Below, piece after piece: positions 1 to 57,665 of a DNA stretch of 57,665 nt (position 1 is the stretch's first letter; each line of letters begins with the position of its first letter). Below the pieces are notes generated by a model, which made no database searches, was not told where the DNA came from, and worked only from the letters and a program-made list of their open reading frames with translations. The position numbers and the translations under genes are program-made. This stretch comes from Laspinema palackyanum D2a (GTDB lineage Bacteria; Cyanobacteriota; Cyanobacteriia; Cyanobacteriales; Laspinemataceae), in NCBI GenBank assembly GCA_025370845.1, contig JAMXFF010000047.1, positions 1-57,665 of the forward strand, written 5' to 3'.

Positions 1-290
1 CCCTTAGCAAGGGGAGGGTTGGGTGGGGTCTCCGGAGCCCTCCCCTTAGCAAGGGGAGGGTTGGGTGGGGTCTCCGGAGCCCTCCCCTTAGCAAGGGGAG
101 GGTTGGGTGGGGTCTCCGGAGCCCTCCCCTTAGCAAGGGGAGGGTTGGGTGGGGTCTCCGGAGCCCTCCCCTTAGCAAGGGGAGGGTTGGGTGGGGTCTC
201 CGGAGCCCTCCCCTTAGCAAGGGGAGGGTTGGGTGGGGTCTCCGGAGCCCTCCCCTTAGCAAGGGGAGGGTTGGGTGGGGTCTCCGGCAC
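1..290. repeat. 42-bp tandem repeat, about 7 copies
   Basis: A 42-base unit is repeated almost perfectly about 6.9 times from the window edge to position 290, and probably continues to the left. Each unit contains the palindrome CTCCCCTTAGCAAGGGGAG followed by GGTTGGGTGGGGTCTCCGGA. The array stops two bases before the nifJ stop codon. The same palindromic core, with other loop bases, recurs singly at 10970-11375 and 27846-27990, so this looks like local amplification of a dispersed repeat. The 129-codon open frame through it (19-408) is a by-product of the period being a multiple of three. Confidence 0.95.
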
Positions 291-291
291 T

Positions 292-3200
292 CTAGGCTTT
301 TGTCACCTCACCGGCAGCCGCTTCCCCATTGTGAGTTTCCAGATGACGGGAAGCAAGATATTCATACATCTCCCAACGGGTGTTGATGTCGTTTTGTGCT
401 TCCGCTAATAACCGCTTGGCATCAGCGGGTTTGGTTTTGGTCAACATCTTGAATCGGTTCTCGTTGTACATGGAATATTCCACCCCTTTCTTGGGCGATC
501 GCATATCCAATTGCAACGGATTTTTCCCTTGTTCCACCAAATCCGGGTTATAGCGATACAGCAACCACCGTCCCGCTTCTACCATGTCTTTCTGGTGATT
601 CATGGCAGTCGTCATGTTGATGCCGTGGGCGATACAGTGAGAATAGGCGATAATTAAGGACGGTCCGTCATACGCTTCGGCTTCTAGGAAGACTTTCAGA
701 GTATGTTCGTCTTTGGCCCCCATTGCGACGCTGGCGACGTACACATTCCCATAAGTCATGGCAATTAAGCCCAAGTCTTTCTTGGCGGCAGGTTTGCCAC
801 CGGCGGCGAATTTGGCGACGGCCCCTCGGGGAGTGGCTTTGGAGGCTTGTCCTCCGGTGTTGGAGTAAACTTCGGTATCTAGGACAAGGATATTGACATT
901 TCGTCCGGAGGCGATGACGTGATCTAAACCACCGTAGCCGATGTCATACGCCCAACCGTCACCACCGATAATCCACACATCTTTTTTGACGAGGTAATCG
1001 GCTAGACTGGCGAGTTGCTGGGCATCTGGGGAGTTCATCCCTTGTAATTTTTCTTTGAGGGCTGCGACGCGATCGCGTTGTTCCCAGATGTCGGCTTCGT
1101 TTTTCTGGGTGGCATTGAGAATGCCGGTAACGAGGTTGTCTCCAATCTCACTGCTGAGTTTTTGGAGTAATTCGGCGGCGAATTGGGCTTGTTTATCGAT
1201 GGAAACCCGGAATCCTAGGCCGAATTCGGCGTTATCTTCAAACAGGGAGTTGGACCAAGCGGGTCCCCGTCCTTCGGCGTTTTGTGCCCAGGGGGTGGTG
1301 GGGAGGTTGCCGCCATAGATGGAGGAACAGCCGGTGGCGTTGGCGATGACACTGCGATCGCCAAACAGTTGAGAGACTAACTTGAGATAAGGAGTTTCGC
1401 CACATCCGGCACAAGCGCCGGAGAACTCGAAGAGGGGTTCTTGGAGTTGTTGCTGACGAATGCGATCGAGATGCAATGTGCGGCGATCGGGGTTGGGTAA
1501 GTTCATGAAGAATTCCCAGTTTTCCCGTTCAGGTTCCCGCAGCGGAATCTGCGCTTCCATGTTAATCGCTTTCAGGGACGGCATGGATTTGTTTTTGGCG
1601 GGACAAACTTCGACACAGATGCCACAGCCGGTACAATCTTCCGGGGAGACTTGAATGGTAAACTGAGTTCCAGCGAAGTCTTTATCTTTAGTATCGGTTG
1701 CCTTAAAGGTAGCCGGTGCATTAGCTAGTTCTGCCGGTTCATAAACTTTCCCTCGGATGACGGCATGGGGACAAACCATGATACATTTGCCGCATTGGAC
1801 GCACACATCCGGGTCCCAAACGGGAATTTCTGTGGCAATATTCCGTTTTTCCCATTTGGAGGTAGCGGTGGGATAAGTGCCATCACAAGGTAAGGCACTC
1901 ACGGGCAGAACTTCCCCTTCTTTCACCAGCATTTTGCCTTCCACTTCGCGAACAAAGGCGGGGGCTAAATCGGGAACAGCGGGTTGTTTGTGCAGGGAAC
2001 TGTTAGCTTGTCCGAGAGGAACTTCAAACAGGTTGGCGAGGGTATTATCCACCGCTTGCAGGTTCATGCGGACGATTTCTTTGCCTTTTTTGCCGTAGGT
2101 TTTCTCGATCGCCTTCTTGATTTGGGCAATGGCTTCGTCCCGAGGCAGAACTCCAGCTAAGGCGAAGAAACACACCTGCATGACGGTGTTAATCCGTCCA
2201 CTCATGCCACTGTCGCGGGCGACTTTGTTGGCATCAATGGTATAGACTTTTAAGCCTTTGCGGACAATTTTTTCTTGGGTTTCAATGGGGAGTTGATTCC
2301 AAACTTCCTCATGGGGATAGGGGCTATTTAAGAGGAAGATCGCACCCGGGGCGGCTGCACTTAAAACGTCTAATTTTTCCAGGAAAATCCACTGATGACA
2401 GCCGATAAAGTTGGCTTGTTCAATCAGGTAAGTGGAACGAATCGGTTGGGGTCCAAACCGTAGGTGGGAAATGGTAATTGCCCCGGATTTTTTGGAGTCA
2501 TAGACAAAGTAGCCTTGGGCATAATTGTCTGTTTCTTCCCCAATAATTTTAATGGAGTTTTTGTTCGCCCCCACGGTGCCATCGGACCCTAATCCATAGA
2601 ACATTGCCCGAACTACGCTATCGGGTTCGGTGGAGAAATTGGGGTCGTAATCTAGGGATGTGTGAGTGACATCATCATTGATGCCGATGGTAAAGTGATT
2701 TTTGGGTTTAGCTTGGCTAAGATTATCAAAGATAGCTTTGACCATCGCCGGAGTGAATTCCTTGGAGGATAAGCCATAGCGCCCTCCCACCAGTTTCGGC
2801 AAGCGATCGCCGGTCCATTCTTCATGCATCGCGGTGACGACATCCAGATACAAGGGGTCACCTCCGGCCCCCGGTTCTTTTGTGCGATCTAAGACTGCGA
2901 TCGCCTTGACGGTTTCCGGGATAGCAGCAACCAACCGTTTCATATCCAAGGGCCGATACAGTCGCACTTTCAAGACGCCGACTTTTTCCCCTTGGGCGTT
3001 CAAGTAATCGACAGTTTCATGGACGGTTTCGCAACCGGAACCCATTAAGATAATTAGGCGATCCGGGTCTGGTGCACCGTGATACTCAAACAATTGATAC
3101 TTGCGTCCCGTGAGTTCTCCAAACTGGTCCATTGCCTGCTGTACGATGTCGGAACAGTCGGTATAGAAGGGGTTGACTGTTTCTCTCGCTTGGAAATAGA

Positions 3201-3873
3201 CATCGGGGTTTTGGGCTGTTCCCCGCAAGACGGGGCGATCGGGAGTTAAGGCGCGATCGCGATGGGCGAAGACTCCCGCATCATCAATCAGCGATCGCAA
3301 GTCCTCATCCTCTAACAGTTCTACTTTCTGGATTTCGTGAGAGGTCCGGAACCCATCAAAGAAGTGAATGAAGGGGATGCGGGATTTCAAGGTTGCCGAT
3401 TGAGCAATTAAGGCAAAATCATGGGCTTCCTGGACCGAGGCGGAACATAAGAGGGCAAATCCGGTACTGCGGACCGCCATCACATCACTATGATCCCCAA
3501 AAATCGAAAGGGCTTGGGCTGCCAGCGATCGGGCGGCAACGTGAATGACTGCACAAGTGAGTTCCCCGGCTATTTTGTAGAGATTGGGGATCATTAATAG
3601 TAATCCCTGAGACGCGGTAAAGGTGGTTGTCAGGGAACCTGTTTGCAAGGCCCCATGTACCGTTCCCGCCGCCCCCGCCTCACTTTGCATTTCCACCACC
3701 GAGGGAATCGTCCCCCAGAGGTTCGGACGCCCTTCGGACATCCAAGCATCCGCCCATTCTCCCATCGGTGAAGCGGGGGTAATGGGATAAATGGCAATTA
3801 CTTCATTTAATTTATACGCAACTCGGGCAACAGCCTCGTTTGCGTCAAGAGTCGCAAATGTTCTCGTACTCAT
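292..3873 (-). CDS. nifJ: Pyruvate:ferredoxin (flavodoxin) oxidoreductase
   Basis: This cytoplasmic enzyme converts pyruvate and CoA to acetyl-CoA and CO2 while reducing ferredoxin or flavodoxin. The 1193-residue length is normal for the single-chain family. The N-terminal pyrimidine-binding domain carries YPITPASPMGE near residue 30. Two [4Fe-4S] ferredoxin motifs follow, CVQCGKCIMVCP near 690 and CTGCGICVEVCP near 745. The thiamine diphosphate motif GDGWAYDIGYGG lies near 968, with VYSNTGGQ after it. In cyanobacteria this enzyme feeds electrons to fermentation and can supply reductant to the Hox hydrogenase, which is encoded just upstream here. Its 3' end abuts a 42-bp tandem array. Identity is certain; use under dark or low-oxygen conditions is inferred. 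Confidence 0.98.
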   Translation of the reverse strand: MSTRTFATLDANEAVARVAYKLNEVIAIYPITPASPMGEWADAWMSEGRPNLWGTIPSVVEMQSEAGAAGTVHGALQTGSLTTTFTASQGLLLMIPNLYKIAGELTCAVIHVAARSLAAQALSIFGDHSDVMAVRSTGFALLCSASVQEAHDFALIAQSATLKSRIPFIHFFDGFRTSHEIQKVELLEDEDLRSLIDDAGVFAHRDRALTPDRPVLRGTAQNPDVYFQARETVNPFYTDCSDIVQQAMDQFGELTGRKYQLFEYHGAPDPDRLIILMGSGCETVHETVDYLNAQGEKVGVLKVRLYRPLDMKRLVAAIPETVKAIAVLDRTKEPGAGGDPLYLDVVTAMHEEWTGDRLPKLVGGRYGLSSKEFTPAMVKAIFDNLSQAKPKNHFTIGINDDVTHTSLDYDPNFSTEPDSVVRAMFYGLGSDGTVGANKNSIKIIGEETDNYAQGYFVYDSKKSGAITISHLRFGPQPIRSTYLIEQANFIGCHQWIFLEKLDVLSAAAPGAIFLLNSPYPHEEVWNQLPIETQEKIVRKGLKVYTIDANKVARDSGMSGRINTVMQVCFFALAGVLPRDEAIAQIKKAIEKTYGKKGKEIVRMNLQAVDNTLANLFEVPLGQANSSLHKQPAVPDLAPAFVREVEGKMLVKEGEVLPVSALPCDGTYPTATSKWEKRNIATEIPVWDPDVCVQCGKCIMVCPHAVIRGKVYEPAELANAPATFKATDTKDKDFAGTQFTIQVSPEDCTGCGICVEVCPAKNKSMPSLKAINMEAQIPLREPERENWEFFMNLPNPDRRTLHLDRIRQQQLQEPLFEFSGACAGCGETPYLKLVSQLFGDRSVIANATGCSSIYGGNLPTTPWAQNAEGRGPAWSNSLFEDNAEFGLGFRVSIDKQAQFAAELLQKLSSEIGDNLVTGILNATQKNEADIWEQRDRVAALKEKLQGMNSPDAQQLASLADYLVKKDVWIIGGDGWAYDIGYGGLDHVIASGRNVNILVLDTEVYSNTGGQASKATPRGAVAKFAAGGKPAAKKDLGLIAMTYGNVYVASVAMGAKDEHTLKVFLEAEAYDGPSLIIAYSHCIAHGINMTTAMNHQKDMVEAGRWLLYRYNPDLVEQGKNPLQLDMRSPKKGVEYSMYNENRFKMLTKTKPADAKRLLAEAQNDINTRWEMYEYLASRHLETHNGEAAAGEVTKA

Positions 3874-4383
3874 ATTTTTAACCTTTGTGAAGCAACGATT
3901 TAGCTTTTGTGCGCCTAAATAGGCCGGATTAGCCCGGGCAGGGTTCCCAGGAATCAGGGAAAATTTTTCCAGTCAATCCGCAATCCGATGACTCCCTCTT
4001 GTGTACTAATCCTTTCAGCAATTTTTGAGGGGTTGTTTAAGGGGAACGGTCCAGTTAAACAACTTTTGTTTTGTTTAATTTGCCTTGCTCATAACTTGAT
4101 TTTGTTTTGCAACCCCCAGGTTTCTTAACTTGATTTTAACCCTCCTTAAAACGGACAGTTGCTCTTTTTCTCCTCTTGATTATAACATCCTCATCGATGA
4201 TAATTGGAAGATTTTTTTGGGGAAATTACCCCGGATGATTCGGAAGCCGTTTTCTACCGGGTAATTGGCCTTATAGGGGTGGGTAATTGCTTAAATTGAT
4301 TGTTTAATTTTTATTAAAATTTTAGGGGAAATTCCTAAAATATGGTATTATCCTGAAATGGTAAATTTGTTACATAACTTATC
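3874..4383. other. Intergenic region upstream of nifJ
   Basis: About 500 bases between the nifJ start and the terminator behind hypC. The sequence is AT-rich, with runs of T and A around 4040-4140 and 4290-4360. It must hold the nifJ promoter on the minus strand, but I could not pick a convincing -10/-35 pair. No open frame with coding character was seen. Confidence 0.6.
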
Positions 4384-4418
4384 AAAAAAACCGCCCCCGT
4401 TGAGGGTAGCGGTTTTTT
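4384..4418 (-). terminator. Rho-independent terminator behind hypC
   Basis: On the minus strand a stem AAAAAACCGC...GCGGTTTTTT with a G/C-rich interior lies 33 bases beyond the hypC stop codon and runs straight into a U tract. This is the expected end of the hox-hyp transcript. The flanking A run means it could also work on the plus strand. Confidence 0.85.
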
Positions 4419-4450
4419 AACAAGATGTCTTGGTTCATCAAGTGGGGGGA

Positions 4451-4684
4451 TTAGACCTCTTGGATTTGTTTAAAATAATCTAAAGTTTCTTGCGCTTCGC
4501 CCTCATCGATGATACTCAAGGCAAACCCGACATGAATGATCGCATAGTCCCCTACTTTGGCCTCGGGGACATAGGCAAGATTCACGGTTTTGACCACGCC
4601 GCCAAAGCTGACCCGGCCCGATCGCAACAACGGTTCGTCATTTTCATTAATACTGATAATTTGGCCCGGTATTGCTAAACACAT
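4451..4684 (-). CDS. hypC: [NiFe]-hydrogenase maturation chaperone HypC
   Basis: A small cytoplasmic chaperone that works with HypD to carry the Fe(CN)2CO unit to the hydrogenase large subunit. The protein has 77 residues, typical for HypC/HupF. It begins with MCLAIPGQI, whose Cys2 is the essential ligand of the family. The C-terminal half (YVPEAKVGDYAIIHVGFAL) is also diagnostic. It lies 8 bases downstream of hypF on the same strand, so the two are co-transcribed, and a strong terminator follows. Its partner HypD is not in this window. Confidence 0.97.
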   Translation of the reverse strand: MCLAIPGQIISINENDEPLLRSGRVSFGGVVKTVNLAYVPEAKVGDYAIIHVGFALSIIDEGEAQETLDYFKQIQEV

Positions 4685-4692
4685 TCTGAAAA

Positions 4693-7035
4693 TTACTCCT
4701 GATTCAGATTTCGATAGGCGGCAACCACTTGCCCCAGGGCAATCCCCCCATCATTGGGCGGGATCCGTTGATGCCAGTAAGGACGGAACCCCTTTAATTT
4801 TAACCGACGAATGACCTGTTCCGTTAAGTAGGCATTTTGAAAACAACCCCCGGTGAGCACAATTCGTTCCTCGCCGACCCATTGGGCAACCGCCAGGATA
4901 GAGTCTACTAAGGTATTATGAAATTTAGCAGAAATAATTCCTATGGGGAGGCGATCGCCTACATCTCTTAAGATTGCTAAAATTGTCGGTTCCCAATCCG
5001 CAATGGCCACCCCTTCCCCGGTTTGAATGGGTAAGGGATAACTTTCCTCGGTCATCCAACCTTCTAGGGCAAATTCCAAGGCAGTCGCCGCTTGTCCTTC
5101 AAAACTAATCTGAGATTTCAACCCGGCGATCGCTGCCACGCCATCAAACAACCGTCCCACACTAGAGGTAACCGGAGTATTAATCTGTTTCTCTAACATT
5201 GATCGCAGCAGGGTCAACTCCAACGGGGTAAACGCCTGGAGGATATGTTGATAATTTTCAGTTACCCCCTCCGTAAACAACCGATTGCCCAACACTTCAT
5301 ATAATAACCCCAAGGCCACCCGGCGAGGTTCCTTCACCGCCTTGTCCCCTCCCAACAGGGGAAACGTGCGAAAATGGGCCACTCGGTCCCAGGATTGGGG
5401 AGAAACCCGCAGAAACTCACCGCCCCAAATCGTCCCATCTAACCCATATCCCGTCCCATCCCAGGCCACTCCCAAGACTGTTTCCTCTAAAAGTTGATTT
5501 TCCGCCATACAAGCGAGAACATGGGCATAATGATGTTGAACCTCTATTTGTGGCAATCCTAATCCCTCAGCAAACCGGGTAGACCGATAGTCCGGATGGG
5601 CATCTCGGGCGACAATTTCTGGGTTTGCCTCATACAGTTGCTGTAAACTCGCAGTCGCCTCCTGAAATGCCTGAAATGCTTGGGGTGTCTCTAAGTCTCC
5701 GATATGTTGACTCACAAAAATTTGGGGGAATACGCCAATAGCGACTGCACTTTTCAAATGAGCACCCACTGCTAAAATTGCGGGGGGAGACGGAGGAGAA
5801 TCCGGGGTAACTTTCAGGGAAATGGGTAAAGGCGCATACCCTCGGGCCCGTCGCATCACCATTTCCCGCCCTGCCACAACCCTCACAACCGAGTCATCCA
5901 CCGCCCGAACAATTGGGCGATCGTGGACGAGAAATCCATCGGCAATGTTTTTTAGGCGATCGCGCGCTTCCCATTCATCGATACAAATTGGTTCATCAGA
6001 AAGATTACCACTCGTCGCTACTACAGGTTTACCCAACCCTGTCAACAGGAGATGATGTAAGGGTGTGTAAGGCAACATCACCCCCAAATAGGGATTATCC
6101 GGGGCAACTTCTGGGGCAATATTCGTTGCAGTGTCAGACAACCGTCGCAATAACACAATCGGACATTCTGGCGATCGCAACAGTCTCTCCTCAATTGCCG
6201 TTACCTGACACTCGTGGCGAACTTGTTCCAATGAGGGATACATGACTGCAAATGGTTTTTCTTCCCGATGCTTACAACGCCGCAGACGACGGACTGCTGC
6301 TGAGTTGCCTGCATCAACCATCAAATGAAATCCACCTAATCCCTTAACCGCCAAAATTTGACCGCGATTCACTGTAGAAATGGCATCCTTTAAAGCGCGA
6401 TCGCCCGTTGCCAATACCTCTCCCAACTCCGTCCAAAATTCCAACTGTGGACCACAGTTAGGACAAGCATTCGGTTGGGCATGAAATCGCCGATTTAAGG
6501 GATTGTCATATTCCGCCTGACAGTCGGGACACATCTGAAATTCTTGCATCGACGTATTGGCGCGATCGTAAGGTAATTCCCGAATAATCGTATAACGAGG
6601 ACCGCAGTTAGTGCAATTGGTAAACGGATAACGATAGCGGCGATTCTGGGGGTCAAAAATCTCCTGCAAACAATCGGGACAAGTCGCAATATCCGGCAAC
6701 ACCACCGCCGTTTTTGCCCCCGCCACACTGGGCCGAATTTCAAACGCCGTAAACCCCACCGGTTCTAACCAAGAGGATTCCAGAGATTGAATAAAGGAAA
6801 TTGCTGGTTTTTCTCGGTCCAATCGCAGTAAGAAGGTTTCTAATTGTTCGGGGGTTCCTTCTACTTCAATAAACACTCCTTGGGCAGAATTATTCACCCA
6901 TCCGTTCAGTTGCAGTTCGGTAGCAAGTCGATAAATAAAGGGACGAAATCCCACCCCCTGTACCGCCCCTCGAACAGTGATGGAGACGCGAGTTAAGTTA
7001 GGCATAACAATAGGAGATTTCAATAATAAATTCAT
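4693..7035 (-). CDS. hypF: Carbamoyltransferase HypF
   Basis: Uses carbamoyl phosphate and ATP to transfer a carbamoyl group to the C-terminal cysteine of HypE, the source of the cyanide ligands in [NiFe]-hydrogenase. The 780 residues show the full family order. An acylphosphatase domain comes first (VRGAVQGVGFRPF, about 22-34). Two zinc-finger pairs of CxxC follow (CPDC...CTNC and CPDC...CPNC, about 118-195), then a YrdC-like domain (about 210-380) and a Kae1-like domain with HHYAHVLACMAEN and LTGGCFQNAYL. The start at 7035 has AGGGGAAA about 10 bases upstream; an internal Met at 7005 lacks a ribosome site. A hairpin-rich gap separates it from hypB. Confidence 0.97.
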   Translation of the reverse strand: MNLLLKSPIVMPNLTRVSITVRGAVQGVGFRPFIYRLATELQLNGWVNNSAQGVFIEVEGTPEQLETFLLRLDREKPAISFIQSLESSWLEPVGFTAFEIRPSVAGAKTAVVLPDIATCPDCLQEIFDPQNRRYRYPFTNCTNCGPRYTIIRELPYDRANTSMQEFQMCPDCQAEYDNPLNRRFHAQPNACPNCGPQLEFWTELGEVLATGDRALKDAISTVNRGQILAVKGLGGFHLMVDAGNSAAVRRLRRCKHREEKPFAVMYPSLEQVRHECQVTAIEERLLRSPECPIVLLRRLSDTATNIAPEVAPDNPYLGVMLPYTPLHHLLLTGLGKPVVATSGNLSDEPICIDEWEARDRLKNIADGFLVHDRPIVRAVDDSVVRVVAGREMVMRRARGYAPLPISLKVTPDSPPSPPAILAVGAHLKSAVAIGVFPQIFVSQHIGDLETPQAFQAFQEATASLQQLYEANPEIVARDAHPDYRSTRFAEGLGLPQIEVQHHYAHVLACMAENQLLEETVLGVAWDGTGYGLDGTIWGGEFLRVSPQSWDRVAHFRTFPLLGGDKAVKEPRRVALGLLYEVLGNRLFTEGVTENYQHILQAFTPLELTLLRSMLEKQINTPVTSSVGRLFDGVAAIAGLKSQISFEGQAATALEFALEGWMTEESYPLPIQTGEGVAIADWEPTILAILRDVGDRLPIGIISAKFHNTLVDSILAVAQWVGEERIVLTGGCFQNAYLTEQVIRRLKLKGFRPYWHQRIPPNDGGIALGQVVAAYRNLNQE

Positions 7036-7050
7036 AACTAATTTCCCCTG

Positions 7051-7230
7051 TTTGTAGTAACGACTTCAGTCGTTTCCGGATTGTTCGTAGTAACGACTTC
7101 AGTCGTTTCCGGGTTCGTACTCAAGAGGGATAACGACTGAAGTCGTTACTACGAACTAAGAGAAGAGAACGACTGAAGTCGTTACTACGAACTAAGAGGG
7201 ATAACGACTGAAGTCGTTACTACGAACAGA
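7051..7230. repeat. Five hairpin repeats (AACGACTTCAGTCGTT family)
   Basis: The gap between hypB and hypF holds five copies of a unit built on the 16-base hairpin AACGACTTCAGTCGTT, usually preceded by TTCGTAGT. Two copies are direct (7059-7074, 7092-7107) and three inverted (7132-7147, 7168-7183, 7203-7218), so the whole block can also fold on itself. The same family occurs at 17153-17275 between hoxE and hypE. Confidence 0.95.
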
Positions 7231-7237
7231 AGAGAAA

Positions 7238-8029
7238 TCATGAAACTGCACTGACTGGCGACTTCTTCAAATGCTGTTCTAAATATCCATACCACTCACT
7301 CATTCCTTGTCCTTTCCGCGAAGATACTTCAAAAACTGCTGCTTGCGGTGCCATTTTTCTAATATTTTCTAACGCCTTCTCCCGGTCAAACTCCACCGCT
7401 TCGGCAATGTCAATTTTACTAATAATCACCACTTGGGCCGATTTAAACATTGTCGGATACTTCAACGGTTTATCTTCCCCTTCCGTCACCGACAATAACA
7501 CCACTCGCAAATCTTCCCCTAAATCATAAGCAGCAGGACAAACTAGATTGCCCACATTTTCAATCACCAATACATCTAAGGCATCTAAATTAAGCTGTTG
7601 GGCAGCTTTCAACACCATATCCGATTCTAAATGGCAGACAGTTCCTGTGGTAATTTGGACCGCTGATGCCCCACTATTGCTGAGTCGAATAGCATCGTTA
7701 TCGGTTTCTAAGTCTCCGACAATGATGCCGGTGGGAATGCGACTGCCGATATCCTGAACCATCCGTTCTAAGAAGGCGGTTTTCCCAGAACCCGGGGAAG
7801 AAAGTACATTCAAAACCAGCAAATTTTTAGCCATAAAATAGCCGCGATTTCGTTCGGCAAGGCGGTCATTTTTGGCTAAAACTGATTGTCCCACCACAAT
7901 GGTTTGATGGGTGTCATCATGATGATGATGGTGATGGCCATTTTCATGACTGTGAGTATGGCCATTTTCATGACTGTGAGTATGGATTCCGACTTCTCCG
8001 ACGACGCTGCATCCGCAATTAGTACACAT
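7238..8029 (-). CDS. hypB: Hydrogenase nickel incorporation GTPase HypB
   Basis: A GTPase that delivers nickel to the hydrogenase large subunit together with HypA. The 263 residues begin with the high-affinity nickel motif CxxCGC (CTNCGC, residues 2-7). A histidine-rich stretch follows at about 17-42, including HHHHHH, likely for nickel storage. The P-loop is SSPGSGKT near residue 77, and the G-domain motifs GDLETD and VISKID follow. It starts 3 bases after the hypA stop codon, so the two are coupled. Identity is certain; the storage role of the histidine tract is inferred from other HypB proteins. Confidence 0.98.
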
Positions 8030-8032
8030 CAG

Positions 8033-8374
8033 TTATGAAACCTCCAAGGATGTTAACTCGATTTCTTGTCCGCTTTGGATGTGATGGGTAAGTTGATGAC
8101 AATGGGGACATTCATAAAACAAATCAATGGGTTCAAAGTTGCGATCGCAGGTGGGACAATGACAAATCACCGGAACTCGTTCAATTTCAAATTTTGCCCC
8201 TTCTGCGATCGTGCCTCGGGTTACCACATCAAAGGCAAATTCTAAGGCATCCGGAACCACCCCAGACAATTCCCCCACCCGCATTTTCAGGCGATGAATT
8301 TTGCTGGCATTTTGTGCTAAAGCACAATCTAAAGCAATATTTAAAGTATTCTCCATCAAACTAACTTCATGCAT
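8033..8374 (-). CDS. hypA: Hydrogenase maturation nickel metallochaperone HypA
   Basis: A 113-residue nickel metallochaperone, partner of HypB. The N-terminus MHEVSLMEN contains the conserved nickel-ligand His2. The zinc site is formed by C73-x2-C76 and C89-x2-C92 (CPTC, CPHC). Length and motifs fit the HypA/HybF family exactly. It lies between hoxW and hypB on the minus strand and is almost contiguous with hypB. Because only one hydrogenase is visible here, it probably serves HoxH. Confidence 0.98.
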   Translation of the reverse strand: MHEVSLMENTLNIALDCALAQNASKIHRLKMRVGELSGVVPDALEFAFDVVTRGTIAEGAKFEIERVPVICHCPTCDRNFEPIDLFYECPHCHQLTHHIQSGQEIELTSLEVS

Positions 8375-8391
8375 AATAATCTAAGTTATCT

Positions 8392-8940
8392 TTACTCTCC
8401 CCCATCCTCCCCATCTCCCAATTCTCCCCCATCCTCCCCATCCTCCCCATCTCCCAATTCTCCCCCATCTCTACCCCCAGTTTCAATCAACTCCGCGATC
8501 GCCTCCAATGCCTCCGCCATTCCTCGTTTAGTAACCGCAGAAAACGTCTCCCCAAACTCGAAATCTATCGCCGGAATTGCCACTAACCACCCTTGGGGAG
8601 ACTTGCCATAGAGGGTTTTAGCGAGAATCAGCAGGGAGGACGGGTCGCTACTATGACCTAAACTCTGAGGAGAGATGAGATGATCGCCGTCGAGTTTGAC
8701 CACTTGTAGTCCTTGTTCCTCCGTGGCGGGATAGGCATCGATAAAGATGGCCAAATCTACCTCAGACAGAGGTTCGGCCAATTCCGGGGTGAGTTGGTGT
8801 TGAGACAGCGATCGCACCTTGGGTAATCCCCAGGATGCCACTTCCTCCGCCACCCGTTGTCCTACGCCGTCATCGCGACGCAGGTCATTTCCATATCCGA
8901 TCGCCAGAATTGCCGGGGACTCCTGTGGGATTGACAGCAT
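8392..8940 (-). CDS. hoxW: Hydrogenase maturation protease HoxW
   Basis: An endopeptidase of the HybD/HycI family that removes the C-terminal extension of HoxH after nickel insertion. The core reads AILAIGYGNDLRRDDGVG near the start, with the conserved N and D that bind nickel in this family, and FIDAYPA further on. I chose the ATG at 8940, 17 bases after the preceding stop; a TTG at 8964 would overlap the preceding gene. The protein is 182 residues, longer than usual, because the last 27 or so residues are a low-complexity GGELGDGEDGG tail encoded by a short tandem repeat (8396-8473). That tail is probably not functional. Confidence 0.93.
   Translation of the reverse strand: MLSIPQESPAILAIGYGNDLRRDDGVGQRVAEEVASWGLPKVRSLSQHQLTPELAEPLSEVDLAIFIDAYPATEEQGLQVVKLDGDHLISPQSLGHSSDPSSLLILAKTLYGKSPQGWLVAIPAIDFEFGETFSAVTKRGMAEALEAIAELIETGGRDGGELGDGEDGEDGGELGDGEDGGE
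8396..8473. repeat. CTCCCCCATC/CTCCCAATT low-complexity repeat
   Basis: Short imperfect tandem units built from CTCCCCCATC, CTCCCCATCT and CCCAATTCTC lie inside the 3' end of hoxW and encode its Gly/Asp/Glu tail. The unit length is a multiple of three, so the frame stays open. Confidence 0.85.
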
Positions 8941-8957
8941 TTTCTTGATTTGATTCT

Positions 8958-10118
8958 CTAACAATATTCTAACGTAACTTCCTTCTGTTTGTCCCGCAAG
9001 AATTTAACGACTTCCTCCACTAAACTGCGGCGAATTGAAATATTCTTCGGCAGCAAGGGATTTTGATAAAATTCATTAATTTTTTGACCCACCATAAATA
9101 AAATAGAGTCGGATTGTAAAATTTCTTTTGCCAACAAGACGGATCCATTTTGGTCCGAGGGTAACCGGGTAATATCGCAGTTACAATTTTTCAAGACTTC
9201 CAGACATTTAGACAATGTTAAAATCCCTTCCGTGACTAAATCAATGGCGCTTAATTTACCAATGGGGGGTAAATCACGCCGCATCGTTGAAATATCCATT
9301 TCGATGGTTTCCCCCAGATATTTGGCCACGATATTTCCCGTAGTTCCCCCACAGACTACTTTGCGTCCTTCAAAGGTTAACAAGCGTTCTACATACTGTT
9401 GATCGTGACTCTGATCTAAAGGAGGACCTGTAAAAATCATCAAGGGATTGCGTTGGCGAACATACACCCCAACAAAGGTGGCATCATCGCCAATTTTTCC
9501 CCCATAAAGGGAATGGGTTTCGGCGATGGTTTTTTGGACAATTCGTCTAGCATTTCGCGTCTGAGTTAGAAAGAGTCCTTCGATATATTGGGCAACATTA
9601 TCCCATCCCCAACCGAAATTTAAGGCCACCCCTAAACCGGCATAGAGGACGCCATCACTCATACATCCTAAAAAATCCCCTTCTTTGAGACTGCCTTCAT
9701 AAACGGTAATTTTTTTCTCTAAAATTTTCTCGGTTTTCCCCTCTAATTTAACCAATTTACCTTGGTCAAAATACAAGGGAGGTGGATTGTCAAAATTGAT
9801 AACTTTAAATAGATCCGTATGGTTATCGATTTGTAAAATGGTAAAAGTTGCGTAGGCAATTTTTCTAACTTGACAAATCGGTAAAGTCCCGATAACGGTT
9901 TTAATCACTTCCTCTAAGGGGACATCCTCATTCAGCATGGAAATGAGAATTTCTGTGGTGAGGGTGGCGAGAATATTCGCTTTGACTCCACTGCCTAATC
10001 CATCGGAAAGGACAATGGTAGTTTTCTCCGGAGTCTTGCGAAACCGGACGCGATCGCCGCAGAGTTCTTCCCCTTTTTTATTTAAGCTTAAATCAAAAAT
10101 ATCTAAGAAGCTATCCAT
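8958..10118 (-). CDS. SpoIIE-family PP2C-type phosphatase in the hox operon
   Basis: A predicted serine/threonine phosphatase of the SpoIIE/PP2C class, 386 residues from the ATG at 10118. That ATG lies one base after the PAS gene stop and has AGGGAG upstream. Metal-binding aspartates are visible in VLSDGLGSG (about 40-48), CMSDGVLYAGLG (about 155) and IGDDATFVGVYV (about 215). The C-terminal 160 residues are not recognised. It forms a tight unit with the PAS and [2Fe-2S] genes upstream and hoxW downstream. From memory, similar SpoIIE-PAS-[2Fe-2S] triads sit beside [FeFe]-hydrogenase genes in anaerobic Firmicutes; this should be checked. A role in regulating hydrogenase output is inferred. Confidence 0.85.
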   Translation of the reverse strand: MDSFLDIFDLSLNKKGEELCGDRVRFRKTPEKTTIVLSDGLGSGVKANILATLTTEILISMLNEDVPLEEVIKTVIGTLPICQVRKIAYATFTILQIDNHTDLFKVINFDNPPPLYFDQGKLVKLEGKTEKILEKKITVYEGSLKEGDFLGCMSDGVLYAGLGVALNFGWGWDNVAQYIEGLFLTQTRNARRIVQKTIAETHSLYGGKIGDDATFVGVYVRQRNPLMIFTGPPLDQSHDQQYVERLLTFEGRKVVCGGTTGNIVAKYLGETIEMDISTMRRDLPPIGKLSAIDLVTEGILTLSKCLEVLKNCNCDITRLPSDQNGSVLLAKEILQSDSILFMVGQKINEFYQNPLLPKNISIRRSLVEEVVKFLRDKQKEVTLEYC

Positions 10119-10119
10119 G

Positions 10120-10626
10120 CTACAGCGTCTCCCTCTCAACCAGTTTCAGAATTTTCAATAAACTGACTTTGGTTTCCGCTGTGGTTTCTCCCAGCAACCC
10201 GGCAATTTCCTGGGCGACTTTCATCTGGTTATCCACCACTTCATTCACTTTGGCAACGGTTTCTCGCTTCAGTTCGAGTAACTCTTTCTTCCGTTGCCAC
10301 TCTTCGGTAATATCCACCATAATGCAGGCGATCGCCTTCTGATCTCGAATCGAAAATAGGACCTGACGCACATAAAGATTGTAGGCGGGATATTCTTTTT
10401 CTTTCCCCCGAATCACTTCATTCTTTTCCCAGACTCGCTGAAACTCCTCCACGGTCCCCAACAAGGCAACCGCCGGTTTCCCCACCATTTCATCCGCTGC
10501 CACTTGAAACATTTTGCAAAATGCTGGATTAACAACGGCGATCGTCATATCTTCATTCAAGACAATCAATCCATTCGGATCATACTCCCACAGGAGTTCC
10601 CACAAGGTCTTTTCGCTAGTTACCAT
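10120..10626 (-). CDS. PAS-domain protein in the hox operon
   Basis: A 168-residue soluble protein with one PAS domain (about residues 10-115). Typical PAS features are GLIVLNEDMTIAVVNPAF, the F-x-M-F segment and the closing VDITEEWQRKKELLEL. A charged helical tail (about 115-165) could form a coiled coil for dimerisation or partner contact. No kinase, HTH or output domain follows, so it is probably a sensor that acts on a partner, most simply the SpoIIE phosphatase encoded one base downstream. It starts 2 bases after the [2Fe-2S] gene. The ligand or cofactor cannot be read from the sequence. Confidence 0.85.
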   Translation of the reverse strand: MVTSEKTLWELLWEYDPNGLIVLNEDMTIAVVNPAFCKMFQVAADEMVGKPAVALLGTVEEFQRVWEKNEVIRGKEKEYPAYNLYVRQVLFSIRDQKAIACIMVDITEEWQRKKELLELKRETVAKVNEVVDNQMKVAQEIAGLLGETTAETKVSLLKILKLVERETL

Positions 10627-10628
10627 TG

Positions 10629-10895
10629 CTATTGAACCCCTGCTAAAATACTGGGTAAAATTTCTTGTTGGAATTTGGTCTCGATATTCTCGGGATTGAT
10701 TTTTGTGAATACCTTCTCCTTAAATTTCATCACAATTCCCACACTGCAAGTCTCTAAGCAAAACGACCCTTTCAGTTCGATTTTGTCCTCTAGTTCATAC
10801 CGACTAATCAACTCCTGAAGTTGCGGTAATACCTCATAAACTCCCAGTTGATGACAAGCAGAACCCATACATAAATAGAGATTTTCTTTCGTCAT
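10629..10895 (-). CDS. Thioredoxin-like [2Fe-2S] ferredoxin domain protein
   Basis: An 88-residue stand-alone [2Fe-2S] protein with a thioredoxin-like fold. The four expected cysteines are in LCMGSACH (C9, C14) and FCLETC near residues 46-51, giving the pattern CxxxxC...CxxxC shared with HoxE/NuoE and the N-terminus of HoxF. It is much shorter than HoxE, so it is an additional electron carrier or redox sensor rather than a second HoxE. It is the first gene of the [2Fe-2S]-PAS-SpoIIE-hoxW-hypA-hypB run, about 500 bases after hoxH. A redox signal passed to the PAS/SpoIIE pair is plausible but inferred. Confidence 0.85.
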   Translation of the reverse strand: MTKENLYLCMGSACHQLGVYEVLPQLQELISRYELEDKIELKGSFCLETCSVGIVMKFKEKVFTKINPENIETKFQQEILPSILAGVQ

Positions 10896-10969
10896 GATGT
10901 CTCCCGCTTCGGTTATTTATTCACCGATTTGGCCCTAATCCTGCTTTTAAAAACCTGAAATTTCAGAAC

Positions 10970-11375
10970 TTCCGGTCCCCTCCCCTTGCCAAGGGGAGGG
11001 TTAGGGTGGGGTTCTTCTTGGGCGATCTCGCCAGGTCACCCACTCTTAACGGTTTAAACACCTGTATAGAGTCTGGTCCAACCTCTGCACCTCCGGTCCC
11101 CTCCCCTTGGCAAGGGGAGGGTTAGGGTGGGGTTCTTCTTGGGCGATCGCCAAGTCACTCACTCTTAACGGTTTAAGCACCTGTATAAAGTATGGTCCAA
11201 CCTCTTTCTTCCGGGTGGCGATCGCCCCTCACTATGACGGTCCACCCACCCATTCTTCCTTGACCCGCTTAAGCGCGTCAAGAGGACCCCACCCTAACCC
11301 TCCCCTTGCCAAGGGTAGGGGACCGGAGGACCCCACCCTAACCCTCCCCTTGCCAAGGGGAGGGGACCGGAGGGT
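10970..11375. repeat. Dispersed CCTCCCCTTGCCAAGGGGAGG repeats between hoxH and the PAS triad
   Basis: The 500-base gap contains four copies of the palindromic family seen at position 1. Two are in one orientation (near 10974-11016 and 11097-11134, each followed by GGTTAGGGTGGGGTTCTTCTTGGGCGATC). Two are inverted (near 11281-11325 and 11330-11372). The two direct copies sit in a longer duplicated segment that includes CACTCTTAACGGTTTAA and CACCTGTATA, so about 120 bases were duplicated. No gene is supported in the gap. It may separate two transcripts. Confidence 0.9.
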
Positions 11376-11396
11376 TAGGTCTCCCTCCGACTTCTT

Positions 11397-12821
11397 TTAA
11401 TGCCGATAAACCTCATTCACAACCGTCCCCTTGGCATCAATTAATTCAATATGCAACGGCATTTGACCTGCTGCATGGGTGGAACAACTTAGACAAGGGT
11501 CAAAGGCGCGAATCCCCGCCTCAACTCGGTTCAACATTCCTTCTTGAATCTCATTCCCATGAATGAAATGTTGGGCAATTTGCGTGACCGTTTTATTCAT
11601 TGCCAGGTTGTTTTGTCCTGTAGCAATAATCAGGTTCACTTTCTTAATTAACCCATTTTCATCCACCTTATAATGATGGAATAAAGTCCCGCGTGGTGCT
11701 TCACTGACTCCAACACCTTCTAGGTTATTAATCCCAGCAGTGGCGCGAGTTCGAGGGGAAACAACATCCGGGTCATTGACCAATTGTTCGATATGTTCAA
11801 TGGCACAGAGAATTTCGATTAATCGGGCATAATGATAGTAGAAGGAAGAGGTCGCAACACCACCGGCCCGATCGCGAAATTCTAGCAACTCTCTATCCGC
11901 TGCTTCTGTCCCCATCCGACTACAGATATTCACCCTCGCCAAAGGTCCAACCCGATAGATGCCATTGGGATATCCCAAGGGTTTATAATAGGGAAATTTC
12001 AGATAAGACCAGGATTCAACTGCTTCACCGAGATAGGATTCATAGTCGTCTTCGCTAAGATTGTCGGCGACAATATTGCCATCACTATCGGTAAACCGAA
12101 TCTTGCCATCGTAATGTTCCCAGAGTCCATTTTTCCCCACTAATCCCATAAATAAGGAAGGGAATTTGCCAAAGGTTTCGACTTCGGTGGAAAAGCGGTC
12201 TAGGAGGTTTTTAAATAGACCCAGGGCGGTTTCGATGGTTTGCCGGGATTCTGGGAGGCGATCGCGAATCCAGGTGCAACTTTCTTCCGACAAGGGCGAT
12301 CGCACCCCGCCGGGAACTGCCCAAGAAGGGTGAATCTTTTTCGCCCCTAACAGTTCAATAATCTTTTGTCCAAATTGCCTTAAGCGAATCCCACTTCTAG
12401 CTAAATCTGGGTCTGCCGCAATCAATCCGAAGACATTCCGTTTGGCCGGGTCGCTATCCCATCCTAACAGAAAATCCGGACTACTCAGATGGAAGAAACT
12501 CAGGGCATGAGACTGAGTAATCTGGGCCAAATTCATCATCCGGCGCAATTTTTCACCGGCAGGAGGGATTCTGACCGCTTGAATTTTATCCCCTGTTTTG
12601 GCCGAGGCGAGGAGGTGGGAAACGGGACAAATTCCGCAAATCCTAGCGGTAATTCCGGCCATTTCCCACATGGGACGACCTTCACAGAATTTTTCAAATC
12701 CGCGAAATTCTACGACGTGGAAGCGGGCATCTTCGACTTCTCCAGCATCATCTAAATACACAGAGATTTTGGCATGACCTTCGATGCGAGTGACTGGATC
12801 GATGACGATTGTTTTAGGCAT
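11397..12821 (-). CDS. hoxH: Bidirectional [NiFe]-hydrogenase large subunit HoxH
   Basis: The catalytic subunit of the NAD(P)-linked bidirectional hydrogenase, which binds the NiFe(CN)2CO site. The two cysteine pairs are [10 protein letters not shown] (C62, C65) and DPCLSC (C443, C446) near the C-terminus. The 25 residues after DPCLSCSTH form the extension that HoxW removes. I chose the ATG at 12821 ([19 protein letters not shown]), which matches the family start; the frame remains open to 12842 but lacks support there. It follows hoxY by 74 bases on the minus strand. Confidence 0.99.
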
Positions 12822-12895
12822 ATTAGTAACCACTGATTTCACTGATTTTCACAGAGGGGGGAGAGAGAGGGGAGAGGGTCTCTCTCTGGGTTGGG

Positions 12896-13444
12896 TTATC
12901 CGAATTTAATCATGGGTCGCCCTTTCATTTCCGGTAATTCACCTCGGAGAAGGGGTTCGACGGTTGCGAGAATACGTTGGGCGGAGGGGGGACAACCGGG
13001 CATGAATAGATCGACATCGACGACTTCATGGACGGGACGGACGCGATCGAGGAGTTCGGGGACGATGCCGGGAAAATGGGGAAGTTGCCGGGTTTCGTCG
13101 CTTAATTCTAGGTAGCAACGTTTGAGAACTGTTTCTGCTTTTCCTAACATATTCCGCATCCCGGGAACGTTGGCGGTAACGGCGCAATCTCCGAAAGAAA
13201 TTAGGAATTTGGTGCGCTTTCTTGCTTCAATCAGCAGTTCCATGTTTTCCTCGTTGGCAACGGCCCCTTCTACTAGGCAAACATCGACATTTTCGGGATA
13301 TTCTTTGATATCAGAAGCAACGGGACTGAAGACAATATCCACTTTCTCGGCGAGTTCAATTAACCATTCGTCTAGGTCGAGAAAGGACATATGGCAACCG
13401 GAACATCCACCTAACCAAACTGTCGCGAGTCTTATCTTGTCCAT
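12896..13444 (-). CDS. hoxY: Hydrogenase small subunit HoxY
   Basis: The small subunit that passes electrons from HoxH to the diaphorase through a proximal [4Fe-4S] cluster. The 182-residue protein starts [13 protein letters not shown]. Cluster ligands are visible in [16 protein letters not shown] and MPGCPPSA. The frame is open upstream to 13558, but the ATG at 13444 matches the family start and overlaps the end of hoxU by 13 bases, typical of translational coupling. It is co-transcribed with hoxU and hoxH. Confidence 0.98.
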
Positions 13445-14148
13445 TGTTTGTTCTCCCTGGCATTCACGATAAATTCTAATTTGTTGCGATCGCGAGTCAT
13501 TTCGGCAACGGTAGAACCCTTGCGGAAAATTGACCCGGTTGGACAAGCTTCGACACATTTACCACAACTGGTACAGGCATCAACGGTTCCCCAAGGTTGA
13601 TTTAATCCAGTAACAACTTTGGCCGCTGCCCCGCGAAAGGCCACATCCCAAACATGAGCCCCTTCGATTTCATCACAAACTCGCACACATCGGGTACAGA
13701 GGACGCAACGATTGTGGTCAATGCCAAATTGGGGGTGGGAAATATCAATTTCTCTTGCCGGAAATCGATAGGGAAATCGACTGTGATCCATGCCGACTTC
13801 AATCGCTAAATCTTGCAGTTCACAGTTCTCATTGGCGACACAAACGGCACAAACATGATTGCCTTCGGAAAAGAGCATTTCCACAATCATTCGCCGGTAT
13901 TCTTGTAGTTGATCGCTGTTGGTGGTGATATCCATGCCTTCTGCCACTTGGGTGACACAGGAAGGCAACATCTTATTCACCCCAGCAATTTCCACCAAAC
14001 ACAACCGACAAGCACCCACATCGGTAATCCCGTTCAAATGGCAGAGGGTGGGAATCCGGATTCCCGCTTCCTTGGACGCCTCCAAAATCGTTGTCCCCTC
14101 TTCGATCGCGAGGTCAACTCCATCAATTTTTAAGGTAACGACTGACAT
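13432..14148 (-). CDS. hoxU: Hydrogenase diaphorase subunit HoxU
   Basis: An iron-sulfur subunit that wires HoxF to HoxY, homologous to the N-terminal part of NuoG. The 238-residue form starts [10 protein letters not shown] at 14148; the frame upstream to 14202 is unlikely to be translated. An N-terminal [2Fe-2S] domain has [16 protein letters not shown] His-Cys cluster motif [10 protein letters not shown] follows, and two [4Fe-4S] motifs close the chain, [13 protein letters not shown] and [16 protein letters not shown]. It lies 69 bases after hoxF and overlaps hoxY. Confidence 0.98.
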
Positions 14149-14217
14149 ATCTTTCTCTCTCTGTGTTAGATCGATAAGCTGCGATCGGGGCAACTTCACC
14201 ATTGCCCCTGTTTTCCT

Positions 14218-15852
14218 CTAGGAGGTGACCGATGCTGCTGTTCCTGCTGGCACTTTCCCATTGGGACTGTCTTTCAACAGGGTCAAATACTCCTCGCGGA
14301 AGTAGCGCAAGGTACTCATCACCGGGTTCGGGGCCGTCATGCCTAACCCGCACAAACTGGTATTTTTCACCATGTCACACAGTTGTTCGAGTTTGGCAAT
14401 ATCCTGCAAAGTCGCCTCTTTATTCAGGATTTTGGTCAGCATTTGATACATCTGCACCGTCCCCGCCCGACAGGGAATACATTTTCCGCAGGTTTCACCC
14501 CGGCAGAACTCCATATAAAAGCGGGCAACTTCCACCATGCTGGTCTTTTCATCCATCACCACCATGCCGCCGGACCCCATCATGGAACCAATTTTCACCA
14601 GGGAATCGTAATCTACGGGGGTATCTAACAAGGACGCTGGAATACAACCCCCAGAGGGTCCGCCGGTTTGTACCGCTTTGACTTTACCATTGGGGACACC
14701 GCCGCCCATTTCTTCGACAATCTCACGCAGGGTAATCCCCATCGGGACTTCGATGAGTCCATTATTGCGAATCTGACCCGTGAGGGCAAAAACCTTGGTT
14801 CCTTTGCTCTTTTCTGTGCCAATTCCGGCATACCAGTCGCCGCCTTCGCGGATAATTGCCGGAATGTTGGCAAAGGTTTCCACGTTATTAATTAACGTCG
14901 GCGACTTCCAGAGTCCTTCTTGGGCGGGATAGGGCGGACGCGGGCGGGGATTGCCTCGTCCTCCTTCAATGGACTGAATTAAGGCGGTTTCTTCCCCGCA
15001 AACAAAGGCCCCGGCCCCAATTCTAATCTCGATTTTAAAGTCAAAGGGGGAATCAAAAATTTGACTGCCGAGAATGCCGTATTTTTTCGCTTGTTTAATC
15101 GCCTTTTGCAACCGTTCGATCGCCAGGGGATATTCCGCCCGCACATAAATATATCCCTCACTGGCCCCGATCGCATAAGCGGCGATCGCCATTCCCTCTA
15201 ACACGCGATGGGGGTCACTTTCCAACACCGACCGATCCATGAATGCACCAGGGTCGCCTTCATCGGCATTGCAGATCACATACTTCTGCTTTCCGGGCAT
15301 TTTCGCCACCGTCGCCCATTTCAACCCCGTGGGATATCCACCGCCACCCCGTCCCCGCAATCCACTCTTACTCACCTCATCAATGGTTTCCGAGGGCGTG
15401 AGGTCATGAATCGCTTTATACAGGGGTTCATATCCCCCAACGGCGATATATTCCTCAATCCGTTCTGGGTCGATTTTCCCACTGGTTTCCCGGACAATCC
15501 GCATCTGCCGCGCAAAAAATGGATGTTCCGGGTCCCCTTCTGCTGCACTTGCCGTCCCGCCATCGATCGCCTCAATAATGCTGGCGGCATCCGATGGGGT
15601 CACTTCTTCATATAGCTTGTTCTGGGCCTCAATTTGGACCAACGGGCCCCGCCCGCAAAATCCCATACAACCCACGCCCACTACTTGGACGCGATCGCCC
15701 ATCTGCTTCTGTTTACAAGTCTGTTCTAAATTCTTCTTTACCCCTAGGGAGTTCGCCGCCTGACATCCCGTCGAAGTACAACAATGTACCCGAATAGGTT
15801 TCTGGGCAGTCCGTTCCTTCTCGCCAATCTCCCGAAGTTCCGCTAAATCCAT
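14218..15852 (-). CDS. hoxF: Hydrogenase diaphorase subunit HoxF (NAD(P)H/FMN)
   Basis: The flavin-containing diaphorase subunit that oxidises or reduces NAD(P)(H), homologous to NuoF. The 544 residues begin with a thioredoxin-like [2Fe-2S] domain (CTSTGCQ...CMGFCGRGP, about 25-70). The NADH- and FMN-binding segments are GRGGGGYPTGLKW (about 170) and GAGAFVCGEETAL. The C-terminal [4Fe-4S] site is CGKCIPCRAGT followed by CGLG. The last 15 residues (GKVPAGTAASVTS) look like an unstructured tail. It follows hoxE by 90 bases and is the second gene of the cluster. Confidence 0.98.
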   Translation of the reverse strand: MDLAELREIGEKERTAQKPIRVHCCTSTGCQAANSLGVKKNLEQTCKQKQMGDRVQVVGVGCMGFCGRGPLVQIEAQNKLYEEVTPSDAASIIEAIDGGTASAAEGDPEHPFFARQMRIVRETSGKIDPERIEEYIAVGGYEPLYKAIHDLTPSETIDEVSKSGLRGRGGGGYPTGLKWATVAKMPGKQKYVICNADEGDPGAFMDRSVLESDPHRVLEGMAIAAYAIGASEGYIYVRAEYPLAIERLQKAIKQAKKYGILGSQIFDSPFDFKIEIRIGAGAFVCGEETALIQSIEGGRGNPRPRPPYPAQEGLWKSPTLINNVETFANIPAIIREGGDWYAGIGTEKSKGTKVFALTGQIRNNGLIEVPMGITLREIVEEMGGGVPNGKVKAVQTGGPSGGCIPASLLDTPVDYDSLVKIGSMMGSGGMVVMDEKTSMVEVARFYMEFCRGETCGKCIPCRAGTVQMYQMLTKILNKEATLQDIAKLEQLCDMVKNTSLCGLGMTAPNPVMSTLRYFREEYLTLLKDSPNGKVPAGTAASVTS

Positions 15853-15942
15853 AGTGTTCTAACCTCTCGCTTTCTGCCGTTCAAGGAGGAGGGTTGTCTA
15901 AATCAATGGGTGAAACCTTCTCCTTGCTCTAACTCTCTCACC

Positions 15943-16482
15943 CTACTTGATCCATCCCTTAATATGTTCGAGTGCTTGTTCCGATGTCTGTTTCCCAGCT
16001 ACAGTTCCGTCATACACCACCACCGGCGCAATTCCACAGGCCCCAACACACCGGGCCGTAATTAGAGAAACCTCACCATCTGCCGTGGTTTCCCCTTGCA
16101 GAATTCCCGTCTGTTTCTCCAGGGACGCGAGTACCTCACCCCCCCCTTTCACATAACAGGCGGTTCCCAAGCAGACCACGCAAGTATGTGATCCACTGGG
16201 TTTCAGGGAGAACAAATGGTAAAATGTCGCCACCCCGTAAACCCGACTTAATGGCAGTTTCAGATTCCGCGCTACATAGAGTAATACATCTTCTTCCAGA
16301 TATCCAAACGCTTCTTGAGCTTTATGGAGTACCTCGATGAGCGCATCTTGTCGATACTGATTCCGCTTCATCGTGATATCTAGCACCTTAAAGCGCTTAT
16401 CCCCACTCGGATGCTCTTTGGCAGCTTTTTCCTTCGGGGCGGATTTTTCGTGTTCGTCGCTCTTTGCCGCAGTTGATTGCAT
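15943..16482 (-). CDS. hoxE: Hydrogenase subunit HoxE
   Basis: A [2Fe-2S] subunit homologous to NuoE, thought to link the diaphorase to ferredoxin or membranes. The protein has 179 residues. The first 30 or so are charged and low in complexity ([18 protein letters not shown]). The cluster ligands lie in [11 protein letters not shown] (about 104-109) and [11 protein letters not shown] (about 144-148). It is the promoter-proximal gene of hoxEFUYH, and its promoter must lie between 16483 and 17287. Confidence 0.98.
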
Positions 16483-17150
16483 AGCTTATATCCTTACTCT
16501 AAACCGTTATCTCCTGGCACTGAACCGTTGCTTCCTCCCTTAACTCTCCCGTTTGTCAGGGACTAGACCTCACCCCTCTACCCTTTTCTCTACCCTCCCC
16601 CCGTTCTTTCTCTACTGTACCGCTTAACCCTAAAACATTTACATTTATTCTATAAATTTTTGTAATGTTTTTTTAAGACTGTTGTACAGAGGGCTTTAAT
16701 TCAAGTTGTTGATTCTATCATGGAAAATAGAGAAACCCGCCATAAGTTTAAAAGCCTTAAGAATTCTCCGGGATCCCGGATAAATCTTGCCAAGATTAAC
16801 CCCCACCTCCCCCCATAATCTTGCGGTTTCCCGCTAATTCCATCACTAAATCGGCAAACCTTATTAGGGTATTAAGATAATGTTAAATTTAAAAAATCTG
16901 GAAATTTTGATAATTTTTGTGCCAGTGGGAATAAAACAGTCTAGGGTTTATTCCCGAGGAGAGACAGATGCTTAGTTTAGCAATAAAAAAGTTGCCAAAC
17001 TAAGAAAAAGCGATCGGCCATAATCGGCGGCCAAGTCACAAATTACCCCAACCCATACGGGGTAATTTCAAAACAAAACCGTTGCTAAAGTTACCGAAAT
17101 CCACTCTTAAAATAAACTTAACAATTGGAAGATGGGGGAGAGGGGGGAAT
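16483..17150. other. Upstream region of hoxE
   Basis: About 670 AT-rich bases with no supportable gene. It should contain the hox promoter on the minus strand. An A/T-rich stretch at 16630-16680 includes a -10-like TATAGA on the minus strand, but no clear -35. A perfect 10-base inverted repeat, AAATTACCCC (17040-17049) with GGGGTAATTT (17059-17068), forms a hairpin of unknown use; no U tract follows it on either strand. Confidence 0.55.
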
Positions 17151-17152
17151 GT

Positions 17153-17275
17153 TCGTAGTAACGACTTCAGTCGTTCTCTTCTGTTCGTAGTAACGCCTTC
17201 AGGCGTTATCCCCAGTTCGTAGTAACGACTTCAGTCGTTCTCTTGATGTTCGTAGTAACGACTTCAGTCGTTCTC
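17153..17275. repeat. Four hairpin repeats, one with a compensatory change
   Basis: Four direct copies of the TTCGTAGTAACGACTTCAGTCGTT family lie just downstream of hypE, with hairpin cores at 17160-17175, 17192-17207, 17224-17239 and 17257-17272. The second copy reads AACGCCTTCAGGCGTT: A to C in the left arm is matched by T to G in the right arm, so the hairpin is kept. This is the family also found between hypB and hypF. Confidence 0.95.
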
Positions 17276-17287
17276 CCCCCTCCCCCC

Positions 17288-18334
17288 TCAACAAATCCGA
17301 GGCAACTGTTCCCCACTCAGCATATCCAGAATCCGACTCGCGCCAATTTGACTCCGCAACGTCACCAAACCCTGACCCGTCCCCGTCACCGTCCCGATCG
17401 CCACCGCATCGACCCCCAACGGATGCGACTGCATCACCTCCAAAGCGCGACTCGCACAATCTGCCGGAACAAACGCTACAAATCGCCCCTCATTCGCCAC
17501 ATATAGCGGGTCAAACCCCAAAATCTCACAAGCACCCTGGACCTGTTCTTGAACCGGAATCGCCCGTTCATCAATGGCAATCCCCACCCCTGCCGATGTC
17601 GCAATCTCATTTAACGCACTAGATAACCCCCCGCGAGTCAAATCTCGCAAACAATGGATTTCAATGCCAGCATCCAGTAACTGTAAGACAAGGGAGGCGA
17701 TCGCTGCTGAATCACTCTCAATCGTTGTTTCAAACTCCAACCCCTCACGGACTGCCATAATCGCAATCCCATGCCGTCCCAAATCCCCATTTATCAGCAA
17801 CACATCCCCCTCTCGAACCGACTGCGGTGCGATCGCCAGAGAATGTTCAATCATCCCCACCCCGGCAGTATTGATAAAAATCCCATCTCCCTTGCCGCGA
17901 TCGACCACCTTCGTATCCCCCGTCACAATTTGTACCCCCGCCTTCTCCGCTGCCGCTTGCATCGACTGGACTACCCGCCACAGAGTCTCCATCGGCAACC
18001 CCTCCTCCAAAATAAACCCTGCCGTCAGATACAAAGGACGAGCACCACTCATCGCCAAATCATTCACCGTCCCATGAACCGCCAAGGAACCAATATCCCC
18101 ACCGGGAAAAAATAGCGGACGAATCACATAAGAATCCGTCGTCATCGCAATCCGAGTTCCCGGCAACGTCAACGCCACCGAATCATGAGGAACCCCATCC
18201 GGTGTCCCAAACACCGGCAAAAACATCCGTTCAATCAACTGGCGCATCAACGTTCCCCCACCCCCATGCGCTAACAATACATGAGGATATTGAGAAATCG
18301 GAATCGGACAGGTTAGGGTAAAATCTTCTATCAT
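17288..18334 (-). CDS. hypE: Hydrogenase expression/formation protein HypE
   Basis: An ATP-dependent dehydratase that turns the carbamoyl group received from HypF into the cyanide ligand. The 348-residue protein ends in PRIC, whose C-terminal cysteine is the carbamoyl and thiocyanate carrier. The N-terminal half has the AIR-synthase-type ATP-binding fold ([49 protein letters not shown]). It is upstream of hoxE on the same strand but separated from it by 805 bases of repeats and AT-rich sequence, so it may have its own promoter. It is divergent from the gene at 18532. Confidence 0.98.
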
Positions 18335-18531
18335 GGCGACTGCTTCTATTAACTAAAAGATATTCTACCCTCCAACTCCAACTCCAAATCCCCCATCGTC
18401 TCGCGTAAAACGACTGTCCCCTGCGCTAGTTTTACCCAAAGTGCTGAATTTTATCGGGTTGAGGAATAAATCCCCTGAAAGAAGGACTATCCAGAACCTT
18501 ACCCTATCCCATAGCATCTTCTTAAATCACT

Positions 18532-19485
18532 ATGCATCCATCCCAAACAGCCAATCCGCCCAAAAAGCCCTCTCATCCCTTGACTCGCCGTCACTTCTTA
18601 AAATTAGGCGGGTTATCCAGTATCGGCTTTTTAGCCGCTTTAGCAGGTCCCAATTTCGGGGGAAAAATAGCTAAAGCCCAAGGACCACAAATCCCCCAAC
18701 TTTCTTCGTGGAAATTTACCACGGTTACGGTGAATGAAACCGGAGAAATCATTCAGAAAGTTTGCAAAGAAGCCCCCTATTTTCAGGAACCTTTAGGCAA
18801 GGGTCTGGGTATTGATTTAATTCAGATTCCTGGGGGGACTTTTTTGATGGGTTCCCCCGCCACCGAATTAGAACGATATGACAGTGAAGGTCCTCAACAT
18901 TCGGTCACATTGCCGGACTTCTTTTTAAGTCAATCTCCTATCACTCAGGCACAGTGGCAAGCGGTGATGGGAAACAATCCTTCCACTTGGCAGCAAGACA
19001 ATTTACCCGTGGAAAAGGTCTCCTGGCATGATGCGGTAGAATTTTGTCACCGACTGACGCAAAAAACAGGTCTGAGGTATCGTCTGCCGTCAGAAGCAGA
19101 ATGGGAATATGCCTGTCGCGCTAAAAGCTCTACATCGTTTTATTTTGGTGAAAAAATCACCGCAGAGTTAGGGAATTATGATGAAATTTTGACAGGAATT
19201 CCTCATCACAAAACCACCCCGGTTGGCAGTTTTCCGGCGAATGGGTTTGGATTAGTCGATATGCATGGCAATCTGTGGGAATGGTGTCAGGATTTATGGC
19301 ATAATAGTTATGAGGGTGCGCCGACAGATGGCAGTGCCTGGGAAGTGGGAGGAAATCCAGAATTTCGGATACTGCGTGGCGGGTCCTGGCATGATTTACC
19401 GTGGTATTCTCGGGCGGCGCAACGGTTTGGGAAGGAACCGGATTCTCGGGAGGCGATCGCTGGTTTTCGGATTGCTGTTTCTTGA
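18532..19485 (+). CDS. Tat-exported SUMF1/FGE-fold protein
   Basis: A 317-residue protein with a twin-arginine signal (LTRRHFLKLGG, residues 17-27) followed by a hydrophobic segment (SIGFLAALAG), so it is likely exported to the periplasm or thylakoid lumen. The rest is a formylglycine-generating-enzyme-like domain: IPGGTFLMGSP (about 98), SPITQAQWQAVMGNNPS, PVEKVSWHDAVEFC, RLPSEAEWEYACR, GLVDMHGNLWEWCQD and LRGGSW near the C-terminus. The segment after LRGGSW lacks the cysteine pair that binds copper in true FGE, so I do not call it an oxidase. The substrate is unknown. An FMN reductase gene follows after 56 bases. Confidence 0.9.
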   Translation: MHPSQTANPPKKPSHPLTRRHFLKLGGLSSIGFLAALAGPNFGGKIAKAQGPQIPQLSSWKFTTVTVNETGEIIQKVCKEAPYFQEPLGKGLGIDLIQIPGGTFLMGSPATELERYDSEGPQHSVTLPDFFLSQSPITQAQWQAVMGNNPSTWQQDNLPVEKVSWHDAVEFCHRLTQKTGLRYRLPSEAEWEYACRAKSSTSFYFGEKITAELGNYDEILTGIPHHKTTPVGSFPANGFGLVDMHGNLWEWCQDLWHNSYEGAPTDGSAWEVGGNPEFRILRGGSWHDLPWYSRAAQRFGKEPDSREAIAGFRIAVS

Positions 19486-19541
19486 AGGTTTTTTTGTGGG
19501 GAACCACAGATTTCACGGATTGACACAGAGAGGAAAAGAGG

Positions 19542-20144
19542 ATGAGTAGCGGGAAGAAAGTTGTCGGAATTGTGGGCAGTTATCGCAAGGGTGGAACGAT
19601 TGATACGGTGGTGAGTGAGGTGCTGGCAGAAGCGGAGAATCAGGGTGCAGAAATTTCCAAGATTTATTTGCAGGACCGCCAGATTGAGTTTTGTACAAAT
19701 TGTCGGGTTTGCTTACAGGAACCGGGACCAGAACGGGGGGACTGTGTGCTGAAGGATGAGATGGATGGGATTTTGCAGGAAGTTGATAAAGCGGATTCTT
19801 TGGTAATTGGTGCGCCGGTTAATTTTGGAAATATTAATGCCCTGACTCAACGGTTTTTAGAACGGTGTGTTTGTTATGGATATTGGCCCTGGAATACGCC
19901 CGCGCCACAAATGCGAAAGTCCGAAGCAAGTAAGAAAGCGGTACTGATTTCGGCGAGTGCGATGCCTGGGTTTATGGCGCGTTGGTTGTCCGGTGCAATT
20001 AAAAGTTTGAAGGCATTAGCAAAAATGTTGGGTGCAAAACCGATAGGAATTATTTTTGTGGGAATGGTAACTTCAAAACAAGGCGGATTGTCGGATAAAA
20101 TTAAACGGCAGGCACGGGATTTGGGTCAGAAGTTGGTGGGTTAA
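19542..20144 (+). CDS. NADPH-dependent FMN reductase / iron-sulfur flavoprotein-like
   Basis: A 200-residue flavodoxin-fold protein. It starts KKVVGIVGSYRKGGTIDTVV, the FMN phosphate-binding loop of the NADPH-dependent FMN reductase family, and continues with LVIGAPVNFGNINALTQRFLERC. A compact cysteine motif CTNCRVC (about 51-57) is like that of iron-sulfur flavoproteins, which suggests possible cluster binding. It is downstream of the SUMF1-fold gene on the plus strand and ends 7 bases before the convergent sulP gene. The reaction and partner are unknown. Confidence 0.85.
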   Translation: MSSGKKVVGIVGSYRKGGTIDTVVSEVLAEAENQGAEISKIYLQDRQIEFCTNCRVCLQEPGPERGDCVLKDEMDGILQEVDKADSLVIGAPVNFGNINALTQRFLERCVCYGYWPWNTPAPQMRKSEASKKAVLISASAMPGFMARWLSGAIKSLKALAKMLGAKPIGIIFVGMVTSKQGGLSDKIKRQARDLGQKLVG

Positions 20145-20151
20145 AGTGGGT

Positions 20152-21876
20152 TTACTGGCATTCTAAGGTTTTCATGGCAATGTCGGTGGTCAGGAAGATG
20201 CGATCGCCACCAATAAATTCGGTAAATCCAATTTTTTTGAGTTTATCCAGTACCGGCCCCTTCACTTCGGCTAAATAAAAGCTTATGCCCAGAACCTTTA
20301 ACTCCTCAATTAAACTTTTTAATGTTTCCAAACCACTGCCATCAATTACATTAACCGCGCTACAAACCAAGACTAAATGCTTGATTTCAGGATAATTAGA
20401 AATGGTACTTTGCACATAACTCTGCAAGTATTTGGCATTTGCAAAATACAGACTCTCATCAATCCGAATGGCTAAAACATGAGGGCAGGTTTTGACTGGA
20501 TATCGCTCTACATTGCGGAAATGTTCCGTATTTTCAATTCGTCCAACTATGGCAATATGAGGTTTACTCGTGCGCCAGAGATGCAGGGCCAAAGAAATGG
20601 CAGCCCCGATGAGAATTCCGGTTTCTACACTGGTGGCGAGGACGGCAATAAAGGCAGCACTCCAGGCGATCGCATCTCCTTTATCATATCCCCACAGTCG
20701 TTTTAATGTCCCAAAATCTAACAAATTGGATACCGCTACTAAAATAATCGCCGCTAAAATGGTTTGGGGTAAAAAATAAAATAACGGCGTTAAAAACATC
20801 ACCGTAATTGCAATGACAACTGCTGTAATTATCGATGCCAATCCCGTATTTGCACCCGCCGCAAAGTTCACCACGGACCGACTCAATCCCCCCGTTACGG
20901 GATATCCTCCGGTAAAGGCAGCACTGGCATTCGCCGCCCCTAAAGCAATTAATTCTTGATTTGCATCCAGTTTTTGGCGTTTCTTACTGCCTAAAAAACT
21001 CCCCACGGCAAATGCTTCCATAAATCCCACAAAGCTAATCGCTACAGCAGCAGGAAATAACTGTTGTAGAGTCGTTGCATCAAAAACAGGCAGGGAAATC
21101 GGCGGCAATCCTTGGGGAATCGTTCCCACCACTTTCACTCCAGCAATTTCATCTAATCTCAATCCCCAAACCAACAGAGAACTAATAATAACCAGCAGCA
21201 ACGGCGCACTTTTAGTAATCGGGACGATCGCCGCTTCCGAGATACGCCATTGTTTCAGATAATCCTTGACTTTTTGGTTAAAAAAGATTAAAATACCCAA
21301 GGCCGTTAACCCGAGCATGAGGGTAACGCCATTGGTATTTCCCACTTCTCCACCTAAATAGGAAACCAGTTGCACAAATGACTCAGTTTGGGGAATTCTC
21401 ACCCCCAATAAATGTTTCACTTGGCTGAACCCAATCAAAATAGCCGCTGCACTAATAAATCCCGAAATCACCGACTGACTCAGGAAATTAACCAAAAACC
21501 CGAGGCGGAATACGCCCATGAGAATTTCAATGATTCCCACTAGGAACGCCAGGGTTAAAGCTAATCCTAAATATTCCGCAGTATTTTCCGCAGCCAAGGT
21601 GCTAACGGCAGCAGCAACCATCAGAGAATCAACAGCAACCGGCGCAACGGAAAGGTTGCTACTCGTTCCTAAACAAGCATAGACAATCAGAGGTAAAATG
21701 CTGGCATATAATCCCACTTCTGGCGGTAATCCCGCCAGCATTGCATAAGCCATTCCTTGGGGAATCAGCAAGCTGGCGACGATAATGCCAGCGGTTATAT
21801 CTCCCACTAAATACTCGCGCCGATAATGCAGTCCCCAATTTAAAATAGGAATATATTGTTTGATTGCGTTCATCAA
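20152..21876 (-). CDS. SulP-family anion permease
   Basis: An inner-membrane anion transporter of 574 residues. About 10-12 hydrophobic segments span residues 25-430, with the SulP signature GIIVASLLIPQGMAYAMLAG near the start. A cytoplasmic STAS domain follows (about 445-565, VCSAVNVIDGSGLETLKSL). Family members carry sulfate, sulfite or bicarbonate (BicA), and sequence alone does not decide between them. The adjoining persulfide dioxygenase on the same strand (about 100 bases upstream) and the nearby rhodanese favour a sulfur oxyanion, for example export or uptake of sulfite or sulfate. Confidence 0.92.
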   Translation of the reverse strand: MMNAIKQYIPILNWGLHYRREYLVGDITAGIIVASLLIPQGMAYAMLAGLPPEVGLYASILPLIVYACLGTSSNLSVAPVAVDSLMVAAAVSTLAAENTAEYLGLALTLAFLVGIIEILMGVFRLGFLVNFLSQSVISGFISAAAILIGFSQVKHLLGVRIPQTESFVQLVSYLGGEVGNTNGVTLMLGLTALGILIFFNQKVKDYLKQWRISEAAIVPITKSAPLLLVIISSLLVWGLRLDEIAGVKVVGTIPQGLPPISLPVFDATTLQQLFPAAVAISFVGFMEAFAVGSFLGSKKRQKLDANQELIALGAANASAAFTGGYPVTGGLSRSVVNFAAGANTGLASIITAVVIAITVMFLTPLFYFLPQTILAAIILVAVSNLLDFGTLKRLWGYDKGDAIAWSAAFIAVLATSVETGILIGAAISLALHLWRTSKPHIAIVGRIENTEHFRNVERYPVKTCPHVLAIRIDESLYFANAKYLQSYVQSTISNYPEIKHLVLVCSAVNVIDGSGLETLKSLIEELKVLGISFYLAEVKGPVLDKLKKIGFTEFIGGDRIFLTTDIAMKTLECQ

Positions 21877-21976
21877 AAGACTCGGTTAAAAAGTAGGGTG
21901 ATTTCCCTGATTAATTTTAGGGTAACCGGATTCAAAGTCCCTCTGCCAAAAGGGGAGAGGGATTTAGAGTGAGGGT

Positions 21977-22672
21977 CTAGGCAACGGCAGGTTTACCACA
22001 ACCTTCATTGGCAGGAACGGCTTCGGCAATTTTTTTGGGGTCGGGTAAGTTCAGATTGTTCATTTGTTCAATGAAGTTATCGCGGTCTTTGCCGACAAAC
22101 CGAGGGTTATGGGTTTTTTCTTCACCAATAGTGGAGACGGTTCTGCCTTTGTAGTCGTGACCAGGATAGACTAAGGTTTCGTCGGGTAAGGTGAAGATTT
22201 TTTGGGTAATACAATCATAAAGTAATCCGGGGTCACCGCTTTGAAAATCCGTGCGTCCGCATCCGCGAATCAGCAGGGAGTCTCCGGTTAAAATGCGATC
22301 GCCATTGACAAGATAGGCATTATGACTATCCGTATGTCCCCAGGTGGCGATCGCCTTAATTTCGATGTCTCCCACCTGCAAAATTTCCCCATCTTTGATA
22401 AAGCGATCGGCACAGGCAGCCTTGGCATTCTCGGGAACGACTCCCTGACAGTTCGTGCGCGATCGCATCTCTCCAGTCCCGGTGATATGATCCGCATGAA
22501 TATGGGTTTCCAGGCAATAGCGCAAGGTTAATCCCAACTCTTGCAGCAGTTGCAAATCGCGATCGACTTGCTCAATCACCGGATCGACTAAGACCGCTTC
22601 TTTGGTGGTTTCGTCCGCAATTAAATAGGTGTAGGTGCTGGTTTCCTTGTCATACAGTTGGCGGAATAGCAT
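21977..22672 (-). CDS. Persulfide dioxygenase (ETHE1-like metallo-beta-lactamase fold)
   Basis: Predicted non-heme iron enzyme that oxidises glutathione persulfide to sulfite. The 231 residues show the metal motif THIHADHITG (about 56-65), TWGHTDSH (about 110-117) and YPGHDYKG (about 169). The C-terminus (IEQMNNLNLPDPKKIAEAVPANEGCG) closely follows the ETHE1 family. It is upstream of sulP on the minus strand and divergent from a rhodanese gene across a 376-base regulatory gap. Together they read as a sulfide/persulfide detoxification unit. A glyoxalase II role is less likely because of the ETHE1-type tail. Confidence 0.92.
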   Translation of the reverse strand: MLFRQLYDKETSTYTYLIADETTKEAVLVDPVIEQVDRDLQLLQELGLTLRYCLETHIHADHITGTGEMRSRTNCQGVVPENAKAACADRFIKDGEILQVGDIEIKAIATWGHTDSHNAYLVNGDRILTGDSLLIRGCGRTDFQSGDPGLLYDCITQKIFTLPDETLVYPGHDYKGRTVSTIGEEKTHNPRFVGKDRDNFIEQMNNLNLPDPKKIAEAVPANEGCGKPAVA

Positions 22673-22812
22673 GGGTCGTTTCTCCTGAACTCTGAGGGAT
22701 TTTCACGGGGTCCGGTGGACTCGATCTGAGTCGAGGAGTCCTCAAAACCAGGCGATCGTCTTTTCTCCTGGAGTGCGATGGGTCCCCTCTACTCTGAGCC
22801 TATCGAGACAAC

Positions 22813-22866
22813 TTGACATTCATGGATGTACTACTATATAGTAATAAAATAACCTGAAATTGACAA
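22813..22866. promoter_or_regulatory. Overlapping divergent promoters on a palindrome
   Basis: On the plus strand TTGACA (22813-22818) and TATAGT (22837-22842) are 18 bases apart. On the minus strand TTGTCA (22861-22866) and TACTAT (22838-22843) are 17 bases apart. Both -10 boxes fall on the perfect 12-base palindrome TACTATATAGTA (22832-22843). A repressor bound there would shut both the persulfide dioxygenase/sulP unit and the rhodanese. The promoter calls are by eye. Confidence 0.6.
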
Positions 22867-23048
22867 CTCAGGTAAAATACGGGAAGTCTGGAGGGACTTA
22901 AGTAAATCTACTCAAACAGCCACTCTGACCCCGTAGAATCCTCATCTCAAAATAGATTAATTTCACTAAACGTTCTAAATCTTTCCACAGTTTATGACAA
23001 CCCGGTGTTGTTTGTCCTAAATTAAATTAACCCACTAAGAGGCTAACT

Positions 23049-23591
23049 ATGACCGCCAATCAAACGAATCAACTGCTCGATATTGACCCTCTCACCCTAA
23101 AAAATGGGCTAGAGGAGCAAAAAATCACCCTGATTGATGTGCGAGAACCCGGGGAATTTGCCGGGGAGCATATCAAAGGGGCTATCCTATTACCCCTGTC
23201 TCAATTTGACCCAAACTCGCCTAAATTGCAGGGGGAAAAAGATATCGTTCTCTACTGCCAAAGTGGCAACCGTTCCCGACAAGCGGCGCAAACACTCTTA
23301 GCGGCAGGAGCTCCCGAGGTGATGCAGCTCAAAGGGGGAATCAACGGATGGAAACAAGCGGGATATCCGGTAAAAGTGAATAAAAATGCCCCCATTTCTA
23401 TTTTCCGTCAGGTGCAAATTGTAGCCGGGACCCTGGTGTTTACTGGCACAGTCCTGGGTCATTTTGTGAACCCGGCATTTTTAATTCTCAGCGGATTTGT
23501 GGGGGCAGGTTTAGTCTTTGCTGGCATTAGTAATACTTGTGCAATGGGAATGTTGTTGGCTAAACTTCCTTACAATCAAGTGAAAAACTAA
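23049..23591 (+). CDS. Membrane-anchored rhodanese (sulfurtransferase)
   Basis: A 180-residue protein with an N-terminal rhodanese domain (about 8-112) and a C-terminal pair of hydrophobic helices (about 118-168, DUF2892-like). The active-site loop is CQSGNRSR, with catalytic Cys70; DVREPGEFAGEHIKGA is the family signature. Such fusions (YgaP type) move persulfide sulfur at the membrane. It is transcribed away from the persulfide dioxygenase across a shared promoter region, and a terminator follows the stop. Identity is strong; the sulfur donor is unknown. Confidence 0.94.
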   Translation: MTANQTNQLLDIDPLTLKNGLEEQKITLIDVREPGEFAGEHIKGAILLPLSQFDPNSPKLQGEKDIVLYCQSGNRSRQAAQTLLAAGAPEVMQLKGGINGWKQAGYPVKVNKNAPISIFRQVQIVAGTLVFTGTVLGHFVNPAFLILSGFVGAGLVFAGISNTCAMGMLLAKLPYNQVKN

Positions 23592-23622
23592 CCTCAACTG
23601 AGTCGGTTACTCGGAAAGGAAA

Positions 23623-23670
23623 GGGTCTGGTTTCTTGTTGGGCAAGAAGACACCAGACCCGCTTTGTTTG
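23623..23670 (+). terminator. Terminator behind the rhodanese gene
   Basis: GGGTCTGGT (23623-23631) pairs with ACCAGACCC (23652-23660), and TTCTTG with CAAGAA inside, followed by GCTTTGTTTG. It starts 31 bases after the rhodanese stop. The remaining gap to 23945 shows no other feature apart from a HIP1-like GCGATCGC. Confidence 0.8.
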
Positions 23671-23945
23671 GGGATGAGGATTCGGTTAAAAACCTGACCG
23701 GCTTGTTCAGCATTGATTATTCATGGCTTTATTCAGTCGGCAACAAAAACAGCACTCTCAAGGGTAGAAACTATAGCGTGGACTAGCCAGGATAAAAGAA
23801 ACAAAATAGATTTTTCAGTAAAATTCGCTACCTTATTCCGGAAGCGATCGCCAAGGGGGCCCGGGGTGTAGGGTGGCACAGGGGTTATGATAAACTGTTC
23901 TCAGAAAATCGCTGCTGTCCACCCATCTTTATCCCTAACAACCCC

Positions 23946-24656
23946 ATGAACAGTGAAGACATTCAAAAACGTTATCTTGAAGGCGATCGCAGCTTTCGGA
24001 AAGCGAATCTCCGGGAAGCGGATTTAATTGACGGTCATTTCCACGGCATCAACTTGAATGAGGCGGATTTACGACAAGCGCGACTCGGCAAAACTGACTT
24101 CAGTCGCGCCAGTTTTCGCGAGGCAGATTTGAGTGAAGCAATTCTCTGGGGAACTGAATTAACTGAGGCAGATTTGTATCGCGCTAATCTCAGGGAAGCC
24201 GATTTAAGTGGTGCCAAGCTAACTTATGCCAATTTAGAGTTAGCCAACTTGAGTAAAGCGAGTTTATGTGGTGCGAATTTAGTCGGAAGTCGGTTATCTC
24301 GGGCGAACTTGTTTGCAGCGGATCTCCGTCCTACTTCTGACCAAGTAACGGATTTGGGTCGGGCTATTTTAATCGATGCCGATTTATGCTATGCCAATCT
24401 CAGTGGCGCGTTGTTGTATCAAACTGATTTAAAAGGTGCCAAACTCTGCCGTGCTCATCTGAATCGGACGTTTCAACAGGATGCAGCGGATCTGAGTGAA
24501 GCGATTTTACGCAAGGTTGACCTGAGTTTTGCCGACTTGACGGGGGTCAATTTACGCGGGGCTGATTTACGCGGGGCTGATTTGACGGGCGCGATTCTGA
24601 TTGATGCTAATTTAGAAGATGCGATCATGCCTGATGGCACCCGTTATCAAAAATAA
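23946..24656 (+). CDS. Pentapeptide-repeat protein
   Basis: A 236-residue protein made almost entirely of A(D/N)Lxx pentapeptide repeats, for example ANLREADLI, ADLSEAILWG, ANLSKASLCG and ADLRGADLTG. These fold into a right-handed quadrilateral beta-helix. One short break occurs near residues 125-135 (RPTSDQVTDLG). There is no signal peptide or membrane segment, so it is likely cytoplasmic. Such proteins are common in cyanobacteria and mostly have no known role. It is a single gene between the rhodanese terminator and hemJ. Confidence 0.95.
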   Translation: MNSEDIQKRYLEGDRSFRKANLREADLIDGHFHGINLNEADLRQARLGKTDFSRASFREADLSEAILWGTELTEADLYRANLREADLSGAKLTYANLELANLSKASLCGANLVGSRLSRANLFAADLRPTSDQVTDLGRAILIDADLCYANLSGALLYQTDLKGAKLCRAHLNRTFQQDAADLSEAILRKVDLSFADLTGVNLRGADLRGADLTGAILIDANLEDAIMPDGTRYQK

Positions 24657-24815
24657 ATCGGATTTGGGATAAGTTTTGATGCCGTGAATCGGTATGATAT
24701 GAAAGTGATTTTTTGCCCTAGGCCAGTCCCCTGTTTCGGGGGCGTCTGGACCCAATCCTAGCGTTCCCACCCCCAATCAATTCCCAGTTTGTCTTCCAAG
24801 GAGTAATCAAAGTTT

Positions 24816-25379
24816 ATGGCGTATCTCTGGTTTAAGTCTTTCCATATTATTGGCTTTGTCGCTTGGTTTGCCGGATTGTTTTATTTACCCCGGTTGTTTG
24901 TCTATCATATTGAAGCCAGTGAGCGCCCGGAAGCCGTTAGGTCTGCGCTCAAAACCGAGTATAACCGCATGGAAAAACGGCTTTACAAACTAATTATGAG
25001 GCCAGCGATGATTTTTACCATTATTATGGCCGCTGGCATTATCTATCAGGAACCCGGGGTTTTTAAAGAAACTTGGCTTCATGTCAAACTGTTGTTGGTC
25101 TTGGCCTTAGTCGGCTTCCATCATTACTGTGGCCGGGTGATTCGTCAGTTGGAAGAGGGAACCTGTACCATTAGTGGTATCCAAATGCGACGGCTGAATG
25201 AAGTTCCCACTATTATCCTCGCTTTAGTCGTGTTTTTAGCGATTTTCAAAAACAATTTTCCAACGGATATTGTCACCTGGGGGACCATTGCCGCAATTGT
25301 TGCTTTTGCGGTGATTATTCAACTCTATGCGCGCAAACGGCGCTTGCAAGAACAAGCCGAATTGGAAGCATCCAGTTAG
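24816..25379 (+). CDS. hemJ: Protoporphyrinogen IX oxidase HemJ
   Basis: Membrane enzyme that oxidises protoporphyrinogen IX to protoporphyrin IX, the form used by most cyanobacteria. The 187 residues contain about four hydrophobic helices. The family start WFKSFHIIGFVAWFAGLFYL includes the conserved His10, and VKLLLVLALVGFHHY and RLNEVPTIILALVVF are also typical. Placing hemJ beside acsF, heme oxygenase and hemN fits a tetrapyrrole locus. It is convergent with acsF, and the two share an inverted-repeat terminator region. Confidence 0.93.
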   Translation: MAYLWFKSFHIIGFVAWFAGLFYLPRLFVYHIEASERPEAVRSALKTEYNRMEKRLYKLIMRPAMIFTIIMAAGIIYQEPGVFKETWLHVKLLLVLALVGFHHYCGRVIRQLEEGTCTISGIQMRRLNEVPTIILALVVFLAIFKNNFPTDIVTWGTIAAIVAFAVIIQLYARKRRLQEQAELEASS

Positions 25380-25419
25380 GGAACTCCAAACAATAAACTC
25401 TTCAAAATCTTTTAGAAGA

Positions 25420-25571
25420 GATCCCCCCAACCCCCCTTTTTAAGGGGGGCTTTTCCAATTCTACCAAACTTCTTTCGAGTCACATTAAGGGCGATCGCCT
25501 CACCCCCTCAGTAGACTTCTTGCCAACTTCTAAAAAGCCGATTGGCGTTCTTAAGGGGGGTTGGGGGGATC
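25420..25571. terminator. Inverted repeat between convergent hemJ and acsF
   Basis: GATCCCCCCAACCCCCCTT (25420-25438) and its exact reverse complement (25553-25571) flank about 115 bases. The left arm also has its own short hairpin, CCCCCCTTTTTAAGGGGGG (25431-25449), followed by CTTTTCC. The position between two convergent stops suggests a bidirectional terminator. The arm sequence has the look of a dispersed repeat. Confidence 0.75.
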
Positions 25572-25599
25572 AATCCGGATTTTTGCAAAAGGTCTACTG

Positions 25600-26673
25600 T
25601 TATCGCACCGTTCCCCGCAGGGCCTCAGCATCAATGCCTTTAAGCAAATAAATCCGCAGCAAATGGCCCCCAATCGACAGTTGAAACGGTAATTTTTTCA
25701 ACGTCTTGACCCACTTCGGTTGAGAACTGGCATCAATTTCCGACAGATTCTCATTCAATTCACAGCAGCGCTGTAATCGAGGGAAAAACTCCGGATGTTC
25801 GGTATTCAGACCCGATGGAAAAGCTCGTATTGCAGTTTCGTTGGTTTTGCGAATCACTTCCTGATCAAACTCCGTGGGCTCAATTCCCAAAGCATGATAA
25901 AATCCCGTCCGTTCATGCACTGTTAAGGTATGGGTGGCGAACACTGTCAGCAGGAAAAAGCGACTCCACAAGCGCGAGGTCCAGGTTTGCCAGAGTTTCG
26001 GTTGCGATCGCAGCAAAGCCTTAAAAATATCCCCATGCCGGTTCTCATCCTGACACCAGCTTTCAAAATAGTTGAACAACGGATAAAACTGATGCTCTGG
26101 ATGCTGTTCCAGATGCCGATAAATAATAATATACCGCCAATAGCCAATCTTCTCCGACAGATAAACCGTGTACAACACCCACTCAATCGGGAAAAACGTA
26201 TAAACCCGATGTTTGGTCAGATAGCTCAAATCCATCGTACAGCCAAAATCTGCCATCGCCTTATTTAAAAATCCGGCATGGCGCGCTTCATCTCTTGCCA
26301 TCAAACTAAACATTTCCGCCAGCAGAGGACTGCGCTGTTTCAGATTGCGCGAAAGTTCCTTAAATAGCAGAAACCCGGAAAATTCCGACACACAGGACCG
26401 TTCCAAATAATCAATAAAGGCTTGGCGCGCTTCTCCGGTAATATGGTCCCAGGATTGGGCGAACTCCTCATTTCGCACGAAGTGATGGCGGTTGTAGTCT
26501 GCCCGCATTTCCTCTAGCATCGCCCGCAACTCCGTATCTTGGGCGGATAAGTCCAGGTTCGCCGTTTTTTCAAAGTCGGTTGTATAAAACCGGGGGGTCA
26601 GGATATTTTCCTTCAGGGCCTTGGTTTTGGTGACGGACATCTGGGCAGTGGCTGGGGAGGGGGTCGAAATCAT
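25600..26673 (-). CDS. acsF: Mg-protoporphyrin IX monomethyl ester oxidative cyclase
   Basis: Diiron enzyme that closes ring E of chlorophyll using O2. The 357 residues show the diiron motifs DEARHAGF and DENRHGD about 85 residues apart, and the family start LTPRFYTTDF. The ATG at 26673 has GAGGAG 8 bases upstream and is preferred over a Met at 26640. Many cyanobacteria have two copies, a general one and a low-oxygen one (ChlAII in Synechocystis, with ho2 and hemN). Here acsF is divergent from ho and hemN, so I infer the low-oxygen isoform; the sequence alone does not prove it. Confidence 0.95.
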   Translation of the reverse strand: MISTPSPATAQMSVTKTKALKENILTPRFYTTDFEKTANLDLSAQDTELRAMLEEMRADYNRHHFVRNEEFAQSWDHITGEARQAFIDYLERSCVSEFSGFLLFKELSRNLKQRSPLLAEMFSLMARDEARHAGFLNKAMADFGCTMDLSYLTKHRVYTFFPIEWVLYTVYLSEKIGYWRYIIIYRHLEQHPEHQFYPLFNYFESWCQDENRHGDIFKALLRSQPKLWQTWTSRLWSRFFLLTVFATHTLTVHERTGFYHALGIEPTEFDQEVIRKTNETAIRAFPSGLNTEHPEFFPRLQRCCELNENLSEIDASSQPKWVKTLKKLPFQLSIGGHLLRIYLLKGIDAEALRGTVR

Positions 26674-26689
26674 GGCTGGCTCCTCTGCA

Positions 26690-26828
26690 ATAACTTAATA
26701 GCTTTCAAGTTATAATACTTTTTCAAATTTGAAAAGACCCTTACCCCAAAAACTTAACAAGCCTTAACGTTTGCTGACTGTTAAGTTATGTAACAACCTA
26801 TTGCTTTATCGCTGTATGGCTATATACT
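26690..26828. promoter_or_regulatory. Divergent acsF / ho-hemN control region with palindromes
   Basis: The 242-base gap holds a perfect 16-base palindrome, TTTTCAAATTTGAAAA (26720-26735). It lies just upstream of a minus-strand -10 (TATAAC at 26714-26709) for acsF, where the -35 would be. Two further inverted repeats are present: ATAACTT (26690-26696) with AAGTTAT (26707-26713), and AACTTAAC (26751-26758) with GTTAAGTT (26780-26787). On the plus strand TTGCTT (26801-26806) and TATACT (26823-26828), 16 bases apart, could drive ho and hemN. In other cyanobacteria the oxygen-sensing MarR-type regulator ChlR activates the equivalent operon; binding here is inferred. Confidence 0.65.
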
Positions 26829-26915
26829 GGCTGAAGTCGGTCGCGTTGTCCCTTGCTGGAGATGGCCCCAACCGGCATTACCCAGATAAATCTGAAAGGA
26901 AAAAGGTCATTTAAC

Positions 26916-27671
26916 ATGAGCCACGATTTAGCCACCCGCCTGAGAGAAGGAACCCAAAAGTCCCATACTGCTGCCGAAAATACAGCCTATATGAAATGCT
27001 TCCTCAAAGGGATTGTTGAGCGGGAGCCATTCCGCAAGTTGCTTGCCAATCTCTATTGGGTGTATCGGGTACTGGAAGAAGCGATGCGACAACACCAGGA
27101 TGATCCGGTAGTTGGACCGATGTATTTCCCGGAACTCAACCGCACGGCGAATCTGGAAAAAGACCTCGCCTTTTATTATGGAGAGAATTGGCAGAGTGAG
27201 ATTGTCCCCTTAAATGCCGGTCAAATTTATGTCGATCGCCTTCAGCACCTCGCAGATACTGACCCGGCACTGCTGATTGCTCATGCCTATACTCGCTATA
27301 TGGGAGACCTCTCCGGGGGTCAAAGTTTGAAAAAGATTATCCGATCGGCCCTTGATTTACCTGAGAATCAAGGCACATCCCTCCATGAATTTGAGGAAAT
27401 TCCCACCGTCGAAGCGCGACGAGCGTTTAAAGAGAAGTATCGGGATGCTTTGAATTCCTTGCCTGTGGATGAGGCAACCATTGAACGGATTGTGGAAGAA
27501 GCGAACTATGCGTTTCACCTGAATCGAGATGTGGTGCATGAGTTGGAAGATGATGTCAAAGCGGCGATCGGGGATCATGTTTTTGAGTTGCTCACGAAGC
27601 AGGATAAACCGGGAAGTACCGAGAGACATTCTCGCCATTCTGCATCGATACCGGCAGAAGTAGGTGCTTGA
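26916..27671 (+). CDS. ho: Heme oxygenase (biliverdin-producing)
   Basis: Opens heme to biliverdin, CO and iron with ferredoxin as electron donor, the first step of phycobilin synthesis. The 251-residue protein starts MSHDLATRLREGTQKSH, with the proximal heme-ligand histidine in KSHTAAENT. The distal helix appears as YMGDLSGGQSLKKI. I chose the ATG at 26916, which has AAAGGAAAAAGG upstream; the frame is open back to a TTG at 26853. It lies upstream of hemN and divergent from acsF, matching the ho2 arrangement, though isoform 1 cannot be excluded. Confidence 0.95.
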   Translation: MSHDLATRLREGTQKSHTAAENTAYMKCFLKGIVEREPFRKLLANLYWVYRVLEEAMRQHQDDPVVGPMYFPELNRTANLEKDLAFYYGENWQSEIVPLNAGQIYVDRLQHLADTDPALLIAHAYTRYMGDLSGGQSLKKIIRSALDLPENQGTSLHEFEEIPTVEARRAFKEKYRDALNSLPVDEATIERIVEEANYAFHLNRDVVHELEDDVKAAIGDHVFELLTKQDKPGSTERHSRHSASIPAEVGA

Positions 27672-27681
27672 TTTTCAAATT

Positions 27682-27844
27682 CTCGTGACGTGGCTCTGCC
27701 GCGTCACGAACTCTGGAGGCTCTGCCTCCAGTCCGGGAGCAAGGGCTTAATCTGCCAATTGTGCTGGTTACAGCCTCTTTGTGAGGAGAGCTACAGGCGG
27801 CAGAGCCGCAAAGAATGCGTGACGCGGCAGAGCCACGTCACGAG
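27682..27844. mobile_element. 163-bp MITE-like element with 27-bp terminal inverted repeats
   Basis: CTCGTGACGTGGCTCTGCC plus eight further bases (27682-27708) has its exact reverse complement at 27818-27844. Inside are two more hairpins with the same GGC-TCT-GCC or GGC-AGA-GCC heart: CTGGAGGCTCTGCCTCCAG (27713-27731) and GCGGCAGAGCCGC (27797-27809). It begins 11 bases after the ho stop codon. There is no coding capacity, so any movement would need a helper enzyme supplied elsewhere. Confidence 0.7.
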
Positions 27845-27845
27845 G

Positions 27846-27990
27846 AACCCCACCCTAGCCCTCCCCTTGCTAAGGGGAGGGGACCGGAAAGAACCCCACC
27901 CTAGCCCTCCCCTTGGTAAGGGGAGGGGACCGGAGGGAAAGAACCCCACCCTAGCCCTCCCCTTGGTAAGGGGAGGGGACCGGAGGGAGA
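27846..27990. repeat. Three direct copies of the CTCCCCTT-AAGGGGAG repeat
   Basis: Three direct copies of ACCCCACCCTAGCCCTCCCC followed by TTGSTAAGGGGAGGGGACCGG lie between the MITE-like element and hemN, at a spacing of 51-55 bases. They belong to the family at 1-290 and 10970-11375; loops here read TTGCTAA and TTGGTAA. Confidence 0.92.
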
Positions 27991-28031
27991 GATGTTGAGC
28001 CATTGAGTTGTAAACGCTACCTAAACTATTC

Positions 28032-29429
28032 ATGAACGCTTTAATTTCTACCGTTGAATTTGATGCTGATTTGTTGAAAAAATATGACCGCCCGGTGCCG
28101 CGCTATACTAGCTATCCACCGGCGACGGAATTGAAACCTGAGTTTGAAGAAGTAGGGTTTAGAGCGTCTATTGCAGTTAGTAACTATAAGAAAACTCCCC
28201 TCTCGCTGTACTGTCATATTCCCTTTTGTGAAACGCCTTGTTATTTTTGTGGGTGCAATACTATCATCACTCAGCGGAAAACTTTGGCTGAACCTTATCT
28301 GGAGTATTTGACTCGTCACATTCGGGCAATGGCGGAATTGGTAGATACCAGCCGTTTGGTGAATCAAATGCACTGGGGGGGAGGGACGCCGAATTATTTA
28401 TCCCTTCCTCAAGTGGATCAGTTGTGGAATACGATTAATCGGTATTTCCGATTTGAGGAAAATGCGGAAGTTTCCATTGAGGTGAATCCCCGGTTTTTAG
28501 ATAAAAACTATCTGTTGTTTTTAAAAGATTTGGGATTTAACCGGATTAGCTTTGGGATTCAAGATTTTAATCCAAAAGTGCAGAAAGCGGTGAATCGGAT
28601 TCAGCCGGAAGCGATGCTGTTTCAGGTGATGGATTGGGTGCGGGATGCGGGATTTGAGAGTGTGAATGTAGACCTGATTTATGGGTTGCCGTTTCAAACT
28701 TTGGAGACGTTCCGGGATACGATTTATAAAACCACGCAACTGGATCCGGACAGAATTGCGGTGTTTAATTTCGCTTATGTACCTTGGTTAAAACCTGTGC
28801 AGCGATTGATTCCGGAGGAGGCACTGCCTCCGGCATCGGAAAAGATGGATATCTTAAAGATGGCGATCGAGGATTTAGGGGCAGCGGATTATCAGTTTAT
28901 TGGCATGGATCATTTTGCCAAACCCAATGATGAGTTAGCCATTGCCCAACGGGAGGGCCAACTCCATCGGAACTTCCAGGGCTATACCACCAAACCGGAA
29001 TCGGATTTAATTGGGTTGGGGATGACTTCCATTAGTATGCTCCATGATGTCTATACCCAAAATCACAAACGCTTGAAAGACTACTATCAAGCAATTGATT
29101 CTCATCAGTTACCGATTGAAAAAGGGGTGCTCCTGAGTGCCGAGGACATCCTGCGGCGCATGGTGATTATGGAGTTGATGTGCCAATTTGAACTGTCAAA
29201 GAATGAATTTGAGCAAAAATATCATCTCAAATTCGATTGCGATTTTGATGAGTATTTTGCAGCAGAGCAAGTGGAGTTGCATCAGCTAGAAGCCGATGGA
29301 TTAGTTCGCTTATCTCCTAATCACATCGAAGTAACGCCAGCAGGACGGTTGCTGGTTCGGAATGTGGCTGCGGTTTTTGATACTTATCTGAGCCAGAAAG
29401 CAGTGAATAGTTTCTCTAAAGCAATTTAG
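28032..29429 (+). CDS. hemN: Oxygen-independent coproporphyrinogen III oxidase HemN
   Basis: Radical SAM enzyme that converts coproporphyrinogen III to protoporphyrinogen IX without O2. The 465 residues fit the true HemN length. The [4Fe-4S] motif is C66-x3-C70-x2-C73 (HIPFCETPCYFCGC), and the N-terminal DRPVPRYTSYP, which distinguishes true HemN from HemW, is present. MHWGGGTPNYL and the C-terminal HemN_C domain follow. It is downstream of ho across 360 bases of repeats. With acsF and ho it forms the low-oxygen tetrapyrrole set. Identity is secure; operon status with ho is inferred. Confidence 0.96.
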   Translation: MNALISTVEFDADLLKKYDRPVPRYTSYPPATELKPEFEEVGFRASIAVSNYKKTPLSLYCHIPFCETPCYFCGCNTIITQRKTLAEPYLEYLTRHIRAMAELVDTSRLVNQMHWGGGTPNYLSLPQVDQLWNTINRYFRFEENAEVSIEVNPRFLDKNYLLFLKDLGFNRISFGIQDFNPKVQKAVNRIQPEAMLFQVMDWVRDAGFESVNVDLIYGLPFQTLETFRDTIYKTTQLDPDRIAVFNFAYVPWLKPVQRLIPEEALPPASEKMDILKMAIEDLGAADYQFIGMDHFAKPNDELAIAQREGQLHRNFQGYTTKPESDLIGLGMTSISMLHDVYTQNHKRLKDYYQAIDSHQLPIEKGVLLSAEDILRRMVIMELMCQFELSKNEFEQKYHLKFDCDFDEYFAAEQVELHQLEADGLVRLSPNHIEVTPAGRLLVRNVAAVFDTYLSQKAVNSFSKAI

Positions 29430-29437
29430 AGCAAGCT

Positions 29438-29650
29438 CAACACCGGCGGGGGATAAATCCCCCGCCTAATAGCTAAAGTCGGTTTCAACCGACTGAAAGT
29501 TGCAACACCCGGCGGGGGTTAAAACAATTGGCAGCCTAAGAGCTGCGAGTCGGTTGAAACCGACTGAAAGTCTTATGAGGTGATGTTTTTAGTCGTCTTT
29601 AGACGACTTTAGCTATTAGGCGGGGGATTTATCCCCCGCCGGTTGTTGCC
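29438..29650. repeat. Compound hairpin repeat behind hemN
   Basis: A nested inverted structure of about 210 bases. Hairpins on the way in are GGCGGGGGATAAATCCCCC.. (29445-29466) and GTCGGTTTCAACCGAC (29478-29493). On the way out they are GTCGTCTTTAGACGAC (29592-29607) and GGCGGGGGATTTATCCCCC.. near 29620. The joining motif is CTAATAGCTAAAGTCG or its complement. Arms differ between copies by paired changes. The same family fills 35091-35486, 37143-37385 and 38819-39147. Confidence 0.93.
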
Positions 29651-29701
29651 CTTGAGGGTGCAAGCTTTTGGTGAAATTATTGTGTGGTTGAGGAAGTGTG
29701 T

Positions 29702-30553
29702 ATGCAGTTAGAATCCATCCCAAATTCTCCGGAAAATAAATCCCCAGTTAATTGGGTAATTACGGCATTTTTTATCGCCATTCATGGACTAGCTTTATTA
29801 GCACCCTGGTGTTTTTCCTGGTCCGCATTAGGGGTGATGTTATTACTGCACTGGTTTTTGGGAAGTATTGGCATTTGTTTGGGCTATCATCGCCTATTAA
29901 GTCATCGCAGTTTTCAAGTTTCCAAATGGCTAGAATATACGATCGCCCTCGTCGGTGCATCGGCACTCCAAGGCGGACCCATTTTTTGGACTGCCGGACA
30001 TCGGTTACATCATGCCTATACCGAAGATGAAATCAAAGACCCCTATTCAGCACGGAAGGGCTTTTGGTGGAGTCATCTCCTCTGGATGATTTATCCCCGT
30101 CCCGAATTTTTCAACAAAGAATTGTATAATCGATTCGCTCCAGATTTAGCTCGGGATCCGTTCTACTGTTGGCTCGATCGCTACTCTCTATTGATGCAAG
30201 TTCCCTTAGCAGTTGTCCTGTATCTCTTAGGCGGTTGGCCCTTTATCGTCTATGGCGTATTTGTGCGAATTGTGCTGCTGTGGCATAGCACTTGGCTGAT
30301 TAACTCGGTTACCCATCTATGGGGATACAAAACCTTTCCCACAGAAGATAATTCCCGGAATCTCTGGTGGGCGGCAATTTTCACCTATGGCGAAGGATGG
30401 CATAATAATCATCATGCTTATCCCAACGTTGCCAAAGCCGGTTGGCGGTGGTGGGAATTGGATATGACTTGGTGGGCGATTTGGCTTTTAAAAACCGTGG
30501 GGTTAGCTAAAAAAGTGGTGATGCCTCCGGCAAATAAAGCTACCCAGGGGTAA
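29702..30553 (+). CDS. desC: Delta-9 acyl-lipid desaturase
   Basis: Membrane diiron desaturase that introduces the first double bond into membrane fatty acids using O2 and ferredoxin. The 283-residue protein has the three histidine boxes HRLLSHR (H63-H69), HRLHH (about 103-107) and HNNHH (about 240), in hydrophobic surroundings. The ATG at 29702 has GAGGA 8 bases upstream and is preferred over an in-frame GTG at 29684. It is preceded by a hairpin repeat block and followed by a two-state hairpin region. Other des genes are not in the window, so substrate position (delta-9) rests on family resemblance. Confidence 0.9.
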   Translation: MQLESIPNSPENKSPVNWVITAFFIAIHGLALLAPWCFSWSALGVMLLLHWFLGSIGICLGYHRLLSHRSFQVSKWLEYTIALVGASALQGGPIFWTAGHRLHHAYTEDEIKDPYSARKGFWWSHLLWMIYPRPEFFNKELYNRFAPDLARDPFYCWLDRYSLLMQVPLAVVLYLLGGWPFIVYGVFVRIVLLWHSTWLINSVTHLWGYKTFPTEDNSRNLWWAAIFTYGEGWHNNHHAYPNVAKAGWRWWELDMTWWAIWLLKTVGLAKKVVMPPANKATQG

Positions 30554-30577
30554 ATTTGAGCGATCGGTGACGATCCC

Positions 30578-30652
30578 CTAACTCACCCTGGATTTTGCCC
30601 TATTCCGTTGGGGACAAGTTAGGGTGAGTTAGACCCTAACTTGTTTTCTCTC
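30578..30652 (+). terminator. Terminator with an alternative hairpin behind desC
   Basis: ACAAGTTAGGGT (30614-30625) pairs with ACCCTAACTTGT (30633-30644) in a perfect 12-base stem followed by TTTCTCTC, a good terminator. CTAACTCACCCT (30578-30589) can instead pair with AGGGTGAGTTAG (30621-30632). The two stems share 30621-30625, so they exclude each other, as in an attenuator. The rest of the gap to 30982 shows no gene. Confidence 0.7.
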
Positions 30653-30982
30653 TAAGGGAAGCGTAGCTAGGCTGAGTCCTGTCAGTCGTCACCCTTCAGG
30701 CTGTTTTTTAAAGACGACTTACTGCTCAATAAGTTCTGCTGTAATCTACTGCCAAACAAGGTGTTTGGGAATAAAGCTGTGCTTACTATTTTACCCACAT
30801 TATTGTCTGCTTTCTTGAGTAGTTATGTAACAGTTGTGCAAATTTTAAGTAGAAAAAATCAACCCGGAAGTTACTCCTTTAGTCAGAGAGCAAAGGTCCT
30901 TCCCCTGGGAGAGGGCATTGGAAATTGAGGCGTTTAAAATGAATAGGCATCCAAACCCGCCTTTGCATTTTCCGACTTAGTT

Positions 30983-32134
30983 ATGAAAGTTCCAACTCAT
31001 CCCCTGACGTTGATGATAGCTATTTATCAGCGCGTGATTCCGGCTGTTCATGTTCACTGGAATCACTGGAAAACCCTGGCTAAAAACATCCCCAATCTTG
31101 AATTGAGGAAACAAGCTCTCATGAGTCTGGAAACTAAAAGATTCCATTGTGAAGGGGGAGCAATTTATGGGGTACTCGCTAAAAATAAGTGTCATCTAAT
31201 CATTAAATTTATTGTGGGGTATCAAACCCTTTGTGATTATTTAGATAATTTATGCGATCGCAGCACCTCCCTCGACCCTCAAGATTTTAGGGCGCTTCAC
31301 GAATCCATCTTCGATGCTTTGCACCCTGGAGCAGAAACCCGAAACTACTATCGGTTTCGGAAAGAGCAAGAGGATGGCGGTTATTTGAATCAACTGGTGA
31401 AGAATTGCCAAGATGTATTACAAGAAATTCCGGCCTATCCTAAAATTGCTTCAACCCTTCAAGAATTAGCGAGCTATTATTGTGATTTGCAAGTTCACAA
31501 ACACGTTAGAGTTGAGGAGCGTGTACCCCGACTAAAAAGGTGGTTTCACTTACACGAAAATGAGCTTCCCCAGATGCAGTGGTTTGAGTTCTCCGCCTGT
31601 GCGGGTTCGACGTTGGGGATTTTTTCTCTGGTGAGCTATGCCTGTAATGAAGGCTACTCAGACGGGTTAACTCAGCGAGTCAAAGCTGGATATTTTCCCT
31701 GGGTACAAGGGCTGCATATCTTGCTGGATTACTTAATCGATAGAGAGGAAGATAGGCTGGGTGGAGATTTGAATTTTTGTTTTTATTACAAAAATATCGA
31801 GAAAATGAGAGAACGATTGGCGCATTTTTTATCCAAAGCTAATAAAAGTGTGGCTCAGTTGCCAGAACCCAAATTTCATTTGATGATTAATCAAGCCTTA
31901 CTCGGAATCTATCTCGCCGATCGCAAAGCTACTGAGGATGAAGAAACACAAGCGATCGCCAAGCATCTTCTCCGCTTAGGCGGATGTGGGGCGTTCTTTT
32001 TCTTCCTGAATGGTCGGTTAATGGCGAAACTTCGCCAAGTCATGTTAGGAGGGCAAGGGCAACCAGATCCGCAGAAAATTTTCCCGCCTTTAGAACAGAA
32101 AGCCGCCAGCCTCAAGGATTCTGTGTTGGAGTAG
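30983..32134 (+). CDS. DUF2600 (YtpB-type) large terpene synthase
   Basis: A 383-residue soluble protein of the family founded by Bacillus subtilis YtpB (tetraprenyl-beta-curcumene synthase), all-helical class IB terpene synthases. The two Asp-rich metal sites are clear: DYLDNLCDRST (residues 85-95) and DYLIDREED (about 249-257). The N-terminus with ALMSLETKRFHCEGGA is also typical. Its substrate may be a long-chain polyprenyl diphosphate, but the product cannot be read. No other terpene gene is adjacent; desC lies upstream and cobJ is convergent. I know the family mainly from Bacillales, so a cyanobacterial member is of interest. Confidence 0.85.
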   Translation: MKVPTHPLTLMIAIYQRVIPAVHVHWNHWKTLAKNIPNLELRKQALMSLETKRFHCEGGAIYGVLAKNKCHLIIKFIVGYQTLCDYLDNLCDRSTSLDPQDFRALHESIFDALHPGAETRNYYRFRKEQEDGGYLNQLVKNCQDVLQEIPAYPKIASTLQELASYYCDLQVHKHVRVEERVPRLKRWFHLHENELPQMQWFEFSACAGSTLGIFSLVSYACNEGYSDGLTQRVKAGYFPWVQGLHILLDYLIDREEDRLGGDLNFCFYYKNIEKMRERLAHFLSKANKSVAQLPEPKFHLMINQALLGIYLADRKATEDEETQAIAKHLLRLGGCGAFFFFLNGRLMAKLRQVMLGGQGQPDPQKIFPPLEQKAASLKDSVLE

Positions 32135-32219
32135 CCGGGGTTGTTTTTAGCATGAGTACATCTATAGCGACCCTAAATCATTTTGACATCTGTTGCTGTA
32201 ACAACCGAATGGGGATGAT

Positions 32220-33656
32220 TTATGTTTGGAAATTCCCATAATGTCGCGGCGTGTAAACCCATTGTTTGCCGGTTTGCTGTTGTACAATGCGAGTTTTACT
32301 AGAGCCAATCAACACCACCGTTCGCATATCCGCATCACTGCTGGCCAATTCTCCTAGGGATTTAACCGTCACCGTTTGTCCGGGGCGGCCCAGATTCCGG
32401 GCTAAAATTACAGGAGTCTGGACCGATCGCCACTGTAATAAAATCTCTGTAGCCTTTTCCAGTTGCCAAGTGCGCTGTTTCGAGACCGGATTATAGAAGG
32501 CGATCGCAAAATCTGCCTGTGCTGCTGCGGCAATCCGTCCGGCGATCGCCTCCCAAGATTTGAGAATATCCGAGAGGGAAATCACACAAAAATCATGGCC
32601 GAGGGGAGCACCCACCTGGGCCGCTGCCGCTTGCATGGCGGAAATTCCTGGATAAACCTGAATCTCAATCGACTCCCACTCCGGTTGAGCAGATTGCTCT
32701 AGCACCTCAAAAACCGCCGCCGCCATCCCATAAATCCCCGGATCCCCAGATGAAATCACCGCCACCGTTCGTCCGGTAGCGGCTAAATCCAAGGCAGCAC
32801 GAGCGCGATCGAGTTCAACCCGATTATCCGATTCATGGCGGATGGTGGAGGGTTTTCGCCACAGTTCCACCAGATCCAGATAAGTTTTATACCCCACCCA
32901 ATCTGTTGCCGCTTGCAGCATCTCCTTCACCTCCGGGGACATCCAAGCGCTTGAACCCGGACCCGTGCCAATAATTGCCAGCTTTCCGGGGGAGGTGGGG
33001 TGGGAGGGATTGAACCGATAGACCAAACAATCGGGACCCGGACTGGACATCACCCCCTCCCGATTCTGAGACAGAATTTCAATTCTCAGGGTGTTGTCCC
33101 CCGCCTCGGATTCTGGGACAATCGGCAAACGACTCTGGGCAATCCAGGGCGCTTCCCCAATCAGTTGAACCCTTGCTCCCCCCAGTAAATTGGCAATAAA
33201 CGTTTTAGCATCATCGGGATTGACTAACTCGTATCCGGGCGGGGGTGATAAGAGGGTGGTTTGAAAGCGCAGTTCCCCGGTGGTGGTAATCGCCGGTGCC
33301 ACTTGCAAAACCCCAGCAATTTGCCTTGCTAGATGATTCACCCCCTGCAATCCGCCCAACAGCGGGACCACCGCACTGCCATCCTCGGCGATCGCCAGCA
33401 CCGGAGGTTCCTGCCACTTATTGCTCAGGAGGGGGGCGATCGTGCGAATCAAAATCCCTGCCGCACAAACCCCCAAGATGGGAGTACCCGTTTGAAACAA
33501 TTCCCGCACCGTTTCCCCAAAATTATCGTAGGTTTGATCCGCCGATTGGGTGCGAGTTGCTAATCCATAAATCATCGCTTCGGGAATAGCAGTTTGAATC
33601 TGACGAGCAACGGGAAGACTCGCTTCTCCCAAAATGACGATCGCCGGGGCATTCAT
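32220..33656 (-). CDS. cobJ: CbiG-CobJ fusion (precorrin-3B C17-methyltransferase)
   Basis: A two-domain cobalamin enzyme of 478 residues. The N-terminal part (about 1-215) is CbiG-like (GVCAAGILIRTIAPLL, AVVPLLGGLQGVNHLA). The C-terminal part is the SAM-dependent CobJ/CbiH methyltransferase that contracts the corrin ring, with AIIGTGPGSSAWMSPEV, AVISSGDPGIYGMAA and FAIAFYNPVSKQR. The ATG at 33656 has AAGGAG 9 bases upstream and is preferred over the ATG at 33677. It lies 31 bases after cobI in the run cobH-cobI-cobJ. The fusion is common in cyanobacteria. Confidence 0.95.
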   Translation of the reverse strand: MNAPAIVILGEASLPVARQIQTAIPEAMIYGLATRTQSADQTYDNFGETVRELFQTGTPILGVCAAGILIRTIAPLLSNKWQEPPVLAIAEDGSAVVPLLGGLQGVNHLARQIAGVLQVAPAITTTGELRFQTTLLSPPPGYELVNPDDAKTFIANLLGGARVQLIGEAPWIAQSRLPIVPESEAGDNTLRIEILSQNREGVMSSPGPDCLVYRFNPSHPTSPGKLAIIGTGPGSSAWMSPEVKEMLQAATDWVGYKTYLDLVELWRKPSTIRHESDNRVELDRARAALDLAATGRTVAVISSGDPGIYGMAAAVFEVLEQSAQPEWESIEIQVYPGISAMQAAAAQVGAPLGHDFCVISLSDILKSWEAIAGRIAAAAQADFAIAFYNPVSKQRTWQLEKATEILLQWRSVQTPVILARNLGRPGQTVTVKSLGELASSDADMRTVVLIGSSKTRIVQQQTGKQWVYTPRHYGNFQT

Positions 33657-33687
33657 GGATAATTGCTCCTTGAGCATGGATAATGGA

Positions 33688-34389
33688 TTACTGGGGTTGA
33701 GTTTGGCTGGGAATCAGAATCAGTGCCCAGTAAGGCACCTCGGCGGGGTCGAGTTCCGTAATTGGCACAATCCGCTGATTCGGTTGAGTCGCCCGTTCGA
33801 TGTAAAGGGCGCGATCGAGTAATCCTAATTCATCGAGGATGGTGCGAACTTTGGCAAAGTGTCTCCCCAGCTTGATGATGACTGCTGCATCTGCCACGGC
33901 GAGGCGATCGCGCAAAGTCTCCGCATCCAGAGTTGCTGGCATAATGCTCAAGACATCATTGCGGAAGGTAATCGGCGCACCCAACATCGCCGCACTCGCC
34001 ATCGTCGAAGAAATTCCCGGCACCACTTCCGTGGGAAAGCGCGGTGCTAACCGTTGAAACAGGTACATAAATGAGCCATATAACATCGGTTCTCCTTCAC
34101 AGAGCACCGCCACATCTTGCCCTGCGGCGAGGTGTTCGGCAATTTTTTCCGCCGCGCGATCGTAATGGGGTTGAGACGATCGCTCCACACTAAAGGGCAA
34201 AGGCATGGGAATTTCAATCTGGTCAGGACGGATGAAGTCCGCCACGATCGCCCGGGCCAATACTTTGCCATTCTCTAGGGTAGGATAGGCAATCACCGGC
34301 ACAGTCGTCAAGATGCGGTGGGCTTTGAGGGTGAGGAGTTCCGGGTCTCCTGGACCAATGCCCAAACCATAGAGTTTACCTGTATTCAA
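33688..34389 (-). CDS. cobI: Precorrin-2 C20-methyltransferase
   Basis: SAM-dependent methyltransferase that methylates C20 of precorrin-2, the entry to the corrin branch. The 233 residues show the family motifs YGLGIGPGDPELLTLKA at the N-terminus, CEGEPMLYGSFMYLF and VVPGISSTMASAAMLG. Its start overlaps the cobH stop by four bases (ATGA), so the genes are translationally coupled, and cobJ follows after 31 bases. Confidence 0.96.
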   Translation of the reverse strand: MNTGKLYGLGIGPGDPELLTLKAHRILTTVPVIAYPTLENGKVLARAIVADFIRPDQIEIPMPLPFSVERSSQPHYDRAAEKIAEHLAAGQDVAVLCEGEPMLYGSFMYLFQRLAPRFPTEVVPGISSTMASAAMLGAPITFRNDVLSIMPATLDAETLRDRLAVADAAVIIKLGRHFAKVRTILDELGLLDRALYIERATQPNQRIVPITELDPAEVPYWALILIPSQTQPQ

Positions 34390-35015
34390 AGTTCATTCTC
34401 CTTTGCTAACGCATTCACTGCCGCCGCTGCGATCGCACTCCCCCCCCGCCGACCTTGCAGGGTCATAAAGGGGACGCCGCGACTATTGGCCGCCAGTTCC
34501 GCCTTCGATTCGGCAGCACCCACAAATCCCACGGGAAACCCTAGAATCAAGGCCGGTTTAGGAAATCCCTGATCCAATCTTTCCAGGAGATAAAACAGGG
34601 CAGTGGGGGCATTCCCGATCGCCACCACCGCATTTTCCATAAGGGGTATCCACCGTTCGATCGCCGCCGCCGATCGCGTGTTCTCGATGCGTCTGGCTAT
34701 CTCTGGCACTTCAGGCTCATTCAGGGTACAAATCACCGGATTGTTAGCGGGTAATCGTTTCCGGGTAATCCCATTCGCCACCATTTGCGAATCGCATAAA
34801 ATCGGCGCACCCCCCTGCAACGCCCCTCGTCCCACCCGCACCGCATCCTCGGATGCCTGCAAATCCGCGACAATATCCGTCATCCCGCAGGCATGGATTA
34901 ACCGCACCGCCACATGAGCCAAATCATCCGGCAATCGTTCTAAATCAGCCTCGGCACGAATGATGGCAAAAGATTGACGGTAGATGTCCTCCCCATTGCG
35001 AATATAATCCATCAT
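34386..35015 (-). CDS. cobH: Precorrin-8X methylmutase
   Basis: Moves a methyl group from C11 to C12 to give hydrogenobyrinic acid (or the cobalt form). The 209-residue protein carries the family segments DYIRNGEDIYRQSF, VAVRLIHACGMTDI with the catalytic histidine, ILCDSQMVANGI, and VGFVGAAESK. It is the first gene of cobH-cobI-cobJ. Its promoter must be in or beside the hairpin-repeat block at 35091-35486, or it is read through from cobG. Confidence 0.96.
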   Translation of the reverse strand: MMDYIRNGEDIYRQSFAIIRAEADLERLPDDLAHVAVRLIHACGMTDIVADLQASEDAVRVGRGALQGGAPILCDSQMVANGITRKRLPANNPVICTLNEPEVPEIARRIENTRSAAAIERWIPLMENAVVAIGNAPTALFYLLERLDQGFPKPALILGFPVGFVGAAESKAELAANSRGVPFMTLQGRRGGSAIAAAAVNALAKENEL

Positions 35016-35090
35016 GCAATTTCTAATCTCATCCCCTTCTCAACAGTAAAGCCCGCCATCATACCAAATCTGGCTATCAAAAGCACCACC

Positions 35091-35486
35091 CTCAACACCT
35101 GCGGGGGGCGGGGGTTAAAACCCCCGCCTCATAGCTAAAGTCGGTTAAACCCGACTGCAAGTCTTACCTCAACACCGGCGGGGGTTAAAACCCCCGCCTC
35201 ATAGCTAAAGTCGGTTAAAACCGACTGCAAGTCTTACCCTTGGGTGTTTTCAGTCGGTTTCAACCGACTTTAGCTGTTAGGCGGGGGTTTTAACCCCCTG
35301 CAAGTCTTACCCTTGGGTGTTTTCAGTCGGTTTCAACCGACTTTAGCTGTTAGGCGGGGGTTTTAACCCCCGCCGGTTGTTGCTTTCAGTCGGTTTCAAC
35401 CGACTTTAGCTGTTAGGCGGGGGTTTTAACCCCCGCCGGTTGTTGCGGTTAGGCGCTTAGGCAGGGTTTTAACCCCCCCCGGTTTT
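35091..35486. repeat. Array of compound hairpin repeats between cobG and cobH
   Basis: The whole 490-base gap is filled by about five partial copies of the 29438 family. The first two point one way (CGGCGGGGGTTAAAACCCCC..., then CTCATAGCTAAAGTCGG...) and the last three the other way (GTCGGTTTCAACCGAC, then TTTAGCTGTTAGG and GGCGGGGGTTTTAACCCCC..). Copies are joined by AAGTCTTACC and TTGGGTGTTTTCAGTC. One hairpin (GTCGGTTAAACCCGAC) has a mismatch. No gene is supported. Confidence 0.93.
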
Positions 35487-35504
35487 CCCTTTAAATACCA
35501 GATT

Positions 35505-37031
35505 TCATATCAACAGTTGAAGTTGGTTGATATCAAATCGATGAGTAAAGGCTGGAAACGATTCATCCGGCGTTGTCCGATTTTGTTGATAGAAAGCCAG
35601 TAACTGGGCAATTCGTGATGGCAGTTCAGGGGTTGTTACCTCGCCTAGATAATGTTGATGGGGAATAGGTTGGGACTCAGGGGCGCGATGCTCATTTTTG
35701 GACCCTGCGCGATCGCCTGAGTCTGAGTGGCTATCCACCGAACCCACATAGATATGATAGCCCTCTAGGGTCTGACCCGACTGCTCAATTGTTGTCCCCA
35801 ACAGGGTGATTTCTGCGGGACTGGGTTGGGCGCAAGACTTGGGACAGGCGGTGAAGTGAATATTAACTGGGCGATCTAAAGTCAGTTGCTGATTGAGATA
35901 ATCCTGAAGGGCGATCGCATCCCTCTGAGTCGCCGTCACCCCAGAGGCACAGCCCGGTTTTCCCGCACAGGCAACGATCGCCGCCTCCACCCCATCATCA
36001 CACCCGCCCAATCCTAACCCCGCCAGATGCTGCAACACCCCCGAAACCTCTTGATCCCGAATATCTGGCAGTAAAATCGTTTGCCAGGGCGTTAACCGCA
36101 GTCCCTGACTGCCAAAAGTTTGGGATAATTCTGCCAATCCCTGGAGTTGAGTGGGGGTGAGTTGTCCTAACCTCAAATTAATCCCGATGTAAGAGAACCC
36201 CCCTTGTTTTTGACCCTGAACCCCTAAATGGGCGTAAGGCTGACTGGGCCGATGGGGGACCTCCTCCCTCATCGGATGCAACGGATGAGTCAGATACTCC
36301 TTCACCGCTTGCAGATAGCGCCGTCCCCCCCAGTTTTGCAACAGATGTTTCATGCGGGGTTTTTTAGGCATTCCCGCCTTCTGATTTACATAGTCCAAAT
36401 AGACCTTTACCAAAGCCCCCACCACAGCCACACACTCATCTGGGGGAATCAACATCTGAGTATCCCATAACTGTTTGTCCGCCCCGAGGTAGAGTTGAAA
36501 AGAGACCTCTTGGCTAGACCCAACCACTGCCGAAAGCTGAATCTCGTTATACCGATGTTCCCAAGGAACGGGCGATCGCGTGCCAATTCCCACCGCACCC
36601 CCCCCATCGATGCCCAGACTAAACTTGGACGGAAGTCCCACCAGTTCCGGATGATGTTGAATATAGGCATCCAAAGCGGTTACCAACGCACGGGTATCTA
36701 TCAACTCCTCAGCATCAATTCCCGCCGTCGGACTCGTCATCACATTCCGCAGATGATCCAGGCGGGGATTTTCCGCCGCTAACCCTATAGTCTGTAAAGT
36801 TTGCAGCACTTCAGCCGTAGGAGCCCCTTGAACTGCCCGAATTTGTAAATTAGCGCGATTCGTCACCTGGATCAACTCGCTTCCCCAAGTTTCCGCCAGG
36901 GTCGCCAGTACCCGTCCTTGCTCTGCATTCAGGAACCCACCCGGGGTCCGAATGCGAATTAAATAGCCATCCTGGGCAGATGTGCCGTAGAATAGCCCAG
37001 GGCAAACGTTCGGTTCAATTAACCAAGCCAC
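35505..37031 (-). CDS. cobG: Precorrin-3B synthase (CobG-like)
   Basis: A 508-residue protein of the nitrite/sulfite reductase fold, annotated as CobG in cyanobacteria, which acts on precorrin-3A before ring contraction. The [4Fe-4S] cysteines are in CAGKPGCASG and ACPKSC in the C-terminal half; two ferredoxin-like half-domains (IRIRTPGGFLNAEQ and IGINLRLGQLTP) are visible. Translation starts at a GTG (37031) with an AGGAGGAGA site just upstream. It is preceded by a cobalamin riboswitch on the same strand, so it is controlled by the vitamin. True CobG requires O2; whether this one does is not visible. Confidence 0.9.
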   Translation of the reverse strand: MAWLIEPNVCPGLFYGTSAQDGYLIRIRTPGGFLNAEQGRVLATLAETWGSELIQVTNRANLQIRAVQGAPTAEVLQTLQTIGLAAENPRLDHLRNVMTSPTAGIDAEELIDTRALVTALDAYIQHHPELVGLPSKFSLGIDGGGAVGIGTRSPVPWEHRYNEIQLSAVVGSSQEVSFQLYLGADKQLWDTQMLIPPDECVAVVGALVKVYLDYVNQKAGMPKKPRMKHLLQNWGGRRYLQAVKEYLTHPLHPMREEVPHRPSQPYAHLGVQGQKQGGFSYIGINLRLGQLTPTQLQGLAELSQTFGSQGLRLTPWQTILLPDIRDQEVSGVLQHLAGLGLGGCDDGVEAAIVACAGKPGCASGVTATQRDAIALQDYLNQQLTLDRPVNIHFTACPKSCAQPSPAEITLLGTTIEQSGQTLEGYHIYVGSVDSHSDSGDRAGSKNEHRAPESQPIPHQHYLGEVTTPELPSRIAQLLAFYQQNRTTPDESFPAFTHRFDINQLQLLI

Positions 37032-37073
37032 AATCTCCTCCTTCTCCGTGCAACGCAGAGAATCAACAAGTTA

Positions 37074-37098
37074 GGGTTTCTCAGATTTAGAGAAACCC
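37074..37098 (-). promoter_or_regulatory. Hairpin in the riboswitch expression platform
   Basis: GGGTTTCTC (37074-37082) pairs with GAGAAACCC (37090-37098), a 9-base stem with a 7-base loop, between the aptamer and the cobG ribosome site. No strong U tract follows on the minus strand, so it may be a weak terminator or part of a translational switch. Confidence 0.55.
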
Positions 37099-37101
37099 CT
37101 T

Positions 37102-37490
37102 GAGGCTGGTATTCTGACTCGCTTTCAGAGGGAGGGGCATTGTTTGAGAGTTCCGACAACCGGCGGGGGTTCAAACCCCCGCCTAACAGCTAAAGTCGGT
37201 TGGAAACCGACTGAAAGTCTTATCCCGTAGGTTTTTTAGTCGGTTTTAACTGACTTGAGCTATGAGGGGTTGGATCCCACGCCGGTTGGAAACCGACTAC
37301 AAGTCTTATCCCGTAGGTTTTTTAGTCGGTTTTAACCGACTTGAGCTATGAGTTTGAACCCCCGCCGGTTGTCGGAACTCTCAAATCGCTCCCTCTGTTA
37401 TTGCATTACAGTTGCGGCACAGTACCGGAATTCCACCGGACTTCCCCAGCATCAAGTTAGGGTAGTTTATCACATAGGCAACACCAAACT
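37102..37490 (-). promoter_or_regulatory. Cobalamin riboswitch ahead of cobG
   Basis: Read on the minus strand, 37447 to about 37400 gives GGGGAAGTCCGGTGGAATTCC, then GGTACTGTGCCGCAACTGTAA. This matches the conserved cobalamin aptamer core, including the B12 box form CCGCAACTGT. The 3' piece GAGTCAGAATACCAGCC lies at 37120-37104, matching the usual AGTCAGGATACCTGCC. The two parts are about 275 bases apart instead of a few tens, because a hairpin repeat fills the peripheral stem between them. The stem GAGGGAG/CTCCCTC at the base is kept. It should repress cobG when cobalamin is plentiful. Confidence 0.88.
37143..37385. repeat. Compound hairpin repeat inside the riboswitch
   Basis: A 243-base member of the 29438 family. 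Its ends are a perfect 19-base inverted repeat, TTTGAGAGTTCCGACAACC (37143-37161) and its complement (37367-37385). Inside are GGCGGGGGTTTGAACCCCC-type and GTCGGTTTTAACCGAC-type hairpins, plus two nearly identical direct segments (CTTATCCCGTAGGTTTTTTAG). It lies wholly between the conserved 5' core and 3' piece of the cobalamin aptamer. Confidence 0.9.
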
Positions 37491-37528
37491 GGAATTTTCA
37501 TCAGTTTCTGTAAATTAAGGAGGGGAAG

Positions 37529-38749
37529 GTGCAGAAGTGGTTATCAGTTGTGGGGATTGGGGAAGATGGACTGGCGGGAATCAGTCCCGTGGGCCGATCG
37601 CTCCTGAATCAAGCTACAGTCATTGTCGGGGGAGAACGCCATCTCGCTATGTTGCCCCCAGAAGACCCCCGGGAACAACTCCTCTGGACTTCTCCCATTG
37701 CCGACACGGTGCAGCAGGTGATCCAGCGTCGCGGACAAGCCCTCTGTGTTTTAGCCAGTGGCGACCCCCTGTGCTACGGGATTGGAGTCACCCTCCTGCG
37801 TCATATTCCCATCACCGAAATCACCCTAGTTCCTGCTCCCTCTGCCTTCAGCCTAGCCTGTGCTCGCCTAGGTTGGTCCCGGACTGAGGTGGAAACTCTT
37901 AGCCTCTGCGGACGAGACCCGGCCCTGTTAAATGCCGTCTTGTATCCCGGGGCCAAAATTCTCGTCCTCAGTGCGGACAAAACCACCCCCTCCACCGTCG
38001 CCGAATCTCTCACAACCCAGGGGTATGGCAACAGTCAAATCACGGTTTTAGAGCGGATGGGCGGCCCCCAGGAACGCCTCACCGAGGGCATTGCCGCCAC
38101 CTGGACTGAGACGGAACTGGATAATCTGAATACGATCGCCCTTCATCTCCACCCCCCCGCTTTCTCCCCCCTCTCACCCCAGACTCCGGGACTGCCGGAC
38201 ACCGCCTACCACCATGATGGACAGTTGACAAAACGCGAAGTTCGTGCAGTTACCTTATCGAGCCTTGCACCTCTACCGGGACAACTGCTGTGGGATGTGG
38301 GGGCAGGCTGTGGTTCGATCGCCATTGAATGGATGCGGACCGATCGCCGTTGTCGGGCGATCGCCATTGAGCAACATCCCACTCGCCTGCAATACATCGC
38401 CAACAATGCCACCGCATTGGGCGTGCCCCACCTCAACATCATCCCCAAACCCGCCCCCGATGCCCTCAAAAACCTCCCCGAACCCGATGCCATCTTCATC
38501 GGCGGTGGCATCACCACACCGGACCTCCTAGAAACCTGTTGGCAGGCCCTGCGTCCCGGCGGTCGTCTCGTCGCCAATGCCGTCACCGTCGAGAGCGAAC
38601 AAACCCTCTTCCAAGGGTATCGCCAATGGGGAGGTCACCTCACCCGCATTGCCATTCAACGCGCTGAACCTGTGGGAAAATTTTTAGGCTGGAAGGCAAT
38701 GGCACCCGTCACCCAATGGGTGGTGGTGAAGTTAAAACCCATTGGGTGA
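37529..38749 (+). CDS. cobL: Precorrin-6Y C5,15-methyltransferase, decarboxylating (CbiE-CbiT fusion)
   Basis: A 406-residue bifunctional enzyme that methylates C5 and C15 and removes the C12 acetate carboxyl. The N-terminal CbiE half (about 1-200) has LSVVGIGEDGLAG and VLASGDPLCYGIG. The C-terminal CbiT half has the SAM motif LLWDVGAGCGSIAIEWMR (about 250) and AIFIGGGITTPDLL. It starts at a GTG (37529) with GGAGG 6 bases upstream. It is divergent from cobG and does not carry its own visible riboswitch. A 24-base tandem repeat begins exactly at its stop codon. Confidence 0.95.
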   Translation: MQKWLSVVGIGEDGLAGISPVGRSLLNQATVIVGGERHLAMLPPEDPREQLLWTSPIADTVQQVIQRRGQALCVLASGDPLCYGIGVTLLRHIPITEITLVPAPSAFSLACARLGWSRTEVETLSLCGRDPALLNAVLYPGAKILVLSADKTTPSTVAESLTTQGYGNSQITVLERMGGPQERLTEGIAATWTETELDNLNTIALHLHPPAFSPLSPQTPGLPDTAYHHDGQLTKREVRAVTLSSLAPLPGQLLWDVGAGCGSIAIEWMRTDRRCRAIAIEQHPTRLQYIANNATALGVPHLNIIPKPAPDALKNLPEPDAIFIGGGITTPDLLETCWQALRPGGRLVANAVTVESEQTLFQGYRQWGGHLTRIAIQRAEPVGKFLGWKAMAPVTQWVVVKLKPIG

Positions 38750-38818
38750 CGCCACAATTGGCGGGGATGGTGACGCCACAACCGGCGGGGGTGGTGACGC
38801 CACAACCGGCGGGGGATC
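38747..38818. repeat. 24-bp tandem repeat starting at the cobL stop codon
   Basis: Three copies of TGACGCCACAACCGGCGGGG plus four bases (38747-38770, 38771-38794, 38795-38818). The first copy supplies the TGA stop of cobL. The unit contains the ACCGGCGGGG end of the compound hairpin family that follows immediately, so it is probably a local slippage product of that element's border. Confidence 0.9.
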
Positions 38819-39147
38819 AATCCCCCGCCTAATAGCTAAAGTCGTCTAAAGACGACTGCAAGTCTTATGCTGTGGTGTTTTTAGTCGGTTTTAACTGAGG
38901 TCTTGCACCATTCTCAACACCCGGCGGGGGATAAATCCTCATAGCTAAAGTCGTCTAAAGACGACTGCAAGTCTTATGCTGTGGTGTTTTTAGTCGGTTT
39001 CAACCGACTTTAGCTGTTAGGCGGGGGATTTATCCCCCGCCGGGTGTTGCCACTCCCGCCGGGTGTTGCCACTGTGGTGTTTTCAGTCGGTTTCAACCGA
39101 CTTTAGCTATTAGGCGGGGGATTTATCCCCCGCCGGGTGTTGCCACT
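38819..39147. repeat. Compound hairpin repeats between cobL and cobK
   Basis: Three to four partial copies of the 29438 family fill the gap between the convergent cobL and cobK genes. Hairpins include GTCGTCTAAAGACGAC (38841-38856, again near 38953), GTCGGTTTCAACCGAC (near 38994 and 39085) and GGCGGGGGATTTATCCCCC.. (near 39020 and 39114). The last 45 bases overlap the 3' end of cobK. Confidence 0.92.
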
Positions 39148-39906
39148 ACTATTTTCAACCCAAGCTAAAGCCCCCTCAACATCTGCCACCCTGTCCCCTG
39201 GTGGGACAGGTGTACGTTGGATCATCACCACGGGAATGCCTAACTCCCTGGCGGCAATGATTTTGGCATAAGTGGCATCACCGCCACTGTTTTTACTAAC
39301 GATCGCCCCAATCTCATACTCCTGCAACAGCGATCGCTCATCGTCTAGGCCAAATGGCCCCCGTTCCAACAGCAACCTACCTGGGGGAACTGCTGCATCC
39401 GGGGAGGGGGGATCAATCATCCGCATCAGAAACCACAAATCTTGCAAGTGAGCAAAGGCAGCCAATTCTTGCCGACCAATCGTGAGAAATATCCGTTGAG
39501 CAAGGGTGGGTAATACTCCGGCTGCCGCTTCATGGCTCTCGACTTCAATCCAGCAGTCGCCCTCCTGACGTTCCCACCCCGGACGCATCAGCATTAAACG
39601 GGGAATACCCACCGCAGCGGCTGCCTCAGCGGCATTCCCTGAAATTTGCGCCGCAAAGGGATGGGTGGCATCAATCAGCAGATCAATGTGCTGTGAGTGC
39701 AAATACTGGCTCAGTCCTGCCACGCCACCAAACCCACCAATCCGAGTGTTTTGCGATCGCACCACCGCCATCCGAGTTCGACCCGCTAGAGATGTCACAA
39801 CTTCCACCCCAGGCATTTCAGCCATGCGATCGGCCAACTCCCTGGCATCTCCTGTGCCACCGAGGATCAGCACTCGTTTCAAGTTCAAATTAGAGTTAAA
39901 ATCCAC
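39103..39906 (-). CDS. cobK: Precorrin-6A reductase
   Basis: NADPH-dependent reductase of the corrin pathway, 267 residues. The N-terminal nucleotide loop is VLILGGTGDARELADRM. Family segments DLLIDATHPFAAQISGNA and AIVSKNSGGDATYAKI, with IPVVMIQRTP, are present. The last residues (SSGNTRRGINPPPNS) are encoded by the compound hairpin repeat that runs across the stop codon, so the natural C-terminus has probably been replaced by repeat-derived residues. It is convergent with cobL. Activity is likely kept, because the change lies outside the conserved core. Confidence 0.93.
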   Translation of the reverse strand: MDFNSNLNLKRVLILGGTGDARELADRMAEMPGVEVVTSLAGRTRMAVVRSQNTRIGGFGGVAGLSQYLHSQHIDLLIDATHPFAAQISGNAAEAAAAVGIPRLMLMRPGWERQEGDCWIEVESHEAAAGVLPTLAQRIFLTIGRQELAAFAHLQDLWFLMRMIDPPSPDAAVPPGRLLLERGPFGLDDERSLLQEYEIGAIVSKNSGGDATYAKIIAARELGIPVVMIQRTPVPPGDRVADVEGALAWVENSSGNTRRGINPPPNS

Positions 39907-39973
39907 CGAGATATCACCCCTGATTTACCGCATCAAATATTTATACCATTCATACTTTCCTTGTCCTCTTGTC

Positions 39974-40105
39974 CCCCCCTCTCCTTGTAAAGGAGAGGGG
40001 GGCTAGGGGGGTGAGGTTCTTTCCCCGCACCTTGTCCCCCCCTCTCCTGATCTTGTCCCCCCCTCTCCTTTACAAGGAGAGGGGGGCTAGGGGGGTGAGG
40101 TTCTT
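39974..40105. repeat. CCCCCCTCTCCTT-AAGGAGAGGGGGG repeats
   Basis: Two full copies and one partial copy of a hairpin unit: CCCCCCTCTCCTTGTAAAGG (39976 onward) and CCCCCCTCTCCTTTACAAGG (about 40057 onward), each followed by AGAGGGGGGCTAGGGGGGTG and AGGTTCTTTCC. The loop reads GTAA in one and TACA in the other. They lie between the cobK start and the ppsA terminator, and no gene is present. Confidence 0.92.
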
Positions 40106-40116
40106 TCCAACAGCCC

Positions 40117-40142
40117 AAAAAAAGCCCGCATCAGCGGGCTTT
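40117..40142 (-). terminator. Terminator behind ppsA
   Basis: On the minus strand AAAGCCCGC pairs with GCGGGCTTT, a 9-base stem with a 4-base loop followed by a T run. It lies about 65 bases after the ppsA stop codon. Confidence 0.9.
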
Positions 40143-40206
40143 GTTGTTTCTGGCGCGGGAGAGTCTACTCTCCCGCCAATCTCTCTATCTTACTGAGAAG
40201 GCAGAC

Positions 40207-42726
40207 TTATTTCATGCTTTCTTCCAACTTGGCGATGTCGAGGAGAGTCTTCATCACAGAGTCAGGGTTCAAGCTGATGGAGTCGATACCCAGTTCCACG
40301 AGGAAGCGTGCAAATTCGGGATAGTCCGAAGGCGCTTGACCGCAGATCCCAATCTTGCGACCCGTTTTCTGAGCCGTTTTGATCACCATCGTCACCATAT
40401 CTTTAACCGCTTGGTTGCGTTCATCAAAGATATGTGCCACTAAGGAGGAGTCACGGTCCAGACCCAAGGTGAGCTGGGTCAAGTCATTGGAACCGATGGA
40501 GAATCCATCGAACACTTCGGCGAATTGTTCCGCTAGAATGACGTTACTGGGAATTTCACACATCACATAGACTTGCAGTCCGTTTTCGCCGCGTTTGAGA
40601 CCGTATTTTTCCATCGTCTCTAACACTTTGCGACCTTCGTCTGGGGTGCGGCAGAAGGGAATCATCGGAATGACGTTGGTCAGACCCATGTCGTCCCGGA
40701 CCCGTTTGAGGGCGACGCACTCTAAGCCGTAGGCTTCGGTATAGTTGGGGTCGTAGTAGCGAGAAGCACCCCGCCAGCCGATCATTGGGTTTTCTTCTTT
40801 GGGCTCGAATTGCTTACCACCGAGGAGGTTGGCATATTCGTTGCTCTTGAAGTCAGACATCCGGACGACGACTGGGTTGGGATAGAAGGCAGCGGCGATC
40901 GTGCCGATACCATGAGCCAGTTTGTCTACGAAGAAGTCCGGTTTGTGCGAATACAGTTTGGTCAGTTCAGCAATCTCGCTCTTGACTGCTTGATCTTCGA
41001 GTTTGTCGAAGTGAATCAAGGCCAAGGGGTGAGCTTTGATGTGGTTGGCGATGATGAACTCAAACCGGGCTAAACCAACACCATCGCAGGGGATAGAGGA
41101 TAAACCGAAGGCTTCTTCTGGGTTGCCGACGTTCATCAAGATTTTGGTCTTGGTGCGTGGCAGGTTGTCGATCGCCGTTTCGAGGATCTCGAAGGGAACT
41201 AGACCTTCATAGACTTTGCCTTCTTCCCCTTCAGAACAGGAGACGGTGACCTCTTGACCACTCTTGATGTCCCCAGTGGCGGTTCCGCAACCGACGATGG
41301 CTGGAATCCCCATTTCCCGGGCGATAATGGCGGCGTGGCAAGTCCGTCCCCCTTGGTTGGTGACGATCGCACTCGCTTTTTTCATGATCGGTTCCCAATC
41401 CGGGTCCGTCTTATTGGTAACTAAGACTTCACCTTGTTGGAACAGGTCGAGATTGTGGACATCTAAGATAACGCGAGCTTTACCTTGGCCAATCATTTCA
41501 CCGACGGCACGACCCCGGACCACAACGTCACTGGTGCCTTGGAGTTTGAAGTTGCGGATGACGTTTCCGGCTTTTTGGGATTGGACGGTTTCTGGACGCG
41601 CTTGCACGATGAAGAGTTCGCCAGTAATCCCGTCTTTGGCCCACTCAATGTCCATTGGGGTATATTTGCCCCGGGATTCGCTGTAGTGGTCTTCGATGAT
41701 GCAAGCCCATTTGGCTAAGGTGAGAATTTCATCATCATTGATACAGTATTTATCTCGGTCAGGGGCGGCAACGGGGACGTTTTTGGTCAGTTTCGACCCG
41801 CCCACGTCATACACCATTTTGATTTCTTTGCTGCCCAAGCGTTTTTCGAGGATTGGGCGTTTGCCTTCTTTGAGGGTCGGTTTGAAGACAAAGTATTCAT
41901 CGGGGTTGACCGCACCTTGGACGACGTTTTCCCCTAAACCATAAGCGGCGGTGACTAAGGCGGCATTCTTGAAGCCGGTTTCTGTGTCGATGGAGAACAT
42001 GACGCCGGAACTGGCTAAGTCAGACCGGACCATTTTTTGGACACCCACAGACAGCGCGACGCTGAATTCGTCAAAGTCGGGCCGTTTGGAGGCATATTGA
42101 TGGCGATAGGAGATGGCGCGATCGGTAAATAAGGATGCAAAGCACTTATGACACGATTCCAGCACACCTTTGACGCCGTGGACGTTCAGGTAGGTTTCCT
42201 GTTGTCCAGCAAAACTCGCATCAGGTAAGTCTTCGGCAGTAGCGCTAGAACGAACGGCTACGTCAAGATCGCTGCTGAATTTTTCGCAGACTTCTTGATA
42301 CTCTGGACCAAAGCGTTTGCAGAATTCAGCATTCGCACCGTAGCTTTCGCACAATTTGAGGTAAGCTGCAGCGATCGCATCGTCTAATTCTTTCGGGAAT
42401 GGCGTATTCATCACCAGTGCCCGAGCTTGCTTGCCGCGCTCCCGCAGATTGTTGACATCGTTGAGATCCAGATCCGCAAACAAGGTCCGTAGTTTCTGCT
42501 CTAACCCTGCTTTCTCGATAAAATACCGATAGGCATAAGCAGTGGTGGCAAAGCCTGTGGGAACGTTGACTCCCTTCGATTTAAGCTGTTGGATCATTTC
42601 ACCTAATGAGGAGTTTTTCCCCCCCACTAAGCCTAAATCTGCTAAACCGACTTCTTCAAAAACCAGTACAAACTGGGTTTCTTTGGAACCTTTGGCTGAT
42701 TGTTGTTCTGGAGCTGTAGAAACCAT
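40207..42726 (-). CDS. ppsA: Phosphoenolpyruvate synthase
   Basis: Converts pyruvate and ATP to phosphoenolpyruvate, AMP and phosphate. The 839 residues have the three expected parts. The N-terminal ATP-grasp domain has LGLVGGKNSSLGEM and VAVRSSATAEDLPDASFAGQQ. The phosphohistidine domain has the catalytic His in GGRTCHAAIIAREMGIPA near residue 458. The C-terminal PEP/pyruvate barrel has MIGWRGASRY and FSIGSNDLTQLTLGLDRDS. The latter motifs fit PEP synthase rather than pyruvate phosphate dikinase. It is a single gene with its own terminator. It competes with NifJ for pyruvate. Confidence 0.97.
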   Translation of the reverse strand: MVSTAPEQQSAKGSKETQFVLVFEEVGLADLGLVGGKNSSLGEMIQQLKSKGVNVPTGFATTAYAYRYFIEKAGLEQKLRTLFADLDLNDVNNLRERGKQARALVMNTPFPKELDDAIAAAYLKLCESYGANAEFCKRFGPEYQEVCEKFSSDLDVAVRSSATAEDLPDASFAGQQETYLNVHGVKGVLESCHKCFASLFTDRAISYRHQYASKRPDFDEFSVALSVGVQKMVRSDLASSGVMFSIDTETGFKNAALVTAAYGLGENVVQGAVNPDEYFVFKPTLKEGKRPILEKRLGSKEIKMVYDVGGSKLTKNVPVAAPDRDKYCINDDEILTLAKWACIIEDHYSESRGKYTPMDIEWAKDGITGELFIVQARPETVQSQKAGNVIRNFKLQGTSDVVVRGRAVGEMIGQGKARVILDVHNLDLFQQGEVLVTNKTDPDWEPIMKKASAIVTNQGGRTCHAAIIAREMGIPAIVGCGTATGDIKSGQEVTVSCSEGEEGKVYEGLVPFEILETAIDNLPRTKTKILMNVGNPEEAFGLSSIPCDGVGLARFEFIIANHIKAHPLALIHFDKLEDQAVKSEIAELTKLYSHKPDFFVDKLAHGIGTIAAAFYPNPVVVRMSDFKSNEYANLLGGKQFEPKEENPMIGWRGASRYYDPNYTEAYGLECVALKRVRDDMGLTNVIPMIPFCRTPDEGRKVLETMEKYGLKRGENGLQVYVMCEIPSNVILAEQFAEVFDGFSIGSNDLTQLTLGLDRDSSLVAHIFDERNQAVKDMVTMVIKTAQKTGRKIGICGQAPSDYPEFARFLVELGIDSISLNPDSVMKTLLDIAKLEESMK

Positions 42727-44984
<2,258 letters not shown>

Positions 44985-45417
44985 AACACCTCGACATGAG
45001 TCCACCGAATTGAGCTTGAATCCCTTGCTCTGCATAGAGTGCGTTGGCGAAGCCTTCCGAAGGAATCGCCTCGGCTGCTGACTCTATCGCTTCCGGTATA
45101 TTTTTCGCGGGGTTCACAAGATTTTCACAACTTTAGGCTACACTAGCTACTTAGAGTTAGCTATTTTGCCTCACTTGCCGTGAGTTTAGGAAGCTGAAGT
45201 TATGGCTTGTGGGGTACTCTAGCTAACTCTCCCCGATATTATCCCGAGTTCGGTCACTTTAGGACAAATTACCCATTTTGCGTCGTTTCAGGCAACGGGG
45301 GATTAGGCTTTCACCAGATTTGACTTCAAGAGGGATATAAGACCATTCCCATCCCTCTCCAACCCTAGGAACATTTCACAGAGGCGAAACCGTTGCACCC
45401 TCCTGAGTCAGATTATC
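44985..45417. other. Intergenic region with a closed inverted repeat, possible structured RNA
   Basis: AGAGTTAGCTA (45153-45163) and its exact complement TAGCTAACTCT (45220-45230) enclose 56 bases that contain the hairpin CTCACTTGCCGTGAG (45170-45184). The layout could be a small RNA or a leader, but I recognise no known family, and no clear promoter or U tract is present. No gene is seen in the rest of the gap. Confidence 0.35.
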
Positions 45418-46110
45418 TTATCCTTCAGGATGGCGATCGCCTTCTAGTTCCCGTAAACGAGCCTCCAATTCCCGCAGACGTGCTTCTGCTGACTCGGCTC
45501 GTTGACGTTGCTGTTCAGCCTCCTGACGTTGCTGTTCCGCAATTTTGGATAACTCCGTTGGAGTCAGAAATTTCTCGCCATCGGGACGGTAGATAGTAAA
45601 CTGTTCCTCCTGCAGTTCAAAGCGAATCCCTAACCGGGGACTCGTCCAATTTTCCGGCTGCTCAATCACCTCCAGAGAACCCGCCTGACTGCGTATCCAC
45701 CCATGAAAATCCAGGCGATCGGGGTCGAAAACATAATATTCTTCCACCCCATACTGCTCATAAAACTTTTGTTTCTTCGCCATCTCCTTGAGACGATTTC
45801 CAGGGGAGAGAATTTCAAACACGACTTGGGGAGGGATGTTCCCTTCTTCCCATTGCTTATAAGAACCGCGATCGCCTTTAGGTCGTCCCATCGCCACCAT
45901 CACATCAGGCGCTTGACGCAGTTTATTATTTCCTTCTTCCGGATACCAAAGCAAATCCCCCGCCACAAACACATTCGGATCCTCATCAAACAGAATCTCT
46001 AAATTCTCTTTAATCACCACAATCCAACGAAACTGGCGGGTATTATCAGACATCGGATTTCCATCACAATCGGGGTAGATGACCTTAGTAGGTTGAGGGG
46101 TGGTTACCAT
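45418..46110 (-). CDS. Uma2-family (DUF820) putative endonuclease
   Basis: A 230-residue protein of the Uma2/DUF820 family, which has a PD-(D/E)xK nuclease fold and is expanded in cyanobacteria. Core features are FDEDPNVFVAGDLLWYPEEG, PDVMVAMG, VVFEILSPGN and EQYGVEEYYVFDPD. The C-terminal 45 residues are a charged coiled coil with EQQRQEAEQQRQRAES and two copies of ARLRELE. Function is unknown for the family; recycling through mobile elements has been suggested. It is a single gene. Confidence 0.92.
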   Translation of the reverse strand: MVTTPQPTKVIYPDCDGNPMSDNTRQFRWIVVIKENLEILFDEDPNVFVAGDLLWYPEEGNNKLRQAPDVMVAMGRPKGDRGSYKQWEEGNIPPQVVFEILSPGNRLKEMAKKQKFYEQYGVEEYYVFDPDRLDFHGWIRSQAGSLEVIEQPENWTSPRLGIRFELQEEQFTIYRPDGEKFLTPTELSKIAEQQRQEAEQQRQRAESAEARLRELEARLRELEGDRHPEG

Positions 46111-46404
46111 AAATTAGACCTCTCAATTATTAAACAGGAAGCAACACCATTGAGTCTGGGTCAGACCCTCTGTGACCAGACTTTTAAACTATCCAAATCG
46201 GTGTCTAGGGTTGTCTGATATTTTAGCTGATTTTTTCGCCAATGGTCAGAAAGGGGATTTTTGGGGGGCTTAATTTTCCTCTAACCCGGTTTGAATAGCT
46301 GATTTATCCCGTCAGGGAGGGGAACGTCACAATTGACCAACCGCTTCAGAATTTCAACGGCGATCGGGTAGCCTAACCCTTAAGGCTGTTGGTTTTCATC
46401 TGGG
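46111..46404. other. Intergenic stretch with a possible gene remnant
   Basis: No intact gene. On the minus strand 46287-46380 can be read as 30 codons that look protein-like (GYPIAVEILKRLVN then CDVPLPDGINQLFKPG) but have a stop just before and no start codon. This may be the tail of a lost gene beside the decayed toxin. Confidence 0.35.
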
Positions 46405-46662
46405 CTATTTGCTAATCAATCGGTCATACTCTGCATGAGTTCCAATCCAAAACCAAGAAATGCCGTTCTCTACTTCAACACCCAAAGCACGGTAATTTAG
46501 ACCAGCTCGAACAGACCAATACTTTTGGCCCAGTTTTTTGAAATGTAGGGATGGATGAGACGGATCAATCTTGAGCAATTTGTAGGATTCATCCGCAGTT
46601 TTCTACACAAATTCCGGTAAAGCGTTGTAACATTGCCAAAATCGTCGAGTGGTATAGTGCAT
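46405..46662 (-). pseudogene. RelE/ParE-type toxin broken by an in-frame stop
   Basis: Reading from the ATG at 46662 gives 85 codons with one TAG at codon 20 (46605-46603). The flanks are MHYTTRRFWQCYNALPEFV before the stop and KTADESYKLLKIDPSHPSLH after it. The rest (FKKLGQKYWSVRAGLNYRAL, then FWIGTHAEYDRLI) is typical of cyanobacterial RelE/ParE-family toxins. A single C to T change in a CAG codon would explain the stop. The start overlaps the antitoxin stop codon (TGATG), the classic coupling of type II modules. The toxin is probably inactive unless the stop is read through. Confidence 0.85.
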
Positions 46663-46862
46663 CAGATTTCTCGGCAATGTCCAGCTTCAAACTCCGCGAT
46701 CGCCTCTTGTGCGAAGGCTTCTAAATGACCCTCAGCAATATCCTGTTCTATTTGTTCATCCCACCGTTGATCATCCAAATCAAAAACCCATTGTTTTAGT
46801 TTTTCAAACTCATGGGATGGCAGGGAGAGAATTGCCTTTTCAATCTCTTTTAGGTTGGACAC
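46662..46862 (-). CDS. Putative antitoxin, partner of the broken toxin
   Basis: A 66-residue acidic protein, VSNLKEIEKAILSLPSHEFE at the start and FAQEAIAEFEAGHCREI at the end. It resembles the small antitoxins found next to RelE/ParE-type toxins in cyanobacteria. The GTG at 46862 has AGAGGT 7 bases upstream and fits the family length; the open frame reaches 46958. It overlaps the toxin start by three bases. It is intact while the toxin is not, as expected when a module decays in the safe order. Confidence 0.75.
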   Translation of the reverse strand: MSNLKEIEKAILSLPSHEFEKLKQWVFDLDDQRWDEQIEQDIAEGHLEAFAQEAIAEFEAGHCREI

Positions 46863-46962
46863 AATTTTACCTCTGTCGTTGTTGTAGAAATTATAGCTTG
46901 ACTGGCAAGGCATGATGGTAAACGAGATGCTCCAAAATCGATAGTTATAGAAACCCATATTC

Positions 46963-49900
46963 TCAAATCTCCTCTAACCAGGTTTGAATCGCAGATATCA
47001 GATGAGGTTGATTGGGGGGAAAGCCTTTTAAGGGTGCTTCGAGGGGTTCGTCGGTTAACCAGGCTATAGCAACAATATTGGTGAGTTTGCGACAAAAGGC
47101 TATGAGTTCACTGCTGGGATAGCAATGGGTAATCAGGATAGGGAATTTAGGTAGATTTTGGCGAAGTTTGAGGGTTTTCAACTGTTCCCGCAGTTTACTG
47201 GCTGTGGTGACTTCTTTGGGGTAGTCTTCATCGCTTAAGGCTTTATCCCAGATGAGTTGGCAGAGAGTTTGGGCGATTTCGCTGGGTTCCGTTTCATCAG
47301 TGAGGATAGTGGCGTCGAGGCAAAAAATCGGGAGATTTTGCAGTTGGAGACAAATATCTATCGGTTGAGTTTCTAAGCTATCAACCGTTGAATTATGACC
47401 CACTTGTGTTTGTGCGGTGACTTGGGTATGGGGAGTGGTGAGGGGATTGTGCCATGCTTCATGAAATTCGGGATAAGGGAGATTTTCGGCACAGTTCCAG
47501 ATGAGTTTGTAGCATTTATCGAATCGGTCAAAGTCGTTTTGGTAAACCTCACCGCTGAGGCAGTATTTTAAGGTGGAGACGACTTTTGTATATTGTTGGG
47601 GTGTGGCGAGGATTTTCTCTAAACCCTTTGCCGCCTGCGTCTGGGTATCTTCATCTTCTGTGGTGGCGATAACTTGAACCAAACCCGCGATCGCCTCGGG
47701 ATTTCCTGGATCGATTTTCTCTAAACTCTGTGCCGCCTGCCTACGGGTATTTTCATTCTCAGTCGTGCCGATAACTTTAACCAAAGCAGCGATCACAGGG
47801 GAATTTCCTTGTCCGATTTTCTCTAAACTCTGTGCCACGAGCCTACGAGTATCTTCATTCTCAGTAGTGTGGATAACTTGGAGCAAACCATTGATCGCCT
47901 CGGGATTTCCTTGTCCAATTTCCCCTAACTTCCAAGCCGCTCGCCTAAGGGGATCTTCATTCTCAGTAGTGCGGATAACTTTGAGCAAACCATTGATCGC
48001 CTGGGGATTTCCTGGATCGATTTTCCCTAAACTCTCTGCCGCGAGCCAACGGATATCTTCATTCTCAGTAGTGCGGATAACTTCGAGCAACCCCGCGATC
48101 GCCTCGGGATTTCCTTGTCCGATTTCCCCTAAACTCTCTACGGCGAGCCTACGAGTATCTTCATTCGCAGTAGTGTGGATAACTTCGAGCAACCCCACGA
48201 TCGCCTCGGGGTTTCCTTGTCCGATTTTCTGTAAACTCAAAGCCGCAAGCCTAAGGGTATGTTCATTCTCAGTAGTGCCGATAACTTCGAGCAACCCATT
48301 GATCGCCCGGGGATTTCCTTCTCCGATTTCTCCTAAACTCAAAGCCACCTGCCAACGGGTATCTGTATTCTCAGTAGTGCGGATAACTTGGAGCAACCCA
48401 TCGATCTCCTCGGGATTTCCTTGTCCGATTTCCCCTAAACTCAAAGCCGCCCTTCTACTGGTATGTTCATTCTTAGTAGTCCGGATAACTTTGACCACAG
48501 TAGAGATCGCCTTGGGATTTCCGGGATCGATTTTCCCTAAACTCCAAGCCGCCTGCAAACGGGTATGTTCATTCTCAGTAGTGCGGATAACTTTGCGCAG
48601 CCCATCAATCGCCTGGGTATTTCCTTGTCCGATTTCCCCTAAACTCTCTGCCGCGAGCCTACGAGTATCTTCATTCGCAGTAGTTTGGATAACTTCCAGC
48701 AACCCCGCGATCGCCTGGGGATTGCCTTGTCCGATTTCCCCTAAACTCTCTGCCGCCTGCGAACGGGTATGTTTATTCTCAGTAGTACGCATAAGTTCGA
48801 GCAACGCCCCGATCGCCTCGGGATTTCCTGGATCAATTTCCCCTAGACTCCAAGCCGCCCGCCAATGGGTATCTTCATTTTCATTAGTGCGGATAACTTC
48901 GCGCAATCCCGCGATCACCTCGGGATTTCCTGGATCAATTTCCCCTAAACTCCAAGCGGCGAGCCAACGGATCTCTTCATTTTCAGTAGTGCGGATAACT
49001 TCGCGCAACCCAGAGATCGCCTGGGGATTTCCTTGTCCGATTTCCCTTAAACTCTCTGCCGTGACCCAACGGATATTTTCATTCTCAGTAGTGCGTATAA
49101 GTTCGAGTAACCCCTTGATCGCTTGGGGATTTCCTTGTCCAATTCCCCTTAAACTCTCTGCCGCGAGCCAACGGGTATCTTGATTTTCAGTAGTGCCGAT
49201 AAGTTCGAGTAACCCCGCGATCGCCTGGATATTTCCTTGTCCGATTTCCCCTAAATTCCAAGGCAACCACCAACGGGTATTTTGATTTTCAGTAGTGCGC
49301 ATAAGTTCGAGTAACCCCGCGATCGCCTTGGGATTTCCTGGATCGATTTTCCCTAAACTCAAAGCCGCATCTTGCAGGAAAATATATTCATTTGGGTAAT
49401 TCTCAATGATTGCATTCAGTGCTACAACTGCCAGCCGTCGAATGGTTTCAGGTATCGCCTTTCTTGCCCCTTCTGTTATCGGAGAGAGAAAAGTTTGCCA
49501 TTCCTGTTTCTCAATCTTGAAATAACCAAACCCCCACTTGACTAACTGCCGAACAATGTCAGCCGCGAGAGAAGGAGAAAAAGCCTTAAATTCATTAATT
49601 CCTGCGGCTGCCAGAAAATAGGCACGATATTCATAAAATCCTCTATCTACTTTTTCAAAATTCCACTCTCCCCAACCCTCCTCAAACTTAACTAATGCCC
49701 GAATAAACGCTTCTTTCTCCTTATTCTGAACATCCTCATTCTTAACATACTCACGCCCCAACCACAACAAAATCACCTGCTTCCACTGCGGTTCAAAAAT
49801 CCGATACTTCCCCTCCACCGGACGATTCACATGAGTCCTGGGCAGAAAATCATTCCAATTCTCCACTGCCAACGCCGCAAAATACTCCTGAAACGTGGCA

Positions 49901-51555
49901 TGATAAAACAACCAAATAGCCTCTGGAGATCGTTCCAAACGATTCAACCACCCCAACTTCTCCACTGCTTTAAAAATTTGGCGACTTCCCAAAACCTTCA
50001 ACACCCAACTTTCCGGCAACCGTAACCGCGAAACCTCATCTTTCTGTTCCATCGCCGCCCACGCCAACTGCGCCAAGGCTTTATCAATTGCCTCCCGTTG
50101 GTCTAAAATCTCCTCATCTGCCTTCCAACGATACACCCACTTCACAAACTGCGCGTATAACCCCGCCTGCGTTTCCGGTAAAAAACCGCCGCCAGTTCGC
50201 CAAATTTGACACAACATCCACAACCGTAGCGGATTGTGAATCAACTCCTTGATACGGGAATTGTTCGACTGTGCTAACTTTGCCTCCAAACTCTCCCCCG
50301 TCCCTACATCCCCCATTGCTGCAAACCAACGGCGAATATAGTTCGTCACCTGTTTGGGGTTAAACTCCAAGTTGCGAAACACATCAAACCCTGAAAAAGC
50401 ATTCTTATCCGCATCCCAGACATTCACCCGACAAGTCACCACGACCCGCGCCCCTGGCACCCATCCTCCCAATAGTTTGGAAACATGGCGGGTTTCTACC
50501 CTCGATGTCATTTCATCTAACCCATCCAACAATAACCAAATCCGTTCTTTATGTTGGGTAAGTTCGTCAATCGTGAGGCTTTTAGTTTGGGTGAGCCAGA
50601 TTTCTTTGATATATTGGGTAATTGTGGCTTGGGTTAAATCTGCCAAAGATACCCAAATCGGCAACCCCAAATCTTGCTCTAAAATCCAATCAGCAATTTT
50701 CTGTAACCGCGTGGTTTTCCCAGAACCCGGTTCGCCAATAATGGCAATTTTTCGCCCTTGACTAATTGGGCTTTTCCCTTGTCGCAATACATCCTCAAAA
50801 AAACGTTCTTCTGCAATGGGAATAAGCTTTTCTGCTTCCTTTTCTTCTGTCTGATTTCTTGAGAGAGTTTTAGAGGGTTGGCGTTCAACAATCGCTAAGG
50901 AAACATAAATTTCATCGAGTTGCGGAGTCACCCCGTCGGCGTTGGTAAAGGGGTTTGTAGTGAGTTGCTTTTGTAGCTCCACGTTTTGCTGACAAATTTC
51001 TTGCCATTTATCAAGATCTGTGGGTTGGGGAATCGGCTTGAGTTCAGGCAGATTTCCAAAAGCTTCTTTCCATTTATCTTTAATAACCTGTATGTTTTCT
51101 TCTTTTTGGGTCTGATTTTTTAATAATAGGGAAAACTGCCAATAATACTGACGTGCTTTTTGGGTTTTAGTGACGTTTTTAATTATTCCTAAATCCCGAA
51201 GACAATCCAGTGCCGTTTGTATGATTGTTTTCCGGGCATTTTCTTGGATTGGTTTTTGAAGATAAATTTCTAATAATCGCCCTAAACTATCCTGGGTAAT
51301 TCCTATTTCTATTTTTTTTGTCTGACCATTGCGTTGTTGTTCCTCAATAGTGCCAGAAACCTTTAACTCATTTATTTTTACCCAATCCAGTTTGAACTGT
51401 GCCTTGAGTGGGCCTGGGGGAATCGGGATCTTTTCCTTATCAGTATCAGCCAGGGCCAACAAGGCTGCTACGAAGTCCAGACGGTCTTGCAAGTCGTCGG
51501 CGCTTTTTCCATAATTGCGGCTTTTTTTGTCAGGATGACCCGATTTTCCCACCAT
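46963..51555 (-). CDS. NACHT-family STAND ATPase with 17 HEAT repeats
   Basis: A 1530-residue soluble protein. An N-terminal region of about 200 residues may include a winged-helix-like domain (DLGIIKNVTKTQKARQYYWQF). The NACHT ATPase follows: Walker A GEPGSGKTTRL (about 275), Walker B IWLLLDGLDEM (about 338), VVVTCRVNVWD (about 374) and FYHATFQEYFAALA. Residues 740-1317 are 17 contiguous 34-residue HEAT repeats. A C-terminal alpha/beta domain (about 1390-1530) is like those in NACHT conflict proteins. The ATG at 51555 has AGGG upstream; the frame is open to a TTG at 51603. Related proteins act as anti-phage or self/non-self sensors; that role is inferred. Confidence 0.9.
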   Translation of the reverse strand: MVGKSGHPDKKSRNYGKSADDLQDRLDFVAALLALADTDKEKIPIPPGPLKAQFKLDWVKINELKVSGTIEEQQRNGQTKKIEIGITQDSLGRLLEIYLQKPIQENARKTIIQTALDCLRDLGIIKNVTKTQKARQYYWQFSLLLKNQTQKEENIQVIKDKWKEAFGNLPELKPIPQPTDLDKWQEICQQNVELQKQLTTNPFTNADGVTPQLDEIYVSLAIVERQPSKTLSRNQTEEKEAEKLIPIAEERFFEDVLRQGKSPISQGRKIAIIGEPGSGKTTRLQKIADWILEQDLGLPIWVSLADLTQATITQYIKEIWLTQTKSLTIDELTQHKERIWLLLDGLDEMTSRVETRHVSKLLGGWVPGARVVVTCRVNVWDADKNAFSGFDVFRNLEFNPKQVTNYIRRWFAAMGDVGTGESLEAKLAQSNNSRIKELIHNPLRLWMLCQIWRTGGGFLPETQAGLYAQFVKWVYRWKADEEILDQREAIDKALAQLAWAAMEQKDEVSRLRLPESWVLKVLGSRQIFKAVEKLGWLNRLERSPEAIWLFYHATFQEYFAALAVENWNDFLPRTHVNRPVEGKYRIFEPQWKQVILLWLGREYVKNEDVQNKEKEAFIRALVKFEEGWGEWNFEKVDRGFYEYRAYFLAAAGINEFKAFSPSLAADIVRQLVKWGFGYFKIEKQEWQTFLSPITEGARKAIPETIRRLAVVALNAIIENYPNEYIFLQDAALSLGKIDPGNPKAIAGLLELMRTTENQNTRWWLPWNLGEIGQGNIQAIAGLLELIGTTENQDTRWLAAESLRGIGQGNPQAIKGLLELIRTTENENIRWVTAESLREIGQGNPQAISGLREVIRTTENEEIRWLAAWSLGEIDPGNPEVIAGLREVIRTNENEDTHWRAAWSLGEIDPGNPEAIGALLELMRTTENKHTRSQAAESLGEIGQGNPQAIAGLLEVIQTTANEDTRRLAAESLGEIGQGNTQAIDGLRKVIRTTENEHTRLQAAWSLGKIDPGNPKAISTVVKVIRTTKNEHTSRRAALSLGEIGQGNPEEIDGLLQVIRTTENTDTRWQVALSLGEIGEGNPRAINGLLEVIGTTENEHTLRLAALSLQKIGQGNPEAIVGLLEVIHTTANEDTRRLAVESLGEIGQGNPEAIAGLLEVIRTTENEDIRWLAAESLGKIDPGNPQAINGLLKVIRTTENEDPLRRAAWKLGEIGQGNPEAINGLLQVIHTTENEDTRRLVAQSLEKIGQGNSPVIAALVKVIGTTENENTRRQAAQSLEKIDPGNPEAIAGLVQVIATTEDEDTQTQAAKGLEKILATPQQYTKVVSTLKYCLSGEVYQNDFDRFDKCYKLIWNCAENLPYPEFHEAWHNPLTTPHTQVTAQTQVGHNSTVDSLETQPIDICLQLQNLPIFCLDATILTDETEPSEIAQTLCQLIWDKALSDEDYPKEVTTASKLREQLKTLKLRQNLPKFPILITHCYPSSELIAFCRKLTNIVAIAWLTDEPLEAPLKGFPPNQPHLISAIQTWLEEI
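47605..49338 (-). repeat. Seventeen in-frame 102-bp repeats (HEAT)
   Basis: The array has an exact 102-base period, 17 units, with consensus GNPxAIxGLLxVIRTTENEx, then TRxxAAxSLGEIGQ. Variation is concentrated at unit positions 18-25 and 28-29, the part expected on the helix surface, while framework positions hardly change. Units 7 and 12 are nearly the same over 34 residues, a sign of internal copying. The complement carries a 472-codon open frame (47765-49183) that is only a shadow. Confidence 0.95.
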
Positions 51556-51725
51556 GACGACCCTCGATAGAAAACTGGTGCTGGTTTGGGGAAACTTGCC
51601 CAAACGGGAGGGTTGCCCAAACCAGGTAAAGCCATTGTAGCAAGGATTTCAGGATTTTACCTGTGGGTTTGATTGGGCAGTAGCCCAAAAAAATACTGAC
51701 CTCAGAGACATAAATGAGGTTAGTG

Positions 51726-51938
51726 ATGGACGAGCTAAAACGGAAATTCAAACAACGGCAAGCGCTGGAAGATGCTTATAGCAATTTTGTGGAACCCTAT
51801 CTCAATCAAAGGATTGAAGTTAAGCAGGAGTCTTCCGGTTCGCTGCCGGTGAGTCCGGTTGGGGTTTACTATGCATCGGGATGGTTGCTGTTGGTGATGC
51901 TGTATTTTATTTTGATGCGCGGTTTTCAGCGCTCATAG
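51726..51938 (+). CDS. Small single-pass membrane protein
   Basis: A 70-residue open frame divergent from the NACHT gene. The N-terminal half is charged (MDELKRKFKQRQALEDAYSN), and one membrane helix lies near the C-terminus (ASGWLLLVMLYFILM, then RGFQRS), a composition unlikely by chance. The ATG at 51726 has GAGG 7 bases upstream; an earlier ATG at 51714 lacks a site. No family is recognised. A link to the NACHT gene is suggested only by the divergent arrangement 170 bases away. Confidence 0.5.
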   Translation: MDELKRKFKQRQALEDAYSNFVEPYLNQRIEVKQESSGSLPVSPVGVYYASGWLLLVMLYFILMRGFQRS

Positions 51939-52430
51939 AACAACCGTCGGGGGTCAGGGGTTTAAATCTGATAGCGATCGCCGCAGGAGGTTTGAACCCA
52001 CTGCGGTTGTTGCTTTTGAAATTGGCAAAATAGCTACAATCTGATTAATAATTTAGGCTGATTGTTTTGCTCTCAACTCATGCAACAATTTAAACATCCT
52101 GCGGGAGTTGCCATAAATTTAATAGCCGCATCCGCAACGAATTGGCAAGGGTTTCAGGCATTTTTTGACAATCTGACGAATCATGGTAAACTGTATTCTC
52201 TGGGGAACCGTTTACCTTAGTTGTAAAAATTACTTGATTTTGGGAAAACTTTTCGCCCCCAACCCTTATGATACCGTTGTCAGTGGGGCCAGGTCATGAG
52301 GGCCGATCGCCTCCAAGATTTCCTCCCGCATCACCAGTTTTTTTCGCACCCAACAACCGCATATTGACAAATTAGTAAAAATATGATGGGTTGCCTCCAT
52401 CTTGGATAGAAACCCGGTTTCTCACTCCAT
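51939..52430. other. Intergenic region, no supported gene
   Basis: About 490 bases between the small membrane protein and the lipoprotein terminator. A fragment near 51965-52015 (GCCGCAGGAGGTTTGAACCC, then ACTGCGGTTGTTGC) resembles a degraded end of the compound hairpin family. A 46-codon frame at 52081-52221 has no ribosome site and no recognisable product. Confidence 0.5.
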
Positions 52431-52459
52431 AGAAAAGCCCGCTTAAGCGGGCTGTTTCT
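52431..52459 (-). terminator. Terminator behind the proline-rich lipoprotein gene
   Basis: The perfect palindrome AGCCCGCTTAAGCGGGCT (52436-52453) is followed on the minus strand by TTTTCT. It lies about 20 bases after the stop codon at 52478. Confidence 0.9.
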
Positions 52460-52477
52460 GTATATATCAACTGGAGG

Positions 52478-53887
52478 TTATTCGATAGGTTCGAGGGTCA
52501 TCTCAACCTCACCTGTCGTTGGGTCAGTTGGGGGAGTGAGTTCGAGGGCCTCTATCTCACTCGGTTGTGATATCACTTCTGGCACGGGTTGCGGTTCCGG
52601 AACTACCGGGGTAACGGGTTCGGGAGTGGGGCGACGGATGCGATCGCGCAGTTGATCCCATCTTGATCGCCTCACAGGTTGTCCAGCCGGTTCCACCACT
52701 TCCAGTTCCGGTTGGACTTCCTCGGGGACCAGTTCCGCTGATTCTTCAGTGGGTGCTGGGGCCACAATCTCCGGCGTCGGCAGATATTCCTCGGGGACCA
52801 CTTCTACCGGCATCTCTTCCGGTTCCGGTAGGGGCAGCAGGGACTCAGGTTCCGGTGTGGGTTCTGGGGTGGGTTCCGGAGTAGGTTCCGGAGTAGGTTC
52901 CGGAGTGGGTTCTGGGGTCGGTTCAGCTATGGGTTCTGGGGGTGGGTTATAGGTGGGGTCTACGATAACGATCGCCTTTTCTGCTTTCAGGTCCCCCCGA
53001 ACTAACCGCGATAGGGTGTCTTTGCCTTTCGGTTGATAGTCGATCGCCTGAACCGTGGTATTAAATTCATTGTTGACCGGATTCCCCTTCTCATCCAGGA
53101 ATTCCACCTTGACCCAGTTTTTCCCTTTCTTAAATCCTTTCAGATAAATCGGGTCCCAGCGATCAAGGACAAAGCTTTCTCCATTAATCGTCACCCGAAT
53201 CCGCCAGTCGGCAATTTCATCCGTAGCGTTTTCTTGGGCGACGAGGTGCAAGGGCGCATTGGTCAAGTAGAAGTCCAGCATAATCGGTTCCGCACCATAA
53301 CTGCCTTGGGGACGGCTGTAGGTGAGTAGGGCTTTGGTGGGATCCGGTTGATTATCTTCGCTGGGGGCGAACAGGTGAAAGGTGGTCTGGGCGTAGGCCC
53401 CTTCATTTTTAAAGCTTTCATGCCAGGGACGGGAGGCGAAGACTCGGAGGGTGTGGGTCCCTGGTTCGAGGTCCGTTAAGACAATGGGTTCCCTGACATC
53501 GTAAATGGCTTGGTAGGGGTGATGGTCTAAAAAGAGGTGGAGGTGGGGTCCCAAACCGAGGTCTTGATTTTTAAATAGGGGCAAGTCCCGCACCTGGAGT
53601 TGGACAGCAACGGTGGAATCCTCCAGGACTTCCCCGGGTTTGGGACTTAAAATCTGGACTTGGGGTTGATAGGGGTCTAAGGCGAGTCGGAGTTTTTGAA
53701 TTTCTTCCGGGGGAGAGACTTCCGAGATTTGGGACTCGCTGTCGATGAAGACGGCTTGGGAGGCTTCGAGGTTGGGAGGGGCTTCGATGCGATCGCTACA
53801 GGCCCCTAGGCCCAAGAGGACAATGATGGCGGCGATCGCAGAGATTAACGATTTAACAATCGGCGATCGGGAATTTATACCTAACAC
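52478..53887 (-). CDS. Proline-rich lipoprotein with a FIG-type beta domain
   Basis: A 469-residue exported lipoprotein. A signal peptide (about 1-29) ends in the lipobox LGLGAC, with Cys30 the lipid-attached residue. Residues 70-300 form a beta-rich region with HLHLFLDHHPYQAIYDVREP and LEPGTHTLRVFASRPWHESF, known as a conserved cyanobacterial hypothetical. Residues about 315-345 are PEPT repeats (PEPTPEPTPEPTPEP), and the rest is rich in P and E, probably an extended linker in the periplasm. Function unknown. It is a single gene, with its own terminator, divergent from psaA. Confidence 0.85.
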   Translation of the reverse strand: MLGINSRSPIVKSLISAIAAIIVLLGLGACSDRIEAPPNLEASQAVFIDSESQISEVSPPEEIQKLRLALDPYQPQVQILSPKPGEVLEDSTVAVQLQVRDLPLFKNQDLGLGPHLHLFLDHHPYQAIYDVREPIVLTDLEPGTHTLRVFASRPWHESFKNEGAYAQTTFHLFAPSEDNQPDPTKALLTYSRPQGSYGAEPIMLDFYLTNAPLHLVAQENATDEIADWRIRVTINGESFVLDRWDPIYLKGFKKGKNWVKVEFLDEKGNPVNNEFNTTVQAIDYQPKGKDTLSRLVRGDLKAEKAIVIVDPTYNPPPEPIAEPTPEPTPEPTPEPTPEPTPEPTPEPESLLPLPEPEEMPVEVVPEEYLPTPEIVAPAPTEESAELVPEEVQPELEVVEPAGQPVRRSRWDQLRDRIRRPTPEPVTPVVPEPQPVPEVISQPSEIEALELTPPTDPTTGEVEMTLEPIE

Positions 53888-54498
53888 TTAGCAATTCTCC
53901 TATATGAGATCAACTATGAAAACTTGTTAAGTCTTTCCATAAATAAAACCAATGATGGGCCATTTGCCCAAATGAAGAAGATGAAAGGCGATCGCAGCGG
54001 TGAAAGCAGACAATCCGATTCCCGGTTTAAATGCCCTGGAAACCGCCCGAATCGTGACATCCCCTCATCTTGCAATTGTACGTCAGTTACATCCCCTACC
54101 ACCGATGCCAGCCAAGTATTAAGTTATGTTAATTTATCCCCAACCCTCTTGACTTTTTAACGACCCTTTGAAACACAAAGCCAATCCCCGATTAAATTTT
54201 GGCTAATTTGAATTATTGTTAAGCAGTGGATTCAGATAACCGAGGTAGCCTTATAATGCACGAACAGAAGCCACTAAGGTTGCCTTGCTCGACAGACCAG
54301 CATTTTGCTGGATTTTTAGAGCGGTTACTACACAAAATCCCGAGTTTGGATTAAACTAACAATCTTAAGAACCCTTAAAAGGTTTTTTAAAAAGTTGTAA
54401 GCCACCCAACACTCACCTTTGGTAGTGAACCGTTGTGTCAGAGCAACACCTTGGGTGGAATGTAAATTAGGTCCTTGTCTAGAGAGAGGAGAGTCTCG
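53888..54498. promoter_or_regulatory. psaA upstream region and leader
   Basis: About 610 bases between the divergent lipoprotein gene and psaA. The last 100 bases are likely the psaA leader: CCACCCAA (54402-54409) can pair with TTGGGTGG (54451-54458). An A/T stretch with ACCCTTAAAAGGTTTTTTAA (from 54370) lies just upstream. psaA promoters in cyanobacteria are light-regulated through RpaB sites, but I found no clear direct repeat of that type here. Confidence 0.45.
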
Positions 54499-56769
54499 AT
54501 GACGATTAGCCCTCCAGAGCGAGAGGCAAAAGTCAAGGTAACGGTGGATAAAGATCCCGTTCCCACCTCATTCGAGAAGTGGGCCAAACCGGGTCACTTT
54601 GACCGTACCTTGTCTCGCGGGCCCAAAACCACCACTTGGATTTGGAACCTGCACGCTAATGCTCATGATTTCGATAGTCACACCAGCGATTTAGAAGACG
54701 TATCGCGCAAAATTTTTAGCGCACACTTCGGCCACTTGGCTGTAATCTTCATCTGGTTAAGCGGTGCCTATTTCCACGGTGCCAAATTTTCCAACTATGA
54801 AGCATGGCTGACCGACCCGACTGGCATTAAACCCAGTGCCCAAGTGGTTTGGCCGATCTTCGGACAAGAAATTTTAAACGCCAACGTTGGGGGTGGATTC
54901 CACGGTATTCAGATCACCTCTGGTTTATTCCAGTTGTGGCGTGCCTCTGGAATCACCAATGAGTTTCAACTCTACTGCACCGCCATCGGTGGATTGGTGA
55001 TGGCAGCCTTGATGCTGTTCGCCGGTTGGTTCCATTATCACAAACGCGCTCCCAAACTGGAATGGTTCCAGAACGTGGAGTCGATGATGAACCATCACCT
55101 GGCTGGATTACTCGGTCTCGGCTCTTTGGGCTGGGCGGGTCACCAAATTCACGTTTCCTTGCCGATCAACAAGCTCCTGGATTCTGGGGTGAATGCGAAA
55201 GACATTCCCTTACCCCACGAGTTCATCTTGAACCCGAGCTTGATGACCCAGCTATATCCGAGCGTGGATTGGGGATTCTTCAAAGGAGTAATTCCGTTCT
55301 TCACCCTCAACTGGGGCGTTTATAGTGACTTCCTCACCTTCAAAGGTGGCTTGAACCCCGTTACCGGCGGTTTGTGGTTGACTGACACGGCACACCATCA
55401 CTTGGCGATCGCCGTTCTGTTCATCATCGCAGGCCATATGTACCGGACCAACTGGGGCATCGGTCACAGCATGAAGGAAATCCTGGAAGCCCATAAAGGT
55501 CCTTTCACTGGTGAAGGCCACAAGGGTATCTACGAAATCCTGACCACCTCCTGGCACGCGCAACTCGCCATCAACTTGGCGATGATGGGCTCTTTGAGCA
55601 TCATCGTTGCCCATCATATGTATGCGATGCCTCCGTATCCATACATCGCCACCGACTACCCAACTCAGTTGTCCCTGTTCACCCACCATATGTGGATTGG
55701 CGGCTTCCTGATTGTCGGTGCAGGTGCTCACGCATCCATCTTCATGGTGCGCGACTACGATCCAGCCAAGAACGTCAACAACTTGCTCGATCGCGTCCTG
55801 CGTCACCGTGATGCCATCATCTCTCACCTCAACTGGGTCTGTATGTTCCTGGGCTTCCATAGCTTCGGGTTGTACGTTCACAACGACACCATGAGAGCGT
55901 TTGGTCGTCCCCAAGATATGTTCTCGGACTCGGCCATTCAACTTCAGCCCATCTTTGCCCAATGGGTGCAAAACCTGCACTTCTTGGCTCCCGGTAGCAC
56001 TGCTCCGAACGCCCTAGCCCCGGCTAGTTTCGCCTTCGGTGGAGATGTGATCGCAGTTGGTGGAAAGGTTGCCATGATGCCGATTACCCTCGGTACCGCA
56101 GACTTCCTGATTCACCACATCCACGCCTTCACCATTCACGTTACCGTTTTAATCCTGCTCAAAGGGGTTCTGTTTGCCCGTAACTCTCGTCTGATTCCAG
56201 ATAAGAGCGAACTCGGCTTCCGCTTCCCTTGCGACGGCCCCGGCCGTGGCGGCACCTGTCAAGTTTCCGGTTGGGACCATGTGTTCCTCGGTCTGTTCTG
56301 GATGTACAACTCCCTCTCCATCGTGATTTTCCACTTTAGCTGGAAAATGCAATCCGATGTCTGGGGTGCAGTGTCTCCCGATGGCACCGTCGCTCATATT
56401 ACCGGCGGTAACTTTGCCCAAAGCTCAATCACCATTAATGGTTGGTTGCGTGACTTCCTGTGGGCGCAAGCCTCTCAGGTGATTCAATCCTACGGAACTG
56501 CCTTATCCGCTTACGGTCTGCTGTTCCTCGGTGCTCACTTTGTGTGGGCATTCAGCCTGATGTTCCTGTTCAGCGGTCGCGGCTACTGGCAAGAACTGAT
56601 TGAATCCATCGTCTGGGCACATAACAAACTGAAAGTTGCCCCGGCAATTCAGCCTCGCGCTCTGAGTATCATTCAAGGACGTGCGGTTGGGGTTGCTCAC
56701 TATCTCTTAGGAGGTATTGTGACGACCTGGGCATTCTTCCTGGCCCGCATTATTGCAGTCTCAGGATGA
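54499..56769 (+). CDS. psaA: Photosystem I P700 apoprotein A1
   Basis: Core thylakoid-membrane subunit of photosystem I that binds P700, A0, A1 and, with PsaB, the Fx cluster. The 756 residues start [20 protein letters not shown] at 54499; an upstream in-frame TTG at 54475 is not used. The Fx-binding segment [15 protein letters not shown] (about 576-590) supplies two cysteines. Eleven membrane helices and many chlorophyll-ligand histidines (for example [19 protein letters not shown]) are present. psaB follows after 24 bases, so the two are co-transcribed. Confidence 0.99.
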
Positions 56770-56793
56770 TAGCGAGGAGGAGCTAAAAAAAAC

Positions 56794-57665
56794 ATGGCAA
56801 CAAAATTCCCAAAATTTAGCCAAGACCTCGCGGCAGACCCGACAACACGTCGGATTTGGTACGGGATTGCAACCGCCCACGACTTTGAAAGCCATGACGG
56901 AATGACCGAGGAAAATCTTTACCAAAAGATTTTCGCCTCCCATTTCGGACACCTGGCCATCATCTTCCTCTGGACATCGGGCAACCTGTTCCACGTCGCT
57001 TGGCAAGGCAACTTCGAGCAGTGGATTAAAGACCCCTTAAACGTCCGTCCCATCGCTCACGCGATTTGGGACCCCCAATTCGGTGCACCGGCAGTCGATG
57101 CCTTCACCCAAGCGGGCGCTTCCAACCCAGTCAACATCGCCTATAGCGGTGTTTACCACTGGTGGTACACCATCGGCATGACCAAGAACTCTGACCTCTA
57201 CCAAGGTTCCATCTTCTTGTTGGTCTTGGCAGCAGTCATGCTCTTTGCCGGTTGGTTACACCTCCAACCGAAATTCCGCCCCTCGTTGTCCTGGTTCAAA
57301 AATGCGGAATCCCGCTTGAACCACCACTTGGCCGGTCTGTTCGGTGTCAGTTCCTTGGCCTGGACGGGTCACCTCGTCCACGTTGCTATCCCCGAATCTC
57401 GTGGTGTTCATGTCGGTTGGGATAACTTCCTCTCCGTCAAACCCCACCCGGCAGGTTTAGCACCGTTCTTCACCGGGAACTGGGGTGTGTATGCTCAAAA
57501 CCCTGACACAGCCAACCATGTATTTGGTACCGCTCAAGGGTCTGGCACCGCCATCCTCACCTTCTTAGGTGGATTCCACCCTCAAACTGAGTCGTTGTGG
57601 TTGACTGATATCGCCCATCACCATTTGGCGATCGCGGTGATTTTCATCATCGCCGGTCATATGTA
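56794..57665 (+). CDS. psaB: Photosystem I P700 apoprotein A2 (5' part, cut by window end)
   Basis: The partner of PsaA in the photosystem I heterodimer. The frame starts at the ATG at 56794 ([20 protein letters not shown]) with GAGGAGG upstream and remains open to the window edge, giving about 290 of the usual 740 or so residues. Recognisable segments are [40 protein letters not shown] and [18 protein letters not shown]. The Fx-binding cysteines lie beyond the window. The truncation is an edge effect, not a mutation. Confidence 0.98.

Follow-up and report, generated by a model that had tools for sequence, protein, structure and literature searches.

A dispersed compound-hairpin repeat in the L6 arm of a predicted cobalamin riboswitch upstream of cobG in Laspinema palackyanum D2a

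In the Class I cobalamin riboswitch of M. tuberculosis metE, P6 carries an extension comprising P7-P11 (PMC11260477), and riboswitches have been reported to tolerate long variable insertions which fold as stem-loops at specific sites; in some cases, a helix interrupts the triloop of the T-loop which L6 forms in the cobalamin riboswitch (PMC2258182). The kissing interaction between L5 and L13, with a bulge of 1-2 nt, has also been described, and a 2-nt bulge is reported to make L5-L13 docking cobalamin-dependent (PMC10907184). As regards repeats, one source raises the possibility of riboswitches formed by MITEs and mentions BOX elements with T-box-like motifs; a repeat inside an aptamer does not figure in the portion of that source considered here (PMC10969869). 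Nor did any riboswitch aptamer containing a dispersed repeat come to light in the literature on riboswitch repeats, MITEs, palindromes and insertions, which was covered mostly at title level and only thinly for subscription journals. Short repeats within cyanobacterial RNase P RNA, likewise a structured RNA and not a riboswitch, were reportedly described by Vioque in 1997.

Here, we analyzed a stretch of 57,665 nt (the window; contig JAMXFF010000047.1, GCA_025370845.1) from the 7.41-Mb draft genome of L. palackyanum D2a, assembled in 116 contigs. A preliminary description made from the sequence had proposed that a 243-bp hairpin repeat lies inside a minus-strand cobalamin aptamer without breaking it. 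We compared the leader with 66 related leaders, with those of two sister species (genomes G004 and G006), and with copies of the repeat elsewhere. All coordinates refer to the window, and all features located by coordinates lie on the minus strand unless stated otherwise.

Anatomy and gene context of the cobG leader

The candidate cobalamin riboswitch leader (37044-37456) precedes cobG, an open reading frame with a GTG start encoding precorrin-3B synthase (35505-37031; TIGR02435 315.9 bits, cut-off 234.8). Cobalamin genes thus lie downstream of the leader, namely cobG and then, on the same strand, those for precorrin-8X methylmutase, CobI, and CobJ, while a gene encoding a CbiE-CbiT protein is divergent. 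For comparison, 69 unique 5'-core rows were collected with a fixed 5'-core pattern (55 stretches; 32 of 388 genomes) or with a variant of it relaxed by one letter, and 67 were used, L089 and L095 being dropped because their 3' half was absent or short. As the rows were selected by this pattern, invariance within the core is by construction. The Shapirobacteria-labelled MAG contig L117 carries the 5'-core pattern together with a matching 3' half, and the Berkelbacteria-labelled MAG contig L089 has the same 5'-core pattern as the cyanobacterial leaders.

The two halves of the core, the 5' core at 37406-37456 and the 3' half at 37099-37119/37120, each have a single occurrence, which is on the minus strand. 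The 5' strand of P2/P3 (CTTGATGCTGG, 37446-37456) pairs with the 3' strand (CCAGCCTCAAG, 37099-37109) at 10 of 11 positions, and this long-range closure of P3 by the 3' half is also borne out by covariation in the family. Among 51 unique rows, 76.7% of P2/P3 cells are standard pairs, and 94 double changes were counted compared with 36.4 ± 6.4 in permutations, none of 1000 permutations (which ignore the shared ancestry of the rows) reaching as high a value; registers slid by 1-3 nt gave 15-50 double changes. In the P4 hairpin (37425-37440), the two inner pairs are standard in all 67 rows, with pair changes in four rows and one row, respectively, the remaining two pairs being set by the search pattern. 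P5/L5 (37411-37422) presents GUGC-CGC, which is complementary in sequence to GCG-UU-GCAC of L13 and would leave a 2-nt bulge. The 5' strand of P6 (CTG) is followed by TAA, the 5' side of the L6 T-loop (together 37406-37411), and the 3' core half (37108-37119) comprises the end of L6 (AGT), the pattern-fixed P6 3' strand CAG, and J6/3; since both search patterns fix the CTG/CAG pair, its presence in 67 of 67 rows follows from the selection. In the relative with a 1-nt arm, L051, L6 reads U-GAG-A-GU, in agreement, at the level of sequence, with the published T-loop pattern.

The P13 hairpin with its loop L13 (37044-37060) is found in 65 of the 67 rows in the loop form [GA]CGNN[GCA]CA[CT], no P13 match having been detected in L114 and L117. 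All four stem pairs are standard in 62 of these 65 rows, with pair changes, and the loop reads GCGNNGCAC in 53 and GCGNNGCAT in 6, L5 and the loop form being part of the search patterns. A putative ribosome-binding site, AAGGAGG (37037-37043), lies directly 3' of P13, which makes a translational OFF switch likely. Upstream, a putative -10 box, TAAACT (37464-37469), has the form TA...T, present at exactly this offset in 52 of 67 leaders and in at most 6 at any of 11 alternative offsets tried; the transcript would therefore start close to the first base of P2, so that the aptamer probably begins at the first bases of the transcript.

A scan with Rfam models, the check suggested in the preliminary description, found no family at its gathering score in the window. 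At loose thresholds, the best match was AdoCbl-II (RF01689; 36.3 bits, gathering cut-off 36.5), whose 3' end (37358) falls within the insert, away from the true 3' half, and RF00174 gave 20.5 bits (cut-off 31.5) over model positions 46-168. Sisters G004 and G006 likewise showed no cobalamin family reaching its gathering score; their leaders, L037 and L038, scored 30.6 and 30.1 bits, respectively, against RF00174 (cut-off 31.5), with matches covering the whole model (1-189) and both halves, the part of the model for P7-P11 being omitted in the alignment. The 286-nt arm thus lowers the RF00174 score (20.5 compared with 30 bits) and makes the best match adopt a false 3' half. Minimal-arm relatives exceed the RF01689 cut-off (L051, 56.0 bits; L044, 40.5 bits), and RF00174 stays below its cut-off in L043 (53-nt arm, 29.7 bits) and L040 (97-nt arm, 24.7 bits). 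Family leaders fall just under the threshold already in the sisters, which marks a limit of covariance-model annotation. A match that excludes one half had been named beforehand as evidence against the riboswitch, and the best match in the window is formally of this kind; the full-length matches of the sisters and the P2/P3 covariation answer this objection. Matches to microRNA families and to CRISPR-DR28 were discarded as hairpin look-alikes. A sub-threshold c-di-AMP riboswitch match in G004 (L037 3064-3250; 27.6 bits compared with 38) probably arose by chance on hairpin repeats, and a CRISPR-DR28 look-alike lies near it (L037 3291-3314). By its anatomy, the leader is a predicted cobalamin riboswitch with a repeat-enlarged L6 arm, as had been proposed, although the core halves are separated by 286 nt (37120-37405) rather than about 275.

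Native arm, dispersed repeat, and the sister leaders

The L6 arm (37120-37405) is the longest in the 67 leaders and is predicted to form a closed hairpin (0.62, compared with 0.08 in 40 shuffles; MFE z -14.3). Its base appears to be native. The 5' side of the native stem (CAGAGGGAGCGATTTGAGAG, 37378-37397) is identical in G004 and G006, and a sequence similar to its 3' side (37126-37150) occupies the same place in both sisters. The inner part of the arm has perfect inverted ends of 34 nt (37143-37176 and 37352-37385), not 19 as first noted, of which the outer 8 nt are native and the next 6 copy-specific. TTTGAGAG and CTCTCAAA (37378-37385 and 37143-37150) belong to the native arm, because G006 carries both without the repeat. 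The end seen in the window, TTCCGACAACCGG, is found at none of the other 29 loci compared in the own genome (L002-L030, of which a few overlap), whereas an CAACAACCGGCGGGGG-type end is present in 20 of the 29, the repeat there running as CAACAACCGG.../...CCGGTTGTTG; these counts place the repeat proper at about 37157-37371 (~215 nt). Accordingly, the view that the perfect inverted ends mark the element was rejected, their outer part being native arm, and the 243-bp element at 37143-37385 given in the preliminary description, while containing the repeat, extends into the native stem.

Within the repeat, two direct units of 70 nt (37197-37266 and 37283-37352) are 96% identical at a spacing of 86 nt. 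The insert has a predicted folding energy of -132.1 kcal/mol, compared with -67.75 ± 5.23 kcal/mol for 200 shuffles (z -12.3). The dispersed nature proposed for it was borne out. The own genome contains at least 118 matches at E<=0.001 (best 40 of 192 candidates scored), which, when merged within 500 nt, represent at least 40 distinct places, the window copy included; 63 of the 118 matches were merged directly, and the other 55 were taken, by reading, as the same places or the opposite strand. The insert is 72-88% identical to the 29 next-best places in the genome. The family was found in all seven other genomes of the genus searched (at least 4 to 86 matches each, E<=1e-10). Of three additional genomes from the host family, one contained it (at least 14 matches), and it was not found in the other two. 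The repeat has the terminal inverted repeats and high copy number of MITEs, and no consistent target-site duplication was seen by eye in the flanks of 23 copies. Further copies of the family occur at 35107-35443, between cobG and the precorrin-8X methylmutase gene and so inside the likely operon, and more repeat-type CCCCCGCC / GGCGGGGG motifs occur in the window at 29445-29640 and 38778-39130.

The sister leaders, whose comparison the preliminary description had recommended, bear directly on the insertion. G006 has the same riboswitch with a 74-nt arm and no repeat, TTTGAGAG/CTCTCAAA enclosing a 19-nt loop. In G004, the arm measures 80 nt and includes 21 nt of the repeat end, TTCCGACAACCGGCGGGGGTT being present on one side of the arm only. 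As G004 shares part of the repeat end, more than one order of repeat gain and loss in the genus is conceivable. Three sister species thus offer, in near-identical riboswitches, a natural series of bare arm, partial repeat, and full repeat, by which the tolerance of the L6 T-loop is directly measurable.

L6 arms across related leaders

Among the 67 leaders, the L6 arm ranges from 1 to 286 nt (median 36 nt, next-longest 145 nt), with a 1-nt arm in 11 rows, which agrees with the proposal that the insert occupies a variable peripheral stem. Arms of at least 12 nt are predicted to close (mean closure 0.59, compared with 0.19 when shuffled), and 54 of 55 exceed the mean of their shuffles. Their sequences are mostly unrelated across the 67 rows, distant species included, and with such lengths and sequences the arms showed no P7-P11 domain of the Class I kind beyond P6. 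Unrelated arms in distant species argue that the arm is old and that the repeat entered its tip. A long arm of unrelated sequence in distant species had been named in advance as the sign of an old arm rather than a repeat insertion; the arm indeed appears old, and the repeat in it is nevertheless dispersed and absent from this site in G006.

Several lineages build the arm from their own dispersed repeats. The arm of L040, a leader which is the same as Planktothricoides L102, has at least 80, 78, and 72 matches in genomes G011, G012, and G013, compared with at least 1 in G000 and at least 6 in G004. Among the candidates scored, the arm of L091 has at least 43 matches in G118, 10 in G253, and 18 in G175, compared with none in G000 and at least 1 in G011, and the heptad arm of L067 has at least 80, 96, and 60 matches in three genomes, compared with none in G000 and at least 3 in G011. 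The arm itself, if present in the genome, is counted in these numbers, and at most the best 40 candidates were scored per genome. L067 (3067-3193), L077, and L097 belong to a separate group of B12-type riboswitches, in which the 3' halves are of the GCCAGAA type and the arms are heptad repeats of 127-145 nt. The arm of L137 is a weak repeat with three other places in G182, and that of L150 is unique. In total, 29 arms in the 67 rows measure at least 51 nt, and 24 of them were queried (L149, L086, L037, L077, and L097 being left out). Six proved to be clear dispersed repeats (the window, L040, L091, L067, L100, and L098), two were weak (L137 and L039), and 16 had no other match on their own stretch.

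Six of the earlier queries had been chosen by eye, those of the window, L040, L091, L067, and L137 as repeat-like and that of L150 as not, so that their repeat rate is not a sample. We therefore compared 18 additional arms, each measuring 51 nt or more, with 18 length-matched non-arm controls from the same loci, scoring at most the best 22 candidates per genome. At E<=1e-4 within the respective genome, two of these arms were clear repeats (G178, at least 21 other matches; G421, at least 14 at 10 places of its own stretch) and one was weak (G034, one match on its own stretch). Among the controls, one was clear (G210, at least 47 other matches), and those of G266, G419, and G006 each had just one other match, located on the control's own stretch. 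Five controls were taken just upstream, there being no ORF-free stretch long enough, and matches between species suggest that some are coding, so that the control leans low. With clear repeats in 1 of 18 controls and 2 of 18 arms, no preference for the arm is shown, and the idea that repeats prefer it was rejected. Repeats seem to be common in these genomes, the arm presumably being where the RNA can bear them.

Fate of the switch and comparison with known systems

We consider it likely that the leader is a working translational OFF cobalamin riboswitch which has tolerated the insertion, although its ligand binding, class, and OFF mode, the near-neutrality of the insertion, and the order of events are inferred. 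The expression of cobG would be controlled by a minimal class-II-like core consisting of P2-P6, the L4 and L6 T-loops, and the L5-L13 kissing interaction, with the ribosome-binding site beside P13. A peripheral hairpin, free in both sequence and length, may interrupt the L6 T-loop of this family; in the present lineage, the tip of such an old arm would have received a self-complementary repeat of the dispersed family, which carries an internal duplication here. With the two ends of this repeat paired to one another, the arm would stay closed and the core halves could still meet.

An alternative that we regard as rather improbable is that the insertion disabled the switch, leaving a pseudo-riboswitch with cobG constitutively on or off. 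The arm is indeed about twice as long as the next longest of 67 (286 compared with 145 nt), and the added length might delay P3 closure during transcription. Modelled pairing speaks on both sides. P6 is weaker with the insert (pairing probability 0.51, compared with 0.64 without the arm), whereas P3/P2 pairing is the same, with 0.99/0.96 with the insert and 0.98/0.95 without it. The thermodynamic model is crude, since P4 reaches only 0.21-0.27 in all versions, and other inserts perform nearly as well: P3 averaged 0.93 over 60 shuffled inserts, of which 6 did as well as the real one, and 0.91 over 60 random 243-mers from the window, of which 3 did so. At P6, the real insert was equalled or exceeded by 35 of the 60 shuffles and by 34 of the 60 random pieces; pairing with the core was as low as that of the real insert in 30 and 31 of 60, respectively. 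The real insert thus lies at the good end for P2/P3 only, and the folding test is weak: it hardly separates real from random inserts, and for P6 and pairing with the core it does not do so at all. The earlier proposal that the element folds autonomously and so spares the core is therefore weaker than first stated, as shuffled and random inserts nearly match its P3 values, and tolerance through autonomous folding is no more than plausible.

Comparison with the two sisters argues against a disabled switch. The 64-nt 5' stretch of the window differs from G004 at four positions and from G006 at one, and the 110-nt 3' stretch differs from G004 at three and from G006 at 10 plus 8 gap positions, so that there is no sign of decay in the core, P13, or the ribosome-binding site; cobG is open, and its protein is 94% identical to that of G004. 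The core sequences have thus been kept, as had been supposed, with both halves unique and few differences from the sisters. Since the insert also sits at a spot where related switches vary freely, the sensing core looks intact, with the folding model pointing weakly in the same direction.

It is very unlikely that there was no insertion event and that an old, divergent arm merely resembles repeats, such hairpins arising repeatedly. Unrelated arms of up to 145 nt in other genera and the arms of 80 and 74 nt in G004 and G006 would fit this, but the insert is 72-88% identical to 29 other places in its genome, and its family is present in all seven other genus genomes searched while G006 lacks it at this site. 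An assembly artefact, in which a high-copy repeat was collapsed or expanded in a draft of 116 contigs, can practically be dismissed, as the copy-specific TTCCGA/TCGGAA junction occurs at none of 29 other own-genome loci and G004 has the 21-nt piece at the same position.

Beyond the tolerated insertion, we entertain as a speculative and improbable extension that the peripheral L6 domain of cyanobacterial B12 riboswitches has been built time and again from dispersed repeats with self-complementary sequence, which can become lineage-specific tuning domains. If so, repeats would enter the interruptible T-loop and be kept because they fold shut; a long duplex might, for example, be cut by RNase III, yielding a two-piece aptamer held by P2/P3, and the P6 extensions of Class I could have the same origin.

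Compared with RF00174 and RF01689 (clan CL00101), the leader shares the P3-P6 core, a B12-box-like 3' half, the L5-L13 complementarity, and a cobalamin gene 3' of it, with the L6 T-loop pattern visible in short-arm relatives; it differs in scoring under both gathering thresholds and in its 286-nt L6 arm built from a dispersed repeat. The Class I P6 extension, as described in part of the source (P7-P11; PMC11260477), has the same place beyond P6, whereas here the hairpin is of free sequence and is missing from some leaders, no conserved inner domain being seen in 67 rows. MITE and REP-type repeats resemble the insert in their high copy number, self-complementarity, and ability to fold as RNA hairpins (PMC3733652, PMC10969869), and the family studied here differs by the absence of a target duplication, by eye, in 23 copies. 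In P6b of the cyanobacterial trnL intron, a peripheral stem of a structured RNA likewise holds short repeats; in the part of that work considered, these are heptad repeats and not a compound palindromic element, and the RNA is not a riboswitch (PMC4476775). Closest are the published variable insertions, long, non-conserved stem-loops at specific sites which leave the core untouched; in the portion of that study considered here, they are not traced to a mobile or dispersed repeat (PMC2258182). The insertion site (L6, the P6-P7 T-loop) and the principle of tolerance are therefore known, and the identity of the insert as a dispersed repeat is the addition made here.
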